This document shows, piece after piece, positions 1-64,000 of a stretch of 64,000 nt of DNA (position 1 is its first letter; each line of letters starts with the position of its first letter). The stretch lies in assembly GCF_019795295.1 (NCBI RefSeq), contig NZ_JAIMCG010000004.1, positions 1 through 64,000 on the forward strand. The letters run 5' to 3'. Under the pieces are notes generated by a model. The model was not told the DNA's origin and did no database searches. It saw only the letters and a program-made list of their open reading frames with translations. The stretch comes from Cupriavidus sp. AU9028 (GTDB taxonomy: Bacteria > Pseudomonadota > Gammaproteobacteria > Burkholderiales > Burkholderiaceae). The position numbers were made by a program, and so were the translations under genes.

Positions 1-104
1 AGCTCAAAAAGGTGGCGTTGGTGGCAGCCATGCGAAAAGTCCTTGGCATGCTCAACGCCATGGCCAAGCACCGTTGCCCCTGGAATCCTGCTCTTTCCGC
101 TTGA
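1..104 (+). CDS. IS110-family transposase, C-terminal end (partial)
   Basis: Only the last 33 codons are in the window, read in the frame that starts at base 3 and stops with TGA at 102-104. The visible residues include KVALVAAMRKVLGMLNAM and end in CPWNPALSA. This matches the C-terminal tail typical of IS110/IS116/IS902 transposases, where a KxALVAxMRK helix is followed by a short LNAM segment. These enzymes are DEDD recombinases that move an insertion sequence without the usual terminal inverted repeats. Whether the element is intact cannot be judged because the rest lies outside the window. It is followed directly by hairpin repeats rather than by a recognisable IS end. Call made from the tail motif alone. 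Confidence 0.7.
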   Translation, partial: LKKVALVAAMRKVLGMLNAMAKHRCPWNPALSA

Positions 105-118
105 CCGGCAAGACGGTT

Positions 119-299
119 GCTCTCCCCTTGAAGGGGAGAGGGGGAAAACCGCCAGCCACCGAACCACTGCCGGTTTGCTCCCCTCGCCCGCTTGCGGGAG
201 AGGGGCCCGGGGGAGAAGGAGAAAACCCGCCGCATATCCAGTGCTGCCGGTTTGCTCCCCTCGCCCGCTTGCGGGAGAGGGGCCGGGGGAGAGGGCCAG
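119..299. repeat. Cluster of hairpin repeats (family A), three copies
   Basis: Between the transposase tail and the symporter gene lie a short hairpin at about 119-140 and two nearly identical palindromic units at about 177-220 and 254-297. Each unit is built on CGCCCGCTTGCGGGAGAGGGGC and a trailing G-rich GGGGGAGAGGG arm. The two long units share the flank TGCCGGTTTGCTCCCC, so they form a roughly 77-bp direct duplication. The same family recurs at 19093, 26743, 26817, 39653, 39724 and 39790. It resembles the REP-type intergenic palindromes common in Burkholderiales and may act as a transcription terminator for the minus-strand symporter gene. Confidence 0.8.
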
Positions 300-315
300 C
301 GGGCGCAACCGGCCC

Positions 316-1749
316 CTAGATATGCAGCTGCTTCACCGGCGCCCGGTCGTTGATCCACTGCGGCAGCAGCGAACCGCCCAGCATGCCGCCCAGCGAGAAC
401 AGCAGCCCCACCATCTGCGGCGGCACGGCCGCGTCGGCGAAGGCCACCTCGGCGGTCAGCCACGAGGACAGCCCGAGCAGGATGGCCGCCAGTCCGCCCT
501 GCCGTGTCGCCCGCTTCCAGAACAGACCGAAGGCGAGCGGCACGAAGGACGACACCAGCGTGACCTTGTAGGCGTTCTCCACCATATGGAAGATCGACAG
601 GTGCGAGTTCAGCGCGAACAGCGTCACCAGCGTGGTGAACACCAGCACCACCGCCTGCATCACGCGCAGGAAGCGCCTGTCGTCCAGATGGCGGAAATAC
701 GGTCGCAGGATGTTCTCGGCGAAGGTCACCGACGGCGCCAGCAGCGTGGCCGAGGCGCAGCTCTTGATGGCGGAAAGCAGCGCACCGAAGAACATGACCT
801 GCGCGAACAGCGGCGCGTGGTCGAGGATCAGCCGCGGCAGGATCAGTTGCGAATCGACATCGATATAGCGCTGCACCATGGCCGGATCGATCAACGTCGC
901 CGAGTAGGCCAGGAACATCGGGATGAAGGCGAAGCAGAAGTACAGCACGCCGCCCAGCACCGAGGCGCGCGCGGCGATGTTCTCGGTGCGCGACGAGGTG
1001 ACCCGCTGGAACACGTCCTGCTGCGGAATCGAGCCCAGCATCATGGTGAACAGCGCGGCGGCAAAACCGATGATGGCGATCAGGTCCAGTTCAGGCAGGA
1101 ACTCGAACTTGCCCGCCGCGGCCGCATGCGACACCACCGCCGAGACGCCGCCGGCCTGGCCGCTGACCTCATAGCCGATATACAGCATGCCGATCACGAT
1201 GATGATCATCTGGATGAAATCGGTGATCGCCACCGACCACATGCCGCCGAACAGCGTGTAGACCAGCACGCTGGCGGCGCCGATCATCATGCCGGCCTCC
1301 TGCGACAGCGCCCCGTCCGACACCGTATAGAACACCAGTCCCAGCGCCTTGATCTGCGCCGCCACCCAGCCCAGGTACGACACCACGATGCACAGCGTGG
1401 TCAGCACCTCGGCCAGCCGGCCATAGCGGTTGTGGTAGTAGTCGCCGATGGTCAGCAGGTTCATCCGGTACAGCGGCCGGGCGAAGAACAGACCGACGAG
1501 GATCAGGCACAGCGACGAGCCGAAGGGGTCCGATACCACCCCGGAGAGGCCCTCGTTGAGGAAGACGGCCGGAATGCCCAGCACCGTTTCGGAGCCGAAC
1601 CAGGTGGCGAACACCGTGGCGGTGACCACGTAGAACGGCAGGCTGCGGCCGGCGACGGCGAAGTCCGCGGTGTTGCGCACCCGCAGCGCGGCCCACAGGC
1701 CGATGCCGACGGAAATAATCCAGTAGATAACGACAAACCAGATCAGCAT
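316..1749 (-). CDS. Sodium:solute symporter family (SSS) transporter
   Basis: A 477-residue integral membrane protein of the SSS family, which couples uptake of small organic solutes to sodium or proton flow at the inner membrane. The sequence is hydrophobic throughout, with a dozen or more predicted membrane helices. It carries family hallmarks: an N-terminal helix ending in DFAVAGRSLP, the ATWFGSETVLGIP loop of helix 2, and GGMWSVAITDFIQ in the middle. The substrate cannot be told from sequence, and the neighbours (ubiB upstream, a transposase tail downstream) do not point to one. ATG 1749 gives a normal SSS N-terminus and has a GAGGG stretch upstream. Some relatives are associated with sensor kinases, but no kinase domain is present here. 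Confidence 0.9.
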   Translation of the reverse strand: MLIWFVVIYWIISVGIGLWAALRVRNTADFAVAGRSLPFYVVTATVFATWFGSETVLGIPAVFLNEGLSGVVSDPFGSSLCLILVGLFFARPLYRMNLLTIGDYYHNRYGRLAEVLTTLCIVVSYLGWVAAQIKALGLVFYTVSDGALSQEAGMMIGAASVLVYTLFGGMWSVAITDFIQMIIIVIGMLYIGYEVSGQAGGVSAVVSHAAAAGKFEFLPELDLIAIIGFAAALFTMMLGSIPQQDVFQRVTSSRTENIAARASVLGGVLYFCFAFIPMFLAYSATLIDPAMVQRYIDVDSQLILPRLILDHAPLFAQVMFFGALLSAIKSCASATLLAPSVTFAENILRPYFRHLDDRRFLRVMQAVVLVFTTLVTLFALNSHLSIFHMVENAYKVTLVSSFVPLAFGLFWKRATRQGGLAAILLGLSSWLTAEVAFADAAVPPQMVGLLFSLGGMLGGSLLPQWINDRAPVKQLHI

Positions 1750-2075
1750 GCTGCTGCCTATCCCTCAATGCCCGTGGGCCAAGAAACCGAATGGCGGGCG
1801 GCAGCGTCGCCGCGGGCCGGATGGCAGCGGCGAACCACGGCGCCCGCAGTCCAATTCATCGGTCGGGGCCGCGTGGATGGCGGACAGCTGCCCCGGGACG
1901 GGCGCTGGCCTGCGGTCGTAGCCGAATCAAAACGCGGATTATAGCGATGCATGGAGGGACACAAAGCGACGAAAACAAAAAATGCCGTCGCCTTGTTTGT
2001 GGTAGGGCGCCGTCGGAGCGCCAGGAAAGCGGTACTTCCGCGCCCCCTGCCCCGCCAGGATGGCCGGGACCTCGC
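1750..2075. other. Intergenic region upstream of the symporter gene
   Basis: These 326 bases separate the 3' end of ubiB from the start of the symporter gene, both on the minus strand. No convincing coding region was found. On the minus strand a perfect TATAAT hexamer lies at 1943-1938, with a weak TTTGTG-like element about 17 bp further upstream, so the symporter gene probably has its own promoter and a leader of about 180 nt. The A-rich stretch at 1966-1983 is unusual for this GC-rich DNA. No strong terminator for ubiB was recognised. Confidence 0.5.
1938..1966 (-). promoter_or_regulatory. Candidate sigma-70 promoter for the symporter gene
   Basis: The minus strand reads TATAAT at 1943-1938, identical to the sigma-70 -10 consensus. 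An imperfect TTTGTG/TTGTGT -35 candidate lies 16-17 bp upstream. It is the best promoter-like sequence in the gap and faces the symporter start at 1749. The weak -35 keeps confidence low. Confidence 0.4.
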
Positions 2076-3647
2076 CTAGCCGATCCAGTCGCCCAGTTGC
2101 GTCAATACCACGGTGGCAAGCAAGGCGGCGCCGACGATCACGGTCACGGACAGCAACCGGTTGGTGCGCCGCTGCTCGACCACCAGCGCGGCCAGCAGCC
2201 GGTCCTGCTCGGCGTTGGAAACCAGCGCACGGCGCTCCAGGAACTGGTGCGCGAGGCGCGGGAAGTCGGGGATCATCTTGGCCCATTGCGGCGCCTCGAC
2301 CTGGATGCGCTCCCAGGCGCCGCGCCAGCCGACCTGCTCGTGCATCCAGCGCTCCAGGTAAGGCTTGGCGGTACGCCACAGGTCCAGGTCCGGGTCGAGC
2401 TGGCGGCCCAGGCCCTCGATATTGAGCAGGGTCTTCTGCAGCAGTACCAGCTGTGGCTGAATCTCCACATTGAAGCGGCGAGAGGTCTGGAACAGGCGCA
2501 TCAGCACCATGCCCAGCGAAATCTCCTTCAGCGGCTTGTCGAAGTAGGGTTCGCAGCAGGCGCGCACTGCACTCTCCAGCTCCTCGACGCGAGTCTGCGG
2601 CGGCACCCAGCCCGATTCCACGTGCAGCAGCGCCACGCGGTGGTAGTCGCGGCGGAAGAAGGCGATGAAGTTCTGCGCCAGGTAGTTCTTGTCGAATTCG
2701 GACAGCGCCCCGACGATGCCGAAGTCCAGGGCGATATAGCGGCCGAAGGTCTCGGGCTGGACCGAGACCAGGATGTTGCCCGGGTGCATGTCGGCGTGGA
2801 AGAAGCCGTCGCGGAACACCTGGGTGAAAAAGATCTCGACCCCTTCGACCGCCAGCCGGTGCAGATCGACCCCGGCCGCCTTCAGCGATTCGGTCCGCGA
2901 GATCGGGATGCCGTCCATCCGCTCCATCACGAAGACCTCGCTGCTGCAGAAGTCCCAGAACACTTCGGGCACCAGCAGCAGTTCGGTATCGGCGAAATTG
3001 CGGCGCAGCTGGCTTGCATTGGCCGCCTCGATCATCAGATCCAGTTCGTCGTGCAGGTACTTGTCGAACTCGGCCACCACCTCGCGCGGCTTGAGCCGCT
3101 TGCCGTCGGCCGATACCCGCTCGATCCAGCGGGCGACATCCCGCATCAGCGCCAGGTCGCTGTCGATCACCGGCAGCATGCCGGGCCGCAGCACCTTGAC
3201 CGCGACCTCGCGGCCGCGGTGCGGGCCGGCCTTCAGCGTGGCGAAGTGCACCTGGGCGATCGAGGCGCTGGCGATCGGCTGGTGATCGAAGTCCTCGAAC
3301 AGCTGGTCCAGCCGGCGGCCCAGCGACCGCTCGATGATGGACACGGCAACCACGGAATCGAACGGCGGCACCTGGTCCTGCAGCAGCGCAAGCTCATCGG
3401 CGATGTCGGCCGGCAGCAGGTCCCGCCGCGTGGACAGCACCTGGCCGAACTTGACGAAAATCGGCCCCAGCCGTGTCAGCGCCAGACGCAGGCGCACGCC
3501 GCGCGGCACGTCCAGACGGCGTCCCACCGTGATGACTCGCGTCAGCAGCCGGATGCGGCGGTTGCGGAAGCCGGACAGCACCAGCTCGTCCAGGCCGTAG
3601 TAAAAGATGACAAAGACGATCTTGCAAAGCCGCAGAAATCGAGTCAT
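2076..3647 (-). CDS. ubiB: UbiB, atypical kinase/ATPase of ubiquinone biosynthesis
   Basis: A 523-residue protein of the ABC1/ADCK/UbiB family, which supports coenzyme Q synthesis as a membrane-associated ATPase that helps present hydrophobic intermediates to the Ubi complex. Family motifs are visible: KFGQ (66-69) in the KxGQ extension, the alanine-rich ASASIAQVH loop (126-134) replacing the usual glycine loop, the ATP lysine in AVKVLRPG (K151), the catalytic HADMHPGN (284-291) and LDFG (307-310). The C-terminus holds the expected pair of hydrophobic helices ending in [10 protein letters not shown]. Length matches the roughly 540-residue family norm. It lies 46 bp downstream of ubiJ and is probably cotranscribed with it. 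Confidence 0.96.
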
Positions 3648-3693
3648 TCAGGAATTCGGTTGGTTGGTTCCAGACGATGGGACATGCCCCGCG

Positions 3694-4395
3694 TCAACGA
3701 TGGGCCGAAGGCAGGCCGCCATGCGGCGTGAGGGGCGTGAGCTGCGCCTGTTGTCCGCCCTGGCGCAGCCGCTCCAGCCGTTCCAGCCGCTTCTCCAGGC
3801 GGGCAAGATCGTCGCGCAGCACGGCAACCTCGGTGCTGAACTCCGCCAGCGCCACGTGCCGCACCAGCGTCGGCTGTTCGTCCAGCAGGTACTCGGTGAC
3901 GTTGTCCAGCAGATGCATGCCGGCACGGATGGCGCCGGCATGCAACTGCTGCACCCCATCGACCACCCGCTGTGCGACCCCATCGCCCATGGTGTTGCCC
4001 ATCACCGCGCGTAACGCGCGCGACAGATCCTCGGCGGCATCCCATCGCAAATGCCGGGCCAGCCCGGAAACGGTATTGGCCAGCTCGGCGTCGCCTTCCA
4101 GCCGGACGTGTCGCATGGCGGCCGCCTGTCCGCCCGAGGCGATGTCCGCCGCCACCAGTGGCCATTGCTGAAGCGGCACGCGCAGGATCACCGATGCTTC
4201 CGGGTCGCCCTCGCGGGCAACCGCCACGCGGCCGTCGGGCTCGACCCGCAGCGACAGCGCGAATGCCGCTGCATCGAAGCCGATGACACGGCCGGCATAG
4301 CCGGCCAGTTGCTGGCGGGCCCACGGCTCCTGTTCGAGCAAGTGATTCAGCGCGGTGATCAAAGGGGTCAGCAGCGCGGAAGGTAGCAGGTTCAT
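3694..4395 (-). CDS. ubiJ: UbiJ, SCP2-domain ubiquinone biosynthesis accessory factor
   Basis: A 233-residue SCP2/UbiJ protein. UbiJ binds ubiquinone lipid intermediates and, with UbiK, assembles the cytosolic Ubi hydroxylase/methylase complex. The start at 4395 (MNLLPSALLTPLI) is preferred over an upstream in-frame extension because that extension is arginine- and proline-rich and runs into the tim44 terminator. The N-terminal two thirds form the SCP2 lipid-binding fold (ALSLRVEPDGRVAVA, ASGGQAAAMRHVRLEGDAEL). The C-terminal part is a charged coiled coil (FSTEVAVLRDDLARLEKRLE). Position between ubiE/tim44 and ubiB is the standard arrangement in this group. Confidence 0.92.
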   Translation of the reverse strand: MNLLPSALLTPLITALNHLLEQEPWARQQLAGYAGRVIGFDAAAFALSLRVEPDGRVAVAREGDPEASVILRVPLQQWPLVAADIASGGQAAAMRHVRLEGDAELANTVSGLARHLRWDAAEDLSRALRAVMGNTMGDGVAQRVVDGVQQLHAGAIRAGMHLLDNVTEYLLDEQPTLVRHVALAEFSTEVAVLRDDLARLEKRLERLERLRQGGQQAQLTPLTPHGGLPSAHR

Positions 4396-4508
4396 GGCGT
4401 ATGGCGCTTGCAAGCGCGCACTGAAAGGCGGGCGCGGCGAAGCCGGCGGCAACCGCAATGCCATCCCGCGGGAAGCGGAAGCGACCCCAACGGAACCGCG
4501 CGCCCAAC

Positions 4509-4539
4509 AAAAAAGGCCCACGCGCATGCGCATGGGCCT
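4509..4539 (-). terminator. Rho-independent terminator after the tim44-like gene
   Basis: Read on the minus strand, a GC-rich inverted repeat (GGCCCA at 4538-4533 pairing with TGGGCC at 4520-4515, with a self-complementary GCGCATGCGC core between) is followed by six consecutive T residues (4514-4509). This is a textbook intrinsic terminator. It lies about 50 bp past the stop of the tim44-like gene, so ubiJ-ubiB probably have a separate promoter. Confidence 0.85.
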
Positions 4540-4587
4540 CCATTCTAAGCCAGCGGCTGGCGCATCACGCCGCCGTCCAGCCAGGCG

Positions 4588-5613
4588 TCAGGATTCCTGC
4601 TGGATCCCGGCCAGCACCCAGCCGCCGGCACCGGCAGCCGGCTTGGCGAGATTCCACACCTCGCCGAACGGCTGCGCGGCATCGCCCTCATTCTCGCGAA
4701 TCATGCCGGAGAAGCGCACGCTGGCGATGTGCTGGTTGTCGATGGTCTCGATGCCCAGCAGTGCCGCGTCCAGCGTGACCACGTCGGTCTTGTTGGTCTG
4801 CTGCCCGCGCTCGGTCAGGTCCATCTTGATCTCGGCGAACATTTCCGGGGTGGTGAACTCGCGGATGTCGTCGAGATTGCCTGCGTCCCACGCGGCCTGC
4901 AGGCGCACGAAGTAGACCTTGGCATTGCGCAGGAAGGCTTCGGTGTCGAAGTCCGCCGGCACGCCCCACGGCTGGGCCGCTGCCGCCGTGGCCGCGCCAG
5001 CCGCGGCAACGCTACCCGCGGCCGGCTGCGCCAGGCGCTCGCCGATCACGGGGCCGCGTTGCTGGGCCGAATCGCGCAGCATCGGCTCATTGGCACGGTC
5101 GAAGCCGCCGAAACCGCTGCGGCCCGCGGCGCCGCCTGCCGAACCGGCACCAGCACCAGCGGCCGCGCCGGCATAGGCCGGTTGCGGACGCTTGCTGCCG
5201 CCACGGAACTTGCGAATCAGCCAGATCGCGACGAAGGCGATCAGGGCGATCAGGATCAGGTTGGACAGGAAGTTCACCGCGGCGCCGCCCAGACCCATGC
5301 TCGACAGCAGCCAGCCAAGACCCAGGCCGGCGGCCAGTCCGCCCAGCATGCCACCCCAGTTGCGGCGCGGCTGCGCGGCGGTGGCCGCGCCTGCTGCGCC
5401 AGCCGTGGCCGGTGCCGCCTGCTGCTGGCCAGCCTGGCCCGGCTGCTGCGCCGGTGCCTGCGGCGCCTGCTGGCGCTGCTGCGTCACGCTGGAGGACTGC
5501 TTGCCCACGCTGCGCGAACCGCCCATGCGCTTGGCATCGGCGTCGAAGACCATTCCGAAGGCCAGCAAACCGGCCATCGACCCCGCAAGGATTTTCCCTC
5601 GAACCAAAGACAT
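4588..5613 (-). CDS. Tim44-like domain protein, secreted or membrane-anchored
   Basis: A 341-residue protein with a signal-like N-terminus (KILAGSMAGLLAFGMVFDADA). A long Gln/Ala/Pro-rich low-complexity stretch follows (about 37-90). One or two hydrophobic segments come next, including FLSNLILIALIAFVAIWLI (about 115-135). The C-terminal Tim44 fold covers about 205-341 (FDTEAFLRNAKVYFVRLQAAW, NLDDIREFTTPEMFAEI). Bacterial Tim44-like proteins are of poorly defined role. The fold is related to the lipid-binding domain of mitochondrial Tim44. It lies 56 bp downstream of ubiE on the same strand and ends in a strong terminator. Its constant position beside ubiE suggests a link to membrane lipid or quinone functions, but that is inference. 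Confidence 0.88.
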   Translation of the reverse strand: MSLVRGKILAGSMAGLLAFGMVFDADAKRMGGSRSVGKQSSSVTQQRQQAPQAPAQQPGQAGQQQAAPATAGAAGAATAAQPRRNWGGMLGGLAAGLGLGWLLSSMGLGGAAVNFLSNLILIALIAFVAIWLIRKFRGGSKRPQPAYAGAAAGAGAGSAGGAAGRSGFGGFDRANEPMLRDSAQQRGPVIGERLAQPAAGSVAAAGAATAAAAQPWGVPADFDTEAFLRNAKVYFVRLQAAWDAGNLDDIREFTTPEMFAEIKMDLTERGQQTNKTDVVTLDAALLGIETIDNQHIASVRFSGMIRENEGDAAQPFGEVWNLAKPAAGAGGWVLAGIQQES

Positions 5614-5669
5614 ATCTGTATCCCCTTATTGCGCCCGATGCACCTGACGGCACCTTTGATGGCGTTGTC

Positions 5670-6401
5670 TCAGTACTTCCGACCGGTATGAAGTGCTACC
5701 ACGCCAGCCGCAAGATTGTAGTATTCGACGTTTTCCAGGCCCGCTTGTTCCATCATTTGCACCAAAGTTTGTTGATCCGGGTGCATACGGATGGATTCGG
5801 CCAGATATCGGTAGCTTTCGGCGTCTCCGGCCACCCGCTGGCCCAGCCACGGCAGGACCTTGAAGGAATACACGTCGTACGCTTTCTCGAGCGGCTTCCA
5901 CACCCGCGAGAACTCCAGCACCATCACCTTGCCGCCCGGCTTGACGACCCGGCGCATCTCCCGCAGGGCGGCATCCTTGTGCGTCATGTTGCGCAGGCCG
6001 AACGCGACCGTGACCAGGTCGAAGTAGTTGTCCGGAAAGGGAATGCGCTCGGCGTCGCACAGGCAGGACGGCGTCAGGATGCCGTCGTTGAGCAGCCGGT
6101 CGCGGCCCACGCGCAGCATCGACTCGTTGATGTCGGTCAGCCATACCTCGCCGGTCGGACCGGCCTTGCGGGCGAAGGCGCGGGCGAGGTCGCCGGTGCC
6201 GCCGGCGATGTCCAGCACCTTGTGCCCCGGGCGCACGTTGGCCTGGGCGATGGTGAACATCTTCCAGAGCCGATGCATGCCGCCCGACATCAGGTCGTTC
6301 ATCAGGTCGTACTTGCTCGCCACCGAGTGAAACACGCCGGCGACCTTGCCGGCCTTCTCGGCCTCGTCGACCTTCTCGAACCCGAAATGGGTCTCGCTCA
6401 T
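5670..6401 (-). CDS. ubiE: UbiE, demethylmenaquinol/2-methoxy-6-polyprenylbenzoquinol methyltransferase
   Basis: A 243-residue class I SAM-dependent C-methyltransferase that methylates the benzoquinol ring in ubiquinone synthesis (and demethylmenaquinol in organisms that make menaquinone). The start at 6401 gives the family N-terminus [17 protein letters not shown]. Motifs: SAM-binding [12 protein letters not shown] near residue 70, the UbiE signature [16 protein letters not shown], and [12 protein letters not shown]. Length equals the usual 240-250 residues. The gene follows the DUF971 gene by 26 bp and precedes the tim44-like gene, forming one minus-strand transcription unit. Confidence 0.97.
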
Positions 6402-6427
6402 ATCCTGCTCCAGGTTGCGCTCGGGTT

Positions 6428-6841
6428 TCAGTGATTGCCGCAGGCGTGCCCGCTGGCAGGCGGCATCGGCGTGTCGCGGTCGACGCCGGCGGCCTCCAGC
6501 CGTTGCAGGTATTCCTGCCACAGGCTTTCCTGCTCCACGCCGAGCTTGTACAGCCAGTCCCAGGAATAGATGCCGGACTCGTGGCCGTCCGAGAAACGGA
6601 TCAGGATGGCGTAGTTGCCGACCGGCTCGACGGCCGTCACGCCGACGTCGCGCTTGCCGTACTGGAGAACCTCCTGGCCGGGGCCGTGGCCCTGCACCTC
6701 GGCAGAGGGCGAATACACGCGCAGGTATTCGAACGGCAGCCGGAAGCTGCTGCCATTGTCGAAGCCGATTTCCAGCACGCGCGACTGGGTGTGGACCGTC
6801 AGCGCGGTGGGATGGGGGGTGTCTTTTTCCAGGCCAGCCAT
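6428..6841 (-). CDS. DUF971 (GBBH-like N-terminal) domain protein
   Basis: A small protein of 137 residues with a DUF971 fold, the domain also found at the N-terminus of gamma-butyrobetaine hydroxylase and fused to Mrp-type iron-sulfur carriers. Recognisable elements are [20 protein letters not shown], followed by [24 protein letters not shown]. The alternative GTG start at 6868 would add nine residues without family similarity, so ATG 6841 is chosen. It sits 26 bp before ubiE, a constant partnership in beta-proteobacteria. Its biochemical role is not known. Confidence 0.88.
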
Positions 6842-6878
6842 GGTTGCCGCAGGGACGCCGCCCCTCACGGAACGGCTG

Positions 6879-8759
6879 TCACGAATCTTGTACGACCCGA
6901 TAGCTTACCGCACGGGGCAGACCTTGCCCATCTTCGTGTGCGGCGCGGCGCTCCTGCCCGGTCCGGGGGTCGCCCTCGGGCACATAGCGCAGGCGCCGCT
7001 GGTGGAAGCGCGCTACCGTGCTGCGGTGGGCGATGCTGACGATGGCGGCACCGGGCAGCGCCTCGACCATCAGCGCATACATCGCCGACTCGGTGTCCTC
7101 GTCCAGCGCGCTGGTGGCTTCGTCGAGGAACAGGAAGTCCGGGCGCTGCAGCAGCGCCCGCGCAAAAGCCAGCCGCTGCTGCTCGCCGGGCGAGAGCCGC
7201 AGCGACCAGTTGTCGAAGACATCGAGCTGGTTGGCCAGTGCGCCCAGCTGGGTCCGATGCAGCACCGAACGCAAGATCTCCTTGTCGTAGGTGGTGCCGG
7301 TGTCCGGGTAGCACAGCGCATCGGCCAGCGTGCCGACCGGCAGATAGCTGCGCTGGGGCAGGAACAGCGTGCGCGCCTCCTGCGGGATCGCGATGGAACC
7401 GCTGCCGTAAGGCCAGATGCCGGCCAGGGCGCGGAACAGCACGCTCTTGCCGCACCCCGACGGGCCGCTGACCAGCCAGCGCTCGCCGGCGCCGATCGAC
7501 AGCGAGAACGGCGCCACCAGCGGACGCTGCCCGACCGGCCGGCCGGGCTGGCCGACCACCGGCAACGCCAGCGCCAGTGCGTCGATCTCGATGCCGGCGC
7601 CGGGCGCGCGGTGCACCTCGATATCGCGCCGCCCGTCGTGCGACCGCTCCTGCCGCTGGGCCTCGCGAATCGCCTCCTGGAAGTCGATCAGACGGTTGGA
7701 TGCGGCCTTCCAGCCAACCAGCGTGGCGTAGTTGTCGACGAACCACGACAGTGCGCCCTGCACCTGGCCGAATGCCGAGGACATCTGCATCAGCCCGCCC
7801 AGCGTCATCTTGCCGGCGAAGTAACGCGGCGCGGCGACCAGGATCGGAAAGATGATGGCGAACTGCCCATAGGCCGAGTTCACGAAGATCAGCCGCCGCG
7901 TGTAGAACATCAGCTGGCCCCAGTTCGCGCGGATCTGCTCGAAGCGCGCGGCCAGCCCGGACTTCTCGGTCGGCTCGCCGCGGTACAACGCCACCGGCTC
8001 GCTGTTCTCGCGCAGCCGCACCAGCGAGAAGCGGAAGTTCGCCTCGTACTGTTCCTGCTGGAAGTTCAGCCCGATCAGCGGCCTGCCGATCCAGTGCGTG
8101 ATCAGCGAACCGACCACCGCGTAGCCGCAGGCGAACCACACCATATAGCCGGGGATGGTGATGGCGTTGCCACCGAGCGCAAAGCTGATGGGCCCCGACA
8201 CCGCCCACAGGATGCCGACGAAGGAAATCAGCGTGACCACGGCGTTGAGCAGGCCGAGCGACAGCGACAGCGCACCGTCGGTGAACAGCCGCAGGTCGTC
8301 GGCCAGCCGCTGGTCCGGGTTGTCGGTGGCGTGGGTCTGCTCGATGCGGTAGTACGCCTGCCAGCCCAGCCAGCGGTCGAGGAACTGGCCGGTCATCCAG
8401 GTCCGCCAGCGCATCTGCAGCATCATCGTGTAGTACTGGCGGAAGATCGCCGCGACGATGAAGAAGGCCGCCAGGATCGAAAAGCGCAGCAGCAGGGTCT
8501 GGAACGCGGGGAAGTCGCGCTGCTCGAGCGCGTTGTAGAACGCCCGGTTCCAGTCGTTGATCAGTACGTTGATGTAGACGATGCCCAGGTTCAGCGCCAC
8601 CAGCAGCGCCAGCAGGCCCAGTCCCGCCTTGCGGTCCTCCGACTTCCAGTAGGGCTTGATCAGCTCCCAGGTTGCGCGCACGCGCAGCCGGCTCTGGATC
8701 TTCAGTTCGCGGGCCGGTACGGCCGGCCCTGGCACGGTGGCGGAGTCAGGCGTCGACAT
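6879..8759 (-). CDS. ABC transporter, fused permease and ATP-binding protein (YddA/SbmA-BacA type)
   Basis: A 626-residue half-transporter of the ABC_membrane_2 (SbmA/BacA-like) plus ABC ATPase type, expected to work as an inner-membrane homodimer. Residues about 45-370 hold the membrane helices with the family phrase LINDWNRAFYNALEQRDF and RWRTWMTGQFLDRWL. The ATPase half has Walker A GPSGCGKS, the signature LSPGEQQRLAFARALLQ and Walker B FLFLDEATSALDE. Relatives include E. coli YddA and vitamin B12/peptide importers such as Rv1819c, so the substrate and direction of transport are uncertain. The H-loop is present (SIAHRSTV). The gene lies 37 bp upstream of DUF971 and may belong to the same unit. 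Confidence 0.92.
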   Translation of the reverse strand: MSTPDSATVPGPAVPARELKIQSRLRVRATWELIKPYWKSEDRKAGLGLLALLVALNLGIVYINVLINDWNRAFYNALEQRDFPAFQTLLLRFSILAAFFIVAAIFRQYYTMMLQMRWRTWMTGQFLDRWLGWQAYYRIEQTHATDNPDQRLADDLRLFTDGALSLSLGLLNAVVTLISFVGILWAVSGPISFALGGNAITIPGYMVWFACGYAVVGSLITHWIGRPLIGLNFQQEQYEANFRFSLVRLRENSEPVALYRGEPTEKSGLAARFEQIRANWGQLMFYTRRLIFVNSAYGQFAIIFPILVAAPRYFAGKMTLGGLMQMSSAFGQVQGALSWFVDNYATLVGWKAASNRLIDFQEAIREAQRQERSHDGRRDIEVHRAPGAGIEIDALALALPVVGQPGRPVGQRPLVAPFSLSIGAGERWLVSGPSGCGKSVLFRALAGIWPYGSGSIAIPQEARTLFLPQRSYLPVGTLADALCYPDTGTTYDKEILRSVLHRTQLGALANQLDVFDNWSLRLSPGEQQRLAFARALLQRPDFLFLDEATSALDEDTESAMYALMVEALPGAAIVSIAHRSTVARFHQRRLRYVPEGDPRTGQERRAAHEDGQGLPRAVSYRVVQDS

Positions 8760-8801
8760 GAATCTGCGGGGGAATGCGCGGGGCGGCGGGCCCCGCTCCG
8801 T

Positions 8802-9260
8802 TCAGGCGGACAGACCGTCAGGCAATGCGGCAAGCGCGCGGCGCAATGCCGGCAGCCGTTGCGCGAGCGCGGCGATGCGCGCGGCATCGGCGTCGCGCTG
8901 TGCGGGCGCCCAGATCGCTTCCGGAAAATGCGTATCCCAGCGATAGCGTGGAATGATATGCCAGTGCAGGTGCGGCACCATATTGCCGAACGCCGCCAGG
9001 TTGACCTTGTCCGGCGTCATCACCTCGCGCACGGTGCGCTCGACCTGCGTGACCAGACGCATCAGCCAGTCCCGGTCCGTCTCGACGAGATCGGACAGTT
9101 CGGCGACGTGCGCGTTCCAGACGATGCGGCAAAAGCCGGGGAAGCGCTCATGCTCGACCAGGATGATGCGCGCCCGCTCGCCGCGCCAGACCAGCTCGCC
9201 GCCCTCGCTGTCGCACAGGGGGCAGCCGGCCACGGCGGCAGGCGCCGCTGTCACTGCCAT
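8802..9260 (-). CDS. HIT-family protein (histidine triad nucleotide hydrolase)
   Basis: A 152-residue HIT protein. The signature HLHWHIIPR carries the triad H97, H99 and H101, the catalytic site of nucleoside phosphoramidase or dinucleoside hydrolase activity. A CPLC pair near residue 13 begins the fold and may bind a metal. The start at 9260 is chosen because upstream in-frame codons overlap the preceding gene and are arginine-rich without family similarity. The gene begins just 5 bp after the stop of the large flavoprotein gene, so the two are almost certainly cotranscribed. The physiological substrate is unknown. Confidence 0.93.
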   Translation of the reverse strand: MAVTAAPAAVAGCPLCDSEGGELVWRGERARIILVEHERFPGFCRIVWNAHVAELSDLVETDRDWLMRLVTQVERTVREVMTPDKVNLAAFGNMVPHLHWHIIPRYRWDTHFPEAIWAPAQRDADAARIAALAQRLPALRRALAALPDGLSA

Positions 9261-9265
9261 CCCGA

Positions 9266-12200
9266 TCACACCAGCACCCGCTCGATGCCGCCGGCGTTGG
9301 CCGCCGCGACGTAGTCGGGCATCCAGTTCTCGCCGAGCAGGTGGCGGGCCATCTCGACCACGATGTAGTCGGCCTGCACCGAGGCGTCCTCGTTGTAGCG
9401 CGACAGGCCCTGCAGGCACGACGGGCAGCTGGTCAGCACCTTGACCGGGCCGTCGAAGCCGTCGTCACGCAGCTTGCCGGCGCCCTTGCGCATCTCTTCT
9501 TCCTTGCGGAAGCGGATCTGCGTGGAGACGTCCGGGCGGGTCACCGCCAGCGTGCCCGACTCCCCGCAGCAGCGGTCGTTCTTCTCGATCCTGCCGGCCT
9601 CGCCATTGCCGCCCATCAGCTCGTTGACGAGCCTGGTCGGGTCCATGGTCTTGATCGGCGTGTGGCAGGGATCGTGATACATGTACCGCGCCCCGCTGAC
9701 GCCCTCGAGCTTGACGCCCTTCTCCAGCAGGAATTCGTGGATGTCGATGATCCGGCAGCCGGGGAAGATCTTGTCGAATTCATAGCCGGCGAGCTGGTCG
9801 TAGCAGGTGCCGCAGCTGACCACCACCGTCTTGATGTCGAGGTAGTTCAGCGTGTTGGCGACCCGGTGGAACAGCACGCGGTTGTCGGTGACGATCTTCT
9901 CGGCCTTGTCGAACTGCCCCGCGCCGCGCTGCGGATAGCCGCAGCACAGGTAGCCCGGCGGCAGCACGGTCTGCACGCCGACGTTCCACAGCATGGCCTG
10001 CGTTGCCAGGCCGACCTGCGAGAACAGCCGCTCCGAGCCGCAGCCCGGGAAGTAGAACACCGCTTCGCTTTCCACCGAGGTGGTCTTCGGATTGCGGATG
10101 ATCGGCACGATCTCGTTGTCTTCGATGTCCAGCAGCGCGCGTGCCGTCTTCTTGGGCAGGTTGCCCGGCATCTTCTTGTTGACGAAGTGGATCACCTGCT
10201 CCTGCACCGGTGGCTTGCCGTGCGTGGCGGGCGGATGCGCGGTCTGCTTGCGCGCCAGCGTCTTGAGCACCTCGTTGCCGGCGCGCTGCGCCTTGTAGCC
10301 CCAGTCCATCATGACCTTGCGGGTCAGGTTGATGGTCTGCGGGTTGGTGGCGTTCAGGAAGAACATCGATGCCGCGGTGCCGGGGTTGAACTTCTTCTGC
10401 CCCATCTTGCGCAGCAGGTTGCGCATGTTCATCGACACGTCGCCGAAGTCGATCTTGACCGGGCACGGCGTCACGCACTTGTGGCAGACCGTGCAGTGGT
10501 CGGCCACGTCGGAGAACTCGTCCCAGTGCTTGATCGACACGCCGCGGCGGGTCTGTTCCTCGTACAGGAACGCCTCGATCAGCAGCGAGGTGGCCAGGAT
10601 CTTGTTGCGCGGGCTGTACAGCAGGTTGGCGCGCGGCACGTGCGTCGCGCACACCGGCTTGCACTTGCCGCAGCGCAGGCAATCCTTGACGCTGTCGGCA
10701 ATGGCGCCGATGTCGCTCTGCTGCATGATGAGCGACTCGTGGCCCATCAGGCCGAACGACGGGGTGTAGGCGTTGCGCAGGTCGGCGCCTTCGAGCAGCT
10801 TGCCCTTGTTGAAGCGGCCCTGCGGATCGACCTTCTGCTTGTAGCGGCGGAAGTCGCCGATCTCTTCCTCGGTGAGGAATTCGAGCTTGGTGATGCCGAT
10901 GCCGTGCTCGCCGGAGATGACGCCATCGAGCGAGCGCGCCAGTGCCATGATGCGGGCCACCGCCTTGTGGGCGTCCTGCAGCATCTCGTAGTCGTCCGAG
11001 TTCACCGGAATGTTGGTGTGCACGTTGCCGTCGCCGGCATGCATGTGCAGCGCGACGAAGACGCGCCCGCGCAGCACCTGCTTGTGGATCTTCTGTGCCT
11101 CGTCGAGGATGGGCTTGAACTCGCCGCCATTGAAGATCTTGCGCAGCTCGGCGCGCAGCTCCGCCTTCCACGACACGCGGATGGTGCGGTCCTGCAGCAG
11201 GTGGAACACGGTGGCGTCCGGCTGCTGGACAAGGCGGGCCTCGAAGGCCGGGCCGAGCAGGCCCAGGCCATGACCGACCAGGTCGACACGGGCCTGCGCC
11301 AGCGGCATGTCCAGATGGTCGCGCAGGAACATCCAGCGGCCGCGCACATCGCGCAGCAGCGTCAGCGCCTGCTGCACGCGGTCTTCCAGCAGCTCGGCGC
11401 TGGGGATTTCGTTGGCGTCGTCGCTGCGGCCCAGCGGCAGGTTGCCCCGGGCGAAGAAGCCTTCCAGCTCGTCCACCAGCTTCAGCTTGTTCTTGATCGA
11501 CAGCTCGATATTGATCCGCTCGATGCCGTCGGTGTACTCGCCCATCCGCGGCAGCGGGATCACCACGTCCTCGTTGATCTTGAAGGCGTTGGTGTGGCGG
11601 GCAATCGCGGCGGTGCGCGACCGATCGAGCCAGAACTTCTTGCGGGCCTCGGGACTGACCGCGACAAACCCCTCGCCGCTCTTGCCGTTCGCCATGCGGA
11701 TCACTTCCGAGGTGGCGCGCGCGACGGCATTCTCGTCGTCGCCGACGATGTCGCCAATCAGCACCATCTTTGGGAAGGCGTTGCGCTTGCTCTTGGTGGC
11801 GTAGCCCACCGCGCGCAGATAGCGCTCGTCCAGATGCTCCAGGCCGGCCAGGATGGCGCCACCGGGGGTCTTCGACTCGCCTTCGAGGAAGTCCTTGATC
11901 TCGACGATGCTGGGAATCGCGTCACGCGCCTGCCCGAAGAACTCCAGGCACACGGTGCGGATATGGCTCGGCATCCGATGCAGGATCCAGCGCGCGCTGG
12001 TGATGATGCCGTCGCAACCTTCCTTCTGCACGCCGGGCAGGCCGGCCAGGAACTTGTCGGTGACGTCCTTGCCCAGCCCTTCCTTGCGGAACTTGCGGCC
12101 TTCGATGGCCAGCGTCTCGGTGCGCAGCAGCTTCGCGCCCGGTGCCTGATTGCCGTCGAACCATTTCAGTTCGAAGGTGGCGACCGGCACGTCGTGGATC

Positions 12201-13240
12201 TTGCCCAGGTTGTGGTCCATCCGGGTGACTTCGAGCCAGTTGCCCTCCGGATCCACCATGCGCCACCAGGCCAGGTTGTCCAGTGCGGTGCCCCACAGCA
12301 CGGCCTTCTTGCCGCCGGCGTTCATCGCCACGTTGCCGCCGATGCAGGACGCGTCGATCGAGGTCGGATCGACCGCGAACACCAGGCCCGCCTTGTCGGC
12401 GGCGTCCGCCACGCGGCGCGTCACCACCCCGGCGCCCGACCAGATGGTGGCGACCTTGCCGGACACTCCGGGCAGCTCGGTCTCTTCGACCGGGCCCAGC
12501 TGCTCCAGCTTCTCGGTATTGATGACGGCCGACAGCGGCGTCAGCGGTACGGCGCCGCCGGTATAGCCGGTGCCACCCCCGCGCGGAATGATGGTCAGGC
12601 CCAGTTCGAAGCAGCCCTTGACCAGCCCGGCGATCTCTTCTTCGCTGTCGGGGGTCAGCACCACGAACGGATATTCGACCCGCCAGTCGGTGGCGTCGGT
12701 CACATGCGACACGCGCGACAGCCCGTCGAACTTGATGTTGTCCTTCTGGGTGACGCGGCCCAGCACGCGCTGCGCACGCTTGCGCAGGTCGTAGGCGTCG
12801 GCGAACTCCCGCTGGAAGTCGGCGATCGCCTGGCGGGCATAGCCCACCAGCTGCTCGACACGGTGGGAGCGGTCCTCGGCGGCCGGCTCGGCGTGCTCGG
12901 CACGGTCGGCGGCGCGGCGCTTCTCGACCTCGGCCAGCCGGTGCTGCAGCGCCGAGATCAGCATGCCGCGGCGCTTGGGATTTTCCAGCAGGTCGTCCTG
13001 CAGGTACGGGTTGCGGCGCACCACCCAGATATCGCCCAGCACCTCGTACAGCATCCGGGCCGAGCGGCCGGTGCGGCGCTCGCCGCGCAGCTCGTCGAGG
13101 ATTCGCCACGCTTCCTCGCCCAGCAGCCGGATCACGATTTCGCGGTCCGAGAAGGAAGTGTAGTTATAGGGAATCTCGCGCAGGCGCGGCGGAGCATCCT
13201 GCGTGGCGAGCTTGGCTTCGAGCACGAGTGGGGCGTTCAT
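9266..13240 (-). CDS. Giant FAD-linked oxidase / Fe-S oxidoreductase fusion (DUF3683, GlcD-GlcF-like)
   Basis: A 1324-residue fusion. The N-terminal ~180 residues correspond to the DUF3683-type region ([21 protein letters not shown]). Next come an FAD-binding PCMH domain ([19 protein letters not shown]) and an FAD-oxidase C-terminal domain with [12 protein letters not shown] and [10 protein letters not shown]. Two 4Fe-4S cluster motifs follow ([11 protein letters not shown] near 853; [12 protein letters not shown] near 915), then two cysteine-rich CCG domains (CCGYPQ near 1098; CCGESG near 1223). This joins the parts of glycolate or D-lactate oxidase subunits GlcD and GlcF in one chain, predicting a membrane-peripheral 2-hydroxyacid dehydrogenase that feeds electrons to quinone. 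The substrate is not known. ATG 13240 ([11 protein letters not shown]) is preferred over upstream codons. The gene couples to the HIT gene 5 bp away. Confidence 0.93.
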
Positions 13241-13387
13241 GGCGGGACCGCGTATTGCGGCGCTACGCTGGAAATCGGTAGCGCCGTTCTTCGTCAAAGC
13301 GCGATTGTACTGCAAGGGCTGACTTTTCCGCAGTGCAGCAAAACCGGCCCCGGGCGGGTCTCGTCCCGCTCCCGCTCTGCCCCTCGA

Positions 13388-13966
13388 TCAGAACCAGGTG
13401 CGCATCCCGTCTCCGAGGTTCTGCCAGAAAGAGTCCGGAATCCACAGCAGGGCGGTCGTCATCGCCGCATAACGCAGCAGCTTGCCGATGGCCATATAGA
13501 AGACGCTGGGCCAGAAGCGCAGCCGCAGCCAGCCCGCCAGCGTGCACAGGGGATCACCTAGTACAGGCAGCCAGGACAGCAGCAGCGTGGGCGGGCCGAT
13601 CCGGCGCATCCAGCGGAAATACTTCGCGTCCAGCGCGGGCTTGCGCGGCTTGCGCGGGTGCGGCCGGTGTTCGGCGTGCTCGCGCTCGTGCTCGCGGTGC
13701 TGGCGGCGGATGTGGTAGCGCACCAGCGCCAGCTTGGCGGCATAGCCCAGCCACCAGTCGATCATGCCGCCCACCGTATTGCCCGCGGTCGCGACCACGA
13801 TGGCCAGCCAGAAGGAATCCGGATTGAGCTTGATATAGCCGAACACGGCCGGTTCCGAGCCGATCGGCAGCAGCGTCGCCGACAGCAGGCTAATCAGGAA
13901 AATGGCCGGCAGCCCGTACTTGGGCAGCGCGGCAGTCTCGAACAGCCAGTCGATCAGACCATCCAT
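13388..13966 (-). CDS. YqaA/DedA-related inner-membrane protein
   Basis: A 192-residue membrane protein of the SNARE-associated/VTT (DedA-like) superfamily, YqaA branch. N-terminal hydrophobic segments (YGLPAIFLISLLSATLLPIG) contain the typical SEP motif (GSEPAVFGYI), followed by NTVGGMIDWWLGY. A histidine- and arginine-rich loop (about 85-110) separates these from the C-terminal VTT half (LLLSWLPVLGDPLCTLAGWLR). YqaA proteins are of unknown function, and DedA relatives are linked to lipid carrier flipping. The charged insert (HREHEREHAEHRPHPRKPRK) is longer than in E. coli YqaA and could be a metal-binding or disordered loop. Confidence 0.88.
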   Translation of the reverse strand: MDGLIDWLFETAALPKYGLPAIFLISLLSATLLPIGSEPAVFGYIKLNPDSFWLAIVVATAGNTVGGMIDWWLGYAAKLALVRYHIRRQHREHEREHAEHRPHPRKPRKPALDAKYFRWMRRIGPPTLLLSWLPVLGDPLCTLAGWLRLRFWPSVFYMAIGKLLRYAAMTTALLWIPDSFWQNLGDGMRTWF

Positions 13967-14324
13967 GAATCGGCTTGGGTTGGTTGAGGCAAGCGCAGTG
14001 GTGCGCGGGGGCCGGCCATTCTAGCAAGGCCCCCCGGCCATCTGGCGGGGCTTTCCGCATGGCACATGCCGGGTATTTGTGATTTACTGTTAGAGCCCGA
14101 TCCGGCCAAACGTTCACCAGCCGGCACGACCGGCTGTCGACAGCAGAGGTCGCCAGCAGCGGTCGCCGCCATCGGGCATTGCTGCATCCGTAGCCAACAA
14201 AAACCGCATCACGAAAAGCCGCGCCTGAAGCGGCAGCAACGCGCCGTCGCCTGTCCCGTGCAGCATCGCGCCGTTCTTCGCAATGCCGGACCGGGCCACG
14301 CGCGTCACCCACAAGGAGACAAGC
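13967..14324. other. Divergent promoter region, yqaA-like gene and Mo-hydroxylase operon
   Basis: These 358 bases separate two divergent units. No gene was supported here. The most AT-rich part is around 14066-14098 (GGTATTTGTGATTTACTGTTAG) and is the likely promoter zone for the coxS operon. No specific activator site could be assigned. A good ribosome-binding site (AAGGAG at 14313-14318) directly precedes coxS. Confidence 0.5.
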
Positions 14325-14825
14325 ATGGCGATTCCGATCCGGCTGACGGTCAACGGCAAGGCCGTCGACGCCCAAGTCGAACCCAACACCCTCCTCGTCC
14401 AGTTCCTGCGCGATCAGTTGCGGCTGACGGGAACGCATGTCGGCTGCGATACGGCGCAATGCGGCGCCTGCACCGTGCATCTGGACGGCCGCGCCATCAA
14501 GTCCTGCAACATCCTGGCCGCGCAGGCCGACGGCTGCGCCGTCACCACCATCGAAGGGCTGGCGCCCGAGGGCGAGTTGCATCCGATGCAGCAGGCGTTC
14601 CGCGATTGCCATGGCCTGCAATGCGGCTTCTGCACGCCCGGCATGGTGATGAGCGCCATCGCGCTGGTGCAGGAGATGCCGGGCGCCAGCGCCGACGACA
14701 TCCGTTCGCATCTGGACGGCAACCTGTGCCGCTGCACCGGGTATCACAACATCGTGCGCGCCGTGCAGCAGGGCCAGACCGCGATGGTGGGCGCCGCCGC
14801 GGCCCACGCCATTGCCGCCGAATAA
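14325..14825 (+). CDS. coxS: Molybdenum hydroxylase small subunit, 2x[2Fe-2S] (CoxS type)
   Basis: A 166-residue iron-sulfur subunit of the xanthine oxidase/CO dehydrogenase family. The plant-type ferredoxin domain has C41, C46, C49 and C61 as cluster ligands ([15 protein letters not shown]). The helical domain carries C100, C103, C135 and C137 (CGFCTPGM and CRCTGYHNI). Together they relay electrons from the molybdenum site to FAD. ATG 14325 has an AAGGAG ribosome-binding site 6 bp upstream. It opens an operon of eight genes (S-L-M-D-E-G-XdhC-MocA) with short gaps or overlaps. Confidence 0.95.
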
Positions 14826-14845
14826 GACCGGACAGGGAGATCGCC

Positions 14846-17308
<2,463 letters not shown>

Positions 17309-17321
17309 CGCGGAGCACGCC

Positions 17322-18128
17322 ATGTACGCCTTCGAGTTCCAACGCCCCGCCGACCTGCAGGCCACCGTCGCGATGCTGCAGGCCGATCCCGACGCCAAGG
17401 TGGTCGCCGGCGGCCAGAGCCTGATCGCGGCGATGAAGCTGCGCCTCGCCGCGCCGTCCGCGCTGGTGGACATCAACCGGCTGCCCGGCATCCGCGACAT
17501 CCGCTTCGAGGGGGAGTCGCTGGTGGTCGGCGCCGGCGCCCGCCATGCCGATGTTGCCGAGCATCCCGATATCCGCCGCCGCCTGCCCGCGCTGGCGTCG
17601 CTGGCCGGCCGCATCGGCGACCGGCAGGTGCGGGCACTCGGCACGCTGGGCGGGTCGATTGCCAACAACGATCCCGCGGCCTGCTATCCGGCCGCCCTGC
17701 TCGCACTGAACGCCACCGTGCAGACCGACCGGCGCACGATAGCGGCGGACGACTTCTTCACCGGCATGTACGAGACCGCGCTGGCGCCGGATGAACTGAT
17801 CGTCGCGGTGCGCTTCCCGGTGCCGGAGCACGCCGCCTACGTCAAGTTCCGCAATCCGGCCTCCCACTTCGCGCTGGTCGGGGTGATGGTGGCCCGCACC
17901 GGCGGCGCCGTGCGCGTGGCGGTGACCGGCGCGGCCGACCACGTGTTCCGCTGCGAGCCGCTGGAGCAGGCGCTCTCGGCCAGTTTCACCGCCGACGCGG
18001 CGCGCGGCGTGACGATCCCGGCCGACGGCCTGAACGGGGACCTGCACGCCTCGCCCGAATACCGGGCGCACCTGATTCCGGTGCTGGCGGCGCGCGCGGT
18101 CGAGCAGGCCCTCGCGCACCGCGCCTGA
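17322..18128 (+). CDS. coxM: Molybdenum hydroxylase medium subunit, FAD-binding (CoxM type)
   Basis: A 268-residue FAD subunit of the same hydroxylase. The two flavin-binding motifs are clear: AGGQSLIAAMKLRL near residue 28 and TLGGSIANNDPAA near residue 107. The C-terminal CO-dehydrogenase flavoprotein domain follows (FRNPASHFALVGVMVA). It passes electrons from the iron-sulfur subunit to an acceptor. The gene starts 13 bp after coxL with GGAG in front of the ATG and is 12 bp from coxD. Gene order S-L-M differs from the M-S-L order of the Oligotropha cox cluster. Confidence 0.94.
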   Translation: MYAFEFQRPADLQATVAMLQADPDAKVVAGGQSLIAAMKLRLAAPSALVDINRLPGIRDIRFEGESLVVGAGARHADVAEHPDIRRRLPALASLAGRIGDRQVRALGTLGGSIANNDPAACYPAALLALNATVQTDRRTIAADDFFTGMYETALAPDELIVAVRFPVPEHAAYVKFRNPASHFALVGVMVARTGGAVRVAVTGAADHVFRCEPLEQALSASFTADAARGVTIPADGLNGDLHASPEYRAHLIPVLAARAVEQALAHRA

Positions 18129-18140
18129 CGCCGGAGCACG

Positions 18141-19046
18141 ATGCCGCCGATGCTGCCGACATCGATCGACGCCACGCAGGCGCTGCTCGAGCGCGAGCGC
18201 TACTTCGCCGACCGGGAAACCGCCACGGTGCTGTTCCTCGCGCTGCGGATGCAGCGCCCGCTGTTTCTCGAAGGCGAGCCGGGCGTCGGCAAGACCGCGC
18301 TGGCGCAGGCGATGGCCGCGGCGCTGGGCACCGCCCTGCTGCGCCTGCAGTGCTACGAGGGCCTGGACGCGGCCAGCGCGCTGTACGAGTGGGACTACCC
18401 GCGCCAGATCATGGCGCTGCGGCTGGCGGAGGCGCGCGGCGAGACGCCGGACGCCGACTCGCTCTACCGCGACGCATTCCTGCTCAAGCGGCCGCTGCTG
18501 GAGGCGCTGCTGCCCGACCCGCAGGCGCCCGGCGTGCCGCGGGTGCTGCTGATCGACGAGATCGACCGCGCCGACGAGCCGTTCGAGGCCTTCCTGCTGG
18601 AGGTGCTGTCCGAATTCCAGGTGTCGATTCCCGAGGTGGGCCGCATTCGCGCCGAGCGGCCGCCGCTGGTGATCGTCACCTCGAATCGCACGCGCGAGGT
18701 GCACGACGCGCTCAAGCGCCGCTGCCTGTACCGCTGGATCGGCTATCCCGAGCGCGAGCGGGAGCTGGCCATCGTCGCCGCGCGGGCGCCGGAAGCGGCC
18801 GCGCAGTTGCAGGCGCAGGCGGTCGACTTCGTGCACCGCCTGCGTGGCATCGACCTGTTCAAGGCGCCGGGCATCGCCGAGGCGATCGACTGGTGCCGTG
18901 CGCTGGCGGCGCTGGGCACCACGGAGCTGGATCCGGACTCGGTGCGCGCCACGCTGGGCGTACTGCTCAAATACCAGGACGACCTGGCGCGCGTCGACGG
19001 GCCGACGGTGGCGGAGCTGCTGGCGCGCACCGGCACCGCGGGCTAG
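18141..19046 (+). CDS. coxD: CoxD, MoxR-type AAA+ ATPase maturation factor
   Basis: A 301-residue AAA+ ATPase of the MoxR family. Walker A is GEPGVGKT (45-52), Walker B is VLLIDEIDRADEP, and the sensor region is LVIVTSNRTREVHDALKRR. In CO-oxidising bacteria CoxD is a chaperone needed to mature the active site, acting with the VWA protein CoxE encoded next. Starts at ATG 18141 with a GGAG ribosome-binding site. Length matches family members of 290-310 residues. Confidence 0.94.
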   Translation: MPPMLPTSIDATQALLERERYFADRETATVLFLALRMQRPLFLEGEPGVGKTALAQAMAAALGTALLRLQCYEGLDAASALYEWDYPRQIMALRLAEARGETPDADSLYRDAFLLKRPLLEALLPDPQAPGVPRVLLIDEIDRADEPFEAFLLEVLSEFQVSIPEVGRIRAERPPLVIVTSNRTREVHDALKRRCLYRWIGYPERERELAIVAARAPEAAAQLQAQAVDFVHRLRGIDLFKAPGIAEAIDWCRALAALGTTELDPDSVRATLGVLLKYQDDLARVDGPTVAELLARTGTAG

Positions 19047-19092
19047 GCGGCACGGCATGACAGGCGAACACCCGCACACTCACCGCCGGTTC

Positions 19093-19133
19093 GCTCCCCT
19101 CTCCCGCTCGCGGGAGAGGGACGGGGGAGAGGG
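19093..19133. repeat. Hairpin repeat (family A) at the coxD-coxE junction
   Basis: A copy of the dispersed palindrome (CTCTCCCGCTCGCGGGAGAG plus the G-rich GGGGGAGAGGG arm) lies between the coxD stop and the start of conserved coxE sequence. It is the only family A copy inside an operon and reads through in the coxE frame as arginine- and serine-rich residues. Confidence 0.8.
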
Positions 19134-19155
19134 CACAGCGCCGGCACTTCCCCCG

Positions 19156-20331
19156 ATGCTCGCCCGCAACCTGACCCACTTCGTCCGCCTGCTTCGGGCG
19201 GCGGGACTGGCGCTGTCGCCGACGCATGCGGTCGACGCCCTGAACGCGCTGGCCCATACCGGCCTGGAGCGGCGCGAGGACGTGCGCGCCGCGCTGGCTG
19301 CGCTGATGCTCGGCGGCCCCGACCAGCGCCCGCTGTTCGATGCCGCCTTCGACCTGTTCTGGCGCGACCCCGACTGGGAGGGCAAGCTGCGCGCGCTGCT
19401 GCTGCCACGCGTGGACGGCACCGCCCCGCCACCGCCGCGCAACAACCGGCTGGCCGATGCGCTGGCCGCCCGGCAGGCGCCGCCCCCCGCGCCCGCGAAC
19501 GGCGCGCCGGCAAGCCAGCGGATCGACGCCACGCTGACCTTCTCGGCCGAGGAACGTCTCGCCCAGCGCGACTTCGACACGCTGTCGGCCGTGGAATGGC
19601 GGGCGCTGCAGCACCTGATCCGCTCGCGGCGGCTGCATCTGGCCACCGAGCGCACCCGCCGGCTGCGCCCCGCCAGCCGCGGCACCCACGCCGACCTGCG
19701 CGCCAGCGCGCGGCAGGCAGTGCGCCAGCATGGCGAATGGCTGCGCTGGAAATACCGCCGCCGTGCCGAGCGGCGCCCGCCGCTGGTGCTGCTGCTCGAT
19801 ATTTCCGGCTCGATGAGCCAGTATTCGCGCGCGGTGCTGTACTTCTGCCACGCCCTGATGCAATCGCGCGAGCGTCTGTCGGTCTTCCTGTTCGGCACCC
19901 GGCTGACCAACATCACCCGGCGGCTGCGCGAACGGGATCCCGACGTCGCCATCGCGGCCATCGCCGACCAGGTGCGCGACTGGTCCGGCGGCACGCGGAT
20001 CGGCCAGACGCTGGCGGCGTTCAATCGCGACTGGGCGCGCCGGGTGCTCGGTGGCCGCGCCACGGTGCTGCTGGTCACCGATGGCCTGGATCACGACAAC
20101 ATCGCGCTGCTCGCTGGCGAAATGGCCCGGCTGCGCCGCTTCGCCCATCGCATCGTCTGGCTCAATCCGCTGCTGCGCTACGCCGGCTTCGAGCCGACGG
20201 CTCGCGGCGTGCGCGCCATGCTGCCGCACGTGGACACGATGCGGCCGGCCCACAACCTGTCCAGCCTGCTCGCGCTGGAGTCGGTGCTCGGCACCCCAAC
20301 CCAACAGGAGACCATCGCACCATGGAAATGA
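19156..20331 (+). CDS. coxE: CoxE, von Willebrand factor A domain protein
   Basis: A VWA-containing CoxE protein of 391 residues. The C-terminal half carries the MIDAS metal site DISGSMSQYS (DxSxS), followed by the TRIGQTLAAFN and LLVTDGLDHDN strands of the fold. CoxE pairs with the MoxR ATPase CoxD in maturation of the Mo hydroxylase. The start is uncertain. ATG 19156 (MLARNLTHFVRLLRAAGL) matches the usual family N-terminus. An earlier in-frame ATG at 19057 would add 33 residues encoded by the inserted hairpin repeat. Neither has a strong ribosome-binding site, so translation may be coupled to coxD. The stop overlaps the coxG start by 10 bp. Confidence 0.88.
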   Translation: MLARNLTHFVRLLRAAGLALSPTHAVDALNALAHTGLERREDVRAALAALMLGGPDQRPLFDAAFDLFWRDPDWEGKLRALLLPRVDGTAPPPPRNNRLADALAARQAPPPAPANGAPASQRIDATLTFSAEERLAQRDFDTLSAVEWRALQHLIRSRRLHLATERTRRLRPASRGTHADLRASARQAVRQHGEWLRWKYRRRAERRPPLVLLLDISGSMSQYSRAVLYFCHALMQSRERLSVFLFGTRLTNITRRLRERDPDVAIAAIADQVRDWSGGTRIGQTLAAFNRDWARRVLGGRATVLLVTDGLDHDNIALLAGEMARLRRFAHRIVWLNPLLRYAGFEPTARGVRAMLPHVDTMRPAHNLSSLLALESVLGTPTQQETIAPWK

Positions 20332-20903
20332 CACAGAGCCAGCGTCTGCCGGTGCCGCAGGCGCAAGCCTGGGAAGCGTTGAACGACGTCGACCTGCTCA
20401 AGCGCTGCATTCCCGGCTGCGAGAGCATGGAGCCGGATGGCGAGAACGCGTACCAGGTCGTGCTGACCGCCGCGATCGGTCCGGTGAAGGCGCGCTTTCG
20501 CGGCAGGATGGCACTGCAGGACATCCAGGCGCCGGACAGCTATACCATTGCCTTTGACGGCCAGGGCGGCGCGGCCGGGTTCGGCAAGGGCACCGCCGAT
20601 GTGCGGCTGGAGCCGGATGGCGAGGAGACGGTACTGTCGTACGCGGTGCACGCACAGGTGGGCGGCAAGATCGCGCAGATCGGCTCCCGGCTGGTGGACG
20701 GCGCGGCCCGCAAGATGGCCAACAGCTTCTTCAGCGCCTTTCGCCAGGCGCTTTCCGGGCCGACGGGCGAGAATGCCCAGCCGGATGCGGCCCCTGCGCC
20801 GGCCGAAGGCGAACCGGCAGAACCTTCGGCAAGCGGCCAGGACCAAGCGAACGAGCCAGACAAGCGGAAAGGATTATGGACAGCGTGGATCTCGAAGTCC
20901 TGA
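20322..20903 (+). CDS. coxG: CoxG, SRPBCC-fold subunit G
   Basis: A 193-residue CoxG-family protein. Residues 1-145 form the SRPBCC/START-like helix-grip fold (VPQAQAWEALNDVDLLKRCIPGC is the family opening). CoxG recruits CO dehydrogenase to the cytoplasmic membrane in Oligotropha and Mycobacterium; here it may anchor the form II enzyme. The C-terminal ~45 residues are a Pro/Ala/Glu-rich linker ending in a short aromatic tail (GLWTAWISKS), in place of a clear membrane helix. AACAGGAG precedes the ATG, and both ends overlap neighbouring genes. Confidence 0.92.
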   Translation: MEMTQSQRLPVPQAQAWEALNDVDLLKRCIPGCESMEPDGENAYQVVLTAAIGPVKARFRGRMALQDIQAPDSYTIAFDGQGGAAGFGKGTADVRLEPDGEETVLSYAVHAQVGGKIAQIGSRLVDGAARKMANSFFSAFRQALSGPTGENAQPDAAPAPAEGEPAEPSASGQDQANEPDKRKGLWTAWISKS

Positions 20904-21904
20904 GAAGCACCGTGCGATGGACGGCCGCCGGCCATCGCACGCTGCTGGTCACAGTGGTCAGGACCTGGGGCTCGTCGCCCCGCCCGGAAGGGGCGATGCT
21001 CGCGGTGCGCGATGACGGGCTTGTGGTCGGCTCGGTCTCGGGCGGCTGCATCGAGGACGACATCATCGACCGCGTGCGGCGCGAAGGGATCGCCGGCACG
21101 CTGCCGGAAACCATTCGCTATGGCATCAGCGCCGAGGAGGCGCACCGCTTCGGCCTGCCCTGCGGCGGCACCATCGAACTGGTGGCCGAACCGGTCGGCG
21201 CCGCCAGCCGGCTCGCCGAACTGCTCGACGCGGTGGAGAACGGCCGCCTGGTCAGCCGGGAGCTGGACATGGCCAGCGGCGAGGCGACGCTGGGCAAGGC
21301 CGACGCCACCGACGGGCTGCGCTTCGATGGCCGCACGCTGTGGACGGTGCACGGTCCCCGCTACCGGATGCTGGTGATCGGCGCCGGGCAGCTGTCGAAA
21401 TACCTGTGCCAGATCGCGGTGGGCCTGGGCTTCCAGGTGACGGTGTGCGATCCGCGCGAGGAGTACACCGAGACCTGGGACATCCCCGGCGTCACCATGG
21501 TGCGCACCATGCCCGACGACACGGTGATGGAGATGAAGCTGGACGAGCGCAGCGCGGTCATCGCGCTGACGCACGACCCCAAGCTGGACGACCTGGCACT
21601 GATGGAGGCGCTGCGCACCCCCGCCTTCTACGTCGGCGCACTCGGTTCGCGCCGCAACAACCAGGCGCGGCGCGAGCGGCTGCGCGAATTCGACCTGAGC
21701 GACGCGCAGCTGGCGCGGCTGCATGGGCCGGTCGGCATCTATATCGGCAGCCGCACGCCCCCGGAGATCGCCATCTCGATCCTGGCCGAAGTGGTCGCGG
21801 CGAAGAACCATGTCACCCTGCCCGACATCCTGCAGGTGGAGGGCGCCAAGGCTGCGCGCGAACTGGCGGCCAACGAGGCGAGCACATGCAGTCCGGCCCG
21901 CTGA
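20876..21904 (+). CDS. XdhC/CoxI-family molybdenum cofactor maturation protein
   Basis: A 342-residue XdhC-family protein. The N-terminal XdhC_CoxI domain shows the SVSGGCIEDD motif, and the C-terminal Rossmann-like domain shows MLVIGAGQLSKYL and FYVGALGSRRNNQ. XdhC proteins bind molybdenum cofactor, promote its sulfuration and insert it into the large subunit. The gene overlaps coxG by 28 bp, with AAAGGA upstream of the ATG. It overlaps the next gene, for a MobA-like transferase, by 19 bp. This fits a cofactor handover pair. Confidence 0.94.
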   Translation: MDSVDLEVLRSTVRWTAAGHRTLLVTVVRTWGSSPRPEGAMLAVRDDGLVVGSVSGGCIEDDIIDRVRREGIAGTLPETIRYGISAEEAHRFGLPCGGTIELVAEPVGAASRLAELLDAVENGRLVSRELDMASGEATLGKADATDGLRFDGRTLWTVHGPRYRMLVIGAGQLSKYLCQIAVGLGFQVTVCDPREEYTETWDIPGVTMVRTMPDDTVMEMKLDERSAVIALTHDPKLDDLALMEALRTPAFYVGALGSRRNNQARRERLREFDLSDAQLARLHGPVGIYIGSRTPPEIAISILAEVVAAKNHVTLPDILQVEGAKAARELAANEASTCSPAR

Positions 21905-22503
21905 TCGATTCCGACCTGCCGGTTGGCGTGCTGCTCGCCGCGGGATTCGGGCGCCGCTTCGATGCCACCGGCGCGCGCAACAAGTTGCTGGCGCCGCTGG
22001 AGGATGGCCGCAGCGTGGCATGGCACAGCGCCAGGACACTGGCCACCGCGCTGCCAGGCGCGCTGGCCATCGTGCGGCCGGACCAGCAGGCGCTGTCGGA
22101 GCAATTGCGCGAGGCCGGCTGCCACGTGATCGCCACTGCTCGGGCCGAGGCCGGCATGGGTGCGGCGCTGGCCGCCGCGGTGGAGCAGACGCCTGGCGCC
22201 CGGGGCTGGGTGGTGGCGCTGGCCGACATGCCGTGGGTGCCGCTGGAGCTGGTCCGCGCCGTGGCGCTCAGTATCGTCACGCCCGAAGCCATCGCGGCGC
22301 CCTGGCGGGACGGCCGGCGCGGCCACCCGGTCGGCTTTGGCGCCGCCTGGCGCGACGCGCTGCAGCGCCTCGATGGCGACCAGGGCGCGCGGGCCCTGCT
22401 GGAGACGCGCACGGTCACGCGCATCCTGACCGATGACGACGGCGCCTTTCGCGACATCGACACCCACGCCGATCTGCCGGGCAGCAGCGCCGGTCCGGCC
22501 TGA
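21886..22503 (+). CDS. mocA: MocA-like molybdopterin cytidylyl/nucleotidyltransferase
   Basis: A 205-residue MobA/MocA-type NTP transferase. The N-terminal nucleotide-binding loop is LLAAGFGRRF, followed by KLLAPLEDG. The metal-binding aspartate sits in ALADMPWVP and the distal GHPVGFG motif is present. In this context it most likely attaches CMP to molybdopterin to make MCD, the cofactor of CO-dehydrogenase-type hydroxylases. It is the last gene of the operon and ends only 6 bp from the convergent otsA stop. CTP versus GTP specificity is inferred from context. Confidence 0.88.
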   Translation: MQSGPLIDSDLPVGVLLAAGFGRRFDATGARNKLLAPLEDGRSVAWHSARTLATALPGALAIVRPDQQALSEQLREAGCHVIATARAEAGMGAALAAAVEQTPGARGWVVALADMPWVPLELVRAVALSIVTPEAIAAPWRDGRRGHPVGFGAAWRDALQRLDGDQGARALLETRTVTRILTDDDGAFRDIDTHADLPGSSAGPA

Positions 22504-22509
22504 GCCGGC

Positions 22510-23904
22510 CTAGTTGTCCTCGATCTCCCGCAACGAGCGCAGGTATTCGCGGCTCCACCAGTGCACGTCCTGTGCGCGAATGCGCTCGAGCAGCTTCTGA
22601 TGCCGGTTGCGCCGCTCGGCCAGCGGCATGTGCAGCGCGAACTGGATCGCCTGCGCCGTGCCCTGGACATCGTACGGATTGACCATCAGCGCTTCCTTCA
22701 GCTGCTCGGCAGCGCCGGCGAAGCGCGACAGCACCAGCACGCCCGGATCGTCCGGATCCTGCGCGGCGATATATTCCTTGGCCACCAGATTCATGCCGTC
22801 GCGCAGCGGCGTCACCAGCGCGACCCGGCTGGCGCGGCACAGCCCGGGCAGCCGCTTGCGCGAGGTGGTGCGATGGATATAGCGGATCGGCATCCAGTCG
22901 AGTTCGCCGAACTCGCCATTGATCGAGCCGGACATGCCCTCGAGCTGGCGCCGCAGGTCGGCATAGGCGTCGACCGACTCGCGCGACGGGGCGGCGATCT
23001 GCACCAGCGTGGCGCTCGAGCGGTTCTCCGGATACTGCGCCAGCAGCGCCTGGAACGCCTTCAGCCGCTCGGGCAGGCCCTTCGAGTAATCGAGCCGGTC
23101 CACCCCCAGCAGCAGCCGCCGGCGGGCGTACTGCGCCATCATCATCTCGTAGGTTTCCTGCGCCTCGGCGCCCTTGCCCAGGGCGACGAACCCGTCCACG
23201 TCGATGCCGATCGGGAACGCCTGGGCGCGTACGGTGCGATGGTAGGCCCGATAGCGGTGGTCGCCCATCGGCTCGGCCCGACCTTCGGACTGCGCATAGC
23301 GGCTGAAGTGCTCGAGGTCGGCCTGGCTCTGGAAGCCCACCAGATCGTAGGCGAACAATGCCCGCATCAGCCATTCATGCTGCGGAATGGTGGACAGGAT
23401 CGGCGGCGGCGGCAGCGGGATATGCAGGAAGAAACCCATGCGCTGGCCGCATCCCATCGCGCGCAGCTCGGCCGCGAGCGGGATCAGGTGGTAGTCATGG
23501 ATCCAGATGATGTCGTCTGGCTTGAGCAGCGGCGCAAGCTTGCGCGCGAACAGCTGGTTGACGCGGCGGTAGCTGTTCAGGTGGCCGGCGTCGAAGTCCG
23601 CCAGATCCACCCGGTAGTGAAACACCGGCCACAGCACGCCATTGCTGTAGCCGAGGTAATACGCATCGTGGTCTTCCCGGGAAAGATCGACCGTGGCCAG
23701 GGTCACGTTGCCGGCATGCTGGATATGCAGCTCGCCTTCGCCGGGGGTGCCGCCCCGCTCGGTCTGGATCACCTTGCCACTCCAACCGAACCACAGCCCG
23801 CCCGTGGCGTTCAGGGTTTCGCCGAGTGCCACGGCGAGGCCGCCCGCGGCGGCGGCGTTGCGCGGATCGGCCACACGGTTGGATACCGCTACCAGTCTTG
23901 ACAT
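22510..23904 (-). CDS. otsA: OtsA, alpha,alpha-trehalose-6-phosphate synthase
   Basis: A 464-residue GT20 retaining glycosyltransferase that joins UDP-glucose and glucose-6-phosphate to form trehalose-6-phosphate. Motifs include [10 protein letters not shown] and [11 protein letters not shown] at the N-terminus, [30 protein letters not shown] with the donor-site residues, [16 protein letters not shown] and [14 protein letters not shown] 23904 has an excellent AGGAGG ribosome-binding site 6-7 bp upstream. It follows the GH15 gene by 55 bp in the order otsB-GH15-otsA. Confidence 0.97.
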
Positions 23905-23959
23905 ATGCCTCCTGTCCGGCGGCGCGCCGGCGCGCACCGCCCGTTGACCCGGGGCCGGA

Positions 23960-25825
23960 TCAGATCACCGCATCCCATGGGGACGACAGGCGCATGGCGC
24001 CATTGATCAGGCCGACCATCGAATAGGTCTGCGGGAAATTGCCCCACATCTCGCCGGTAACCGGGTGGGTGTCCTCCGAAAGCAGTCCGAGCGGATTGCG
24101 GGCCGCGAGCATGGCTTCGAAGATCTCGCGCGCCTGCTCCTTGCGGCCGATGCGCGCCAGCGCGTCGATCCGCCAGAACGTGCAGATATTGAACGCCGTC
24201 TCCGGCTTGCCGAAGTCGTCCGGCGCCTCGTAGCGGCGCATGTACGGCCCGTCGCACAACACCTGCTCCAGCCGCTCCAGCGTGGAGACGAAGCGCCGGT
24301 CGCGCGGGTCGATGAAGTTGACCTCGGCCATCAGCAGCACGCTGGCGTCCAGCTCCCGGCCGCCGAAGCTCTCGGCGAAGGCCTGGCGCTCCTCGCTCCA
24401 GGATTCGCGCAGGATCCGCTCGCGCATCGCCTGCGCATGCTGGTGCCAATACGCGGCGCGCGACTGCAACTGCAGCGTCTCGCCGATCTTGGCCAGCCGG
24501 TCGCAGGCGGCCCAGCACATCAGCATCGACGAGGTGTGCACCCGTGCGCGGGTGCGCAGCTCCCACATGCCGGCGTCCGGCGTGCCGAAGACCCGCACCG
24601 CCTGTTCGCCCACCTGCTCCAGCACCCGGTACTCGGCCGGGCCGGCGCGGTGCAGCAGCCGGTGATCGTGGAATGCCTGCGCGGCGCCCAGCACCACGTT
24701 GCCATAGACATCGTGCTGGAAGTGCTCCTGCGCCTGGTTGCCCACGCGCACCGGCCCCATGCCGCGATAGCCGCCGATGTGGTCCAGCACGTGTTCGGGC
24801 AGATGCCGCTCCAGGCCGATGCCATAGAGCGGCTGGATATGGCCGTCCTGGGACTGCATCACGACGTTGGACATCCAGCGCAGGTAGTCCTCCATCGTGC
24901 CGACTTCGGACAGGCTGTTCAGCGCGCGAATCACGAAGAAGGCGTCGCGCAGCCAGCAGAAGCGGTAGTCCCAGTTGCGCCCGCTGTGCGGCGCCTCGGG
25001 AATGCTGGTGGTCATCGCGGCGACGATGGCGCCGGTTTCCTCGTACAGCGACATCTTCAGCGTGATGGCGGCGCGGATCACCGCATCCTGCCATTCGCGC
25101 GGCACCGCCAGCCGGCGCGTCCACAGCTTCCAGTACGACACCGTCTCCTGCTCGAAGTCGCGCGCGGTCTCCTCGATGCCGCCCATCAGCGTCTCGTCGG
25201 GGCCGAGGATGAAGTCGACCGGCCGCAGCAGCAGGAAGGGCGTGCGCTCCAGCACGTAGGTCAGCGGCGCATTGGTGGTCATGCGCAGCGTCATGTCGTC
25301 GCCGATATAGCGGACATGGCTGCTGCCGCGCGCGACCCGGGCCGCGTTGCGGCCCCAGCCGAAGCGCGGCGCCACGGTGACGCGAATGCGCGGCGCGCCC
25401 TTGAGCGGACGCACGCGCCGCACCAGCGTCAGCGGCCGGAAGTAGCGTCCGTGGCGGAAAAAGCGCGGGGCGAAGTCGGTGACTTCGAGACTGTTGCCGT
25501 GGCGGTCGGTGAGCTGGGTGCGCAGTACCGCCGTATTCGGCTCGTACCACTGGCGCGCGTGCTCGAAGTCCTCGATCTCGATGGAGAAGTGCCCGCCGTT
25601 CTCGCTCGAATCGAGCAGGGCATTGAAGACCGGATCGCCGTCAAAACGGGGCAGGCAGCTCCAGACGATGCGGCCCCGCTGGTCCACCAGCGCCGAGAAG
25701 GCGCAATTGCCGATCATTCCCAGCGACAGCGATGGTTCGCAATGCGGCGACAACCGCTGTTCCGCGCCCACGCCGGCGTCCGCCGCGACACGGTCGTACG
25801 CGACTCCGGTGCCTGACTCGCTCAC
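23960..25825 (-). CDS. Glycoside hydrolase family 15 protein (trehalase/glucoamylase-like)
   Basis: A 621-residue GH15 enzyme. The N-terminal beta-rich trehalase-like domain (MIGNCAFSALVDQRGRIVWS) is followed by the (alpha/alpha)6 barrel with the signature NWDYRFCWLRDA (284-295). C-terminal barrel motifs are NICTFWRIDAL and GNFPQTYSMVGLINGA. Bacterial members act as trehalases or as glucoamylase/glucodextranases. Lying between otsB and otsA, this one may hydrolyse trehalose or trim related glucans. The start is taken as GTG 25825 because a GAAGGGGGT ribosome-binding site lies just upstream and 11 bp separate it from otsB. Confidence 0.92.
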   Translation of the reverse strand: MSESGTGVAYDRVAADAGVGAEQRLSPHCEPSLSLGMIGNCAFSALVDQRGRIVWSCLPRFDGDPVFNALLDSSENGGHFSIEIEDFEHARQWYEPNTAVLRTQLTDRHGNSLEVTDFAPRFFRHGRYFRPLTLVRRVRPLKGAPRIRVTVAPRFGWGRNAARVARGSSHVRYIGDDMTLRMTTNAPLTYVLERTPFLLLRPVDFILGPDETLMGGIEETARDFEQETVSYWKLWTRRLAVPREWQDAVIRAAITLKMSLYEETGAIVAAMTTSIPEAPHSGRNWDYRFCWLRDAFFVIRALNSLSEVGTMEDYLRWMSNVVMQSQDGHIQPLYGIGLERHLPEHVLDHIGGYRGMGPVRVGNQAQEHFQHDVYGNVVLGAAQAFHDHRLLHRAGPAEYRVLEQVGEQAVRVFGTPDAGMWELRTRARVHTSSMLMCWAACDRLAKIGETLQLQSRAAYWHQHAQAMRERILRESWSEERQAFAESFGGRELDASVLLMAEVNFIDPRDRRFVSTLERLEQVLCDGPYMRRYEAPDDFGKPETAFNICTFWRIDALARIGRKEQAREIFEAMLAARNPLGLLSEDTHPVTGEMWGNFPQTYSMVGLINGAMRLSSPWDAVI

Positions 25826-25836
25826 TCGTACCCCCT

Positions 25837-26658
25837 TCAACTTGCGCGATGATTGCTGGATGACGCCATGTCTTGTCCGCCGGGCGGAACCGCCGGCGGC
25901 GTGGCTGGCGAGGCCGGCGGCCCCGCAGCGGAATCGAGCGCCCGGGCACTGTGGTGCAGCCAGGCGCGCAGGTCGGCGGGCGCCGGCACGCTGACCGAAG
26001 CGGCGCTTTGCCGCTGCCCGACCAGCACGCCGAGGCCGCCCAGATGGTTGACCATGGCAAAGCCGTCTTCGTCGGTAACATCGTCGCCGGCGAAGACCGG
26101 GCGGCGGCCGGCAAACGGCGCGGAGCGCATCATCAGCTCGATGGCGCTGCCCTTGGTGACCCCGGCCGGCTTGACCTCGACCACCATCTTGCCGTGCAGC
26201 ATCTCGGCGCCGCTGACGTTGCACAGGGCATCGGCGACCTGGTCGCGCACCAGCGCCTCCAGCGCGGGCACCGCGCGGTAGTGCACCGCCAGCGCCATCG
26301 GCTTGCGCTCCAGCCGCAGACCGGGATTGGCGGCCACCAGCGCCTCCAGGCTCGGCAACAGCTTGTCCAGGTCGAAGCCCGGTGCCTCCAGACGGCTGCC
26401 GTCGGCGGCGCGCATCTCGGCGCCATGGACACCGGCAGTGGGAAGCTTCAGCGGCTGGAGGAAGTGATCCAGTTCGGCGATGGTCCGCCCCGACACGATC
26501 GCCAGCGCGCCGTCCAGATGACGATGGAGGGCGCGCAGGGTCCCCACCAGTTCCGCTTCGACCTGCACGAGGTCGGGCCGAGGGGCAAGATCGGCCAACG
26601 TGCCGTCGAAGTCCAGGAACAGCGCAGTATCGGGAGCGATCAGCGATAGGGATGACAT
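25837..26658 (-). CDS. otsB: OtsB, trehalose-6-phosphate phosphatase
   Basis: A 273-residue HAD-superfamily phosphatase that removes phosphate from trehalose-6-phosphate. The catalytic DxD motif is LFLDFDGTLADLA (nucleophile at the first Asp, about residue 16), motif II is AIVSGRT, and motif IV is GDDVTDEDGF. ATG 26658 is the first start before the DxD; the same frame runs far upstream opposite ilvA but without a plausible product. The C-terminal ~35 residues are Ala/Pro-rich. It heads the operon otsB-GH15-otsA. Confidence 0.95.
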   Translation of the reverse strand: MSSLSLIAPDTALFLDFDGTLADLAPRPDLVQVEAELVGTLRALHRHLDGALAIVSGRTIAELDHFLQPLKLPTAGVHGAEMRAADGSRLEAPGFDLDKLLPSLEALVAANPGLRLERKPMALAVHYRAVPALEALVRDQVADALCNVSGAEMLHGKMVVEVKPAGVTKGSAIELMMRSAPFAGRRPVFAGDDVTDEDGFAMVNHLGGLGVLVGQRQSAASVSVPAPADLRAWLHHSARALDSAAGPPASPATPPAVPPGGQDMASSSNHRAS

Positions 26659-27018
26659 CGCTGCACACCGTAACACGACAGCCAACGAGCGTCCACCCGC
26701 TGGCGTCCTACATGGCGCTTGCTGCATACCGTGCGCTGGCTGTCCCTCTCCCCGGACCCCTCTCCCACAAGTGGGCGAGGGAGAAAACCGGCGGGGCAGT
26801 CGTCCGTGGTGGGTTCGCTCCCCTCTCCCGCCCTGCGGGAGAGGGGCCGGGGGAGAGGGCAATCCGGCGCGCAAACATGGCCCCTGCGGCGGCCACACCG
26901 CCTCATCCCTTATCATTAATGGTTTACCGCAGCCCCCCTTCCCGGGCCGCCCTGCCCTATCGCGCACTTTCGCGCCCTCGGGCCGACACCTCCACCGGCA
27001 AGCAAGCCGGCCGCCGAC
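26659..27018. other. Divergent otsB/ilvA intergenic region with two hairpin repeats
   Basis: These 360 bases between divergent otsB and ilvA hold no supported gene. Two family A hairpin copies lie head to head at about 26743-26785 and 26817-26860. Promoters for both operons should lie here, the ilvA promoter downstream of the second repeat, where the AT-rich TTATCATTAATGG at 26909-26921 is the best candidate zone. No threonine/isoleucine leader peptide was seen. Confidence 0.5.
26743..26860. repeat. Two inverted copies of hairpin repeat family A
   Basis: One copy (about 26743-26785, with the sequence TCTCCCACAAGTGGGCGAGG) and one in opposite orientation (about 26817-26860, with CTCTCCCGCCCTGCGGGAGAG) are separated by about 30 bp, giving a large imperfect inverted pair. 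Both carry the G-rich arm seen in other copies of the family. Confidence 0.78.
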
Positions 27019-28557
27019 ATGACCAGCAAGACAGCCAGCAAACCCGACTACCTGAAGAAGATCCTGACCGCCAAGGTGTACGACGTGGCGCAGGAGACCG
27101 AACTGACCTTTGCGCGCGAGCTGTCGGCACGAATTGGCAACAACGTATGGTTCAAGCGGGAGGACACCCAGCCGGTGTTTTCGTTCAAGCTGCGCGGCGC
27201 CTACAACAAGATGGCGTCGCTGACGCCCGAGGAACTCAAGCGCGGCGTGATCGCGGCATCCGCGGGCAACCACGCACAAGGTGTCGCGCTGTCCGCGGCC
27301 CGCCTGCAGTGCAAGGCCGTGATCGCGATGCCGGTCACCACGCCCCGCGTCAAGATCGATGCCGTGCGCGAGCGCGGCGGCAAATGGGTCGAGGTGGTGC
27401 TGCACGGCGAGTCGTACAGCGACGCCTACCAGCATGCGGTCGAGCTGGAAAAGAAGCAAAAGCTGACCTTCATCCATCCCTTCGACGATCCGGACGTGAT
27501 CGCCGGCCAGGGCACCATCGCCATGGAAATCCTGCGCCAGCATCCCGGCCCGATCCACGCGGTGTTCGCCGCCATCGGCGGCGGCGGCCTGATTTCCGGG
27601 GTGGCGGCCTACATCAAGGCGGTGCGCCCCGAGATCAAGGTGATCGGGGTGCAGACCGTCGATTCGGACGGCATGAAGCGTTCGATCGACGCCGGCAAGC
27701 GGGTCGAACTGAAGGACGTGGGCCTGTTCGCGGACGGCACCGCGGTCAAGCTGGTCGGCAAGGAAACCTTCCGGCTGGCGCGCGAGCTGGTCGACGAGAT
27801 CGTGCTGGTGGACACGGACGCGATCTGCGCTGGCGTCAAGGACGTGTTCCAGGACACCCGCAGCATCCTCGAGCCGTCCGGCGCGATGGCGGTGGCCGGC
27901 CTGAAGCTGTACGCGCAGCGCGAGAAGCTCAAGGGCCAGAACCTGGTGGCGATCGCCTGCGGCGCCAACATGAACTTCGACCGCCTGCGCTTCGTCGCCG
28001 AGCGCGCCGAGGTGGGCGAGGCGCGCGAGGCGGTGTTCGCGGTCACCATTCCCGAGGAGCGCGGCAGCTTCCGCCGCTTCTGCGAGCAGCTGGGCACCCG
28101 CAACGTCACCGAGTTCAATTACCGGATTGCCGACAACCGCGTCGCCCATATCTTCGTCGGCGTGCAGATCAGCAACCGCGCCGAGAGCGACCGCATCGCC
28201 GCGAACTTCCGCCGGCACGGCTTCGACACGCTGGACCTGTCGAACGACGAGCTGGCCAAGCAGCATATCCGCTACATGGTGGGCGGCCATTCGCCGCTGG
28301 CGCACGATGAACTGCTGTACCGCTTCGAATTTCCCGAGCGCCCCGGTGCGCTGATGCGCTTCCTGTCGAGCATGAGCCCGAACTGGAACATCAGCCTGTT
28401 CCACTACCGCAACCAGGGCGCGGATACGTCCAATATCCTGGTCGGCATCCAGGTGCCGAAGAACGAGAAGCGCGCCTTCCGCGAATTCCTCGCGACCCTG
28501 GGTTACGTACACTGGGAAGAGACCGACAACCCCGTCTACAAGCTGTTCCTGGCCTGA
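27019..28557 (+). CDS. ilvA: IlvA, biosynthetic threonine ammonia-lyase
   Basis: A 512-residue PLP enzyme converting threonine to 2-oxobutanoate, the first step of isoleucine synthesis. The cofactor lysine is K57 in SFKLRGAYNKM, and the phosphate-binding loop is GGGGLISGV. The C-terminal third carries the tandem ACT-like regulatory domains (EERGSFRRFCEQLGTRNVTEF and FPERPGALMRFL) of the long, isoleucine-feedback-sensitive type rather than the short catabolic TdcB form. Length matches biosynthetic IlvA (about 510). queF follows 33 bp downstream and may be cotranscribed. Confidence 0.97.
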   Translation: MTSKTASKPDYLKKILTAKVYDVAQETELTFARELSARIGNNVWFKREDTQPVFSFKLRGAYNKMASLTPEELKRGVIAASAGNHAQGVALSAARLQCKAVIAMPVTTPRVKIDAVRERGGKWVEVVLHGESYSDAYQHAVELEKKQKLTFIHPFDDPDVIAGQGTIAMEILRQHPGPIHAVFAAIGGGGLISGVAAYIKAVRPEIKVIGVQTVDSDGMKRSIDAGKRVELKDVGLFADGTAVKLVGKETFRLARELVDEIVLVDTDAICAGVKDVFQDTRSILEPSGAMAVAGLKLYAQREKLKGQNLVAIACGANMNFDRLRFVAERAEVGEAREAVFAVTIPEERGSFRRFCEQLGTRNVTEFNYRIADNRVAHIFVGVQISNRAESDRIAANFRRHGFDTLDLSNDELAKQHIRYMVGGHSPLAHDELLYRFEFPERPGALMRFLSSMSPNWNISLFHYRNQGADTSNILVGIQVPKNEKRAFREFLATLGYVHWEETDNPVYKLFLA

Positions 28558-28590
28558 GGGGCATGCCGCGTCACCCTTGATGGAGCTTCA

Positions 28591-29424
28591 ATGAGCCTGC
28601 CCGAACATTCCCCGCTCGGCAAGGTTTCGGCCTACAAGGCCGAATACGACCCGAGCCTGCTGTTCCCCATTCCGCGCGCACCCAAGCGCGCCGAGATCGG
28701 GCTGGCCGAAGGCGCGGCCTTGCCGTTCTTCGGCGTCGATTTCTGGAATGCCTACGAACTGTCGTGGCTGAACCAGAAGGGCAAGCCCCAGGTCGCGCTG
28801 GCCACCTTCATTGTGCCGGCCAACACACCGAACATCGTCGAATCGAAGTCGTTCAAGCTTTATCTGAACAGCTTCAACCAGACCCGGCTGGCGTCCGCCG
28901 AGGCGCTGCAGCAGCTGCTGCACCAGGACCTGTCGGAGGCAACCGGCGGCCCGGTACAGGTGCGCCTGACCACCGAGGCGGATTTCGCCGGGCAGCGCAT
29001 GGGCGAACTCGACGGCCTGCTGCTGGACCGGCTCGATATCGAAACCGACATCTACGAGCCGGCGCCCCAGTTGCTGCGCGCCGATCACGAAGAGACCATC
29101 GTCGAGGAGACGCTGGTGTCGCATCTGCTCAAGTCGAACTGCCTGGTCACCGGCCAGCCGGACTGGGGCAGCGTGCAGATCCAGTACGTTGGCGCCCCGA
29201 TCGACCAGGAAGGCCTGCTGAAGTACCTGATCTCGTTCCGCAACCACAACGAATTCCATGAGCAGTGCGTGGAGCGAATCTTCGTGGACGTGATGCGCCA
29301 GTGCAGGCCGGCCAAGCTGGCGGTCTACGCCCGCTACACCCGGCGCGGGGGGCTCGACATCAATCCGTTCCGTACCAACTTCAACACGCCCTGGCCGGAC
29401 AACCGGCGCAACGCGCGCCAGTAA
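28591..29424 (+). CDS. queF: QueF, NADPH-dependent preQ0 reductase
   Basis: A 277-residue bimodular QueF (tunnelling fold) that reduces the nitrile of 7-cyano-7-deazaguanine to the amine preQ1 in queuosine biosynthesis. The QueF signature [15 protein letters not shown] is present near residue 80, and the nucleophile cysteine lies in [14 protein letters not shown] near residue 190. The [11 protein letters not shown] motif follows. Length equals the E. coli-type enzyme (282). ATG 28591 has GGAGC upstream. Confidence 0.97.
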
Positions 29425-29467
29425 GGCCGGCCGCGCCAGACGGGCGGCCCCCGGCCAAGGGCGCGTC

Positions 29468-30787
29468 TCAGCCGGCCTGCAGCATCCGGGCCAGGGCCGC
29501 ATGGCCGGCCCCGTCCGCCAGTTCCGCGGCCGTGCGCCCGGTTGCATCGCGCGGCGTCAGGCTGGCGCCGGCCTGCAGCAGGCGGCGTGCCGATGGCATG
29601 TCCCCCGCCTGCCCGACGTACATCAGCGGCGTCATGCCCGCCATGTCGGCGACCTCGGGGCTGGCGCCCGCCTGCAGCAGCAGGGACAGCGTGGCGGCGC
29701 GGCTGCCGCCCTCGCCCTGCAGCTCGTCCGAGCGGGCCGCCAGCAACAGCGGCGTGCGCATCGCGGCATCGCGCCGCTGCAGTTCCTCGGACTGCGCCCC
29801 GTCCACCAGCAGGTCCACCGCCTCGGCATGCAGGCCGGCGGCGGCGTAGCACAGCGCCGTCCAGCCAGCCCCGGCCGACCCTTCGCGCGGATCGCGGCGG
29901 GCACCGGCCTGCAGCAGCAGCCGGACCATGCCGGCATCGCCGAACAGCGCCGCCAGCATCAACGGCGTGCGTCCGCGGCTGTCGGTGGCATCGACACGGG
30001 CGCCGGCCTCGATCAGCGCGGCAGCCGCCTCCGGCTGGCCGGCGGCCGCCGCGCACATCAGCGCCGTCTCGCCGCCGGCGAAGGCGGGCAGGTCGGCCGC
30101 GGGCACGGCGGCGCGATGCGAACCTTGCGCCTGCAGCAGCAGGCGCACGATGTCGGTATGGCCATGCGCCGCCGCGATGGCCAGCGCATCGTGCCCGCCG
30201 GTCGTCAACGGCGCCTGCAGCCACTGCGGATCCGCCAGCCACTGCCGCACCGTCGCGGCGTCGCCGCACTCCAGCGCTGTCGTCAGCGCTCCCGCGCCGC
30301 AGCGCGCCAGCCAGCGCCGGTAGTCGCCCGCCAGTTCCCGCACCAGGCTGCCCAGCATCGCCTCGCCGGCATTGTTGCCGCGCGCCAGCGCGGCCGGTAC
30401 CAGCCCGGCCCGGTTGCGCAGCACCAGCACGGCGCGCGCGGCGCAGGCTTCGCCGGCATCGTTGCGGTCCAGATGCCGGACCATCATGCGCACCGCCTGC
30501 GGCACCGGCGGCCGCATGGCGAAGGCCAGATGCAACGGCGTGTCCCCGGCGGCGTTGGCGCGGGTCGGATCGGCATCGTGGCGCAACAGCCAGTCGAGCA
30601 TGTCCGGATCGGCGCCGGCGAGCACGGCATGGTGCAGGGCCGTGTTGCCATCCGCATCGCCGGCATTGAGCGCCGCCGCGCCGGTGCCGGCCGGCCCCGG
30701 CAGCGCGGCGGCGCTGCCCGCGCTGCCAGCGTCGAGCGGGCGAACCATGTCAATCAGCCGGGAAGAAGAGGAGGAAGGAAGCACCAT
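29468..30787 (-). CDS. Ankyrin-repeat protein
   Basis: A 439-residue protein made almost wholly of ankyrin repeats. At least eight can be traced, such as DGNTALHHAVLAGADPDML, GDTPLHLAFA, GRTPLMLAALFGDAGMVRLL and GMTPLMYVGQAGDMPSARRL. There is no signal peptide or membrane helix; the N-terminus is a short serine-rich stretch (MVLPSSSSSRLIDMV), so a cytoplasmic scaffold is likely. ATG 30787 is chosen because it has GGAG about 8 bp upstream, whereas the earlier start would add a Pro/Arg-rich lead. It is convergent with queF and divergent from the giant uvrA-like gene. Binding partner unknown. Confidence 0.85.
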   Translation of the reverse strand: MVLPSSSSSRLIDMVRPLDAGSAGSAAALPGPAGTGAAALNAGDADGNTALHHAVLAGADPDMLDWLLRHDADPTRANAAGDTPLHLAFAMRPPVPQAVRMMVRHLDRNDAGEACAARAVLVLRNRAGLVPAALARGNNAGEAMLGSLVRELAGDYRRWLARCGAGALTTALECGDAATVRQWLADPQWLQAPLTTGGHDALAIAAAHGHTDIVRLLLQAQGSHRAAVPAADLPAFAGGETALMCAAAAGQPEAAAALIEAGARVDATDSRGRTPLMLAALFGDAGMVRLLLQAGARRDPREGSAGAGWTALCYAAAGLHAEAVDLLVDGAQSEELQRRDAAMRTPLLLAARSDELQGEGGSRAATLSLLLQAGASPEVADMAGMTPLMYVGQAGDMPSARRLLQAGASLTPRDATGRTAAELADGAGHAALARMLQAG

Positions 30788-31158
30788 GGGATTCTCCGGA
30801 GGTAGTCCTGGCGTTCGGGTTGACTGTTGCGGTCGGGGCGGCAATGACGCTCGGTATGCCGCTCGACCGGTGGCATGAAAGATGAGGCCGCAATGCTATG
30901 GGCACGGGGCAGCCGGCTCTTGCGAAAACTGGCCAAAGCTGTGCAAAGGATTCGGACTACGGTGCAGACCTGAGCCAAGGCCACGGTGGTCGTGGCAACG
31001 GCCTGGAACGGGCGCGAGCGCCGTGCGGAGGCGGGATCGGCGGGGATGCGGCAGAGGCGGGAACGCCCCTTGGCAACATATTTGCTACAGTTTACGCCCG
31101 ACCTGCCCCCGGGCCCGGCCTCCGGTGCCTGGGGCGCTTCATCAAAGGACCGCTTCCC
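30788..31158. other. Divergent intergenic region, ankyrin gene and giant uvrA-like gene
   Basis: These 371 bases contain no supported gene. The relatively AT-rich CAACATATTTGCTACAGTTT (about 31073-31092) is the likely promoter area for the plus-strand uvrA-like gene. No CTGT-N8-ACAG LexA-type operator could be found by eye, so SOS control is not indicated. Confidence 0.45.
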
Positions 31159-37032
<5,874 letters not shown>

Positions 37033-37900
37033 ATGCTGACCAGGCTTGCACAACGAACGCGTCGTTCCCGCGAAAGCGGGAATCCAGCGTCTTCAAAAGC
37101 CACTGGGTCCCCGCCTTCGCGGGGACGACGAGGTGTTGTCACCGGCGTCGGGATGACATGCTGACCACGCTTGCACAACCAATGCGTCGTTCCCGCGAAA
37201 GCGGGAATCCAGCGTCGTCAAAAGCCACTGGGTCCCCGCCTTCGCGGGGATGACGGGGTGTTGTCACCAGCGGCGGGATGACATGCTGACCACGCTTGCA
37301 CAACCAACGCGTCGTTCCCGCGAAAGCGGGAATCCAGCGTCTTCAAAAGCCACTGGGTCCCCGCGTTCGCGGGGATGACGGGGTGTTGTCACCGGCGTCG
37401 CGACGACATGCTGACCACGCTTGAACAACCAACGCGTCGTTCCCGCGAAAGCGGGAATCCAGCGTCTTCAAAAGCCACTGGGTCCCCGCCTTCGCGGGGA
37501 CGACGGGGTGTTGTCACCGGCGTCGGGATGACATGCTGAACCACGCTTGCACAACCAACGCGTCGTTCCCGCGAAAGCGGGAATCCAGCGTCTTCAGAAG
37601 CCACTGGGTCCCCGCGTTCGCGGGGATGACGGGGTGTTGTCACCGGCGGCGGGATGACATGCTGACCACGCTTGCACAACCAACGCGTCGTTCCCGCGGA
37701 AGCGGGAATCCAGCGTCTTCAAAAGCCACTGGGTCCCCGCCTTCGCGGGGACGACGAGGTGTTGTCACCGGCGGCGGGATGACATGCTGACCACGCTTGC
37801 ACAACCAACGCGTCGTTCCCGCGGAAGCGGGAATCCAGCGTCTTCAAAAGCCACTGGGTCCCCGCCTTCGCGGGAATGACGGGGTGTTGTCAGCAGCGTG
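37033..37900. repeat. Seven-copy 125-bp tandem repeat array
   Basis: Units begin at ATGCTGACCA(C/G)G at 37033, 37158, 37283, 37408, 37533, 37659 and 37784. They are 125 bp each, except the fifth, which is 126 through one extra A; the last is truncated. Each unit holds two palindromes: GTTCCCGCGAAAGCGGGAAT, and GGTCCCCGC(C/G)TTCGCGGGGA. These are separated by CCAGCGTCTTCAAAAGCCACT. Units are about 95% identical, and variants such as GACGACGAGG versus GATGACGGGG are mixed along the array, as expected from unequal exchange. It starts 1 bp after the uvrA-like stop and ends just before the garD stop, so it lies between convergent genes and may terminate both. Confidence 0.95.
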
Positions 37901-37931
37901 GGTCCCCGCCACGGCGGGGACCCGCCATCCA

Positions 37932-39539
37932 TCAGGTCACCGGCGCCGGATTGAACAGCACCAGCGAGTTGTGCAACTTGTAATGCTCGGCCCATGACTT
38001 GCGGCCGCTGGCGACGTCCAGCATCTTGTGGAACAGCTCCCAGCCGACCTGCTCGATGGTCGCCTCGCCGGTGGCGATGCGGCCAGCGTCGATATCCATC
38101 AGGTCGTGCCAGCGGCGTGCAAGATCCCGCCGCGTGGCTACCTTGATCACCGGCACTTCGGCCAGGCCGTACGGCGTGCCCCGGCCGGTGGTGAAGATAT
38201 GCAGGTTGATGCCGGCGGCCAGCTGCAGCGTGCCGCAGACGAAGTCGCCTGCGGGCGTGGCCGCATAGATCAGCCCCTTCTGCGTGACGCGCTCGCCCGG
38301 ACCGGAGACGCCATGGATGGCGCCCGTGCCGGACTTGACGATCGAGCCCATCGCCTTCTCGACGATATTGGACAGTCCGCCCTTCTTGTTGCCCGGCGTG
38401 GTGTTGGCGCTGCGGTCCACCTCGCCCTTCTGCAGATAGTTGTCGTACCAGGCCATCTCGCGGATCAGCGCCTGCGCGACTTCCGGGGTGGCGGCGCGCG
38501 CGGTCAGCTGGTCGATGCCATCGCGCACCTCGGTCACCTCCGAGAACATCACCGTCGCACCCGCGCGCACCAGCAGGTCCGCGGCGAAGCCGACCGCCGG
38601 ATTGGCAGTGACGCCGGAAAACGCATCGCTGCCGCCGCACTGCACGCCGACCACCAGGTCCGAGGCCGGACAGGTCTCGCGCTGGCGGGCATTCAGCCGC
38701 TGCAGATGGCGCTCGGCGCTGGCCATGATCGAGTCGATCATCGATTCGAAGCCGACGTGCTGCTCATCCTGCAGGCAGACCACGTCCAGTTCGCCCTCGC
38801 GCTGGATCGGAATGGTGCCGGCACTGGCCAGCCGAGCCGGCTGCAGCTTCTCGCAGCCCAGGCTCACCACCATCACCTCGCCGCCGAAGTTCGGGTTCAG
38901 CGCGATATTGCGAATGGTGCGAATCGGAATGGCGGCGTCCTTCGCATCGATTGCCACGCCGCAGCCATAGCCGTGCTCGAGCCCGACCACGTCATCGACG
39001 TTGGGGTACTTCGGCAGCAGCTCGGCCTTGATCCGGCGCACCGCGTAGTCGACCACCCCCGAGACGCACTGCACCGTGGTGGTGATCGCCAGGATGTTGC
39101 GCGTGCCGACCGAGCCGTCGGCATTGCGGTAGCCCTCGAAGGTATAGCCCTCCAGCGGCGGGGCGGGCGGCGGGACGCGTGTGCAAATCGGCAGGTTCTC
39201 CAACCCGGGCGGTTCCGGCATGCGCAGCACGCGCTCGTTGACCCAGCTGCCGCGCGGCAGCGCCCTGGCGGCATGGCCGATCACCACGTTGTAACGCACC
39301 ACCGGATCGCCCTCGGCGAAGTCGGTCAGCGCGACCTTGTGCCCTTGGGGCACCGCCTCGGCAAGCACCAGGCCGCAGTCGAAGCGCGTGCCGGCGGGCA
39401 GCCCGCCATCGTTGGCGACGATGGCCACGTTGTCGTCCGGGTGCATGGTGATGTAGAGCGGCCGGGCGGCCGCGGGCTTCTGGGCAGGCGGATTCGCCAC
39501 TGCGGGAATCGCCACGGCGGCGTCGGATGTCTGTTGCAT
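37932..39539 (-). CDS. garD: GarD, galactarate dehydratase (UxaA/GarD family)
   Basis: A 535-residue enolase-unrelated dehydratase that converts galactarate to 5-dehydro-4-deoxy-glucarate. It closely follows the E. coli GarD pattern through its whole length: [16 protein letters not shown] at the N-terminus (SAF domain), [19 protein letters not shown], the cysteine-containing [36 protein letters not shown] and a C-terminus in FNPAPVT. Iron-binding residues lie in these conserved loops. ATG 39539 has AAGGGGA about 10 bp upstream. A LacI-type palindrome lies 41 bp in front of the start, shared with lacI and the enolase gene. Confidence 0.93.
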
Positions 39540-39579
39540 TGCTGGTGTCCCCTTGCTTGTCCGCATGTCCAGCGGACCG

Positions 39580-39595
39580 ATGACAACGTTATCAT
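39580..39595. promoter_or_regulatory. LacI-family operator upstream of garD
   Basis: ATGACAACGTTATCAT is a 16-bp palindrome with one mismatch from ATGACAAC-GTTGTCAT, with the central CG typical of LacI/GntR-type repressor sites. It lies 41 bp upstream of the garD start, where a repressor would cover the promoter. Closely matching copies precede lacI and the enolase-superfamily gene. Confidence 0.8.
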
Positions 39596-39652
39596 TTGCC
39601 GCTCGGCGTTGCAAGAATCGCGATGGGCTTTTCGCCAATTGAGGCGCCCGAG

Positions 39653-39832
39653 ACCCTCTCCCCCGGGCCCCTCTGCCGCTCGGCGGGAGAGGGGAGCAAA
39701 CCCTGGGTGATTAACCGCTACCGGGGTTTTCCCCTCCCCCGCTTGCGGGTGAAGAGAGCAAACCCGGGTGATTCAACCGCTGCCGGCGTTCTCCCCTCGC
39801 CCGCTTGCGGGAGAGGGGCCGGGGGAGAGGGC
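39653..39832. repeat. Three hairpin repeats (family A)
   Basis: Copies lie at about 39653-39698 (GCCGCTCGGCGGGAGAGGGG), 39724-39768 (diverged, CTTGCGGGTGAAGAGAG) and 39790-39832 (CGCCCGCTTGCGGGAGAGG plus the full G-rich arm). They share flanks such as AACCGCTACCGGGGTTTTC / AACCGCTGCCGGCGTTCTC, which shows that they arose as a tandem duplication. Confidence 0.75.
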
Positions 39833-39955
39833 ACGCCATGGCTCGCCGTCCCCCAAAGCCATTCCTCTCCTTCATGCGCATGAGAAACCGTCAACCGCCA
39901 AGGCATGGCCATATGACATAGTCGCCGCAACAGAAATAGAGCGAGGAGACTGACC

Positions 39956-40924
39956 ATGCGATTCAACCTGCTTGGCGCCATGATGGCGTCGCTGACTCTC
40001 ATCACGGCCGCCGCCTCGGCGCACGCAGCCGACTGGCCCACCAAACCGGTGCGCATCATCGTGCCGTATGCCCCGGGCGGCATCGCCGACATCTCGGCCC
40101 GCGCCACGGCCCAGCAACTGCAGGCCATCACCGGCCAGACCTTCATCGTCGACAACCGCCCCGGCGCGGATACCCGCATCGGCACCGAGTATGTGGCAAA
40201 ACAGCCGGCGGACGGCTATACCCTGCTGCTCGCCGGCGGCGGCTTCGCCGTCAACAATTCGCTGTTCGACAAGCTGCCCTATGACACGGCGAAGGATTTC
40301 GAGCCGGTCGCCATGGTCGTCTCCAATCCGCTGCTGCTGGTGATCGGTTCGGTGCAGCCCATCAAGACCGTGGCGGACCTGAAGGCGGCCGCCGGCAAGG
40401 ACAAGGGGGTGACGCTGGCCTCGGGGGGCAAGGGCACCCTCAGCCATATGTCGATGGAGCTGTTCGCCTCGGCGACCAAGTTGCCGATCTCGCACGTGCC
40501 CTACCGCGGCGGCTCCGCGCATACCGCCGACGTGGTCAGCGGCCTGGTCACCGGCATCTTCGAGAACCCGAGCTCGGCGCTGCCCATGATCGAGGCGGGC
40601 AAGTATCGCGCAATCGCCGTGACCTCGGCGCAGCGCAACCCGGCCTTCCCGCAGGTGCCGACGATGCAGGAAGCCGGTACGCCCAACTTCGATGTGATCA
40701 ACTGGTTCGGCCTGTTCCTGCCTGCCGGCGTGCCGGCCGACACCGCCGAGAAGATCCGCGGGGCGGTCGCGCAGGCGCTGGCCAATCCGCAGCTGAAGCA
40801 GCGGTTCGCCAAGGAAGGCGTCACGGTGGGCGGTCCGGCCGGCAAGGCTTTCGGCAAGTTCGTCGCCGACGAGACCCGCCGCTGGGGAGACATCATCCGC
40901 GCCCGGGGGATCCGTGCAGACTGA
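39956..40924 (+). CDS. Bug-family tripartite tricarboxylate transporter receptor (TctC-like)
   Basis: A 322-residue periplasmic solute-binding protein of the Bug/TctC family. It has a cleavable signal (LLGAMMASLTLITAAASAHA) and the family opening WPTKPVRIIVPYAPGG, then VDNRPGAD and the second-lobe motif VPYRGG. These proteins bind small carboxylates and pass them to TctAB permeases, but no TctA or TctB gene lies in the window. An alpha/beta hydrolase gene starts inside its last codons (11-bp overlap), so the two are cotranslated. The ligand is unknown; association with the sugar-acid genes is only positional. Confidence 0.93.
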   Translation: MRFNLLGAMMASLTLITAAASAHAADWPTKPVRIIVPYAPGGIADISARATAQQLQAITGQTFIVDNRPGADTRIGTEYVAKQPADGYTLLLAGGGFAVNNSLFDKLPYDTAKDFEPVAMVVSNPLLLVIGSVQPIKTVADLKAAAGKDKGVTLASGGKGTLSHMSMELFASATKLPISHVPYRGGSAHTADVVSGLVTGIFENPSSALPMIEAGKYRAIAVTSAQRNPAFPQVPTMQEAGTPNFDVINWFGLFLPAGVPADTAEKIRGAVAQALANPQLKQRFAKEGVTVGGPAGKAFGKFVADETRRWGDIIRARGIRAD

Positions 40925-41864
40925 GGACCGACCGATCGACCCGGCGCTGCTGGCGGCCGTGGAGGAAACGCAGGCGATGCCCGGCGAGGCCGACGGCGTG
41001 GAACTGCCGGAGGCCGAGGCGCGCAGGCTTGCCAGCGAACTGCGCGCGCGCCGGCTGGCGCGCGCCACCGGCGGCCACGAGCGAGTGTTGCGCGACAACT
41101 GGTACGTCACCGCGCCGGGCCGCGAGATACCGCTGGCGCTGTATCGCCGCGACGCCGACACGCCGGCACGGCCGCTGCTCTACTTCCACGGCGGCGGCTG
41201 GGCGGTGGGCAGCATCGTGACGCACGACGCGCTGTGCGCCCATCTGGCCGCAAGGACCGGGATGGCGGTGATCAGCGTGCACTATCGCCGCACGCCGGAG
41301 AACCCCTATCCGGCGCAGCAGGCCGACGGGCAGGCCGTGCTGGACTGGCTGCTCCGCCATGCCGCCATCCTCAAGCTCGACTTTGGCCCCGGCTGGGTGA
41401 TCGGCGGCGACAGCGCCGGCGCCCATGTCGCGCTGACCCTTGCCTATGCGCTACGGGGCCTGGAGCGCGCGCCGCGGGCGCAGTTGCTGTTCTATCCGGC
41501 GCTGGACCCGGGCCTGGACACGCTCAGCGCCCGGCTGTACGCCGATGGCCCGGCGCTGACGCGCGCCAGCATGCGCTGGTACTGGCGCGCCCTGCTCGGC
41601 GGCGGCATGCCGGAGGGCGCGCTGCCGCTGCGCTGGCCGGACCTGTCCGCGCTGCCGTCGACGGTGCTGGTCACCGCCGAGCACGACCTGCTGCGCGACG
41701 AAGGCGAACTGCTGCATCAGCGGCTGGCCGCGCAGGGCATCGACGTGCGGTTTCGCCGGGCGCCCGGCATGCTGCATGGCTTTGCCCGGCTGCTGAACGC
41801 CAGCGAGGCGGCCCGCCGTCAGGTGGACGACGCCGCGGACGCGCTGCTGTCGCTGCTGCGGTAA
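40914..41864 (+). CDS. Alpha/beta hydrolase of the hormone-sensitive-lipase (HSL) type
   Basis: A 316-residue esterase/lipase-like hydrolase. It shows the oxyanion-hole motif HGGG (YFHGGGWAVGS) and the nucleophile elbow GDSAGAH. The acid lies in TAEHDLLRDEGE and the histidine in PGMLHGFARL, the complete HSL triad. The start is GTG 40914, inside the end of the Bug-receptor gene, with GGGGGAT upstream, so translation is coupled. The substrate is unknown; esters or lactones of the ligand bound by the receptor are possible. Its 3' end overlaps the convergent LysR gene by 46 bp. Confidence 0.9.
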   Translation: MQTEDRPIDPALLAAVEETQAMPGEADGVELPEAEARRLASELRARRLARATGGHERVLRDNWYVTAPGREIPLALYRRDADTPARPLLYFHGGGWAVGSIVTHDALCAHLAARTGMAVISVHYRRTPENPYPAQQADGQAVLDWLLRHAAILKLDFGPGWVIGGDSAGAHVALTLAYALRGLERAPRAQLLFYPALDPGLDTLSARLYADGPALTRASMRWYWRALLGGGMPEGALPLRWPDLSALPSTVLVTAEHDLLRDEGELLHQRLAAQGIDVRFRRAPGMLHGFARLLNASEAARRQVDDAADALLSLLR

Positions 41865-42793
41865 TGCACAGGCGGGCTGGCATGCGCCAGCCACGCCTGC
41901 GCCATCTCCCGGGCCTGCGCGACGAACCAGTTGCGCACGGTGCTGAGACGCCGCGGCGGAATCCGTGTTTCGTCCAGCACCAGGAAGTAGCCGCAGCTGC
42001 CGAGCATCACCTCGTTGAACGGCGCCACCAGCAGGCCGTCCGACAGATGCTGGCGCACCAGCAGGCGCGGCATCAGGCCGATGCCCAGGCCCGCGCGGAT
42101 GGCCTCGATCATCACGGCGTAGTGGTCATAGGATTGGCGCGGCGCCGGCAGCCGCATGCCCGGCGCGAGCGTTGCGTTCCACTCGGCCCACGCGGTGGGA
42201 TAGAGCACGTGCTGCAGCAGCGGCCAGCGCGCCAGATCCTCCGGCCGGGTGACCGGGTCGCGCGACAGGTGCTCCGGCGACGCGATCACCGCCATCTCCC
42301 GGCCGAACAGATAGTCGGCGCTGACGCCCTGCCAGGAACCGGTGCCGAAGCGGATCTCCGCATCGACGTCCTGCTCGGCCACGCGTGCCGACAGCAGCCG
42401 CGTCGATACCTGCAGGTCGATGTCCGGATGGTCCTTGCCGATGCCCGGCAGCAGCGGGATCAGCCAGTATTGCAGCACCGCGGGCGGAGCGAGGATACGG
42501 ATCTGTGTGACATCCGGGTCGGTCTGCCGCACGCGCCGGTCGGTGGCGGCCAACTGGTCCAGTGCCGGCTCGACGCCCTCCAGGAACATCCTGCCGGCGG
42601 GGGTCAGCGCCACGCCACCCACGCGGCTGAACAGCGGCACGCCCAGATGCGACTCCAGCAGACGGATATGCTTGCTGACCGCGCCCTGCGTCAGGCACAG
42701 GCATTCCGCCGCGCGCGTGAAACTGCCCAGCCGGGCGACGGCGAGAAACGCTTCCAGCGTGGCGATCGAATATGGCGGGCGGAACGGCGTCAT
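41819..42793 (-). CDS. LysR-family transcriptional regulator (GcvA-like)
   Basis: A 324-residue LTTR. The N-terminal winged helix-turn-helix has the standard form (FLAVARLGSFTRAAECLCL then GAVSKHIRLLE). The effector domain shows GcvA-like phrases (AEIRFGTGSW, ADYLFGREMAVIASPEHL). Its target is not evident; the neighbouring Bug-hydrolase pair is a candidate. ATG 42793 gives a normal LTTR N-terminus, but no good ribosome-binding site is seen, so an upstream in-frame start is possible. It lies downstream of lacI on the same strand with a 106-bp gap. The C-terminal residues are encoded opposite the end of the hydrolase gene. Confidence 0.9.
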   Translation of the reverse strand: MTPFRPPYSIATLEAFLAVARLGSFTRAAECLCLTQGAVSKHIRLLESHLGVPLFSRVGGVALTPAGRMFLEGVEPALDQLAATDRRVRQTDPDVTQIRILAPPAVLQYWLIPLLPGIGKDHPDIDLQVSTRLLSARVAEQDVDAEIRFGTGSWQGVSADYLFGREMAVIASPEHLSRDPVTRPEDLARWPLLQHVLYPTAWAEWNATLAPGMRLPAPRQSYDHYAVMIEAIRAGLGIGLMPRLLVRQHLSDGLLVAPFNEVMLGSCGYFLVLDETRIPPRRLSTVRNWFVAQAREMAQAWLAHASPPVHYRSSDSSASAASST

Positions 42794-42899
42794 GGAGGTG
42801 CCGGCAATGTCGCTCTGATGCCGCCAGCTTAACGCCAGTGCCCGGCAAGTCATATCCCGATTGTCCCGGGGCGCCCTGCCGGCCGCGATGCCACGCCTG

Positions 42900-43895
42900 T
42901 CAGGTCGAGGCCCGCTCCACGATGCGAAAGCCGACGTCGATCACCGGCTCCGGCACCGTCTCGCCACGGCAGCGAGCCAGGATCAGCCTTGCCGCGCGAT
43001 CGCCGATGCCGTGGCCGTCCACCTGCACCGTGGTCAGCGAGGGCTCCATATGCGCGGCGAAATCGGCATCGCCGAAGCCGCAGATCGCCAGATCCTCGGG
43101 GCTGCGAAGCCCGCGCGCCGCCGCCTCCACCAGTACCCCCTGGGCCAGCTGGTCCGAACTGCAGCAGATCGCCTCGATTCGCCGGTCCTGTTCGAGCAGC
43201 TGCGCCAATGCGCGCCGGCCCGAGGCCAGGCTGCTTGGTGCGGGGACGACCACCGTGGGCACGTCATGGCCAATCGTCGACAGGAAACCCTCGCGCCGCA
43301 CCGCCGCCCGGTGGTCGTCCGCGGTCGCGATGGCCACGCGGCGCCAGCCGCGCGACAGGAAATAGCCCGCCACCGCGCTGCCCACCTTCAGATGGGAGAA
43401 GCCGACGGCCATGTCGACCGGGCGGTCGCTCAGTTCCCAGGTTTCCACCACCGGAATGCCGGCGCGGCGCAGCTGCTCGCGCGAGGTCGGCGAGCGCAGC
43501 AAACCGGCCACCACGATGCCGTCGGGGCGACGGCTGATGATGGTGTTCAGCAGCGCCGCCTCGCGCGCGTGGTCGTACCCCATCTGGGCCAGGATCAGCT
43601 GGTAGCCGGCCGCATCCAGCGCTTCGGTCAGCGCCTTGATGGTCGGCACGAACTGCGCCACCGAGATGCTGGGCACCAGCAACGCCACCGTCATGCTGCG
43701 CCGTGACTTGAGGCCGCCGGCCAGCAGATTGGGGATGTAGCCGGTGGCCTCGACCGCGGCACGAACCCGCTCGATGGTGGCGTCGGACACGAGGTTCGGC
43801 TTGCTCAACGCGCGCGACGCGGTGATCAGCGACACGCCCGCCTCGCGTGCCACGTCATGCAGCGTCACGGACTTTGGAGCGGTGGAGTCGGTCAT
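42900..43895 (-). CDS. LacI/GntR-type repressor, probable regulator of the galactarate genes
   Basis: A 331-residue LacI-family regulator. The N-terminal helix-turn-helix is VTLHDVAREAGVSLITASRAL (about 10-30), followed by the hinge helix IPNLLAGGLKSRRS. The periplasmic-binding-protein-like effector domain follows, with IICSSDQLAQG-type and CGFGDADFAAHMEPSLTTV motifs. It resembles the gluconate repressor GntR subgroup. A palindrome lies at 43956-43971, 61 bp in front of its own start, and others in front of garD and the enolase gene, so it is the obvious candidate ligand-responsive repressor of that regulon and of itself. Confidence 0.92.
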   Translation of the reverse strand: MTDSTAPKSVTLHDVAREAGVSLITASRALSKPNLVSDATIERVRAAVEATGYIPNLLAGGLKSRRSMTVALLVPSISVAQFVPTIKALTEALDAAGYQLILAQMGYDHAREAALLNTIISRRPDGIVVAGLLRSPTSREQLRRAGIPVVETWELSDRPVDMAVGFSHLKVGSAVAGYFLSRGWRRVAIATADDHRAAVRREGFLSTIGHDVPTVVVPAPSSLASGRRALAQLLEQDRRIEAICCSSDQLAQGVLVEAAARGLRSPEDLAICGFGDADFAAHMEPSLTTVQVDGHGIGDRAARLILARCRGETVPEPVIDVGFRIVERAST

Positions 43896-43955
43896 GGCGG
43901 TCAGTAGGGGTAAATCAGGAGGGCGTACCCGCAGTACGGCGGTTGACCCGCCAAA

Positions 43956-43971
43956 ATGACAACGTTAGCAT
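43956..43971. promoter_or_regulatory. LacI-family operator upstream of lacI
   Basis: ATGACAACGTTAGCAT matches the first half of the palindrome exactly and differs at two positions in the second half. It lies 61 bp upstream of the lacI start, suggesting autoregulation. Centre-to-centre distance to the perfect site at 44066-44081 is 110 bp. Confidence 0.7.
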
Positions 43972-44065
43972 TCGTCATCAAGGCAGCCGGGCGACCCAAG
44001 AGGGTGGCCCCGAGCGATTATACCGCTGCGCAACACCGCTGAAGCGCGCCGCACTCCGCGCAAAA

Positions 44066-44081
44066 ATGACAACGTTGTCAT
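44066..44081. promoter_or_regulatory. LacI-family operator upstream of the enolase-superfamily gene
   Basis: ATGACAACGTTGTCAT is a perfect 16-bp palindrome, 75 bp upstream of the start of the talarate/galactarate dehydratase gene. It is the best of the three sites and defines the consensus. The central CG and half-site spacing are as in other LacI/GntR-type operators. Confidence 0.82.
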
Positions 44082-44155
44082 TCTCTTTCCAGAGCGGCAA
44101 GCGCTGCGGGCGGGCTGCCCGATTCTCCTTCCACCTAACGGGATGCCGCCTCGCC

Positions 44156-45322
44156 ATGACCATGCCGCCCTCCTTCACCGCCTCCGCTCCTGCGCTGCCC
44201 GGCGCCATCGCCTGGATCCGGCTGTCCTCCTGCTACCTGCCGCTCGCCACGCCGATCAGCGATGCCAAGGTGCTCACGGGCCGGCAGAAGCCCATGACGG
44301 AAGTGGCGATCCTGTTCGCCGAGATCCGCACCGCCGACGGGCATGAAGGTCTCGGCTTCAGCTACGCCAAGCGAGCCGGTGGCCCCGGACAGTTCGCGCA
44401 CGCCTGCGAGATCGCCCCCGCGCTGCTCGGCGAGGACGCCAGCGATATCGCCCGGCTGTGGGACAAGCTGTGCTGGGCCGGCGCCTCGGTCGGCCGCAGC
44501 GGCCTGTCGACGCAGGCGATCGGCGCCTTCGACGTCGCGATGTGGGACCTGAAGGCGCGGCGGGCGGGGCTGTCGCTCGCCAAGCTGCTGGGCGCCCACC
44601 GTGATTCCGTACGCTGCTACAACACCTCGGGCGGCTTTCTGCATACCCCGCTGGACCAGTTGCTGGTCAACGCCGCCGCATCGGTCGAGCGCGGCATCGG
44701 CGGCATCAAGCTGAAGGTAGGCCAGCCCGACGGGGCGCTGGACCTGAAGCGCGTCGCAGCGGTACGCGAGCGGCTCGGCGACGCCGTGCCGCTGATGGTC
44801 GATGCCAACCAGCAGTGGGACCGGCCGACCGCGCAGCGCATGTGCCGCACCTTCGAGTCGTTCAACCTGGTGTGGATCGAGGAGCCGCTCGACGCCTATG
44901 ACCACGAGGGACATGCGGCCCTGGCCGCCAGCTTCGATACGCCGATCGCGACCGGGGAAATGCTGACCAGCGCGGCCGAGCACTGGGAGCTGATCCGCCA
45001 CCGCGCCGCCGACTACCTGATGCCCGATGCGCCGCGCGTGGGCGGCATCACGCCGTTTCTCAAGGTCGCGGCGCTGGCCGAGCACGCCGGGCTGATGATC
45101 GCGCCCCACTTCGCCATGGAGCTGCATGTCCACCTGGCCGCCGCCTATCCGCGCGAGCCGTGGGTCGAGCATTTCGACTGGCTCGAACCGCTGTTCAACG
45201 AACGGCTGCAGATCCGCGACGGCCGCATCGTGGTGCCGACCGCGCCCGGCCTGGGCGTTTCCATCAGCGAGCAGGCGCGCGCCTGGACGCGGCAGCAGAC
45301 CGAGTTCGGCGCCCGACCATAA
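44156..45322 (+). CDS. Enolase-superfamily dehydratase, L-talarate/galactarate dehydratase type
   Basis: A 388-residue member of the mandelate racemase subgroup. The catalytic K-x-K pair is K185/K187 in GIKLKVGQ. Metal ligands are D216 (MVDANQQW), E242 or E243 (WIEEPLD) and E268 (IATGEM), and the general acid/base histidine is H318 (IAPHFAMELH). The N-terminal SDAKVLTGRQKPMTEVA resembles characterised L-talarate/galactarate dehydratases. The reaction removes water from the aldarate to give a 3-deoxy-2-keto acid. Two in-frame ATGs (44156, 44162) lie close together, and the ribosome-binding site is weak. The gene is preceded by a perfect LacI-type operator and followed after 113 bp by a Bug receptor, probably as one transcript. 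Confidence 0.9.
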   Translation: MTMPPSFTASAPALPGAIAWIRLSSCYLPLATPISDAKVLTGRQKPMTEVAILFAEIRTADGHEGLGFSYAKRAGGPGQFAHACEIAPALLGEDASDIARLWDKLCWAGASVGRSGLSTQAIGAFDVAMWDLKARRAGLSLAKLLGAHRDSVRCYNTSGGFLHTPLDQLLVNAAASVERGIGGIKLKVGQPDGALDLKRVAAVRERLGDAVPLMVDANQQWDRPTAQRMCRTFESFNLVWIEEPLDAYDHEGHAALAASFDTPIATGEMLTSAAEHWELIRHRAADYLMPDAPRVGGITPFLKVAALAEHAGLMIAPHFAMELHVHLAAAYPREPWVEHFDWLEPLFNERLQIRDGRIVVPTAPGLGVSISEQARAWTRQQTEFGARP

Positions 45323-45435
45323 GGCGCCCAGCCCCCGGACCATCGTGCCCGGCAAGGGGGAATCGACGTCAACGGGGCACACCGCGCTGTCCGGGCAACC
45401 GGTCAACGAGTCGTCAGAACCACGAGGAGAGGTGG

Positions 45436-46401
45436 ATGAGAACGCTGAACACGCTGGTTGCAACCGTACTACTGGGCGCGTCGATCGCCAGCGCCCACGC
45501 CGGCTGGCCGGACAAGCCGGTCACGATGGTCGTGCCCTTCCCGCCGGGGGGCTCGACCGACAACGTCGCCCGGATGCTCAGTGCGAAATTCCAGGAGCGC
45601 TTCGGCGGCACCTTCGTCGTCGACAACCGACCGGGGGCCGCTGGCATGATCGCCGCCGCCGCGACGCGCCGGGCGGCGCCCGACGGCTATACGCTGTTCG
45701 TGTCCTCGCTGGGACCGTTCGTCATCGCACCCCATCTGGTGAAGAGCCCCGGCTATGACCCCCTGAAGGACTTCGACTACATCAGCGTCGCGGTGCAGGC
45801 GCCGAACGTGCTGGCCGTGCCGGCCAGCTCGCCGCACAAGACGCTGCAGGATGTGATTGCCTTCCTGAAGGCAAACCCCAACAAGATGACCTTCGCGTCC
45901 GCGGGCAATGGCACCAGCGACCACCTGACCGCCGAACTGTTCTGGCAGCAGACCGGCACGACCGGCATCCATGTTCCCTACAAGGGCGGCGCGCCGGCCA
46001 TGACCGATCTGATCGGCGGCCAGGTCGATGCGACCTTCATGAACATCAATACCGCGGTGCCGCTGGTCAAGGCCGGCAAGCTTCGTGCGCTGGCGATCAC
46101 CAGCAACCAGCGCTCGCCCGTGCTGCCAGCCGTGCCAACCATGGAGGAGTCCGGCATCCGCAATACGACCGTCTATTCCTGGCAGGCGGTCGCGGCGCCC
46201 AGGGGGCTGCCGGCGGACATCAAGGCAAAGGTGCAAGAGGCCATCGCAGCGGCCGTCAACGATCCGGCGGTGAAGCCGAAACTGCTGGAGGTGGGATTCG
46301 AGATCGTAGCCAATACGCCGGAAGAGTTCGCGGCGTTCCAGGCAAAAGAGTACGCGCGCTGGAAGAAGGTAATCGAGGTGGGCGGAATCACGGCGGACTG
46401 A
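45436..46401 (+). CDS. Bug-family tripartite tricarboxylate transporter receptor, linked to aldarate dehydratase
   Basis: A 321-residue periplasmic Bug/TctC-type binding protein. The signal peptide ends at about ASAHA (residues 1-22), and the ligand-binding lobe begins WPDKPVTMVVPFPPGGSTDN. VDNRPGAA and HVPYKGGAPAM are the further family motifs. ATG 45436 has a strong GAGGAGAGG ribosome-binding site. It follows the galactarate-type dehydratase gene on the same strand, without a promoter visible between them, so aldarates are a reasonable guess for the ligand. No TctAB permease genes are nearby. Confidence 0.93.
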   Translation: MRTLNTLVATVLLGASIASAHAGWPDKPVTMVVPFPPGGSTDNVARMLSAKFQERFGGTFVVDNRPGAAGMIAAAATRRAAPDGYTLFVSSLGPFVIAPHLVKSPGYDPLKDFDYISVAVQAPNVLAVPASSPHKTLQDVIAFLKANPNKMTFASAGNGTSDHLTAELFWQQTGTTGIHVPYKGGAPAMTDLIGGQVDATFMNINTAVPLVKAGKLRALAITSNQRSPVLPAVPTMEESGIRNTTVYSWQAVAAPRGLPADIKAKVQEAIAAAVNDPAVKPKLLEVGFEIVANTPEEFAAFQAKEYARWKKVIEVGGITAD

Positions 46402-46449
46402 GAGCCGTCCCTGGGCTGGCCGTCCCGGCGCTCGCCTGGACGCCGCCGG

Positions 46450-46635
46450 CTAGCGTTCCTGCTTCGTCGGCGGCACGGCCTTGCCCAGCAGTTTGCCCAG
46501 CAGGCCGCCGCCGTTGTCCGGCTTGCGCCCCTGCTGCTCACCCTTGGGCACACCGGCGCCGCGCCGCGCACCAGCGTGCTTCATGCTGTTGGCGATTTTC
46601 AGCCCCTTGTTTTTCTCCAGGTCGGTCTTCTTCAC
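46450..46635 (-). CDS. Small basic hypothetical protein
   Basis: A 61-residue lysine-rich protein. It begins with GTG at 46635 (KKTDLEKNKGLKIANSMK), with GGGGA upstream as a ribosome-binding site. The middle is GARRGAGVPKGEQQGRK and the end is GLLGKLLGKAVPPTK. I recognise the N-terminal motif as one that recurs in small uncharacterised proteins of beta- and gamma-proteobacteria, but no function is known to me. Highly charged and without cysteine, it may bind nucleic acid. A TTG at 46656 would extend it by seven residues but is less likely. Confidence 0.65.
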   Translation of the reverse strand: MKKTDLEKNKGLKIANSMKHAGARRGAGVPKGEQQGRKPDNGGGLLGKLLGKAVPPTKQER

Positions 46636-46809
46636 TGCGATTCCCCAATTGCGCAATAGTCAGGCCGCCATTTTACGCATGGCGCCGCACGCGCCGCCGT
46701 TCGTCGCACGCAGGGGAGATTTTCTGGACAAATCGCGGCCCGCTACCTAAACATCAGGGGCGGTCGATCGCCGCGGCCCCTCCCCTCTCGACTCGACCGG
46801 AGTCTCGCC

Positions 46810-48210
46810 ATGGACACCCAACTGGAGCTTGCCTCAATGGACGCCACCGCGGTGCAGGACAACTACGCTCCGGTGCACAGCGAGATCGAGGCAGACAAGC
46901 TGGTCATCCGCGGCGAGCTGCCGCGCGGCCTGCAAGGGGTGCTGTACCGCAACGGCCCCAACCCCCGCTTTCCCCTGCCCGGCCTGCACTGGTTCGGCGG
47001 CGACGGCATGATCCACGCCATCGCCATCGACAACGGCCAGGCGTCGTACCGCAACCGCTGGGTGCGCACGCCGAAATGGCGCGACGAGGATCGCGCCGGC
47101 CGGGCGCTGTTCCGCACCTTTGCCGGCAAGCTGCCCGACGCGCCGGCCTGGGCCGGCAAGGACGGCGGCGTGGCCAACACGCACATCGTGCAGCACGCGG
47201 GCCAGCTGCTGGCCCTGGAGGAAGGTCACCTTCCCACCGGCATCGCGCCGCGCACGCTGGAGACCCTCGGTTACGTCGACTTCGGCTTGCCTACCGGCCC
47301 GTTCACCGCGCATCCGAAGACCGACCCGGATACCGGCGAGATGGTCTTCTTCGGCTACAACGCCACCGGCATGCTGAGCACCGGCGTGCGCGTTGGCGCC
47401 ATTGATGCCGGCGGCGCGCTGCGCCATGTGCAGGAACTGCAGACCCCGTACTGCAGCATGATCCACGACTTCATCGTCACGCAGAACCACATCGTGCTGC
47501 CGGTGCTACCGCTGACGGGAAGCCTGCCGCGCGCGCGGCAAGGCGGCCCGGCGTATGCCTGGGAGCCCGGCAAGGCCGCCATGCTGGGCGTGCTCGCACG
47601 AGGCAATCCGGCCGGGGAGGTGCGCTGGTTCGAGGGCCCGCCCTGCTACGTCTTCCATGTGATGAACGCCTGGGAAGCCGACGGCCGGCTGCATGCGGAC
47701 GTGATGATGTACGACGAAGCGCCGCTGTTCCCGCACGCGGACGGCAGCGCCGGCAATCCAGCACGTCAGCAGGCCTACCTGACGCGCTGGACGCTGGACC
47801 TGTCCGGCGCCGGGAACAGCTTCGGGGTCGAGCGGCTTGACGATGCCGCCGGCGAATTTCCGCGCATCGACGAGCGCCGCAATGGCCTGCCCTATCGGCA
47901 CGGCTGGTTCGCGGCCGCCGATGACGACGGCAGCGGCGAGCTGGCCGGTATTGTCCATGCCGACATGGTCACCGGCGCACGCGACCGCTACGCCTTCCCC
48001 GACGGCGGCGTGCCGTCCGAGCCGGTCTTCGCCGCGCGCGGGGCCGACGAGGGCGACGGCTGGATGCTGACGGTGGTCTGGCAACCCGAAACCGGACGCA
48101 GCGAGATGCAGATCTTCGAGGCGTGCGACATCGCTTCCGGACCGCTCGCCGCCATCGAGCTGCCACAGCGCGTGCCCTTCGGCTTTCATGGCTCCTGGGT
48201 AGCGGGCTGA
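46810..48210 (+). CDS. Carotenoid-oxygenase family protein (RPE65/CCD fold)
   Basis: A 466-residue seven-bladed propeller dioxygenase. The four iron-binding histidines are visible at H168 (AHPKTD), H219 (MIHDF), H283 (FHVMNAWE) and H460 (GFHGSW). The N-terminal LYRNGPNPRF and GGDGMIHAI motifs are typical. Family members cleave double bonds in carotenoids, apocarotenoids, lignostilbenes or isoeugenol. No carotenoid synthesis genes are seen here, so a lignin-related aromatic or an imported apocarotenoid is plausible. ATG 46810 has GGAG upstream. The gene stands alone, with a 267-bp gap before the next gene. Confidence 0.92.
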   Translation: MDTQLELASMDATAVQDNYAPVHSEIEADKLVIRGELPRGLQGVLYRNGPNPRFPLPGLHWFGGDGMIHAIAIDNGQASYRNRWVRTPKWRDEDRAGRALFRTFAGKLPDAPAWAGKDGGVANTHIVQHAGQLLALEEGHLPTGIAPRTLETLGYVDFGLPTGPFTAHPKTDPDTGEMVFFGYNATGMLSTGVRVGAIDAGGALRHVQELQTPYCSMIHDFIVTQNHIVLPVLPLTGSLPRARQGGPAYAWEPGKAAMLGVLARGNPAGEVRWFEGPPCYVFHVMNAWEADGRLHADVMMYDEAPLFPHADGSAGNPARQQAYLTRWTLDLSGAGNSFGVERLDDAAGEFPRIDERRNGLPYRHGWFAAADDDGSGELAGIVHADMVTGARDRYAFPDGGVPSEPVFAARGADEGDGWMLTVVWQPETGRSEMQIFEACDIASGPLAAIELPQRVPFGFHGSWVAG

Positions 48211-48477
48211 CGGCGGCATGAGCGCCGCCTGAGCGGCCGCTACCTGCGGCCGGCACGCGGGGACGCGCGGTCCCGGTCGGGTCCTGATGCCCAACGTGAA
48301 CGTTTTGCGACGACGTGAATTTGTCACAAAAAAGGCACGCCTTTTGCGGCTTTTCGTTGACTTGGCCGCTGCCACATCGCAGCGCGCCACCGTCGATGAA
48401 GACCAACCCGGACGCACCGCGCGCCCTGCTTCCCCAGCTCGCGCGGCGGTGCGGTTCGTAAAGATGGAGCCTTTTGC
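48211..48477. other. Intergenic gap before the CYTH-CHAD gene
   Basis: This 267-bp gap contains no supported gene. An AT-rich stretch at about 48294-48357 (AACGTGAACGTTTTGCGACG, then TTTGTCACAAAAAAGGC) is the likely promoter zone. It includes a TTTGTCACAAA palindrome-like element at 48321-48331 that could be a regulator site. Confidence 0.4.
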
Positions 48478-50010
48478 ATGGAGAGGGAACTGAAATTCGA
48501 GTTGACTCAGGATCAGCAAGCCGCACTCCGCGAATTGCCGCTGTTGCAGGAATTGCAGGTGCAGCCGCCGCACGAGGAGCAACTGGAGAGCCAGTACTTC
48601 GACACGGCGGACCTGCAGCTGCGCCGCCACGGCGCCTCGCTGCGCGTGCGCAGCAATGGCGACCGTCATGTGCAGACCGTCAAGTGCGCCGGCTCGCCGG
48701 AGGGTGGCTGGTTCGAACGCGAGGAATACGAGACGGAAGTTGCCGGGGCCCAGCCCGACTTAGGCGCGTTGCTGGCCGTCGTGCCGACAACATCGCCCCT
48801 GGCGGCAATCCTGCGGGAACCGACCTTGCAGGCGGGACTCGCGCCCATCTTCCGAACGACCGTCACCCGGCTCGTGTGGCAGCTCAAGGCGCCGGAGGGC
48901 GAGGAAGTCGAACTGGCGCTCGATTCGGGCAGCGTCTCCACCGAAGAGCAGGACCAGCCGTTCACCGAACTCGAACTGGAACTCAAACGCGGCGAGCGCA
49001 CCAGCCTCGCGGCGCTGGCACTGCATCTTGCCGAACGGCTGCCGCTGCGCCTGAGCCTGCAAAGCAAGAGCGACCGTGGCTACCGGCTGCTGGTCAGCGA
49101 GCCGCCCACCGTGGTGACGGCCACGCCCATCGTGCTCAAGAAGAAGGACAGCGTGGACGACGCGTTCTTCAAGATCGTGCAGAACTGCCTGACGCAGGTC
49201 CACGCCAACGCGCCCGGCGTCGCCGCCGGCTATTCGGCCGAGGCGGTGCACCAGATGCGCGTCGGCCTGCGCCGCCTGCGCTCCGCGCTGGACCTCTTCG
49301 CCGGCGTGATCACCCCGCCCGAAGCGCTGCAACGCGAACTCAAGTGGATCGCCGATGAACTGGGCAAGTCGCGCGACTGGGAAGTGCTCGCCAGGGCCAC
49401 CCTGCCGCAGGTCACGGCGCCGCAGAGCCAGCAGGAAGAGATGCGCCGGGCCGAGACCGCCGTGACGGAGATCGCCAGGGCACGGCGCGAGGATGCCGCC
49501 GAGGCGGTGCGCTCCCCTCGCTACGCGCGGCTCGCGCTGGAATTGGATCACTGGCTCGCGACCGCGCCCTGGCGAGCGGACAGCGACCCGATGGTCCGCA
49601 AGCAGCTGAAGCAGCGCGTCGGCGACCTTGCCGGCGACGTGCTGCGCCAGCGCCATCGCAAGCTGCTCCGACGCGGCAAGGCGCTGCACAAGCTGGCCCC
49701 CGCCGATCGCCACCGCGCGCGCATCGCGGCAAAAAAACTGCGCTACACCACCGAGTTCTTTGCCTCGCTGTACCAGCGCAAGGCCCTGCAGCACTACCGC
49801 CGTGCGCTGACACGCCTGCAGGACGACCTGGGCTGGGGCAACGACATCGCAGTGGCCGACCAGTTGCTCGATCACCTGCAACGCCGGCATCGGCAGGCGG
49901 CGAACGGCGCCAGCTACGCGCGCGGATTCCTGGCGGCCCGCTTGGCCGATGACCGCGGCAGGCAGAGGAAGTTGTGGAAGGCATTCCGGAAGACCGCCCG
50001 GCCGGATTGA
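48478..50010 (+). CDS. CYTH-CHAD domain protein, probable inorganic triphosphatase
   Basis: A 510-residue protein with an N-terminal CYTH domain and a C-terminal CHAD domain. The CYTH part starts with the hallmark ExExK (MERELKFEL) and continues with QYFDTADLQLRRHGASLRVR. The CHAD part (about 220-510) contains VHQMRVGLRRLRSALDLF and RIAAKKLRYTTEFFASLY, helices rich in conserved His and Arg that bind polyphosphate. Relatives such as E. coli YgiF hydrolyse triphosphate. GGAG lies upstream of the ATG. Targeting to polyphosphate granules is known for CHAD proteins in Ralstonia/Cupriavidus, but for this one it is inference. Confidence 0.93.
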   Translation: MERELKFELTQDQQAALRELPLLQELQVQPPHEEQLESQYFDTADLQLRRHGASLRVRSNGDRHVQTVKCAGSPEGGWFEREEYETEVAGAQPDLGALLAVVPTTSPLAAILREPTLQAGLAPIFRTTVTRLVWQLKAPEGEEVELALDSGSVSTEEQDQPFTELELELKRGERTSLAALALHLAERLPLRLSLQSKSDRGYRLLVSEPPTVVTATPIVLKKKDSVDDAFFKIVQNCLTQVHANAPGVAAGYSAEAVHQMRVGLRRLRSALDLFAGVITPPEALQRELKWIADELGKSRDWEVLARATLPQVTAPQSQQEEMRRAETAVTEIARARREDAAEAVRSPRYARLALELDHWLATAPWRADSDPMVRKQLKQRVGDLAGDVLRQRHRKLLRRGKALHKLAPADRHRARIAAKKLRYTTEFFASLYQRKALQHYRRALTRLQDDLGWGNDIAVADQLLDHLQRRHRQAANGASYARGFLAARLADDRGRQRKLWKAFRKTARPD

Positions 50011-50191
50011 TCCTTCATATGACTCGCAAGGCGCGTGGGCTGCGATGGCACGGCGCTTGCGACCGCAGCAGGGAGCGGTCGCCCTGGAGGCGCACATCGG
50101 GCAACGAGGAACCATCGAAGGACCATTCCCTTGCCTCGCATTCAAGACGGCCGTCCCATCGATCCCCCTTACCCTGAACGAGGAGCCGACC

Positions 50192-50374
50192 ATGAAAACC
50201 GCCCCCCCGAGCAACCGCACCGAGCAGGACGTCAAGGCCGAAGCGAATTCGGGCAAGCCGGCCACCACCGACAGCAGCAAACCCTCCAGCGGCCAGCACG
50301 CCGGCAGTCATACCAAGGCCGGCAAGGACCATGGCGCGGGAGGCGGGGCAAAGCGTCGCCATGGTCCCCGGTAA
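50192..50374 (+). CDS. Small hydrophilic hypothetical protein
   Basis: A 60-residue, disordered-looking polar protein (MKTAPPSNRTEQDVKAEAN, then SSKPSSGQHAGSHTKAGKDH, ending in KRRHGPR). ATG 50192 has a GAGGAG ribosome-binding site 8-9 bp upstream. No known family is recognised; composition resembles small stress-related or nucleoid-associated proteins. It follows the CYTH-CHAD gene by 181 bp and is followed by a strong hairpin. Confidence 0.6.
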   Translation: MKTAPPSNRTEQDVKAEANSGKPATTDSSKPSSGQHAGSHTKAGKDHGAGGGAKRRHGPR

Positions 50375-50402
50375 CCACCCGAGAATTCGCTGGGCACAAA
50401 TG

Positions 50403-50433
50403 CGATGAAGCCCGCATGACGCGGGCTTCATCG
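50403..50433. terminator. Hairpin between the small ORF and ssb
   Basis: CGATGAAGCCCGC (50403-50415) pairs perfectly with GCGGGCTTCATCG (50421-50433) around a 5-nt loop, a 13-bp stem between two convergent genes. No long T run follows on either strand, so it may terminate moderately in both directions or protect transcript ends. Confidence 0.65.
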
Positions 50434-50465
50434 ATTGTGCGGCACAGGTCGGACTTCGGTCCGCG

Positions 50466-51032
50466 TCAGAACGGAATATCGTCGTCCATATCCTCGAAGC
50501 CGTTCGACGGCGCCTGTTGTGGACGGCGTGCGCCGCCACCTTGGCCGCCGCCACCACCGCCGCCACCCGAGCGGCCGCCGCCGTAGCCACCGCCACCGCC
50601 GCCACCACCGCCACCACCGCCACCGCCGTAGCCGCCGCCCGACGATTCGCGCGAGTAGCCGCCGCCCATGTCGTCACCGCCACCACCGCCGCCGCCTCCG
50701 CGGCTGCCCAGCATCTGCATCGCCTCGGCGACGATCTCCGTGCTGTACTTGTCCTGGCCGGACTGGTCCTGCCACTTGCGGGTGCGGATGCGGCCTTCGA
50801 TATAGACCTGCGAGCCCTTGCGCAGATATTGCCCGGCGATCTCGGCGAGCTTGCCGAAGAAGGCGATCCGGTGCCACTCGGTCATCTCCTTCATTTCGCC
50901 GCTCTGCTTGTCCTTGTAGCGATCGGTCGTCGCCAGCCGGATGTTGGTGACGGCGTCGCCGCTGGGCATATAGCGGGTTTCGGGGTCCGCGCCGAGATTC
51001 CCGACGAGGATGACTTTGTTGACGGATGCCAT
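50466..51032 (-). CDS. ssb: SSB, single-stranded DNA-binding protein
   Basis: A 188-residue SSB. The N-terminal OB fold (about 1-110) is canonical ([41 protein letters not shown]). The C-terminal tail ends in the acidic MDDDIPF tip that binds partner proteins of replication and repair. The linker (about 110-168) is almost entirely glycine, with one run of 14 consecutive Gly (50586-50627), an extreme form of the glycine-rich linker. It is arranged ssb, MFS gene, uvrA, as in related genomes. No LexA box was recognised upstream. Confidence 0.97.
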
Positions 51033-51251
51033 GCGAGTTCTCCGAAAACCGCGCCGGCTGGCGTCCTGGCGCGGGTACTGAAACGGATACGCCGGCGCGA
51101 GGGCCGGCGAACGATGCGATACGACTGAGTTTCTTTTGGCCGCCTGCGGGCGCCGTGGCGCCTATCTTACGGCCATCGGCGACTGGAAAATCTTACCGCT
51201 TGATGCGAAATCCGGCGGCGAAATACGGTCCCGGCGGCTCCCCGACGCGGT

Positions 51252-52517
51252 TCATCCCACGGCGGCCGCGTCCCCGGCCCGCTCGCGGGCTGGCGGAGCC
51301 TTCATGCTCCAGGCGATTATAAGCCACAGCCCCATCGCAGCCGCGCAACCGAGAAAGACCCCGGACCGTCCCTGGTGCTGCAGCAACCAGCCCCCCAGCG
51401 CGCCGCCGAGAAACAGCCCGAGCGCCTGCATGGTGTTGTAGACACCCAGCGCAGCCCCACGCGCGGCGGCGGCGTAGCGCGACACCAGCGAGGGCTGCAT
51501 CGCTTCCAAAATATTGAACGCGATGAAGAACAGCAGCAGCACGCCAACGATCGCCCACAGGCCATGGATCACCGCGAACAGCAGCTGCACCACCGTCATC
51601 AGCGCGACGGCGCCCAGCACCACGACGCGCACGCGCCCATGCCGCTCGGCGGCGATCATCGGGCCGAGCATCAGCACGAAGGACAGCAGCACGACCGGCA
51701 GATAGACCTTCCAGTGCGCATCGACCGGCAGCCCGGCACTGACCAGCATGCCCGGCACGACCATGAACATCGCCACCTGTGCCGCGTGCAGGGCCAGCAC
51801 GCCGGCGTTCAAGCGTGCCAGGTCGGCGTGCAACAGCACGCGGCCGAAGGGCAGACGGTTGGCCTGCGGCGCGGGCGGCGCCGGCACCAGGAACAGCGTG
51901 ACGGCGATCGCCAGCACGCCCAGCACGGACATCAGCGCGAAGATGCCCGGCATGCCGATGGTGCGCAGCAGGGGCGAGGCGATCACCAGGGACAGCGCGA
52001 AGGTGAGCCCGATGCTGCCGCCGACCATGGCCATCGCCTTGGTGCGGTTGCGCTCGCTGGTCAGGTCGGCGATGCAGGCGGTGATGGCAGCGGAGATCGC
52101 GCCCATCCCCTGCAATGCGCGCCCGATAGTGATGCCGACCAGCGTATCGGACATCGCAGCGACCGCCGCGCCGGCGACGAACAGCAGCAGCCCGCCGACC
52201 ATCACCGGCTTGCGGCCAATGCGGTCGGACAGCCAGCCGAGCGGAATATGCAGGAAGGCCTGCATCAGGCCATAGATGCCCATGGCGAGGCCGATGCGCT
52301 GCGCGTCGTGACCATCGGGCAGGCCCCGCGCGTATTCCGCGAAGACCGGCAGGATCAGGAACAGCCCGAGCATGCGCAGCGCAAAGATGCTGGCCAGCGA
52401 CACGCTGGCACGCAGCTCCATCGCGCTCATGCGCTGGCGGGCCGCCTTTGGCTTGGCGGCGGTCTCGCTGCTCGCGCTGTCGACTGCCTGGGAAGTGGAA
52501 GACTGGGTCGAGGGCAT
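51252..52517 (-). CDS. MFS transporter (DHA1-type, 12 TM)
   Basis: A 421-residue major facilitator protein. The MFS loop motif GWLSDRIGRKPV lies between helices 2 and 3, and a long series of hydrophobic helices follows (for example VMVGGLLLFVAGAAVAA). Its position between ssb and uvrA is conserved in beta-proteobacteria and says little about substrate; members of this branch are drug- or metabolite-export-like. The start at 52517 (MPSTQSS) is preferred: it leaves a modest serine-rich lead before MSAMELRASVSLASIF. Starts at 52559 or just before MSAMEL (52394) are alternatives. Confidence 0.9.
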   Translation of the reverse strand: MPSTQSSTSQAVDSASSETAAKPKAARQRMSAMELRASVSLASIFALRMLGLFLILPVFAEYARGLPDGHDAQRIGLAMGIYGLMQAFLHIPLGWLSDRIGRKPVMVGGLLLFVAGAAVAAMSDTLVGITIGRALQGMGAISAAITACIADLTSERNRTKAMAMVGGSIGLTFALSLVIASPLLRTIGMPGIFALMSVLGVLAIAVTLFLVPAPPAPQANRLPFGRVLLHADLARLNAGVLALHAAQVAMFMVVPGMLVSAGLPVDAHWKVYLPVVLLSFVLMLGPMIAAERHGRVRVVVLGAVALMTVVQLLFAVIHGLWAIVGVLLLFFIAFNILEAMQPSLVSRYAAAARGAALGVYNTMQALGLFLGGALGGWLLQHQGRSGVFLGCAAAMGLWLIIAWSMKAPPARERAGDAAAVG

Positions 52518-52986
52518 TGCGCTCGTGGGGCGACTGATCGGGAACGTGCGGCCGGCCATGGTGCACGGCGGGGCATCTGCCCGGCTGTTCCCTGTCCGTA
52601 CTGCCTGACCGGCAGGACCGGCAGTCAGAGGGGTGGCAACCCCCGAAACCGAAGTTCGGTATATTAGCAGGTTTGCTTCCCGGCTCCGGCGGCCCTGGGC
52701 CGGGAAGCCGCAGTCAACCGCAGCAGTGCAAAGTCCCGACAAGAGCGCCAGTCAGCCCTGTGCCTCGCTGCGCCTTGCCGGGGCTGGCCATGACTGGCTG
52801 GACCCGTGCCACCGCTCGCATCGACGTGCCGGAGCGGGCCTGCGCTCGTGCCCGCGCCTCACAGGAGCCTCCGGGCGCACTTCCTGCTAATGCATCGGCC
52901 GTGGCGCCCAGGCGCCCTGGCGCCATCGAGGCGGGACCGACCGTACCGACACGGCCGGCGGCCCGTCTGGCGAAGACGAAGGGAAT
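52518..52986. other. Divergent MFS/uvrA intergenic region
   Basis: This 469-bp gap holds no supported gene. The AAGTTCGGTATATTAGCAGG stretch (about 52650-52669) is the likely promoter zone. No convincing CTGT-N8-ACAG LexA site was found upstream of uvrA. The uvrA start has a GAAGGGAAT ribosome-binding site. Confidence 0.45.
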
Positions 52987-55860
<2,874 letters not shown>

Positions 55861-55873
55861 CGCCCCGGCCGCG

Positions 55874-57631
55874 CTAGGCCTCCCGGGGCCGGCGGGCGTG
55901 CGCGTCCGCCAGCCCGGGCGCCGGCGCGGAGTCCGGCTCGCGGCGCGCGGGCTCGATCGTGACCGGCTGCAACGGGGCGGCCGCCGAGGCGGACTCCTCC
56001 TTCATCCGGCTAATGTTCAGCACGCCCGCTTCCTCCAGCACCGGGTAGGCGGTGGCGCAGAACAGCGAGTTCAGCCGCTTCAGGTCGCTGATCACGTCCA
56101 GGTGCAGCGAGCTGGTATCGATGCTCTCGATGGTCTGCGTCGCCACCCGCCGCAGATGCGTATGGGCGTACTTGCGCTCCAGTTCGCGGAAGGTCGCCTT
56201 CTCCGTCATCAGCTGCTGCGCGCTGCGCAGATCGCCGTTGAGGAACACCGACAGCCCCAGCCGCAGGTTGGCCACCAGCCGCCCGTGCATCTCGGTGATC
56301 TCCTGCATGCCGGCCTCGGAAAAGGCCAGGTTGTGGGCAATCTTTTTCTCGCGCGCGTCCATCAGGATGCGTTCGATGATGTCGGCGGCATGCTCCAGGT
56401 TGATGTTGAGCGAGATGATTTCGGTCCAGCGCCGGCCATCGCGCTCGTCCAGCGCTTCGACGCTGATGCGGGTCAGGTACAGCTTGATGGCGGTATAGAG
56501 ATCGTCCACCTCGTCATCGATCCGGCAGGTCGCCGCCGCCAGCTTGGCATCGTTGGTGCGCAACACGCGCAGCATGTTGTCGAGCATCTGCTCGACGCGG
56601 TCGCCGATGCGCAGCACCTCCCGCGCGGCATTGGCCAGCGCCAGCGTGGGGGTGGTCAGCGCCGCCTGGTCCAGATGCCGTGGCGTGACCTGGCTCTCGC
56701 CGGTGTTCCGTCCGGGCAGCACCGCTTCGCACAGGCGCGCCAGCGGCGTGGTCAGGCCGATCAGCAGCACCGCCAGCACCACGTTGAACAGCATGTGGAA
56801 ATTGACCACCAGCCGCTGCGGATCGGCGTCGATCATGCGCAGCAGGCCCTGGGCTTCGTCCAGCAGCGGCAGCGCCACCAGGCAGCCCAGCAGGCGCGAC
56901 AGCAGGTTGCCCAGCGTCACGCGCTTGCCCGGCTGATTGTTGCCGCTGGTGGAGAGGAAGGCCGACACGCCGGAGCCCAGGTTCGCACCGAGCACCAGCG
57001 CCATTGCCACCGGCAATGCCACCACGCCGGCCGAGGCCAGCGCGCCGACGAACAGCACCACGGCCAGGCTCGAATAGGACAGCACCGTCAGGAAGGCGCC
57101 GACCAGCATGTCCAGCGCGGTATCGCCAGTCAGGCTGGCGAACAGCACCTTGACCCCGGCGGCCTCCACCACCGGACGCGTGGCATCGGAGATCAGTTCG
57201 AGCGCAAGCGTGATCAGGCCCAGGCCGATCAGCACACGGCCCACGTGACCGGGGCGGCTGCCCTTCCAGCTGAGGTGGCAGATCACGCCGACAAAGATCA
57301 GCAGCGGCGACAGCCACGACAGGTCCAGCGAAAACACCTGGACCATCAGTGCCGTGCCGACATTGGCCCCCAGCATGATGGCCAGCGCCGGTGCAACGGC
57401 GATGAGACCCTGGCTGACGAAGGAGCTGACGATTACCGCGGTGGCGTTGCTGCTTTGCACCAGGCCGGTCACGCCCAGGCCCGCCGCGAAGGCGGTGAAG
57501 CGATTGGCGACGCTGGCGCTCAGCACGTGGCGCAGGTTGGCGCCGTAGACGCGCAGCACGCCAACCTTGACGATATTCGTGCCCCAGACCAGCAGTGCGA
57601 CTCCCGAGAGGAGATGAAGCAATACGCCCAT
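55874..57631 (-). CDS. Na/Pi cotransporter family protein with PhoU-like domain
   Basis: A 585-residue protein of the NptA/YjbB family. Two inverted Na_Pi_cotrans repeats form the membrane part, with the QSS signature (GLVQSSNATAVIVSSF) in the first and GANLGSGVSAFLSTSGN in the second. The cytoplasmic C-terminal part (about 330-560) is a PhoU-like helical bundle (LNINLEHAADIIERILMDA). Such proteins move phosphate across the inner membrane with sodium; some export it. AGGTG precedes the ATG. It is convergent with uvrA, the stops 13 bp apart. Confidence 0.92.
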   Translation of the reverse strand: MGVLLHLLSGVALLVWGTNIVKVGVLRVYGANLRHVLSASVANRFTAFAAGLGVTGLVQSSNATAVIVSSFVSQGLIAVAPALAIMLGANVGTALMVQVFSLDLSWLSPLLIFVGVICHLSWKGSRPGHVGRVLIGLGLITLALELISDATRPVVEAAGVKVLFASLTGDTALDMLVGAFLTVLSYSSLAVVLFVGALASAGVVALPVAMALVLGANLGSGVSAFLSTSGNNQPGKRVTLGNLLSRLLGCLVALPLLDEAQGLLRMIDADPQRLVVNFHMLFNVVLAVLLIGLTTPLARLCEAVLPGRNTGESQVTPRHLDQAALTTPTLALANAAREVLRIGDRVEQMLDNMLRVLRTNDAKLAAATCRIDDEVDDLYTAIKLYLTRISVEALDERDGRRWTEIISLNINLEHAADIIERILMDAREKKIAHNLAFSEAGMQEITEMHGRLVANLRLGLSVFLNGDLRSAQQLMTEKATFRELERKYAHTHLRRVATQTIESIDTSSLHLDVISDLKRLNSLFCATAYPVLEEAGVLNISRMKEESASAAAPLQPVTIEPARREPDSAPAPGLADAHARRPREA

Positions 57632-57897
57632 GGTGGCACCTAATGGGGCCGGTACGGCGGATCAACGTCTTCTGCGGTCTTCAGTGAAGGGATGCGGTAC
57701 TTGGCGGAACTGGCGGCTTTCGCCGACCTTGCGGTACTGCAAGCGCAACTGCAACGACTCGATCGCCGCCCGGCACTTGTTGTCGGATCAGGAATGAACG
57801 GCCATTATGCGCCTGCCGTCGCAGGAAGGGCAACGGCATCCGCGCGCATGGAAGGCAAAGCGCCCGCCCGCGCCAATCGCGCATCGCCCTCGCTGCA

Positions 57898-58470
57898 TCA
57901 GTGCCCCTCGAAACGGCACACCGTGAACAGCGGCAGGCCGCTGCCCAAGAGTTGGCGCGAGCCGCCCAGCTCCGGCAGATCGACGATCGCCGCGCCCTCC
58001 ACCACGATGGCGCCAAGCCGCTCCAGCAGCCGGCGCCCGGCCATCATGGTGCCGCCCGTGGCGATCAGGTCGTCGATCAGCAGCACGCGATCGCCCGGCT
58101 TGCAGGCATCGGCATGGATTTCCACGGTGGCGCTGCCGTACTCGAGCTCGTACTCCTCGGCAACGGTCTGGAAGGGCAGCTTGCCCTTCTTGCGGATCGG
58201 CACGAAACCCAGGTTCAGCTCGTAGGCAACGATGGCGCCGAGGATGAAGCCGCGCGCGTCGATGCCGGCCACCAGGTCCAGCCCCGCGTCCATATAGCGG
58301 TGCACGAATACGTCGATCAGCACCCGCAGCGTCTTCGGGTCCTGCAACAGCGGCGTGATGTCGCGAAACATCACCCCTGCCTGCGGCCAGTCGGGTACGG
58401 TGCGGATACGGTCGCGCAGATAGGTGGTGACATCGCCAAGCGGCGGCGAGGAGATGGTGTGGTCTGCCAT
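57898..58470 (-). CDS. apt: Apt, adenine phosphoribosyltransferase
   Basis: A 190-residue type I PRTase that salvages adenine to AMP using PRPP. The PRPP motif is [14 protein letters not shown], the adenine-binding opening is [15 protein letters not shown], and the flexible loop contains [23 protein letters not shown] 58470 gives a normal N-terminus; further upstream in-frame codons are arginine-rich and unlikely. Stands 181 bp downstream of kefB-type genes on the same strand. Confidence 0.96.
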
Positions 58471-58651
58471 GATCGTGCGGAGGTAGCGAAGGGCTGCGGG
58501 GATGGATAGCGTGCCGGATCGGCGCCAGGCCTGCAACAGGCGATCACGACGCGGCGCCGGCCCGGACGAAGGGCGGCACGATAGCACGACGCGCCCGGCA
58601 GCGGCACCCGGACCTACCTGAGGGCCAGCACGGCCTGCGACGCCAGCCGCC

Positions 58652-60631
58652 TCAGCGCTCGGTGATGCGGCGCTCGGCCGCCTCCAGCGCCTCGGGCGTG
58701 CCGCGCAGCACCACGATGTCGCCCGGCTCGAACACGGTTTCCGGCTGGGGATCGAAGGCGCGGATGCCGCGTCGCCGCACGGCCGTCACCTCGACGCCGA
58801 TATGCTCCAGGCCAAGCGATCCAAGCCGCTGCCCGACCGCACTGGCATCGAGCGGCAGCGACACCGAATGCAGCCGCACGGTGTCGTGCTCGATCATGTC
58901 CTCTTCGTCGTCGCGGCCATGGAAGTAGCCACGCAGCAGGCTGTAGCGCGCATCGCGGGCCTGTTGCACGCCCCGCACCACGCGCCGCAGCGGCACCCCG
59001 AGCAGCACCAGCGCATGCGAGGCCAGCATCAGGCTGCCTTCGACGATTTCGGGCACCACTTCGGTGGCGCCAGCGCGCTGCAGCACATCGAGGTCCGCAT
59101 CGTCGACGGTCCGCACGATCACCGGCAGCCCGGGCTCCAGTTCATGGACGTGGTGCAGCACCTTCAATGCCGAAGGCGTGTTGGCATAGGTGATGATCAG
59201 CGCCGCGGCCCGGTGGATGCCTGCGGCGATCAGCGCCTCGCGCCGGCCGCCATCGCCATAGACCACCGTATCGCCTGCCGCCGCGGCCTCGCGGACGCGG
59301 TCCGGGTCCAGGTCCAGCGCCACATAGCTGATCCCTTCCCGCTCCAGCATCCGCGCCAGGTTCTGCCCGTTGCGTCCGTAGCCACAGATGATCGCGTGCT
59401 TCTCGGTCTGCAGGCTCTGCGCGGCGATGCGTGTCATGTTCAGCGACTGCATCAGCCACTCGTTGGAGGCAAAGCGCAGCGAGATCGCCTCGCTGTACTG
59501 GATCAGGAAGGGCGCGGCCAGCATCGACAGCAGCATGGACGCCAGGATCACCTGGATCAGCACCGGATCGACCAGGCCCAGCGCGCCGATCTGGTTCAGC
59601 AGCACGAAACCGAACTCGCCGCCCTGGGCAAGGCCCAGGCCGGTGCGGATCGCCACGCCGGGACGCGAGCCGAACAGCCGCGCCAGCCCTGCCACCAGCA
59701 ACAGCTTGAACAGCACCGGGACCACCAGCAGCAACAGCACCAGCCAGATGTGGTCGAACACCACCTGCACGTCCAGCAGCATGCCGATGGTGACGAAGAA
59801 CAGCCCCAGCAGTACGTCCCGGAACGGCTTGATGTCTTCCTCCACCTGATGCCGGTACGGTGTCTCCGCGATCAGCATGCCGGCCATGAAGGCGCCCAGC
59901 GCCATCGACAGCCCCAGCCGCTCGGTCAGCGCCGCCATGCCGAGCGTGACCAGCAGCAGGTTCAGCATGAACAGTTCCTGCGAGCGGCGCGCCGCCACCA
60001 CATGGAACCAGCGGCTGACCACCCGTTGCGCCAGCACGAAGATCAGCGTCAGCGCCGCGGCGATCTTGATCATCGCCAGGCCCAGCGCGGCCGGCAGTTC
60101 CGCCGGGTCGCGCGACAGCGCCGGAATCACGATCAGCAGCGGCACCACCGCGAGGTCCTGGAACAGCAGCACGCTGAAGATGTTGCGTCCGTGCTCGGTG
60201 GCCAGTTCCATCCGCTCCGACAGCATCTTGGAGACGATGGCCGTCGACGACATGGCGAAGACGCCGCCGAGCGCCAGCGACGCTTGCCAGGACAGCTCGA
60301 AGGCCCATCCCAGCAGCCAGCCGAAGGGAAGCCAGGCCAGCATGGTCAGAACCACCTGGCTGCCGCCGAGTCCGAATACCAGCCGGCGCATCGACCGCAA
60401 TTTCGCCAGACTGAACTCCAGGCCGATCGTGAACATCAAAAACACGATGCCGAACTCGGCCAGGTACTTGGTCTGCTGGCTGTCCGTTGCCAGCCCCAGC
60501 GCGTGCGGGCCGATCAGGATGCCCACGGCCAGGTAGCCGAGCATCGGCGGCAGTTGCAGCATCCGGAACATCACCACGCCAAGCACGGCAGCGGCCAGCA
60601 GGACAAGAGCCAGATCGAGCGGAGAATGCAT
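58652..60631 (-). CDS. kefB: KefB/KefC-type potassium/proton antiporter (CPA2 with RCK domain)
   Basis: A 659-residue monovalent cation:proton antiporter-2. About twelve helices in residues 1-390 begin with [33 protein letters not shown] and [16 protein letters not shown] are family motifs. The cytoplasmic TrkA-N (RCK) domain starts near 412 ([17 protein letters not shown]) and binds NAD(H) or nucleotides. A TrkA-C domain completes the C-terminus ([19 protein letters not shown]). Divergent from kdsD, as in related genomes. Glutathione gating as in E. coli KefB is not certain; KefB-like naming is by general similarity. Confidence 0.9.
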
Positions 60632-60885
60632 CGTGCGGTGACGGGAAAGCGGGGTGAGGGCCGGCCGAAGGCGTGAACGGCCAAGAAAAGAGCGGACCAG
60701 GGGCGCCACGGGACTGGCGCGCGGCAAGTGGCGGTACGGCGAGCGCGCCGCGCCTGGCCGATTGTCACTGGAACGCCGACGGGCCATGCAGGGTCCCGGA
60801 CGCCACGGTGAATGCCACGCGGACGCCACGGCGGACGCGGCAGCGGGCCGAGGCGTCATCGCATTCATTGGTATACTTCGTCGCC

Positions 60886-61869
60886 ATGATAGCTAATTTC
60901 AATGCCGATAGAGCACTCCAGCTCGCACGCGACACGCTTCAGATCGAAGCGCAGGCCGTCGCGTCGCTGTCGGACCGCCTGACCCAGGACTTCGCACGTG
61001 CGGTGCAGATCGTGCTGCAGTGCCGGGGCCGCGTGGTCGTGTCCGGCATCGGCAAGTCCGGCCACATCGCCCGCAAGGTCGCCGCGACGCTCGCCTCGAC
61101 CGGCACGCCGGCGTTCTTCGTCCATCCGGCCGAAGCCAGCCACGGCGACCTCGGCATGGTGACGCGGGAAGATGTGGTGATTGCCTTCTCCAACTCCGGA
61201 GAGACCTCCGAGCTGCTGTCCATCATCCCGATCGTCAAGCGCATCGGCGCGCAGCTGATCTCGGTGACCGGCAATGCCGCCTCGAACCTTGCGCAGCTGG
61301 CCGACGTCCATCTGGACGCCGCCGTGGAAAAGGAAGCCTGCCCGCTGAACCTGGCGCCGACCGCCAGCACCACCGCCGCGCTGGCGCTGGGCGATGCGCT
61401 GGCCGTCGCGGTGCTCGATGCGCGCGGCTTCGGCGAGGAGGATTTCGCCCGCTCCCACCCGGGCGGCGCGCTGGGCCGCAAGCTGCTGACCCATGTGCGC
61501 GACGTCATGCGCACCGGCAACGCCGTCCCCGAGGTGCGCGAAAGCACGCCGCTGGCACAGGCGCTGATGGAAATCACCCGCAAGGGCATGGCCATGACGG
61601 CGGTGGTCGACGACGATGGGCGCGCCGTGGGCGTGTTCACGGACGGCGACCTGCGCCGCCTGCTCGAAACGCCGCGCGACTGGAAGACCGTGCCGATCGG
61701 CGAGGTCATGCATCGCGGCCCGCTGACCGTGGGGCCGGACCAGCTCGCGGTCGAGGCCGTGCAGATCATGGAGACCAACCGGATCAACCAGCTGCTGGTG
61801 ACCGACGGCGAGTCGCGCCTGGTCGGCGCGCTGCACATCCACGACCTGACCCGTGCCAAGGTGATCTGA
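60886..61869 (+). CDS. kdsD: KdsD, arabinose-5-phosphate isomerase
   Basis: A 327-residue sugar-phosphate isomerase converting ribulose-5-phosphate to arabinose-5-phosphate for Kdo and lipopolysaccharide synthesis. The SIS domain (about 40-175) contains VVSGIGKSGHIARKVAATL and SNSGETSELL. Tandem CBS domains fill 205-327. A TATACT hexamer at 60872-60877 lies only 9 bp before the ATG, so if used the message would be almost leaderless. lptC starts 6 bp after the stop. The usual kdsC gene between them is missing. Confidence 0.96.
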   Translation: MIANFNADRALQLARDTLQIEAQAVASLSDRLTQDFARAVQIVLQCRGRVVVSGIGKSGHIARKVAATLASTGTPAFFVHPAEASHGDLGMVTREDVVIAFSNSGETSELLSIIPIVKRIGAQLISVTGNAASNLAQLADVHLDAAVEKEACPLNLAPTASTTAALALGDALAVAVLDARGFGEEDFARSHPGGALGRKLLTHVRDVMRTGNAVPEVRESTPLAQALMEITRKGMAMTAVVDDDGRAVGVFTDGDLRRLLETPRDWKTVPIGEVMHRGPLTVGPDQLAVEAVQIMETNRINQLLVTDGESRLVGALHIHDLTRAKVI

Positions 61870-61875
61870 CCCGCC

Positions 61876-62499
61876 ATGCGCGATCTGATGTCCTCCCTGT
61901 CCCGCCTGGCGATGCGCCTGATGCCGCTGTTGCTGATGGCGCTGGTCGCCGGCAGCACCTTCTGGCTGGTGCAGATCAACACCCCGCGCGAGGTGTCCGA
62001 CGGCGAGCGGGTCAAGCGCCACGTGCCCGACTACTACATGGACAGCTTCACCGCGACCGAGCTTGCCGAAGACGGCAGCACCAAGCTGCGCTTCACCGGC
62101 GACCGCATGGTCCACTACGAGGACGACCAGACCTACGAGGTGACGCGCCCTGCAATGCGCTCGTACGAGCCGGACCGCCCGCCGGTGACCGGTCACGCGG
62201 ACGTCGGCAAGATGAACGCCGACGCCTCGGTGGTCGAGCTGTTCGGCAACGCCCGCATCATGCGCGTGCCGGGCGCCGATCCCTCCAAGGACCCGCAGAT
62301 GACCGCCACGTCCAGCTACTTCCAGCTGCTGGTCAACGACGACATCGTCAAGACGAACAAGCCTGTCACGCTGACCCGGGGCCCCTCGGTGATGCACGCC
62401 AACGGGCTGGTCTTCAACAATGTCACCCGTGAGGTGGACCTGCTTGGCAACGTGCGCGGCACCATCGTGACGACGCCCCGCAACGGCGGCAACCAGTGA
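61876..62499 (+). CDS. lptC: LptC, LPS export system bitopic protein
   Basis: A 207-residue LptC homologue with one N-terminal membrane helix (RLMPLLLMALVAGSTFWLV, about 14-32) and a periplasmic beta-jellyroll (YYMDSFTATELAEDG, MTATSSYFQLLVNDDIVKT, NVRGTIV). It anchors the Lpt bridge to the LptBFG ABC transporter and hands LPS to LptA. The gene lies 6 bp after kdsD and overlaps the lptA frame by a few bases when its longest start is used. Sequence is diverged, as is usual for LptC. Confidence 0.92.
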   Translation: MRDLMSSLSRLAMRLMPLLLMALVAGSTFWLVQINTPREVSDGERVKRHVPDYYMDSFTATELAEDGSTKLRFTGDRMVHYEDDQTYEVTRPAMRSYEPDRPPVTGHADVGKMNADASVVELFGNARIMRVPGADPSKDPQMTATSSYFQLLVNDDIVKTNKPVTLTRGPSVMHANGLVFNNVTREVDLLGNVRGTIVTTPRNGGNQ

Positions 62500-62606
62500 C
62501 ACCGCAGGCTGCGCGGCTCGCCCTGCCCCGGCTCGGGGCCCCGGCGCCGTTGCGCACCCCCTACTCGACCCCAGGTATTCGAACCCAGACCGCCACCGTG
62601 GCAACC

Positions 62607-63257
62607 ATGACCTCAACATCGACGCTTCACGCTCGCCGACTGTTCACCGCCCTGCTCGCCCTGGCCAGCGGCGCCCTCGTGCTGCTTGGCTCGGCGCCCG
62701 CCCTTGCCGAGCAGGCCGACCGCGACAAGCCGCTGGTGCTGGAAGCGGACAACGCCAGCTATGACGACGTCAAGCAGGTCTACACGCTCACCGGCAACGT
62801 GGTGCTGACCAAGGGCACCATGCTGCTGAAGTCCGATGCCGCGCAGGTCCGTACCGATCCCGAGGGCTACCAGTACGCCGTTGCCACCTCCAAGGGCGAG
62901 CGGCAGGCCTATATCCGCCAGAAGCGCGACAACGTCGACGAGTACATCGACGGCTGGGGTGACCGCATCGAGTACGACGGCAAGCAGGAGATCGCCAAGC
63001 TGATCGGCAACGCCCGCATGGCGCGGCTGGCCGGTGGCAAGCAGGTGGACGAGATCCGCGGCGCGGTGCTGACCTACGACGCCCGCCACGAGTTCTATAC
63101 GGCCGCCGGCGACAGCCGCAATGCGGCGCCGGGCACGCCATCCGGCCGGGTGCGCGCCGTGCTGTCGCCGCGCCAGAGCCAGGGCGGCGATGGCAACGCC
63201 AATGCGACGGGCGGCGGCGTCCAGCTGCGGCCGTCGCCGGCCCCCGCGCGCCAGTAG
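62607..63257 (+). CDS. lptA: LptA, periplasmic LPS transport bridge protein
   Basis: A 216-residue LptA. ATG 62607 starts a good signal peptide ([19 protein letters not shown], cleaved about ALAEQA). The OstA jellyroll follows ([53 protein letters not shown]). The C-terminal ~35 residues are a Gly/Asn/Pro-rich tail. The same frame extends back to 62496, but those residues are Pro/Arg-rich and lack a signal. LptA polymers carry LPS across the periplasm from LptC to LptD. Confidence 0.94.
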
Positions 63258-63285
63258 CCGCGCCCGTTCCTTGCTACAGCAGCAT

Positions 63286-63302
63286 CGGGCCGTCCCGGCC
63301 CG
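63286..63302 (+). terminator. Weak hairpin between lptA and lptB
   Basis: CGGGCC (63286-63291) pairs with GGCCCG (63297-63302) around a GTCCC loop and is followed by TTTCCGTT. The stem is short and the T run is broken, so it is at most a partial terminator that could lower lptB expression relative to lptA. Confidence 0.3.
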
Positions 63303-63355
63303 TTTCCGTTCGACACGCCCGGCATCGACGCCCGCTCATCAGGACCGCCCCCAAT

Positions 63356-64000
63356 ATGTCCGTCGCAGACACCGTTAACGACAACGCCGCCAGCGCCACC
63401 AGCGCCGCCGTCCGCCCCGACAGCGTCCGGACCGACTCCAGCAACCTGGTGGTCCGGCACCTGAAGAAGCGCTATGGCTCGCGCACCGTGGTGCAGGATG
63501 TTTCCCTGGACGTGCGCAGCGGGGAAGTGGTCGGCCTGCTCGGCCCCAACGGCGCCGGCAAGACGACCTCCTTCTACATGATCGTCGGCCTGGTCGCGCT
63601 GGACGAAGGCGACATCATCCTGGACGACACCCACATCAGCGGACTGCCGATCCACGAGCGCGCGCGCATGGGGCTGTCATACCTGCCGCAGGAAGCCTCG
63701 GTGTTCCGCAAGCTGAACGTCGAGCAGAACGTGCGCGCCGTGCTGGAGCTGCAACGGGACCAGAACGGCAAGCCGCTGGGCAATGACGAGATCAAGCGGC
63801 GCCTGGACGGCCTGCTGGACGATCTGCAGATCAGCCACCTGCGCAACAATCCCGCGCTGTCGCTGTCGGGCGGCGAGCGGCGCCGGGTCGAAATCGCGCG
63901 TGCGCTCGCTTCCTCGCCGCGGTTCATCCTGCTGGACGAGCCGTTCGCCGGGGTGGACCCGATCGCGGTGGGTGAAATCCAGCGCATCGTCAGTTTCCTG
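63356..64000 (+). CDS. lptB: LptB, LPS export ABC ATPase (partial, cut by window end)
   Basis: The first 215 codons are present and the frame is open to the last base, so the C-terminus lies outside. LptB powers LPS extraction with LptFG. Walker A is GPNGAGKT, the Q loop is [10 protein letters not shown], the signature [15 protein letters not shown], and Walker [14 protein letters not shown], exactly as in LptB. The N-terminus carries an extra low-complexity lead of about 28 residues (Asn/Ala/Ser/Asp-rich) before [12 protein letters not shown], longer than in E. coli LptB, so a later start cannot be excluded. rpoN usually follows in this group. Confidence 0.96.

Follow-up and report, generated by a model that had tools for sequence, protein, structure and literature searches.

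A probable local LacI-family regulon for galactarate use in Cupriavidus

The window analysed here is a stretch of 64,000 nucleotides from Cupriavidus sp. AU9028, in which genes for two dehydratases of the galactarate pathway lie on either side of a gene for a LacI-family regulator (Table 1). The gene names in a first-pass annotation (garD, lacI and an enolase-superfamily dehydratase) are borne out by profile searches: GarD exceeds the curated equivalog cut-off of TIGR03248 (936.7 against 730.85 bits), the enolase-superfamily protein TalrD exceeds that of NF047820 (691.5 against 500 bits), and the regulator, P0001, contains the LacI-family domains PF00356 (60.5 bits, cut-off 27) and PF13377 (92.8 bits, cut-off 26.5). 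In the same type of search P0001 is below the cut-off of every named NCBIfam equivalog. Its best-scoring named relative is the gluconate repressor group GntR (NF052440), and P0001 is not assigned to GntR, since it reaches 293.6 bits of the curated cut-off of 400; relatives at about 50% are also found near sugar-acid genes. A LysR-type gene (41819–42853) is located between garD and lacI. Besides P0001, four other LacI-like matches occur in the genome. A TctC-type gene comes after talrD in 26 of 27 relatives, and the one at 45436–46401 is probably part of the talrD transcription unit.

Table 1. Genes, operators and predicted promoter elements of the garD–lacI–talrD region (window coordinates).
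Feature	Position	Strand	Basis and remarks
garD, galactarate dehydratase (SAF/GD_AH type)	37932..39539	-	TIGR03248 936.7 bits; PDB 6u7l 4.4e-233
garD operator	39580-39595	.	ATGACAACGTTATCAT; 1 mismatch to ATGACAACGTTGTCAT
LacI-family regulator gene (P0001), proposed repressor	42900..43895	-	PF00356 and PF13377 over cut-off
-35 box TTGACC, predicted talrD promoter	43943..43948	+	At least 5/6 match; 17 or 18 bp spacing
Operator O1	43956-43971	.	ATGACAACGTTAGCAT; 2 mismatches to ATGACAACGTTGTCAT; overlaps talrD -10 box
-10 box TAGCAT, predicted talrD promoter	43966..43971	+	Last six bases of O1
TATAAT, predicted lacI -10 box	44017..44022	-	No recognisable -35
Operator O2	44066-44081	.	ATGACAACGTTGTCAT; 0 mismatches; perfect palindrome
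talrD, L-talarate/galactarate dehydratase (enolase superfamily), predicted activity	44156..45322	+	NF047820; PDB 2og9, 2pp0
TctC-type receptor gene, probable second talrD-operon gene	45436..46401	+	PF03401; gene order in relatives

The three near-identical 16-bp palindromes reported at 39580, 43956 and 44066 are confirmed, against a chance expectation of 0.06 matches per window (≤3 mismatches, shuffled sequence). They have the form of LacI-family operators, an even palindrome with a central CG that is kept among orthologs (16 bp, at 28 of 28 Cupriavidus loci). The garD start codon is 40 bp beyond its operator, and O1 is 60 bp before lacI and O2 74 bp before talrD, each being the nearest site to that gene. 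The statement that the palindromes occur nowhere else in the window stands at up to two mismatches and not at three, where there is one further match, at 39421–39436 inside garD; four matches at ≤3 mismatches were reached in none of 100 window shuffles. Over the whole genome, the strict motif gives 16 sites at ≤3 mismatches compared with 4 for a reversed-pattern control, and the genome-wide search at ≤2 mismatches that had been proposed returns five sites only: the three described here, C1:52194 and C39:165785. The degenerate motif ATGAYAACGTTRTCAT, at ≤1 mismatch, finds exactly the three sites in the 4.68-Mb genome (control 0), and of the 399 genomes searched in the order only three, this one included, contain an exact match to it. 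Wide spread of the motif at unrelated loci, named beforehand as an outcome that would speak against a regulon, is thus absent from both the genome and the order searches.

Three further candidates are not included as targets. Around C1:52194 (L003, 2 mismatches) the ORF list shows no recognisable LacI or aldarate gene; a LysR-type gene, judged by eye, lies about 0.5 kb from the site. C39:165785 (L005, 2 mismatches) lies where another LacI-like frame begins. KdgD, the next enzyme of the pathway, is encoded at C11:342919-343812 (over cut-off), and is rejected because nothing in its 3.9-kb locus comes closer to the motif than 5 mismatches; by eye only, a FadR-type regulator-like gene adjoins it.

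Wherever a Cupriavidus genome has a P0001 ortholog (28 of 28), lacI is divergent to talrD with two operators between them; the genomes compared are related, and the counts across them are not independent. Ten talrD genomes lacking this ortholog have no motif sites (0 matches), five of them having other LacI paralogs near talrD, and among 32 Cupriavidus genomes without the ortholog matches (≤1 mismatch) are confined to G049 and G015, in both cases away from lacI/talrD-type genes. Other Cupriavidus genomes have six isolated sites (two in G049, two in G036, one each in G027 and G015). Inspection of the ORF lists by eye shows neither a LacI gene nor an aldarate enzyme next to them; a TctC-like gene lies some 0.5 kb away from one of the two in G049. 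The site found in G086 in the order search is accompanied by no match to the seven window proteins.

Among 28 loci at ≥63% LacI identity the recognition helix VS[L/P]ITASRA is common to the regulators, and 24 have two or more sites (≤2 mismatches). Pseudomonas-type relatives with the helix VSPITVSR carry ATGACAGCGCTGTCAT in four of five cases, and in these and G001 the operator centre is GCGC, in contrast to ACGT here. Variovorax relatives have a uronate dehydrogenase-like gene and garD behind such operators, and at one Variovorax locus garD is in an operon behind them. Verticiella, with a single site, and three Bordetella loci, with altered sites, have a weak or absent talrD -35 box. The motif tracks the LacI ortholog in the genus and beyond, not talrD or garD alone.

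The predicted talrD promoter lies over O1. A talrD-facing -35 box (at least 5/6, with a 17- or 18-bp gap to the final hexamer of O1) is found in all 28 Cupriavidus regions, against 0.55% of cases after shuffling of the 40 bp upstream; the -10 box is TAGCAT in 26 of the 28, with TACCAT and TATCAT in one each, and the G of TAGCAT weakens both the O1 palindrome and the -10 box. An independent scan of 43880–44170 finds this as the sole promoter-like pair, and beyond the genus a talrD promoter over O1 is also seen at 8 of 12 orthologous loci. The lacI-facing TATAAT, which was noticed first and counted afterwards, is exact in 22 of 28 regions and one base off in the other six (1.2% of base shuffles); it is exact at none of those 12 loci from other genera and was not picked up in the scan of 43880–44170. 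O2 is 20–70 bp before the TATAAT across loci (43 bp here), placing it upstream of the predicted lacI -10 box and within the predicted talrD leader. Since the predicted promoters point towards one another, each operator would also lie within the leader of the other gene, where it may act as a roadblock. The idea that the operators serve lacI and the dehydratase holds as far as the sites are concerned, with the assignment altered: O1 covers the predicted talrD -10 box and O2 is upstream of the lacI-facing TATAAT. Autoregulation of lacI stays likely, on these positions, through the other site (44066, O2) and/or a roadblock. O1–O2 looping was rejected as a conserved requirement, since the 28 spacings (91–178 bp) have no helical phase (Rayleigh p 0.54–0.97).

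The garD operator is a feature of this genome. Among 27 LacI-bearing genomes with garD it occurs here only; in four relatives garD is within the talrD operon, and in 22 of the 27 it is neither operator-linked nor in that operon. A high PWM score (32.4) at garD is likewise the sole case among 49 garD loci examined, and a scan of 39500–39960 recognised no promoter near the site. Among the 21 loci whose garD is of this type, 11 have a different palindrome, TTGTNNNACAA with flanks; TTGTCNGACAA is not enriched in the AU9028 genome (2 versus 2 in the control), and a 21-row alignment of garD upstream regions was poor (flipped rows) and is not used. An ancestral operator at garD was considered and set aside; the GarD tree leaves this genome's branch unresolved, and the LacI tree is long-branched with an unsettled bootstrap. 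The proposal of one regulon including garD finds backing in the AU9028 operator, which is not general for the regulon, with one site in 27 genomes.

We consider it probable that the locus constitutes a local LacI-family galactarate regulon, layout and garD included. That P0001 is the repressor of an aldarate-gene regulon, as first suggested, is likely and is supported by the co-occurrence of the motif with its ortholog. The regulon would serve the use of galactarate, and probably of L-talarate too, in Cupriavidus. We infer that, when no substrate is available, a dimer of the LacI protein would occupy the palindromes (core GAYAACGTTRTC), covering at O1 the -10 box of the promoter driving talrD and tctC, and binding at O2 upstream of the TATAAT driving lacI, with autoregulation as the outcome; in this genome the third operator would put garD, coding for an unrelated second galactarate dehydratase, under the same repressor. 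The LacI protein would come off the DNA in response to an aldarate or its keto-deoxy product. A more elaborate version, which we think rather unlikely, is that a crossed switch is conserved in Cupriavidus, in which each operator is the promoter site of one gene and the roadblock of the other, O1 is kept weak, and garD has been rewired. It includes talrD and lacI transcripts predicted to overlap by ~16–110 nt from putative start sites, and a garD that would have gained its own operator, replacing another regulator's site, in this species.

Back-to-back promoters, with 43956 as the lacI autoregulatory operator and 44066 as the talrD operator, would fit the distances noted above, each site being nearest to the gene named, and the facing lacI promoter is marked by TATAAT alone; however, the talrD-facing -35 box stands before the lacI-proximal site in every one of the 28 regions, far above its frequency in shuffles, and the scan sees only the talrD-facing pair, making this layout improbable. 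The site at garD could be a chance match, with garD controlled otherwise and only the lacI–talrD divergon real, in keeping with the lack of a comparable site at the other garD loci, of a promoter recognised beside it, and with the different palindrome at about half of the same-type loci. We regard this as very unlikely, as the exact degenerate motif is so rare in the order and falls here 40 bp ahead of the start codon of a galactarate gene, and garD of the four relatives and one Variovorax locus is in an operon behind such operators. It is highly unlikely that a different regulator binds the sites, such as the LysR-type protein encoded between garD and lacI or one of the other LacI-like proteins of the genome: the 18-kb loci of 27 relatives contain no LysR match (1e-30), yet the sites are present, and sites are missing in talrD genomes without the LacI ortholog, including the five with LacI paralogs near talrD.

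The local regulon favoured here is an ordinary kind of LacI-type switch with a conserved layout, and is a further case of a known type. SdaR/CdaR does not belong to the LacI family and acts as an activator, and face-to-face divergent promoters are a known category, which the overlapping transcripts predicted here from facing promoters, by consensus boxes alone, resemble. In Escherichia coli the SdaR/CdaR regulon controls the glucarate/galactarate pathway (PMC2996990; PMC10204090), the same pathway under another regulator. Ravcheev et al. 2014 (PMC4052901) describe local LacI-family sugar regulons in which 72% of regulators are autoregulated, as is likely here. The locus shares with them operators that are even palindromes of 16 bp centred on CG, that precede the start codon, and that occur more than once where transcription diverges; the main text of the article has no match for galactarate, glucarate, aldarate or Cupriavidus. 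No LacI-family galactarate regulon in this group was recognised among the open-licence literature matches listed; one may be catalogued in RegPrecise or in article supplements.

These findings provide a candidate function, operator and target list for a LacI group without a curated NCBIfam name, which recurs in several Burkholderiales genera, and would supply a repressor–operator pair sensing galactarate or related uronic-acid breakdown products. The garD gene appears behind the same repressor by differing routes, in an operon in four relatives and with its own operator here, and with a different palindrome ahead of it in other relatives it is a small case of regulatory change. The crossed switch, if true, would link induction of the dehydratase operon mechanically with regulation of lacI, so that the response becomes sharp or hysteretic.

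Three near-identical 16-bp palindromes are present in the window as described in the first-pass annotation, one upstream of the galactarate dehydratase gene garD and two (O1 and O2) between the gene for a LacI-type regulator and the divergently transcribed talrD, which codes for a putative L-talarate/galactarate dehydratase. Allowing up to three mismatches, there are four matches in the window where 0.06 are expected, the fourth (at 39421) falling within garD. The same operator precedes genes for two unrelated predicted enzyme families whose common substrate, by family name, is galactarate; the regulator itself falls below the cut-off of every named equivalog in the profile comparison.

Features of the garD-lacI-talrD locus in the window
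Feature	Coordinates	Strand	Description
garD	37932-39539	minus	passes TIGR03248
Operator at garD	39580-39595		16-bp palindrome
LacI regulator gene	42900-43895	minus	LacI domains
Operator O1	43956-43971		16-bp palindrome
Operator O2	44066-44081		16-bp palindrome
talrD	44156-45322	plus	passes NF047820
TctC-type receptor gene	45436-46401		next after talrD

A genome-wide motif search had been proposed in the first-pass annotation, and with the degenerate motif ATGAYAACGTTRTCAT at up to one mismatch it returns exactly the three operators, and none for the reversed control pattern. The strict motif at up to three mismatches yields 16 sites in the 4,683,457 bases (42 contigs), five of them with at most two mismatches, versus four for the control. 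Elsewhere in the genome, ATGAAAACGTTTTCAT is located where another LacI-like frame begins (contig C39:165785; locus L005, 1501-1516) and probably marks a second LacI regulon, and a palindrome, ATGACAATGCTGTCAT, forms part of a longer inverted repeat in DNA that appears to be non-coding (contig C1:52194; L003, 1501-1516).

Within Cupriavidus, a LacI ortholog is present in 28 of 60 genomes including that of AU9028 (71-80% identity in the others), and in all 28 the interval between it and the divergently transcribed talrD contains two operators; a TctC-type gene follows talrD in AU9028 and 26 of the 27 relatives. The degenerate motif, at no more than one mismatch, is found in 30 of the 60 genomes, namely these 28 together with G049 (two sites) and G015 (one), with additional isolated sites in G036 (two) and G027 (one), and the reversed pattern matches in none of the 60. 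TalrD is above cut-off in 38 genomes, and the motif is absent at this threshold from the ten that have no LacI ortholog (G003, G006, G018, G022, G024, G025, G032, G042, G047 and G056); five of these have talrD-tctC with no LacI match nearby, and in the remaining five, talrD has LacI paralogs (41-51% identity) in its vicinity. The presence of the motif tracks that of the predicted repressor, in counts from related genomes that are not independent events.

A collection-wide scan, in which 80 of 115 relatives were kept, gave 28 loci at 63% identity or above (L172-L199), 16 from Cupriavidus and 12 from Sphaerotilus, Xylophilus, Polaromonas, Variovorax (two), Ramlibacter, Verticiella, Bordetella (three) and two assemblies classified only to family or class. 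VS[L/P]ITASRA is the recognition helix in every one of the 28, and 24 have at least two sites with two or fewer mismatches; Verticiella has one, and the three Bordetella loci each have two altered sites with the core unchanged. Of 399 genomes of the order, three contain the degenerate motif without mismatch: AU9028, G238 and G086. G238 has a LacI ortholog (76%) and is counted once with Xylophilus because the loci are identical over the 300 bp compared; nothing related was found in G086. Pseudomonas-type relatives (47-49% identity) have the helix VSPITVSR, with ATGACAGCGCTGTCAT in four of five, the fifth having just 50 bp upstream. Recognition helix and operator vary together, which indirectly supports direct contact of the LacI protein with the operator.

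Behind the operators of a Variovorax locus (L195) are a gene for a uronate dehydrogenase-like protein (PDB 3rft, 1.2e-70), genes for two MFS transporters (one above and one below the D-galactonate transporter model cut-off) and a garD cut by the locus end; talrD was not found in these 5 kb. In a related locus, L191, a dehydrogenase gene of this kind lies behind talrD. Uronate dehydrogenase converts uronates to aldarates, and aldarates are therefore well supported as the predicted substrate class.

The main correction concerns the promoter layout, since O1 had been assigned to lacI and O2 to the dehydratase. Each of the 28 Cupriavidus regions has a -35 box (at least five of six bases of TTGACA) that faces talrD and precedes the last six bases of O1, at a spacing of 17 bp in 24 and 18 bp in four, an arrangement that arises in 0.55% of shuffles of the upstream 40 bp. 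It is also seen, at 16-18 bp, in eight of the 12 non-Cupriavidus loci, failing in Verticiella and the three Bordetella. An independent consensus scan of 43880-44170 gives TTGACC-17-TAGCAT (43943-43971, plus strand) as the sole promoter-like pair, so O1 sits on the predicted talrD promoter. The last hexamer of O1 is TAGCAT in 26 of 28 regions, TACCAT in one and TATCAT in one; its A fits a -10 box and the following G weakens both box and palindrome, perhaps as tuning. Facing lacI, between O2 and O1, is a TATAAT, noticed first and counted afterwards, that is exact in 22 of the 28 regions and one base off in six (TACAAT four times, TAAAAT, TATACT), compared with 1.2% in base shuffles. It lies 20 to 70 bp from O2, has no good -35 in these regions, and is exact in none of the 12 non-Cupriavidus loci. 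With predicted starts at ~43978 for talrD and ~44010 for lacI, the transcripts would overlap by ~31 nt (16-110 nt across the 28 regions), and each operator would lie within the leader of the opposite gene. At 44107-44121, within the predicted talrD leader, is a hairpin resembling a terminator (one found, 0.2 expected), probably due to chance.

The garD operator is peculiar to AU9028 among the genomes examined. GarD is above cut-off in 55 of 60 genomes, and 49 garD loci from 48 genomes were examined, including all 27 LacI-bearing genomes with garD; G012 (54% complete) has the ortholog and no garD, the genomes left out (G003, G014, G029, G032, G045, G048 and G054) have no LacI ortholog, and one examined locus (L047, from G006) has almost no upstream DNA. 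A LacI operator is found only at the AU9028 garD (PWM score 32.4 at -56), the best score in the ~410 bp examined being negative in the 26 other LacI-bearing genomes. Four genomes (G033, G031, G019 and G040) have garD in third position in the talrD operon, and in 22 LacI-bearing genomes it is neither there nor behind a LacI operator. Among the 21 loci (20 genomes) with a garD of the AU9028 type, 11 have the palindrome TTGTNNNACAA with flanks, often ATGTTGTCNGACAAC, once or twice (e.g. L134-L143), and there is none at the AU9028 garD or at the 28 loci of the other type; by their resemblance these palindromes are perhaps sites of a GntR/FCD-type regulator. The difference may reflect an exchange of regulator; the GarD tree does not place the AU9028 branch firmly. 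In G001, which has no ortholog, ATGATAGCGCTATCAT precedes garD (L053, ~-76) and resembles ATGATAGCGCTGTCAT, a site close to a LacI paralog (54% identity) in the same genome.

Repeats flank garD on both sides: directly downstream is a tandem array of a 125-bp unit (36914-37964; seven 300-nt windows spaced 125-126 bp, inverted copies included), and a 62-bp repeat occurs in two direct copies between garD and the next gene (39683-39806). Between garD and lacI (39956-42853) are a TctC-type gene, an alpha/beta hydrolase and a LysR gene, none of which was seen near lacI in relatives; this TctC gene has close relatives (E up to 1e-100) in only two of 60 genomes, AU9028 and G042. A 2044-aa frame at 30898-37032 resembles, by eye, two UvrA-type halves in one protein.

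According to Ravcheev et al. 2014 (PMC4052901), LacI operators are even palindromes with a central CG, and multiple sites occur in divergently transcribed regions, features that the Cupriavidus operators and divergon fit; 72% of the regulators described there are autoregulated. The terms galactarate, glucarate and aldarate are absent from the main text of that paper, and no aldarate LacI regulon for this group was found in the open-licence literature searched. With its promoter layout revised and its garD branch confined to AU9028 among the genomes examined, the regulon interpretation is partly supported, as a conserved and testable putative LacI regulon of aldarate genes.
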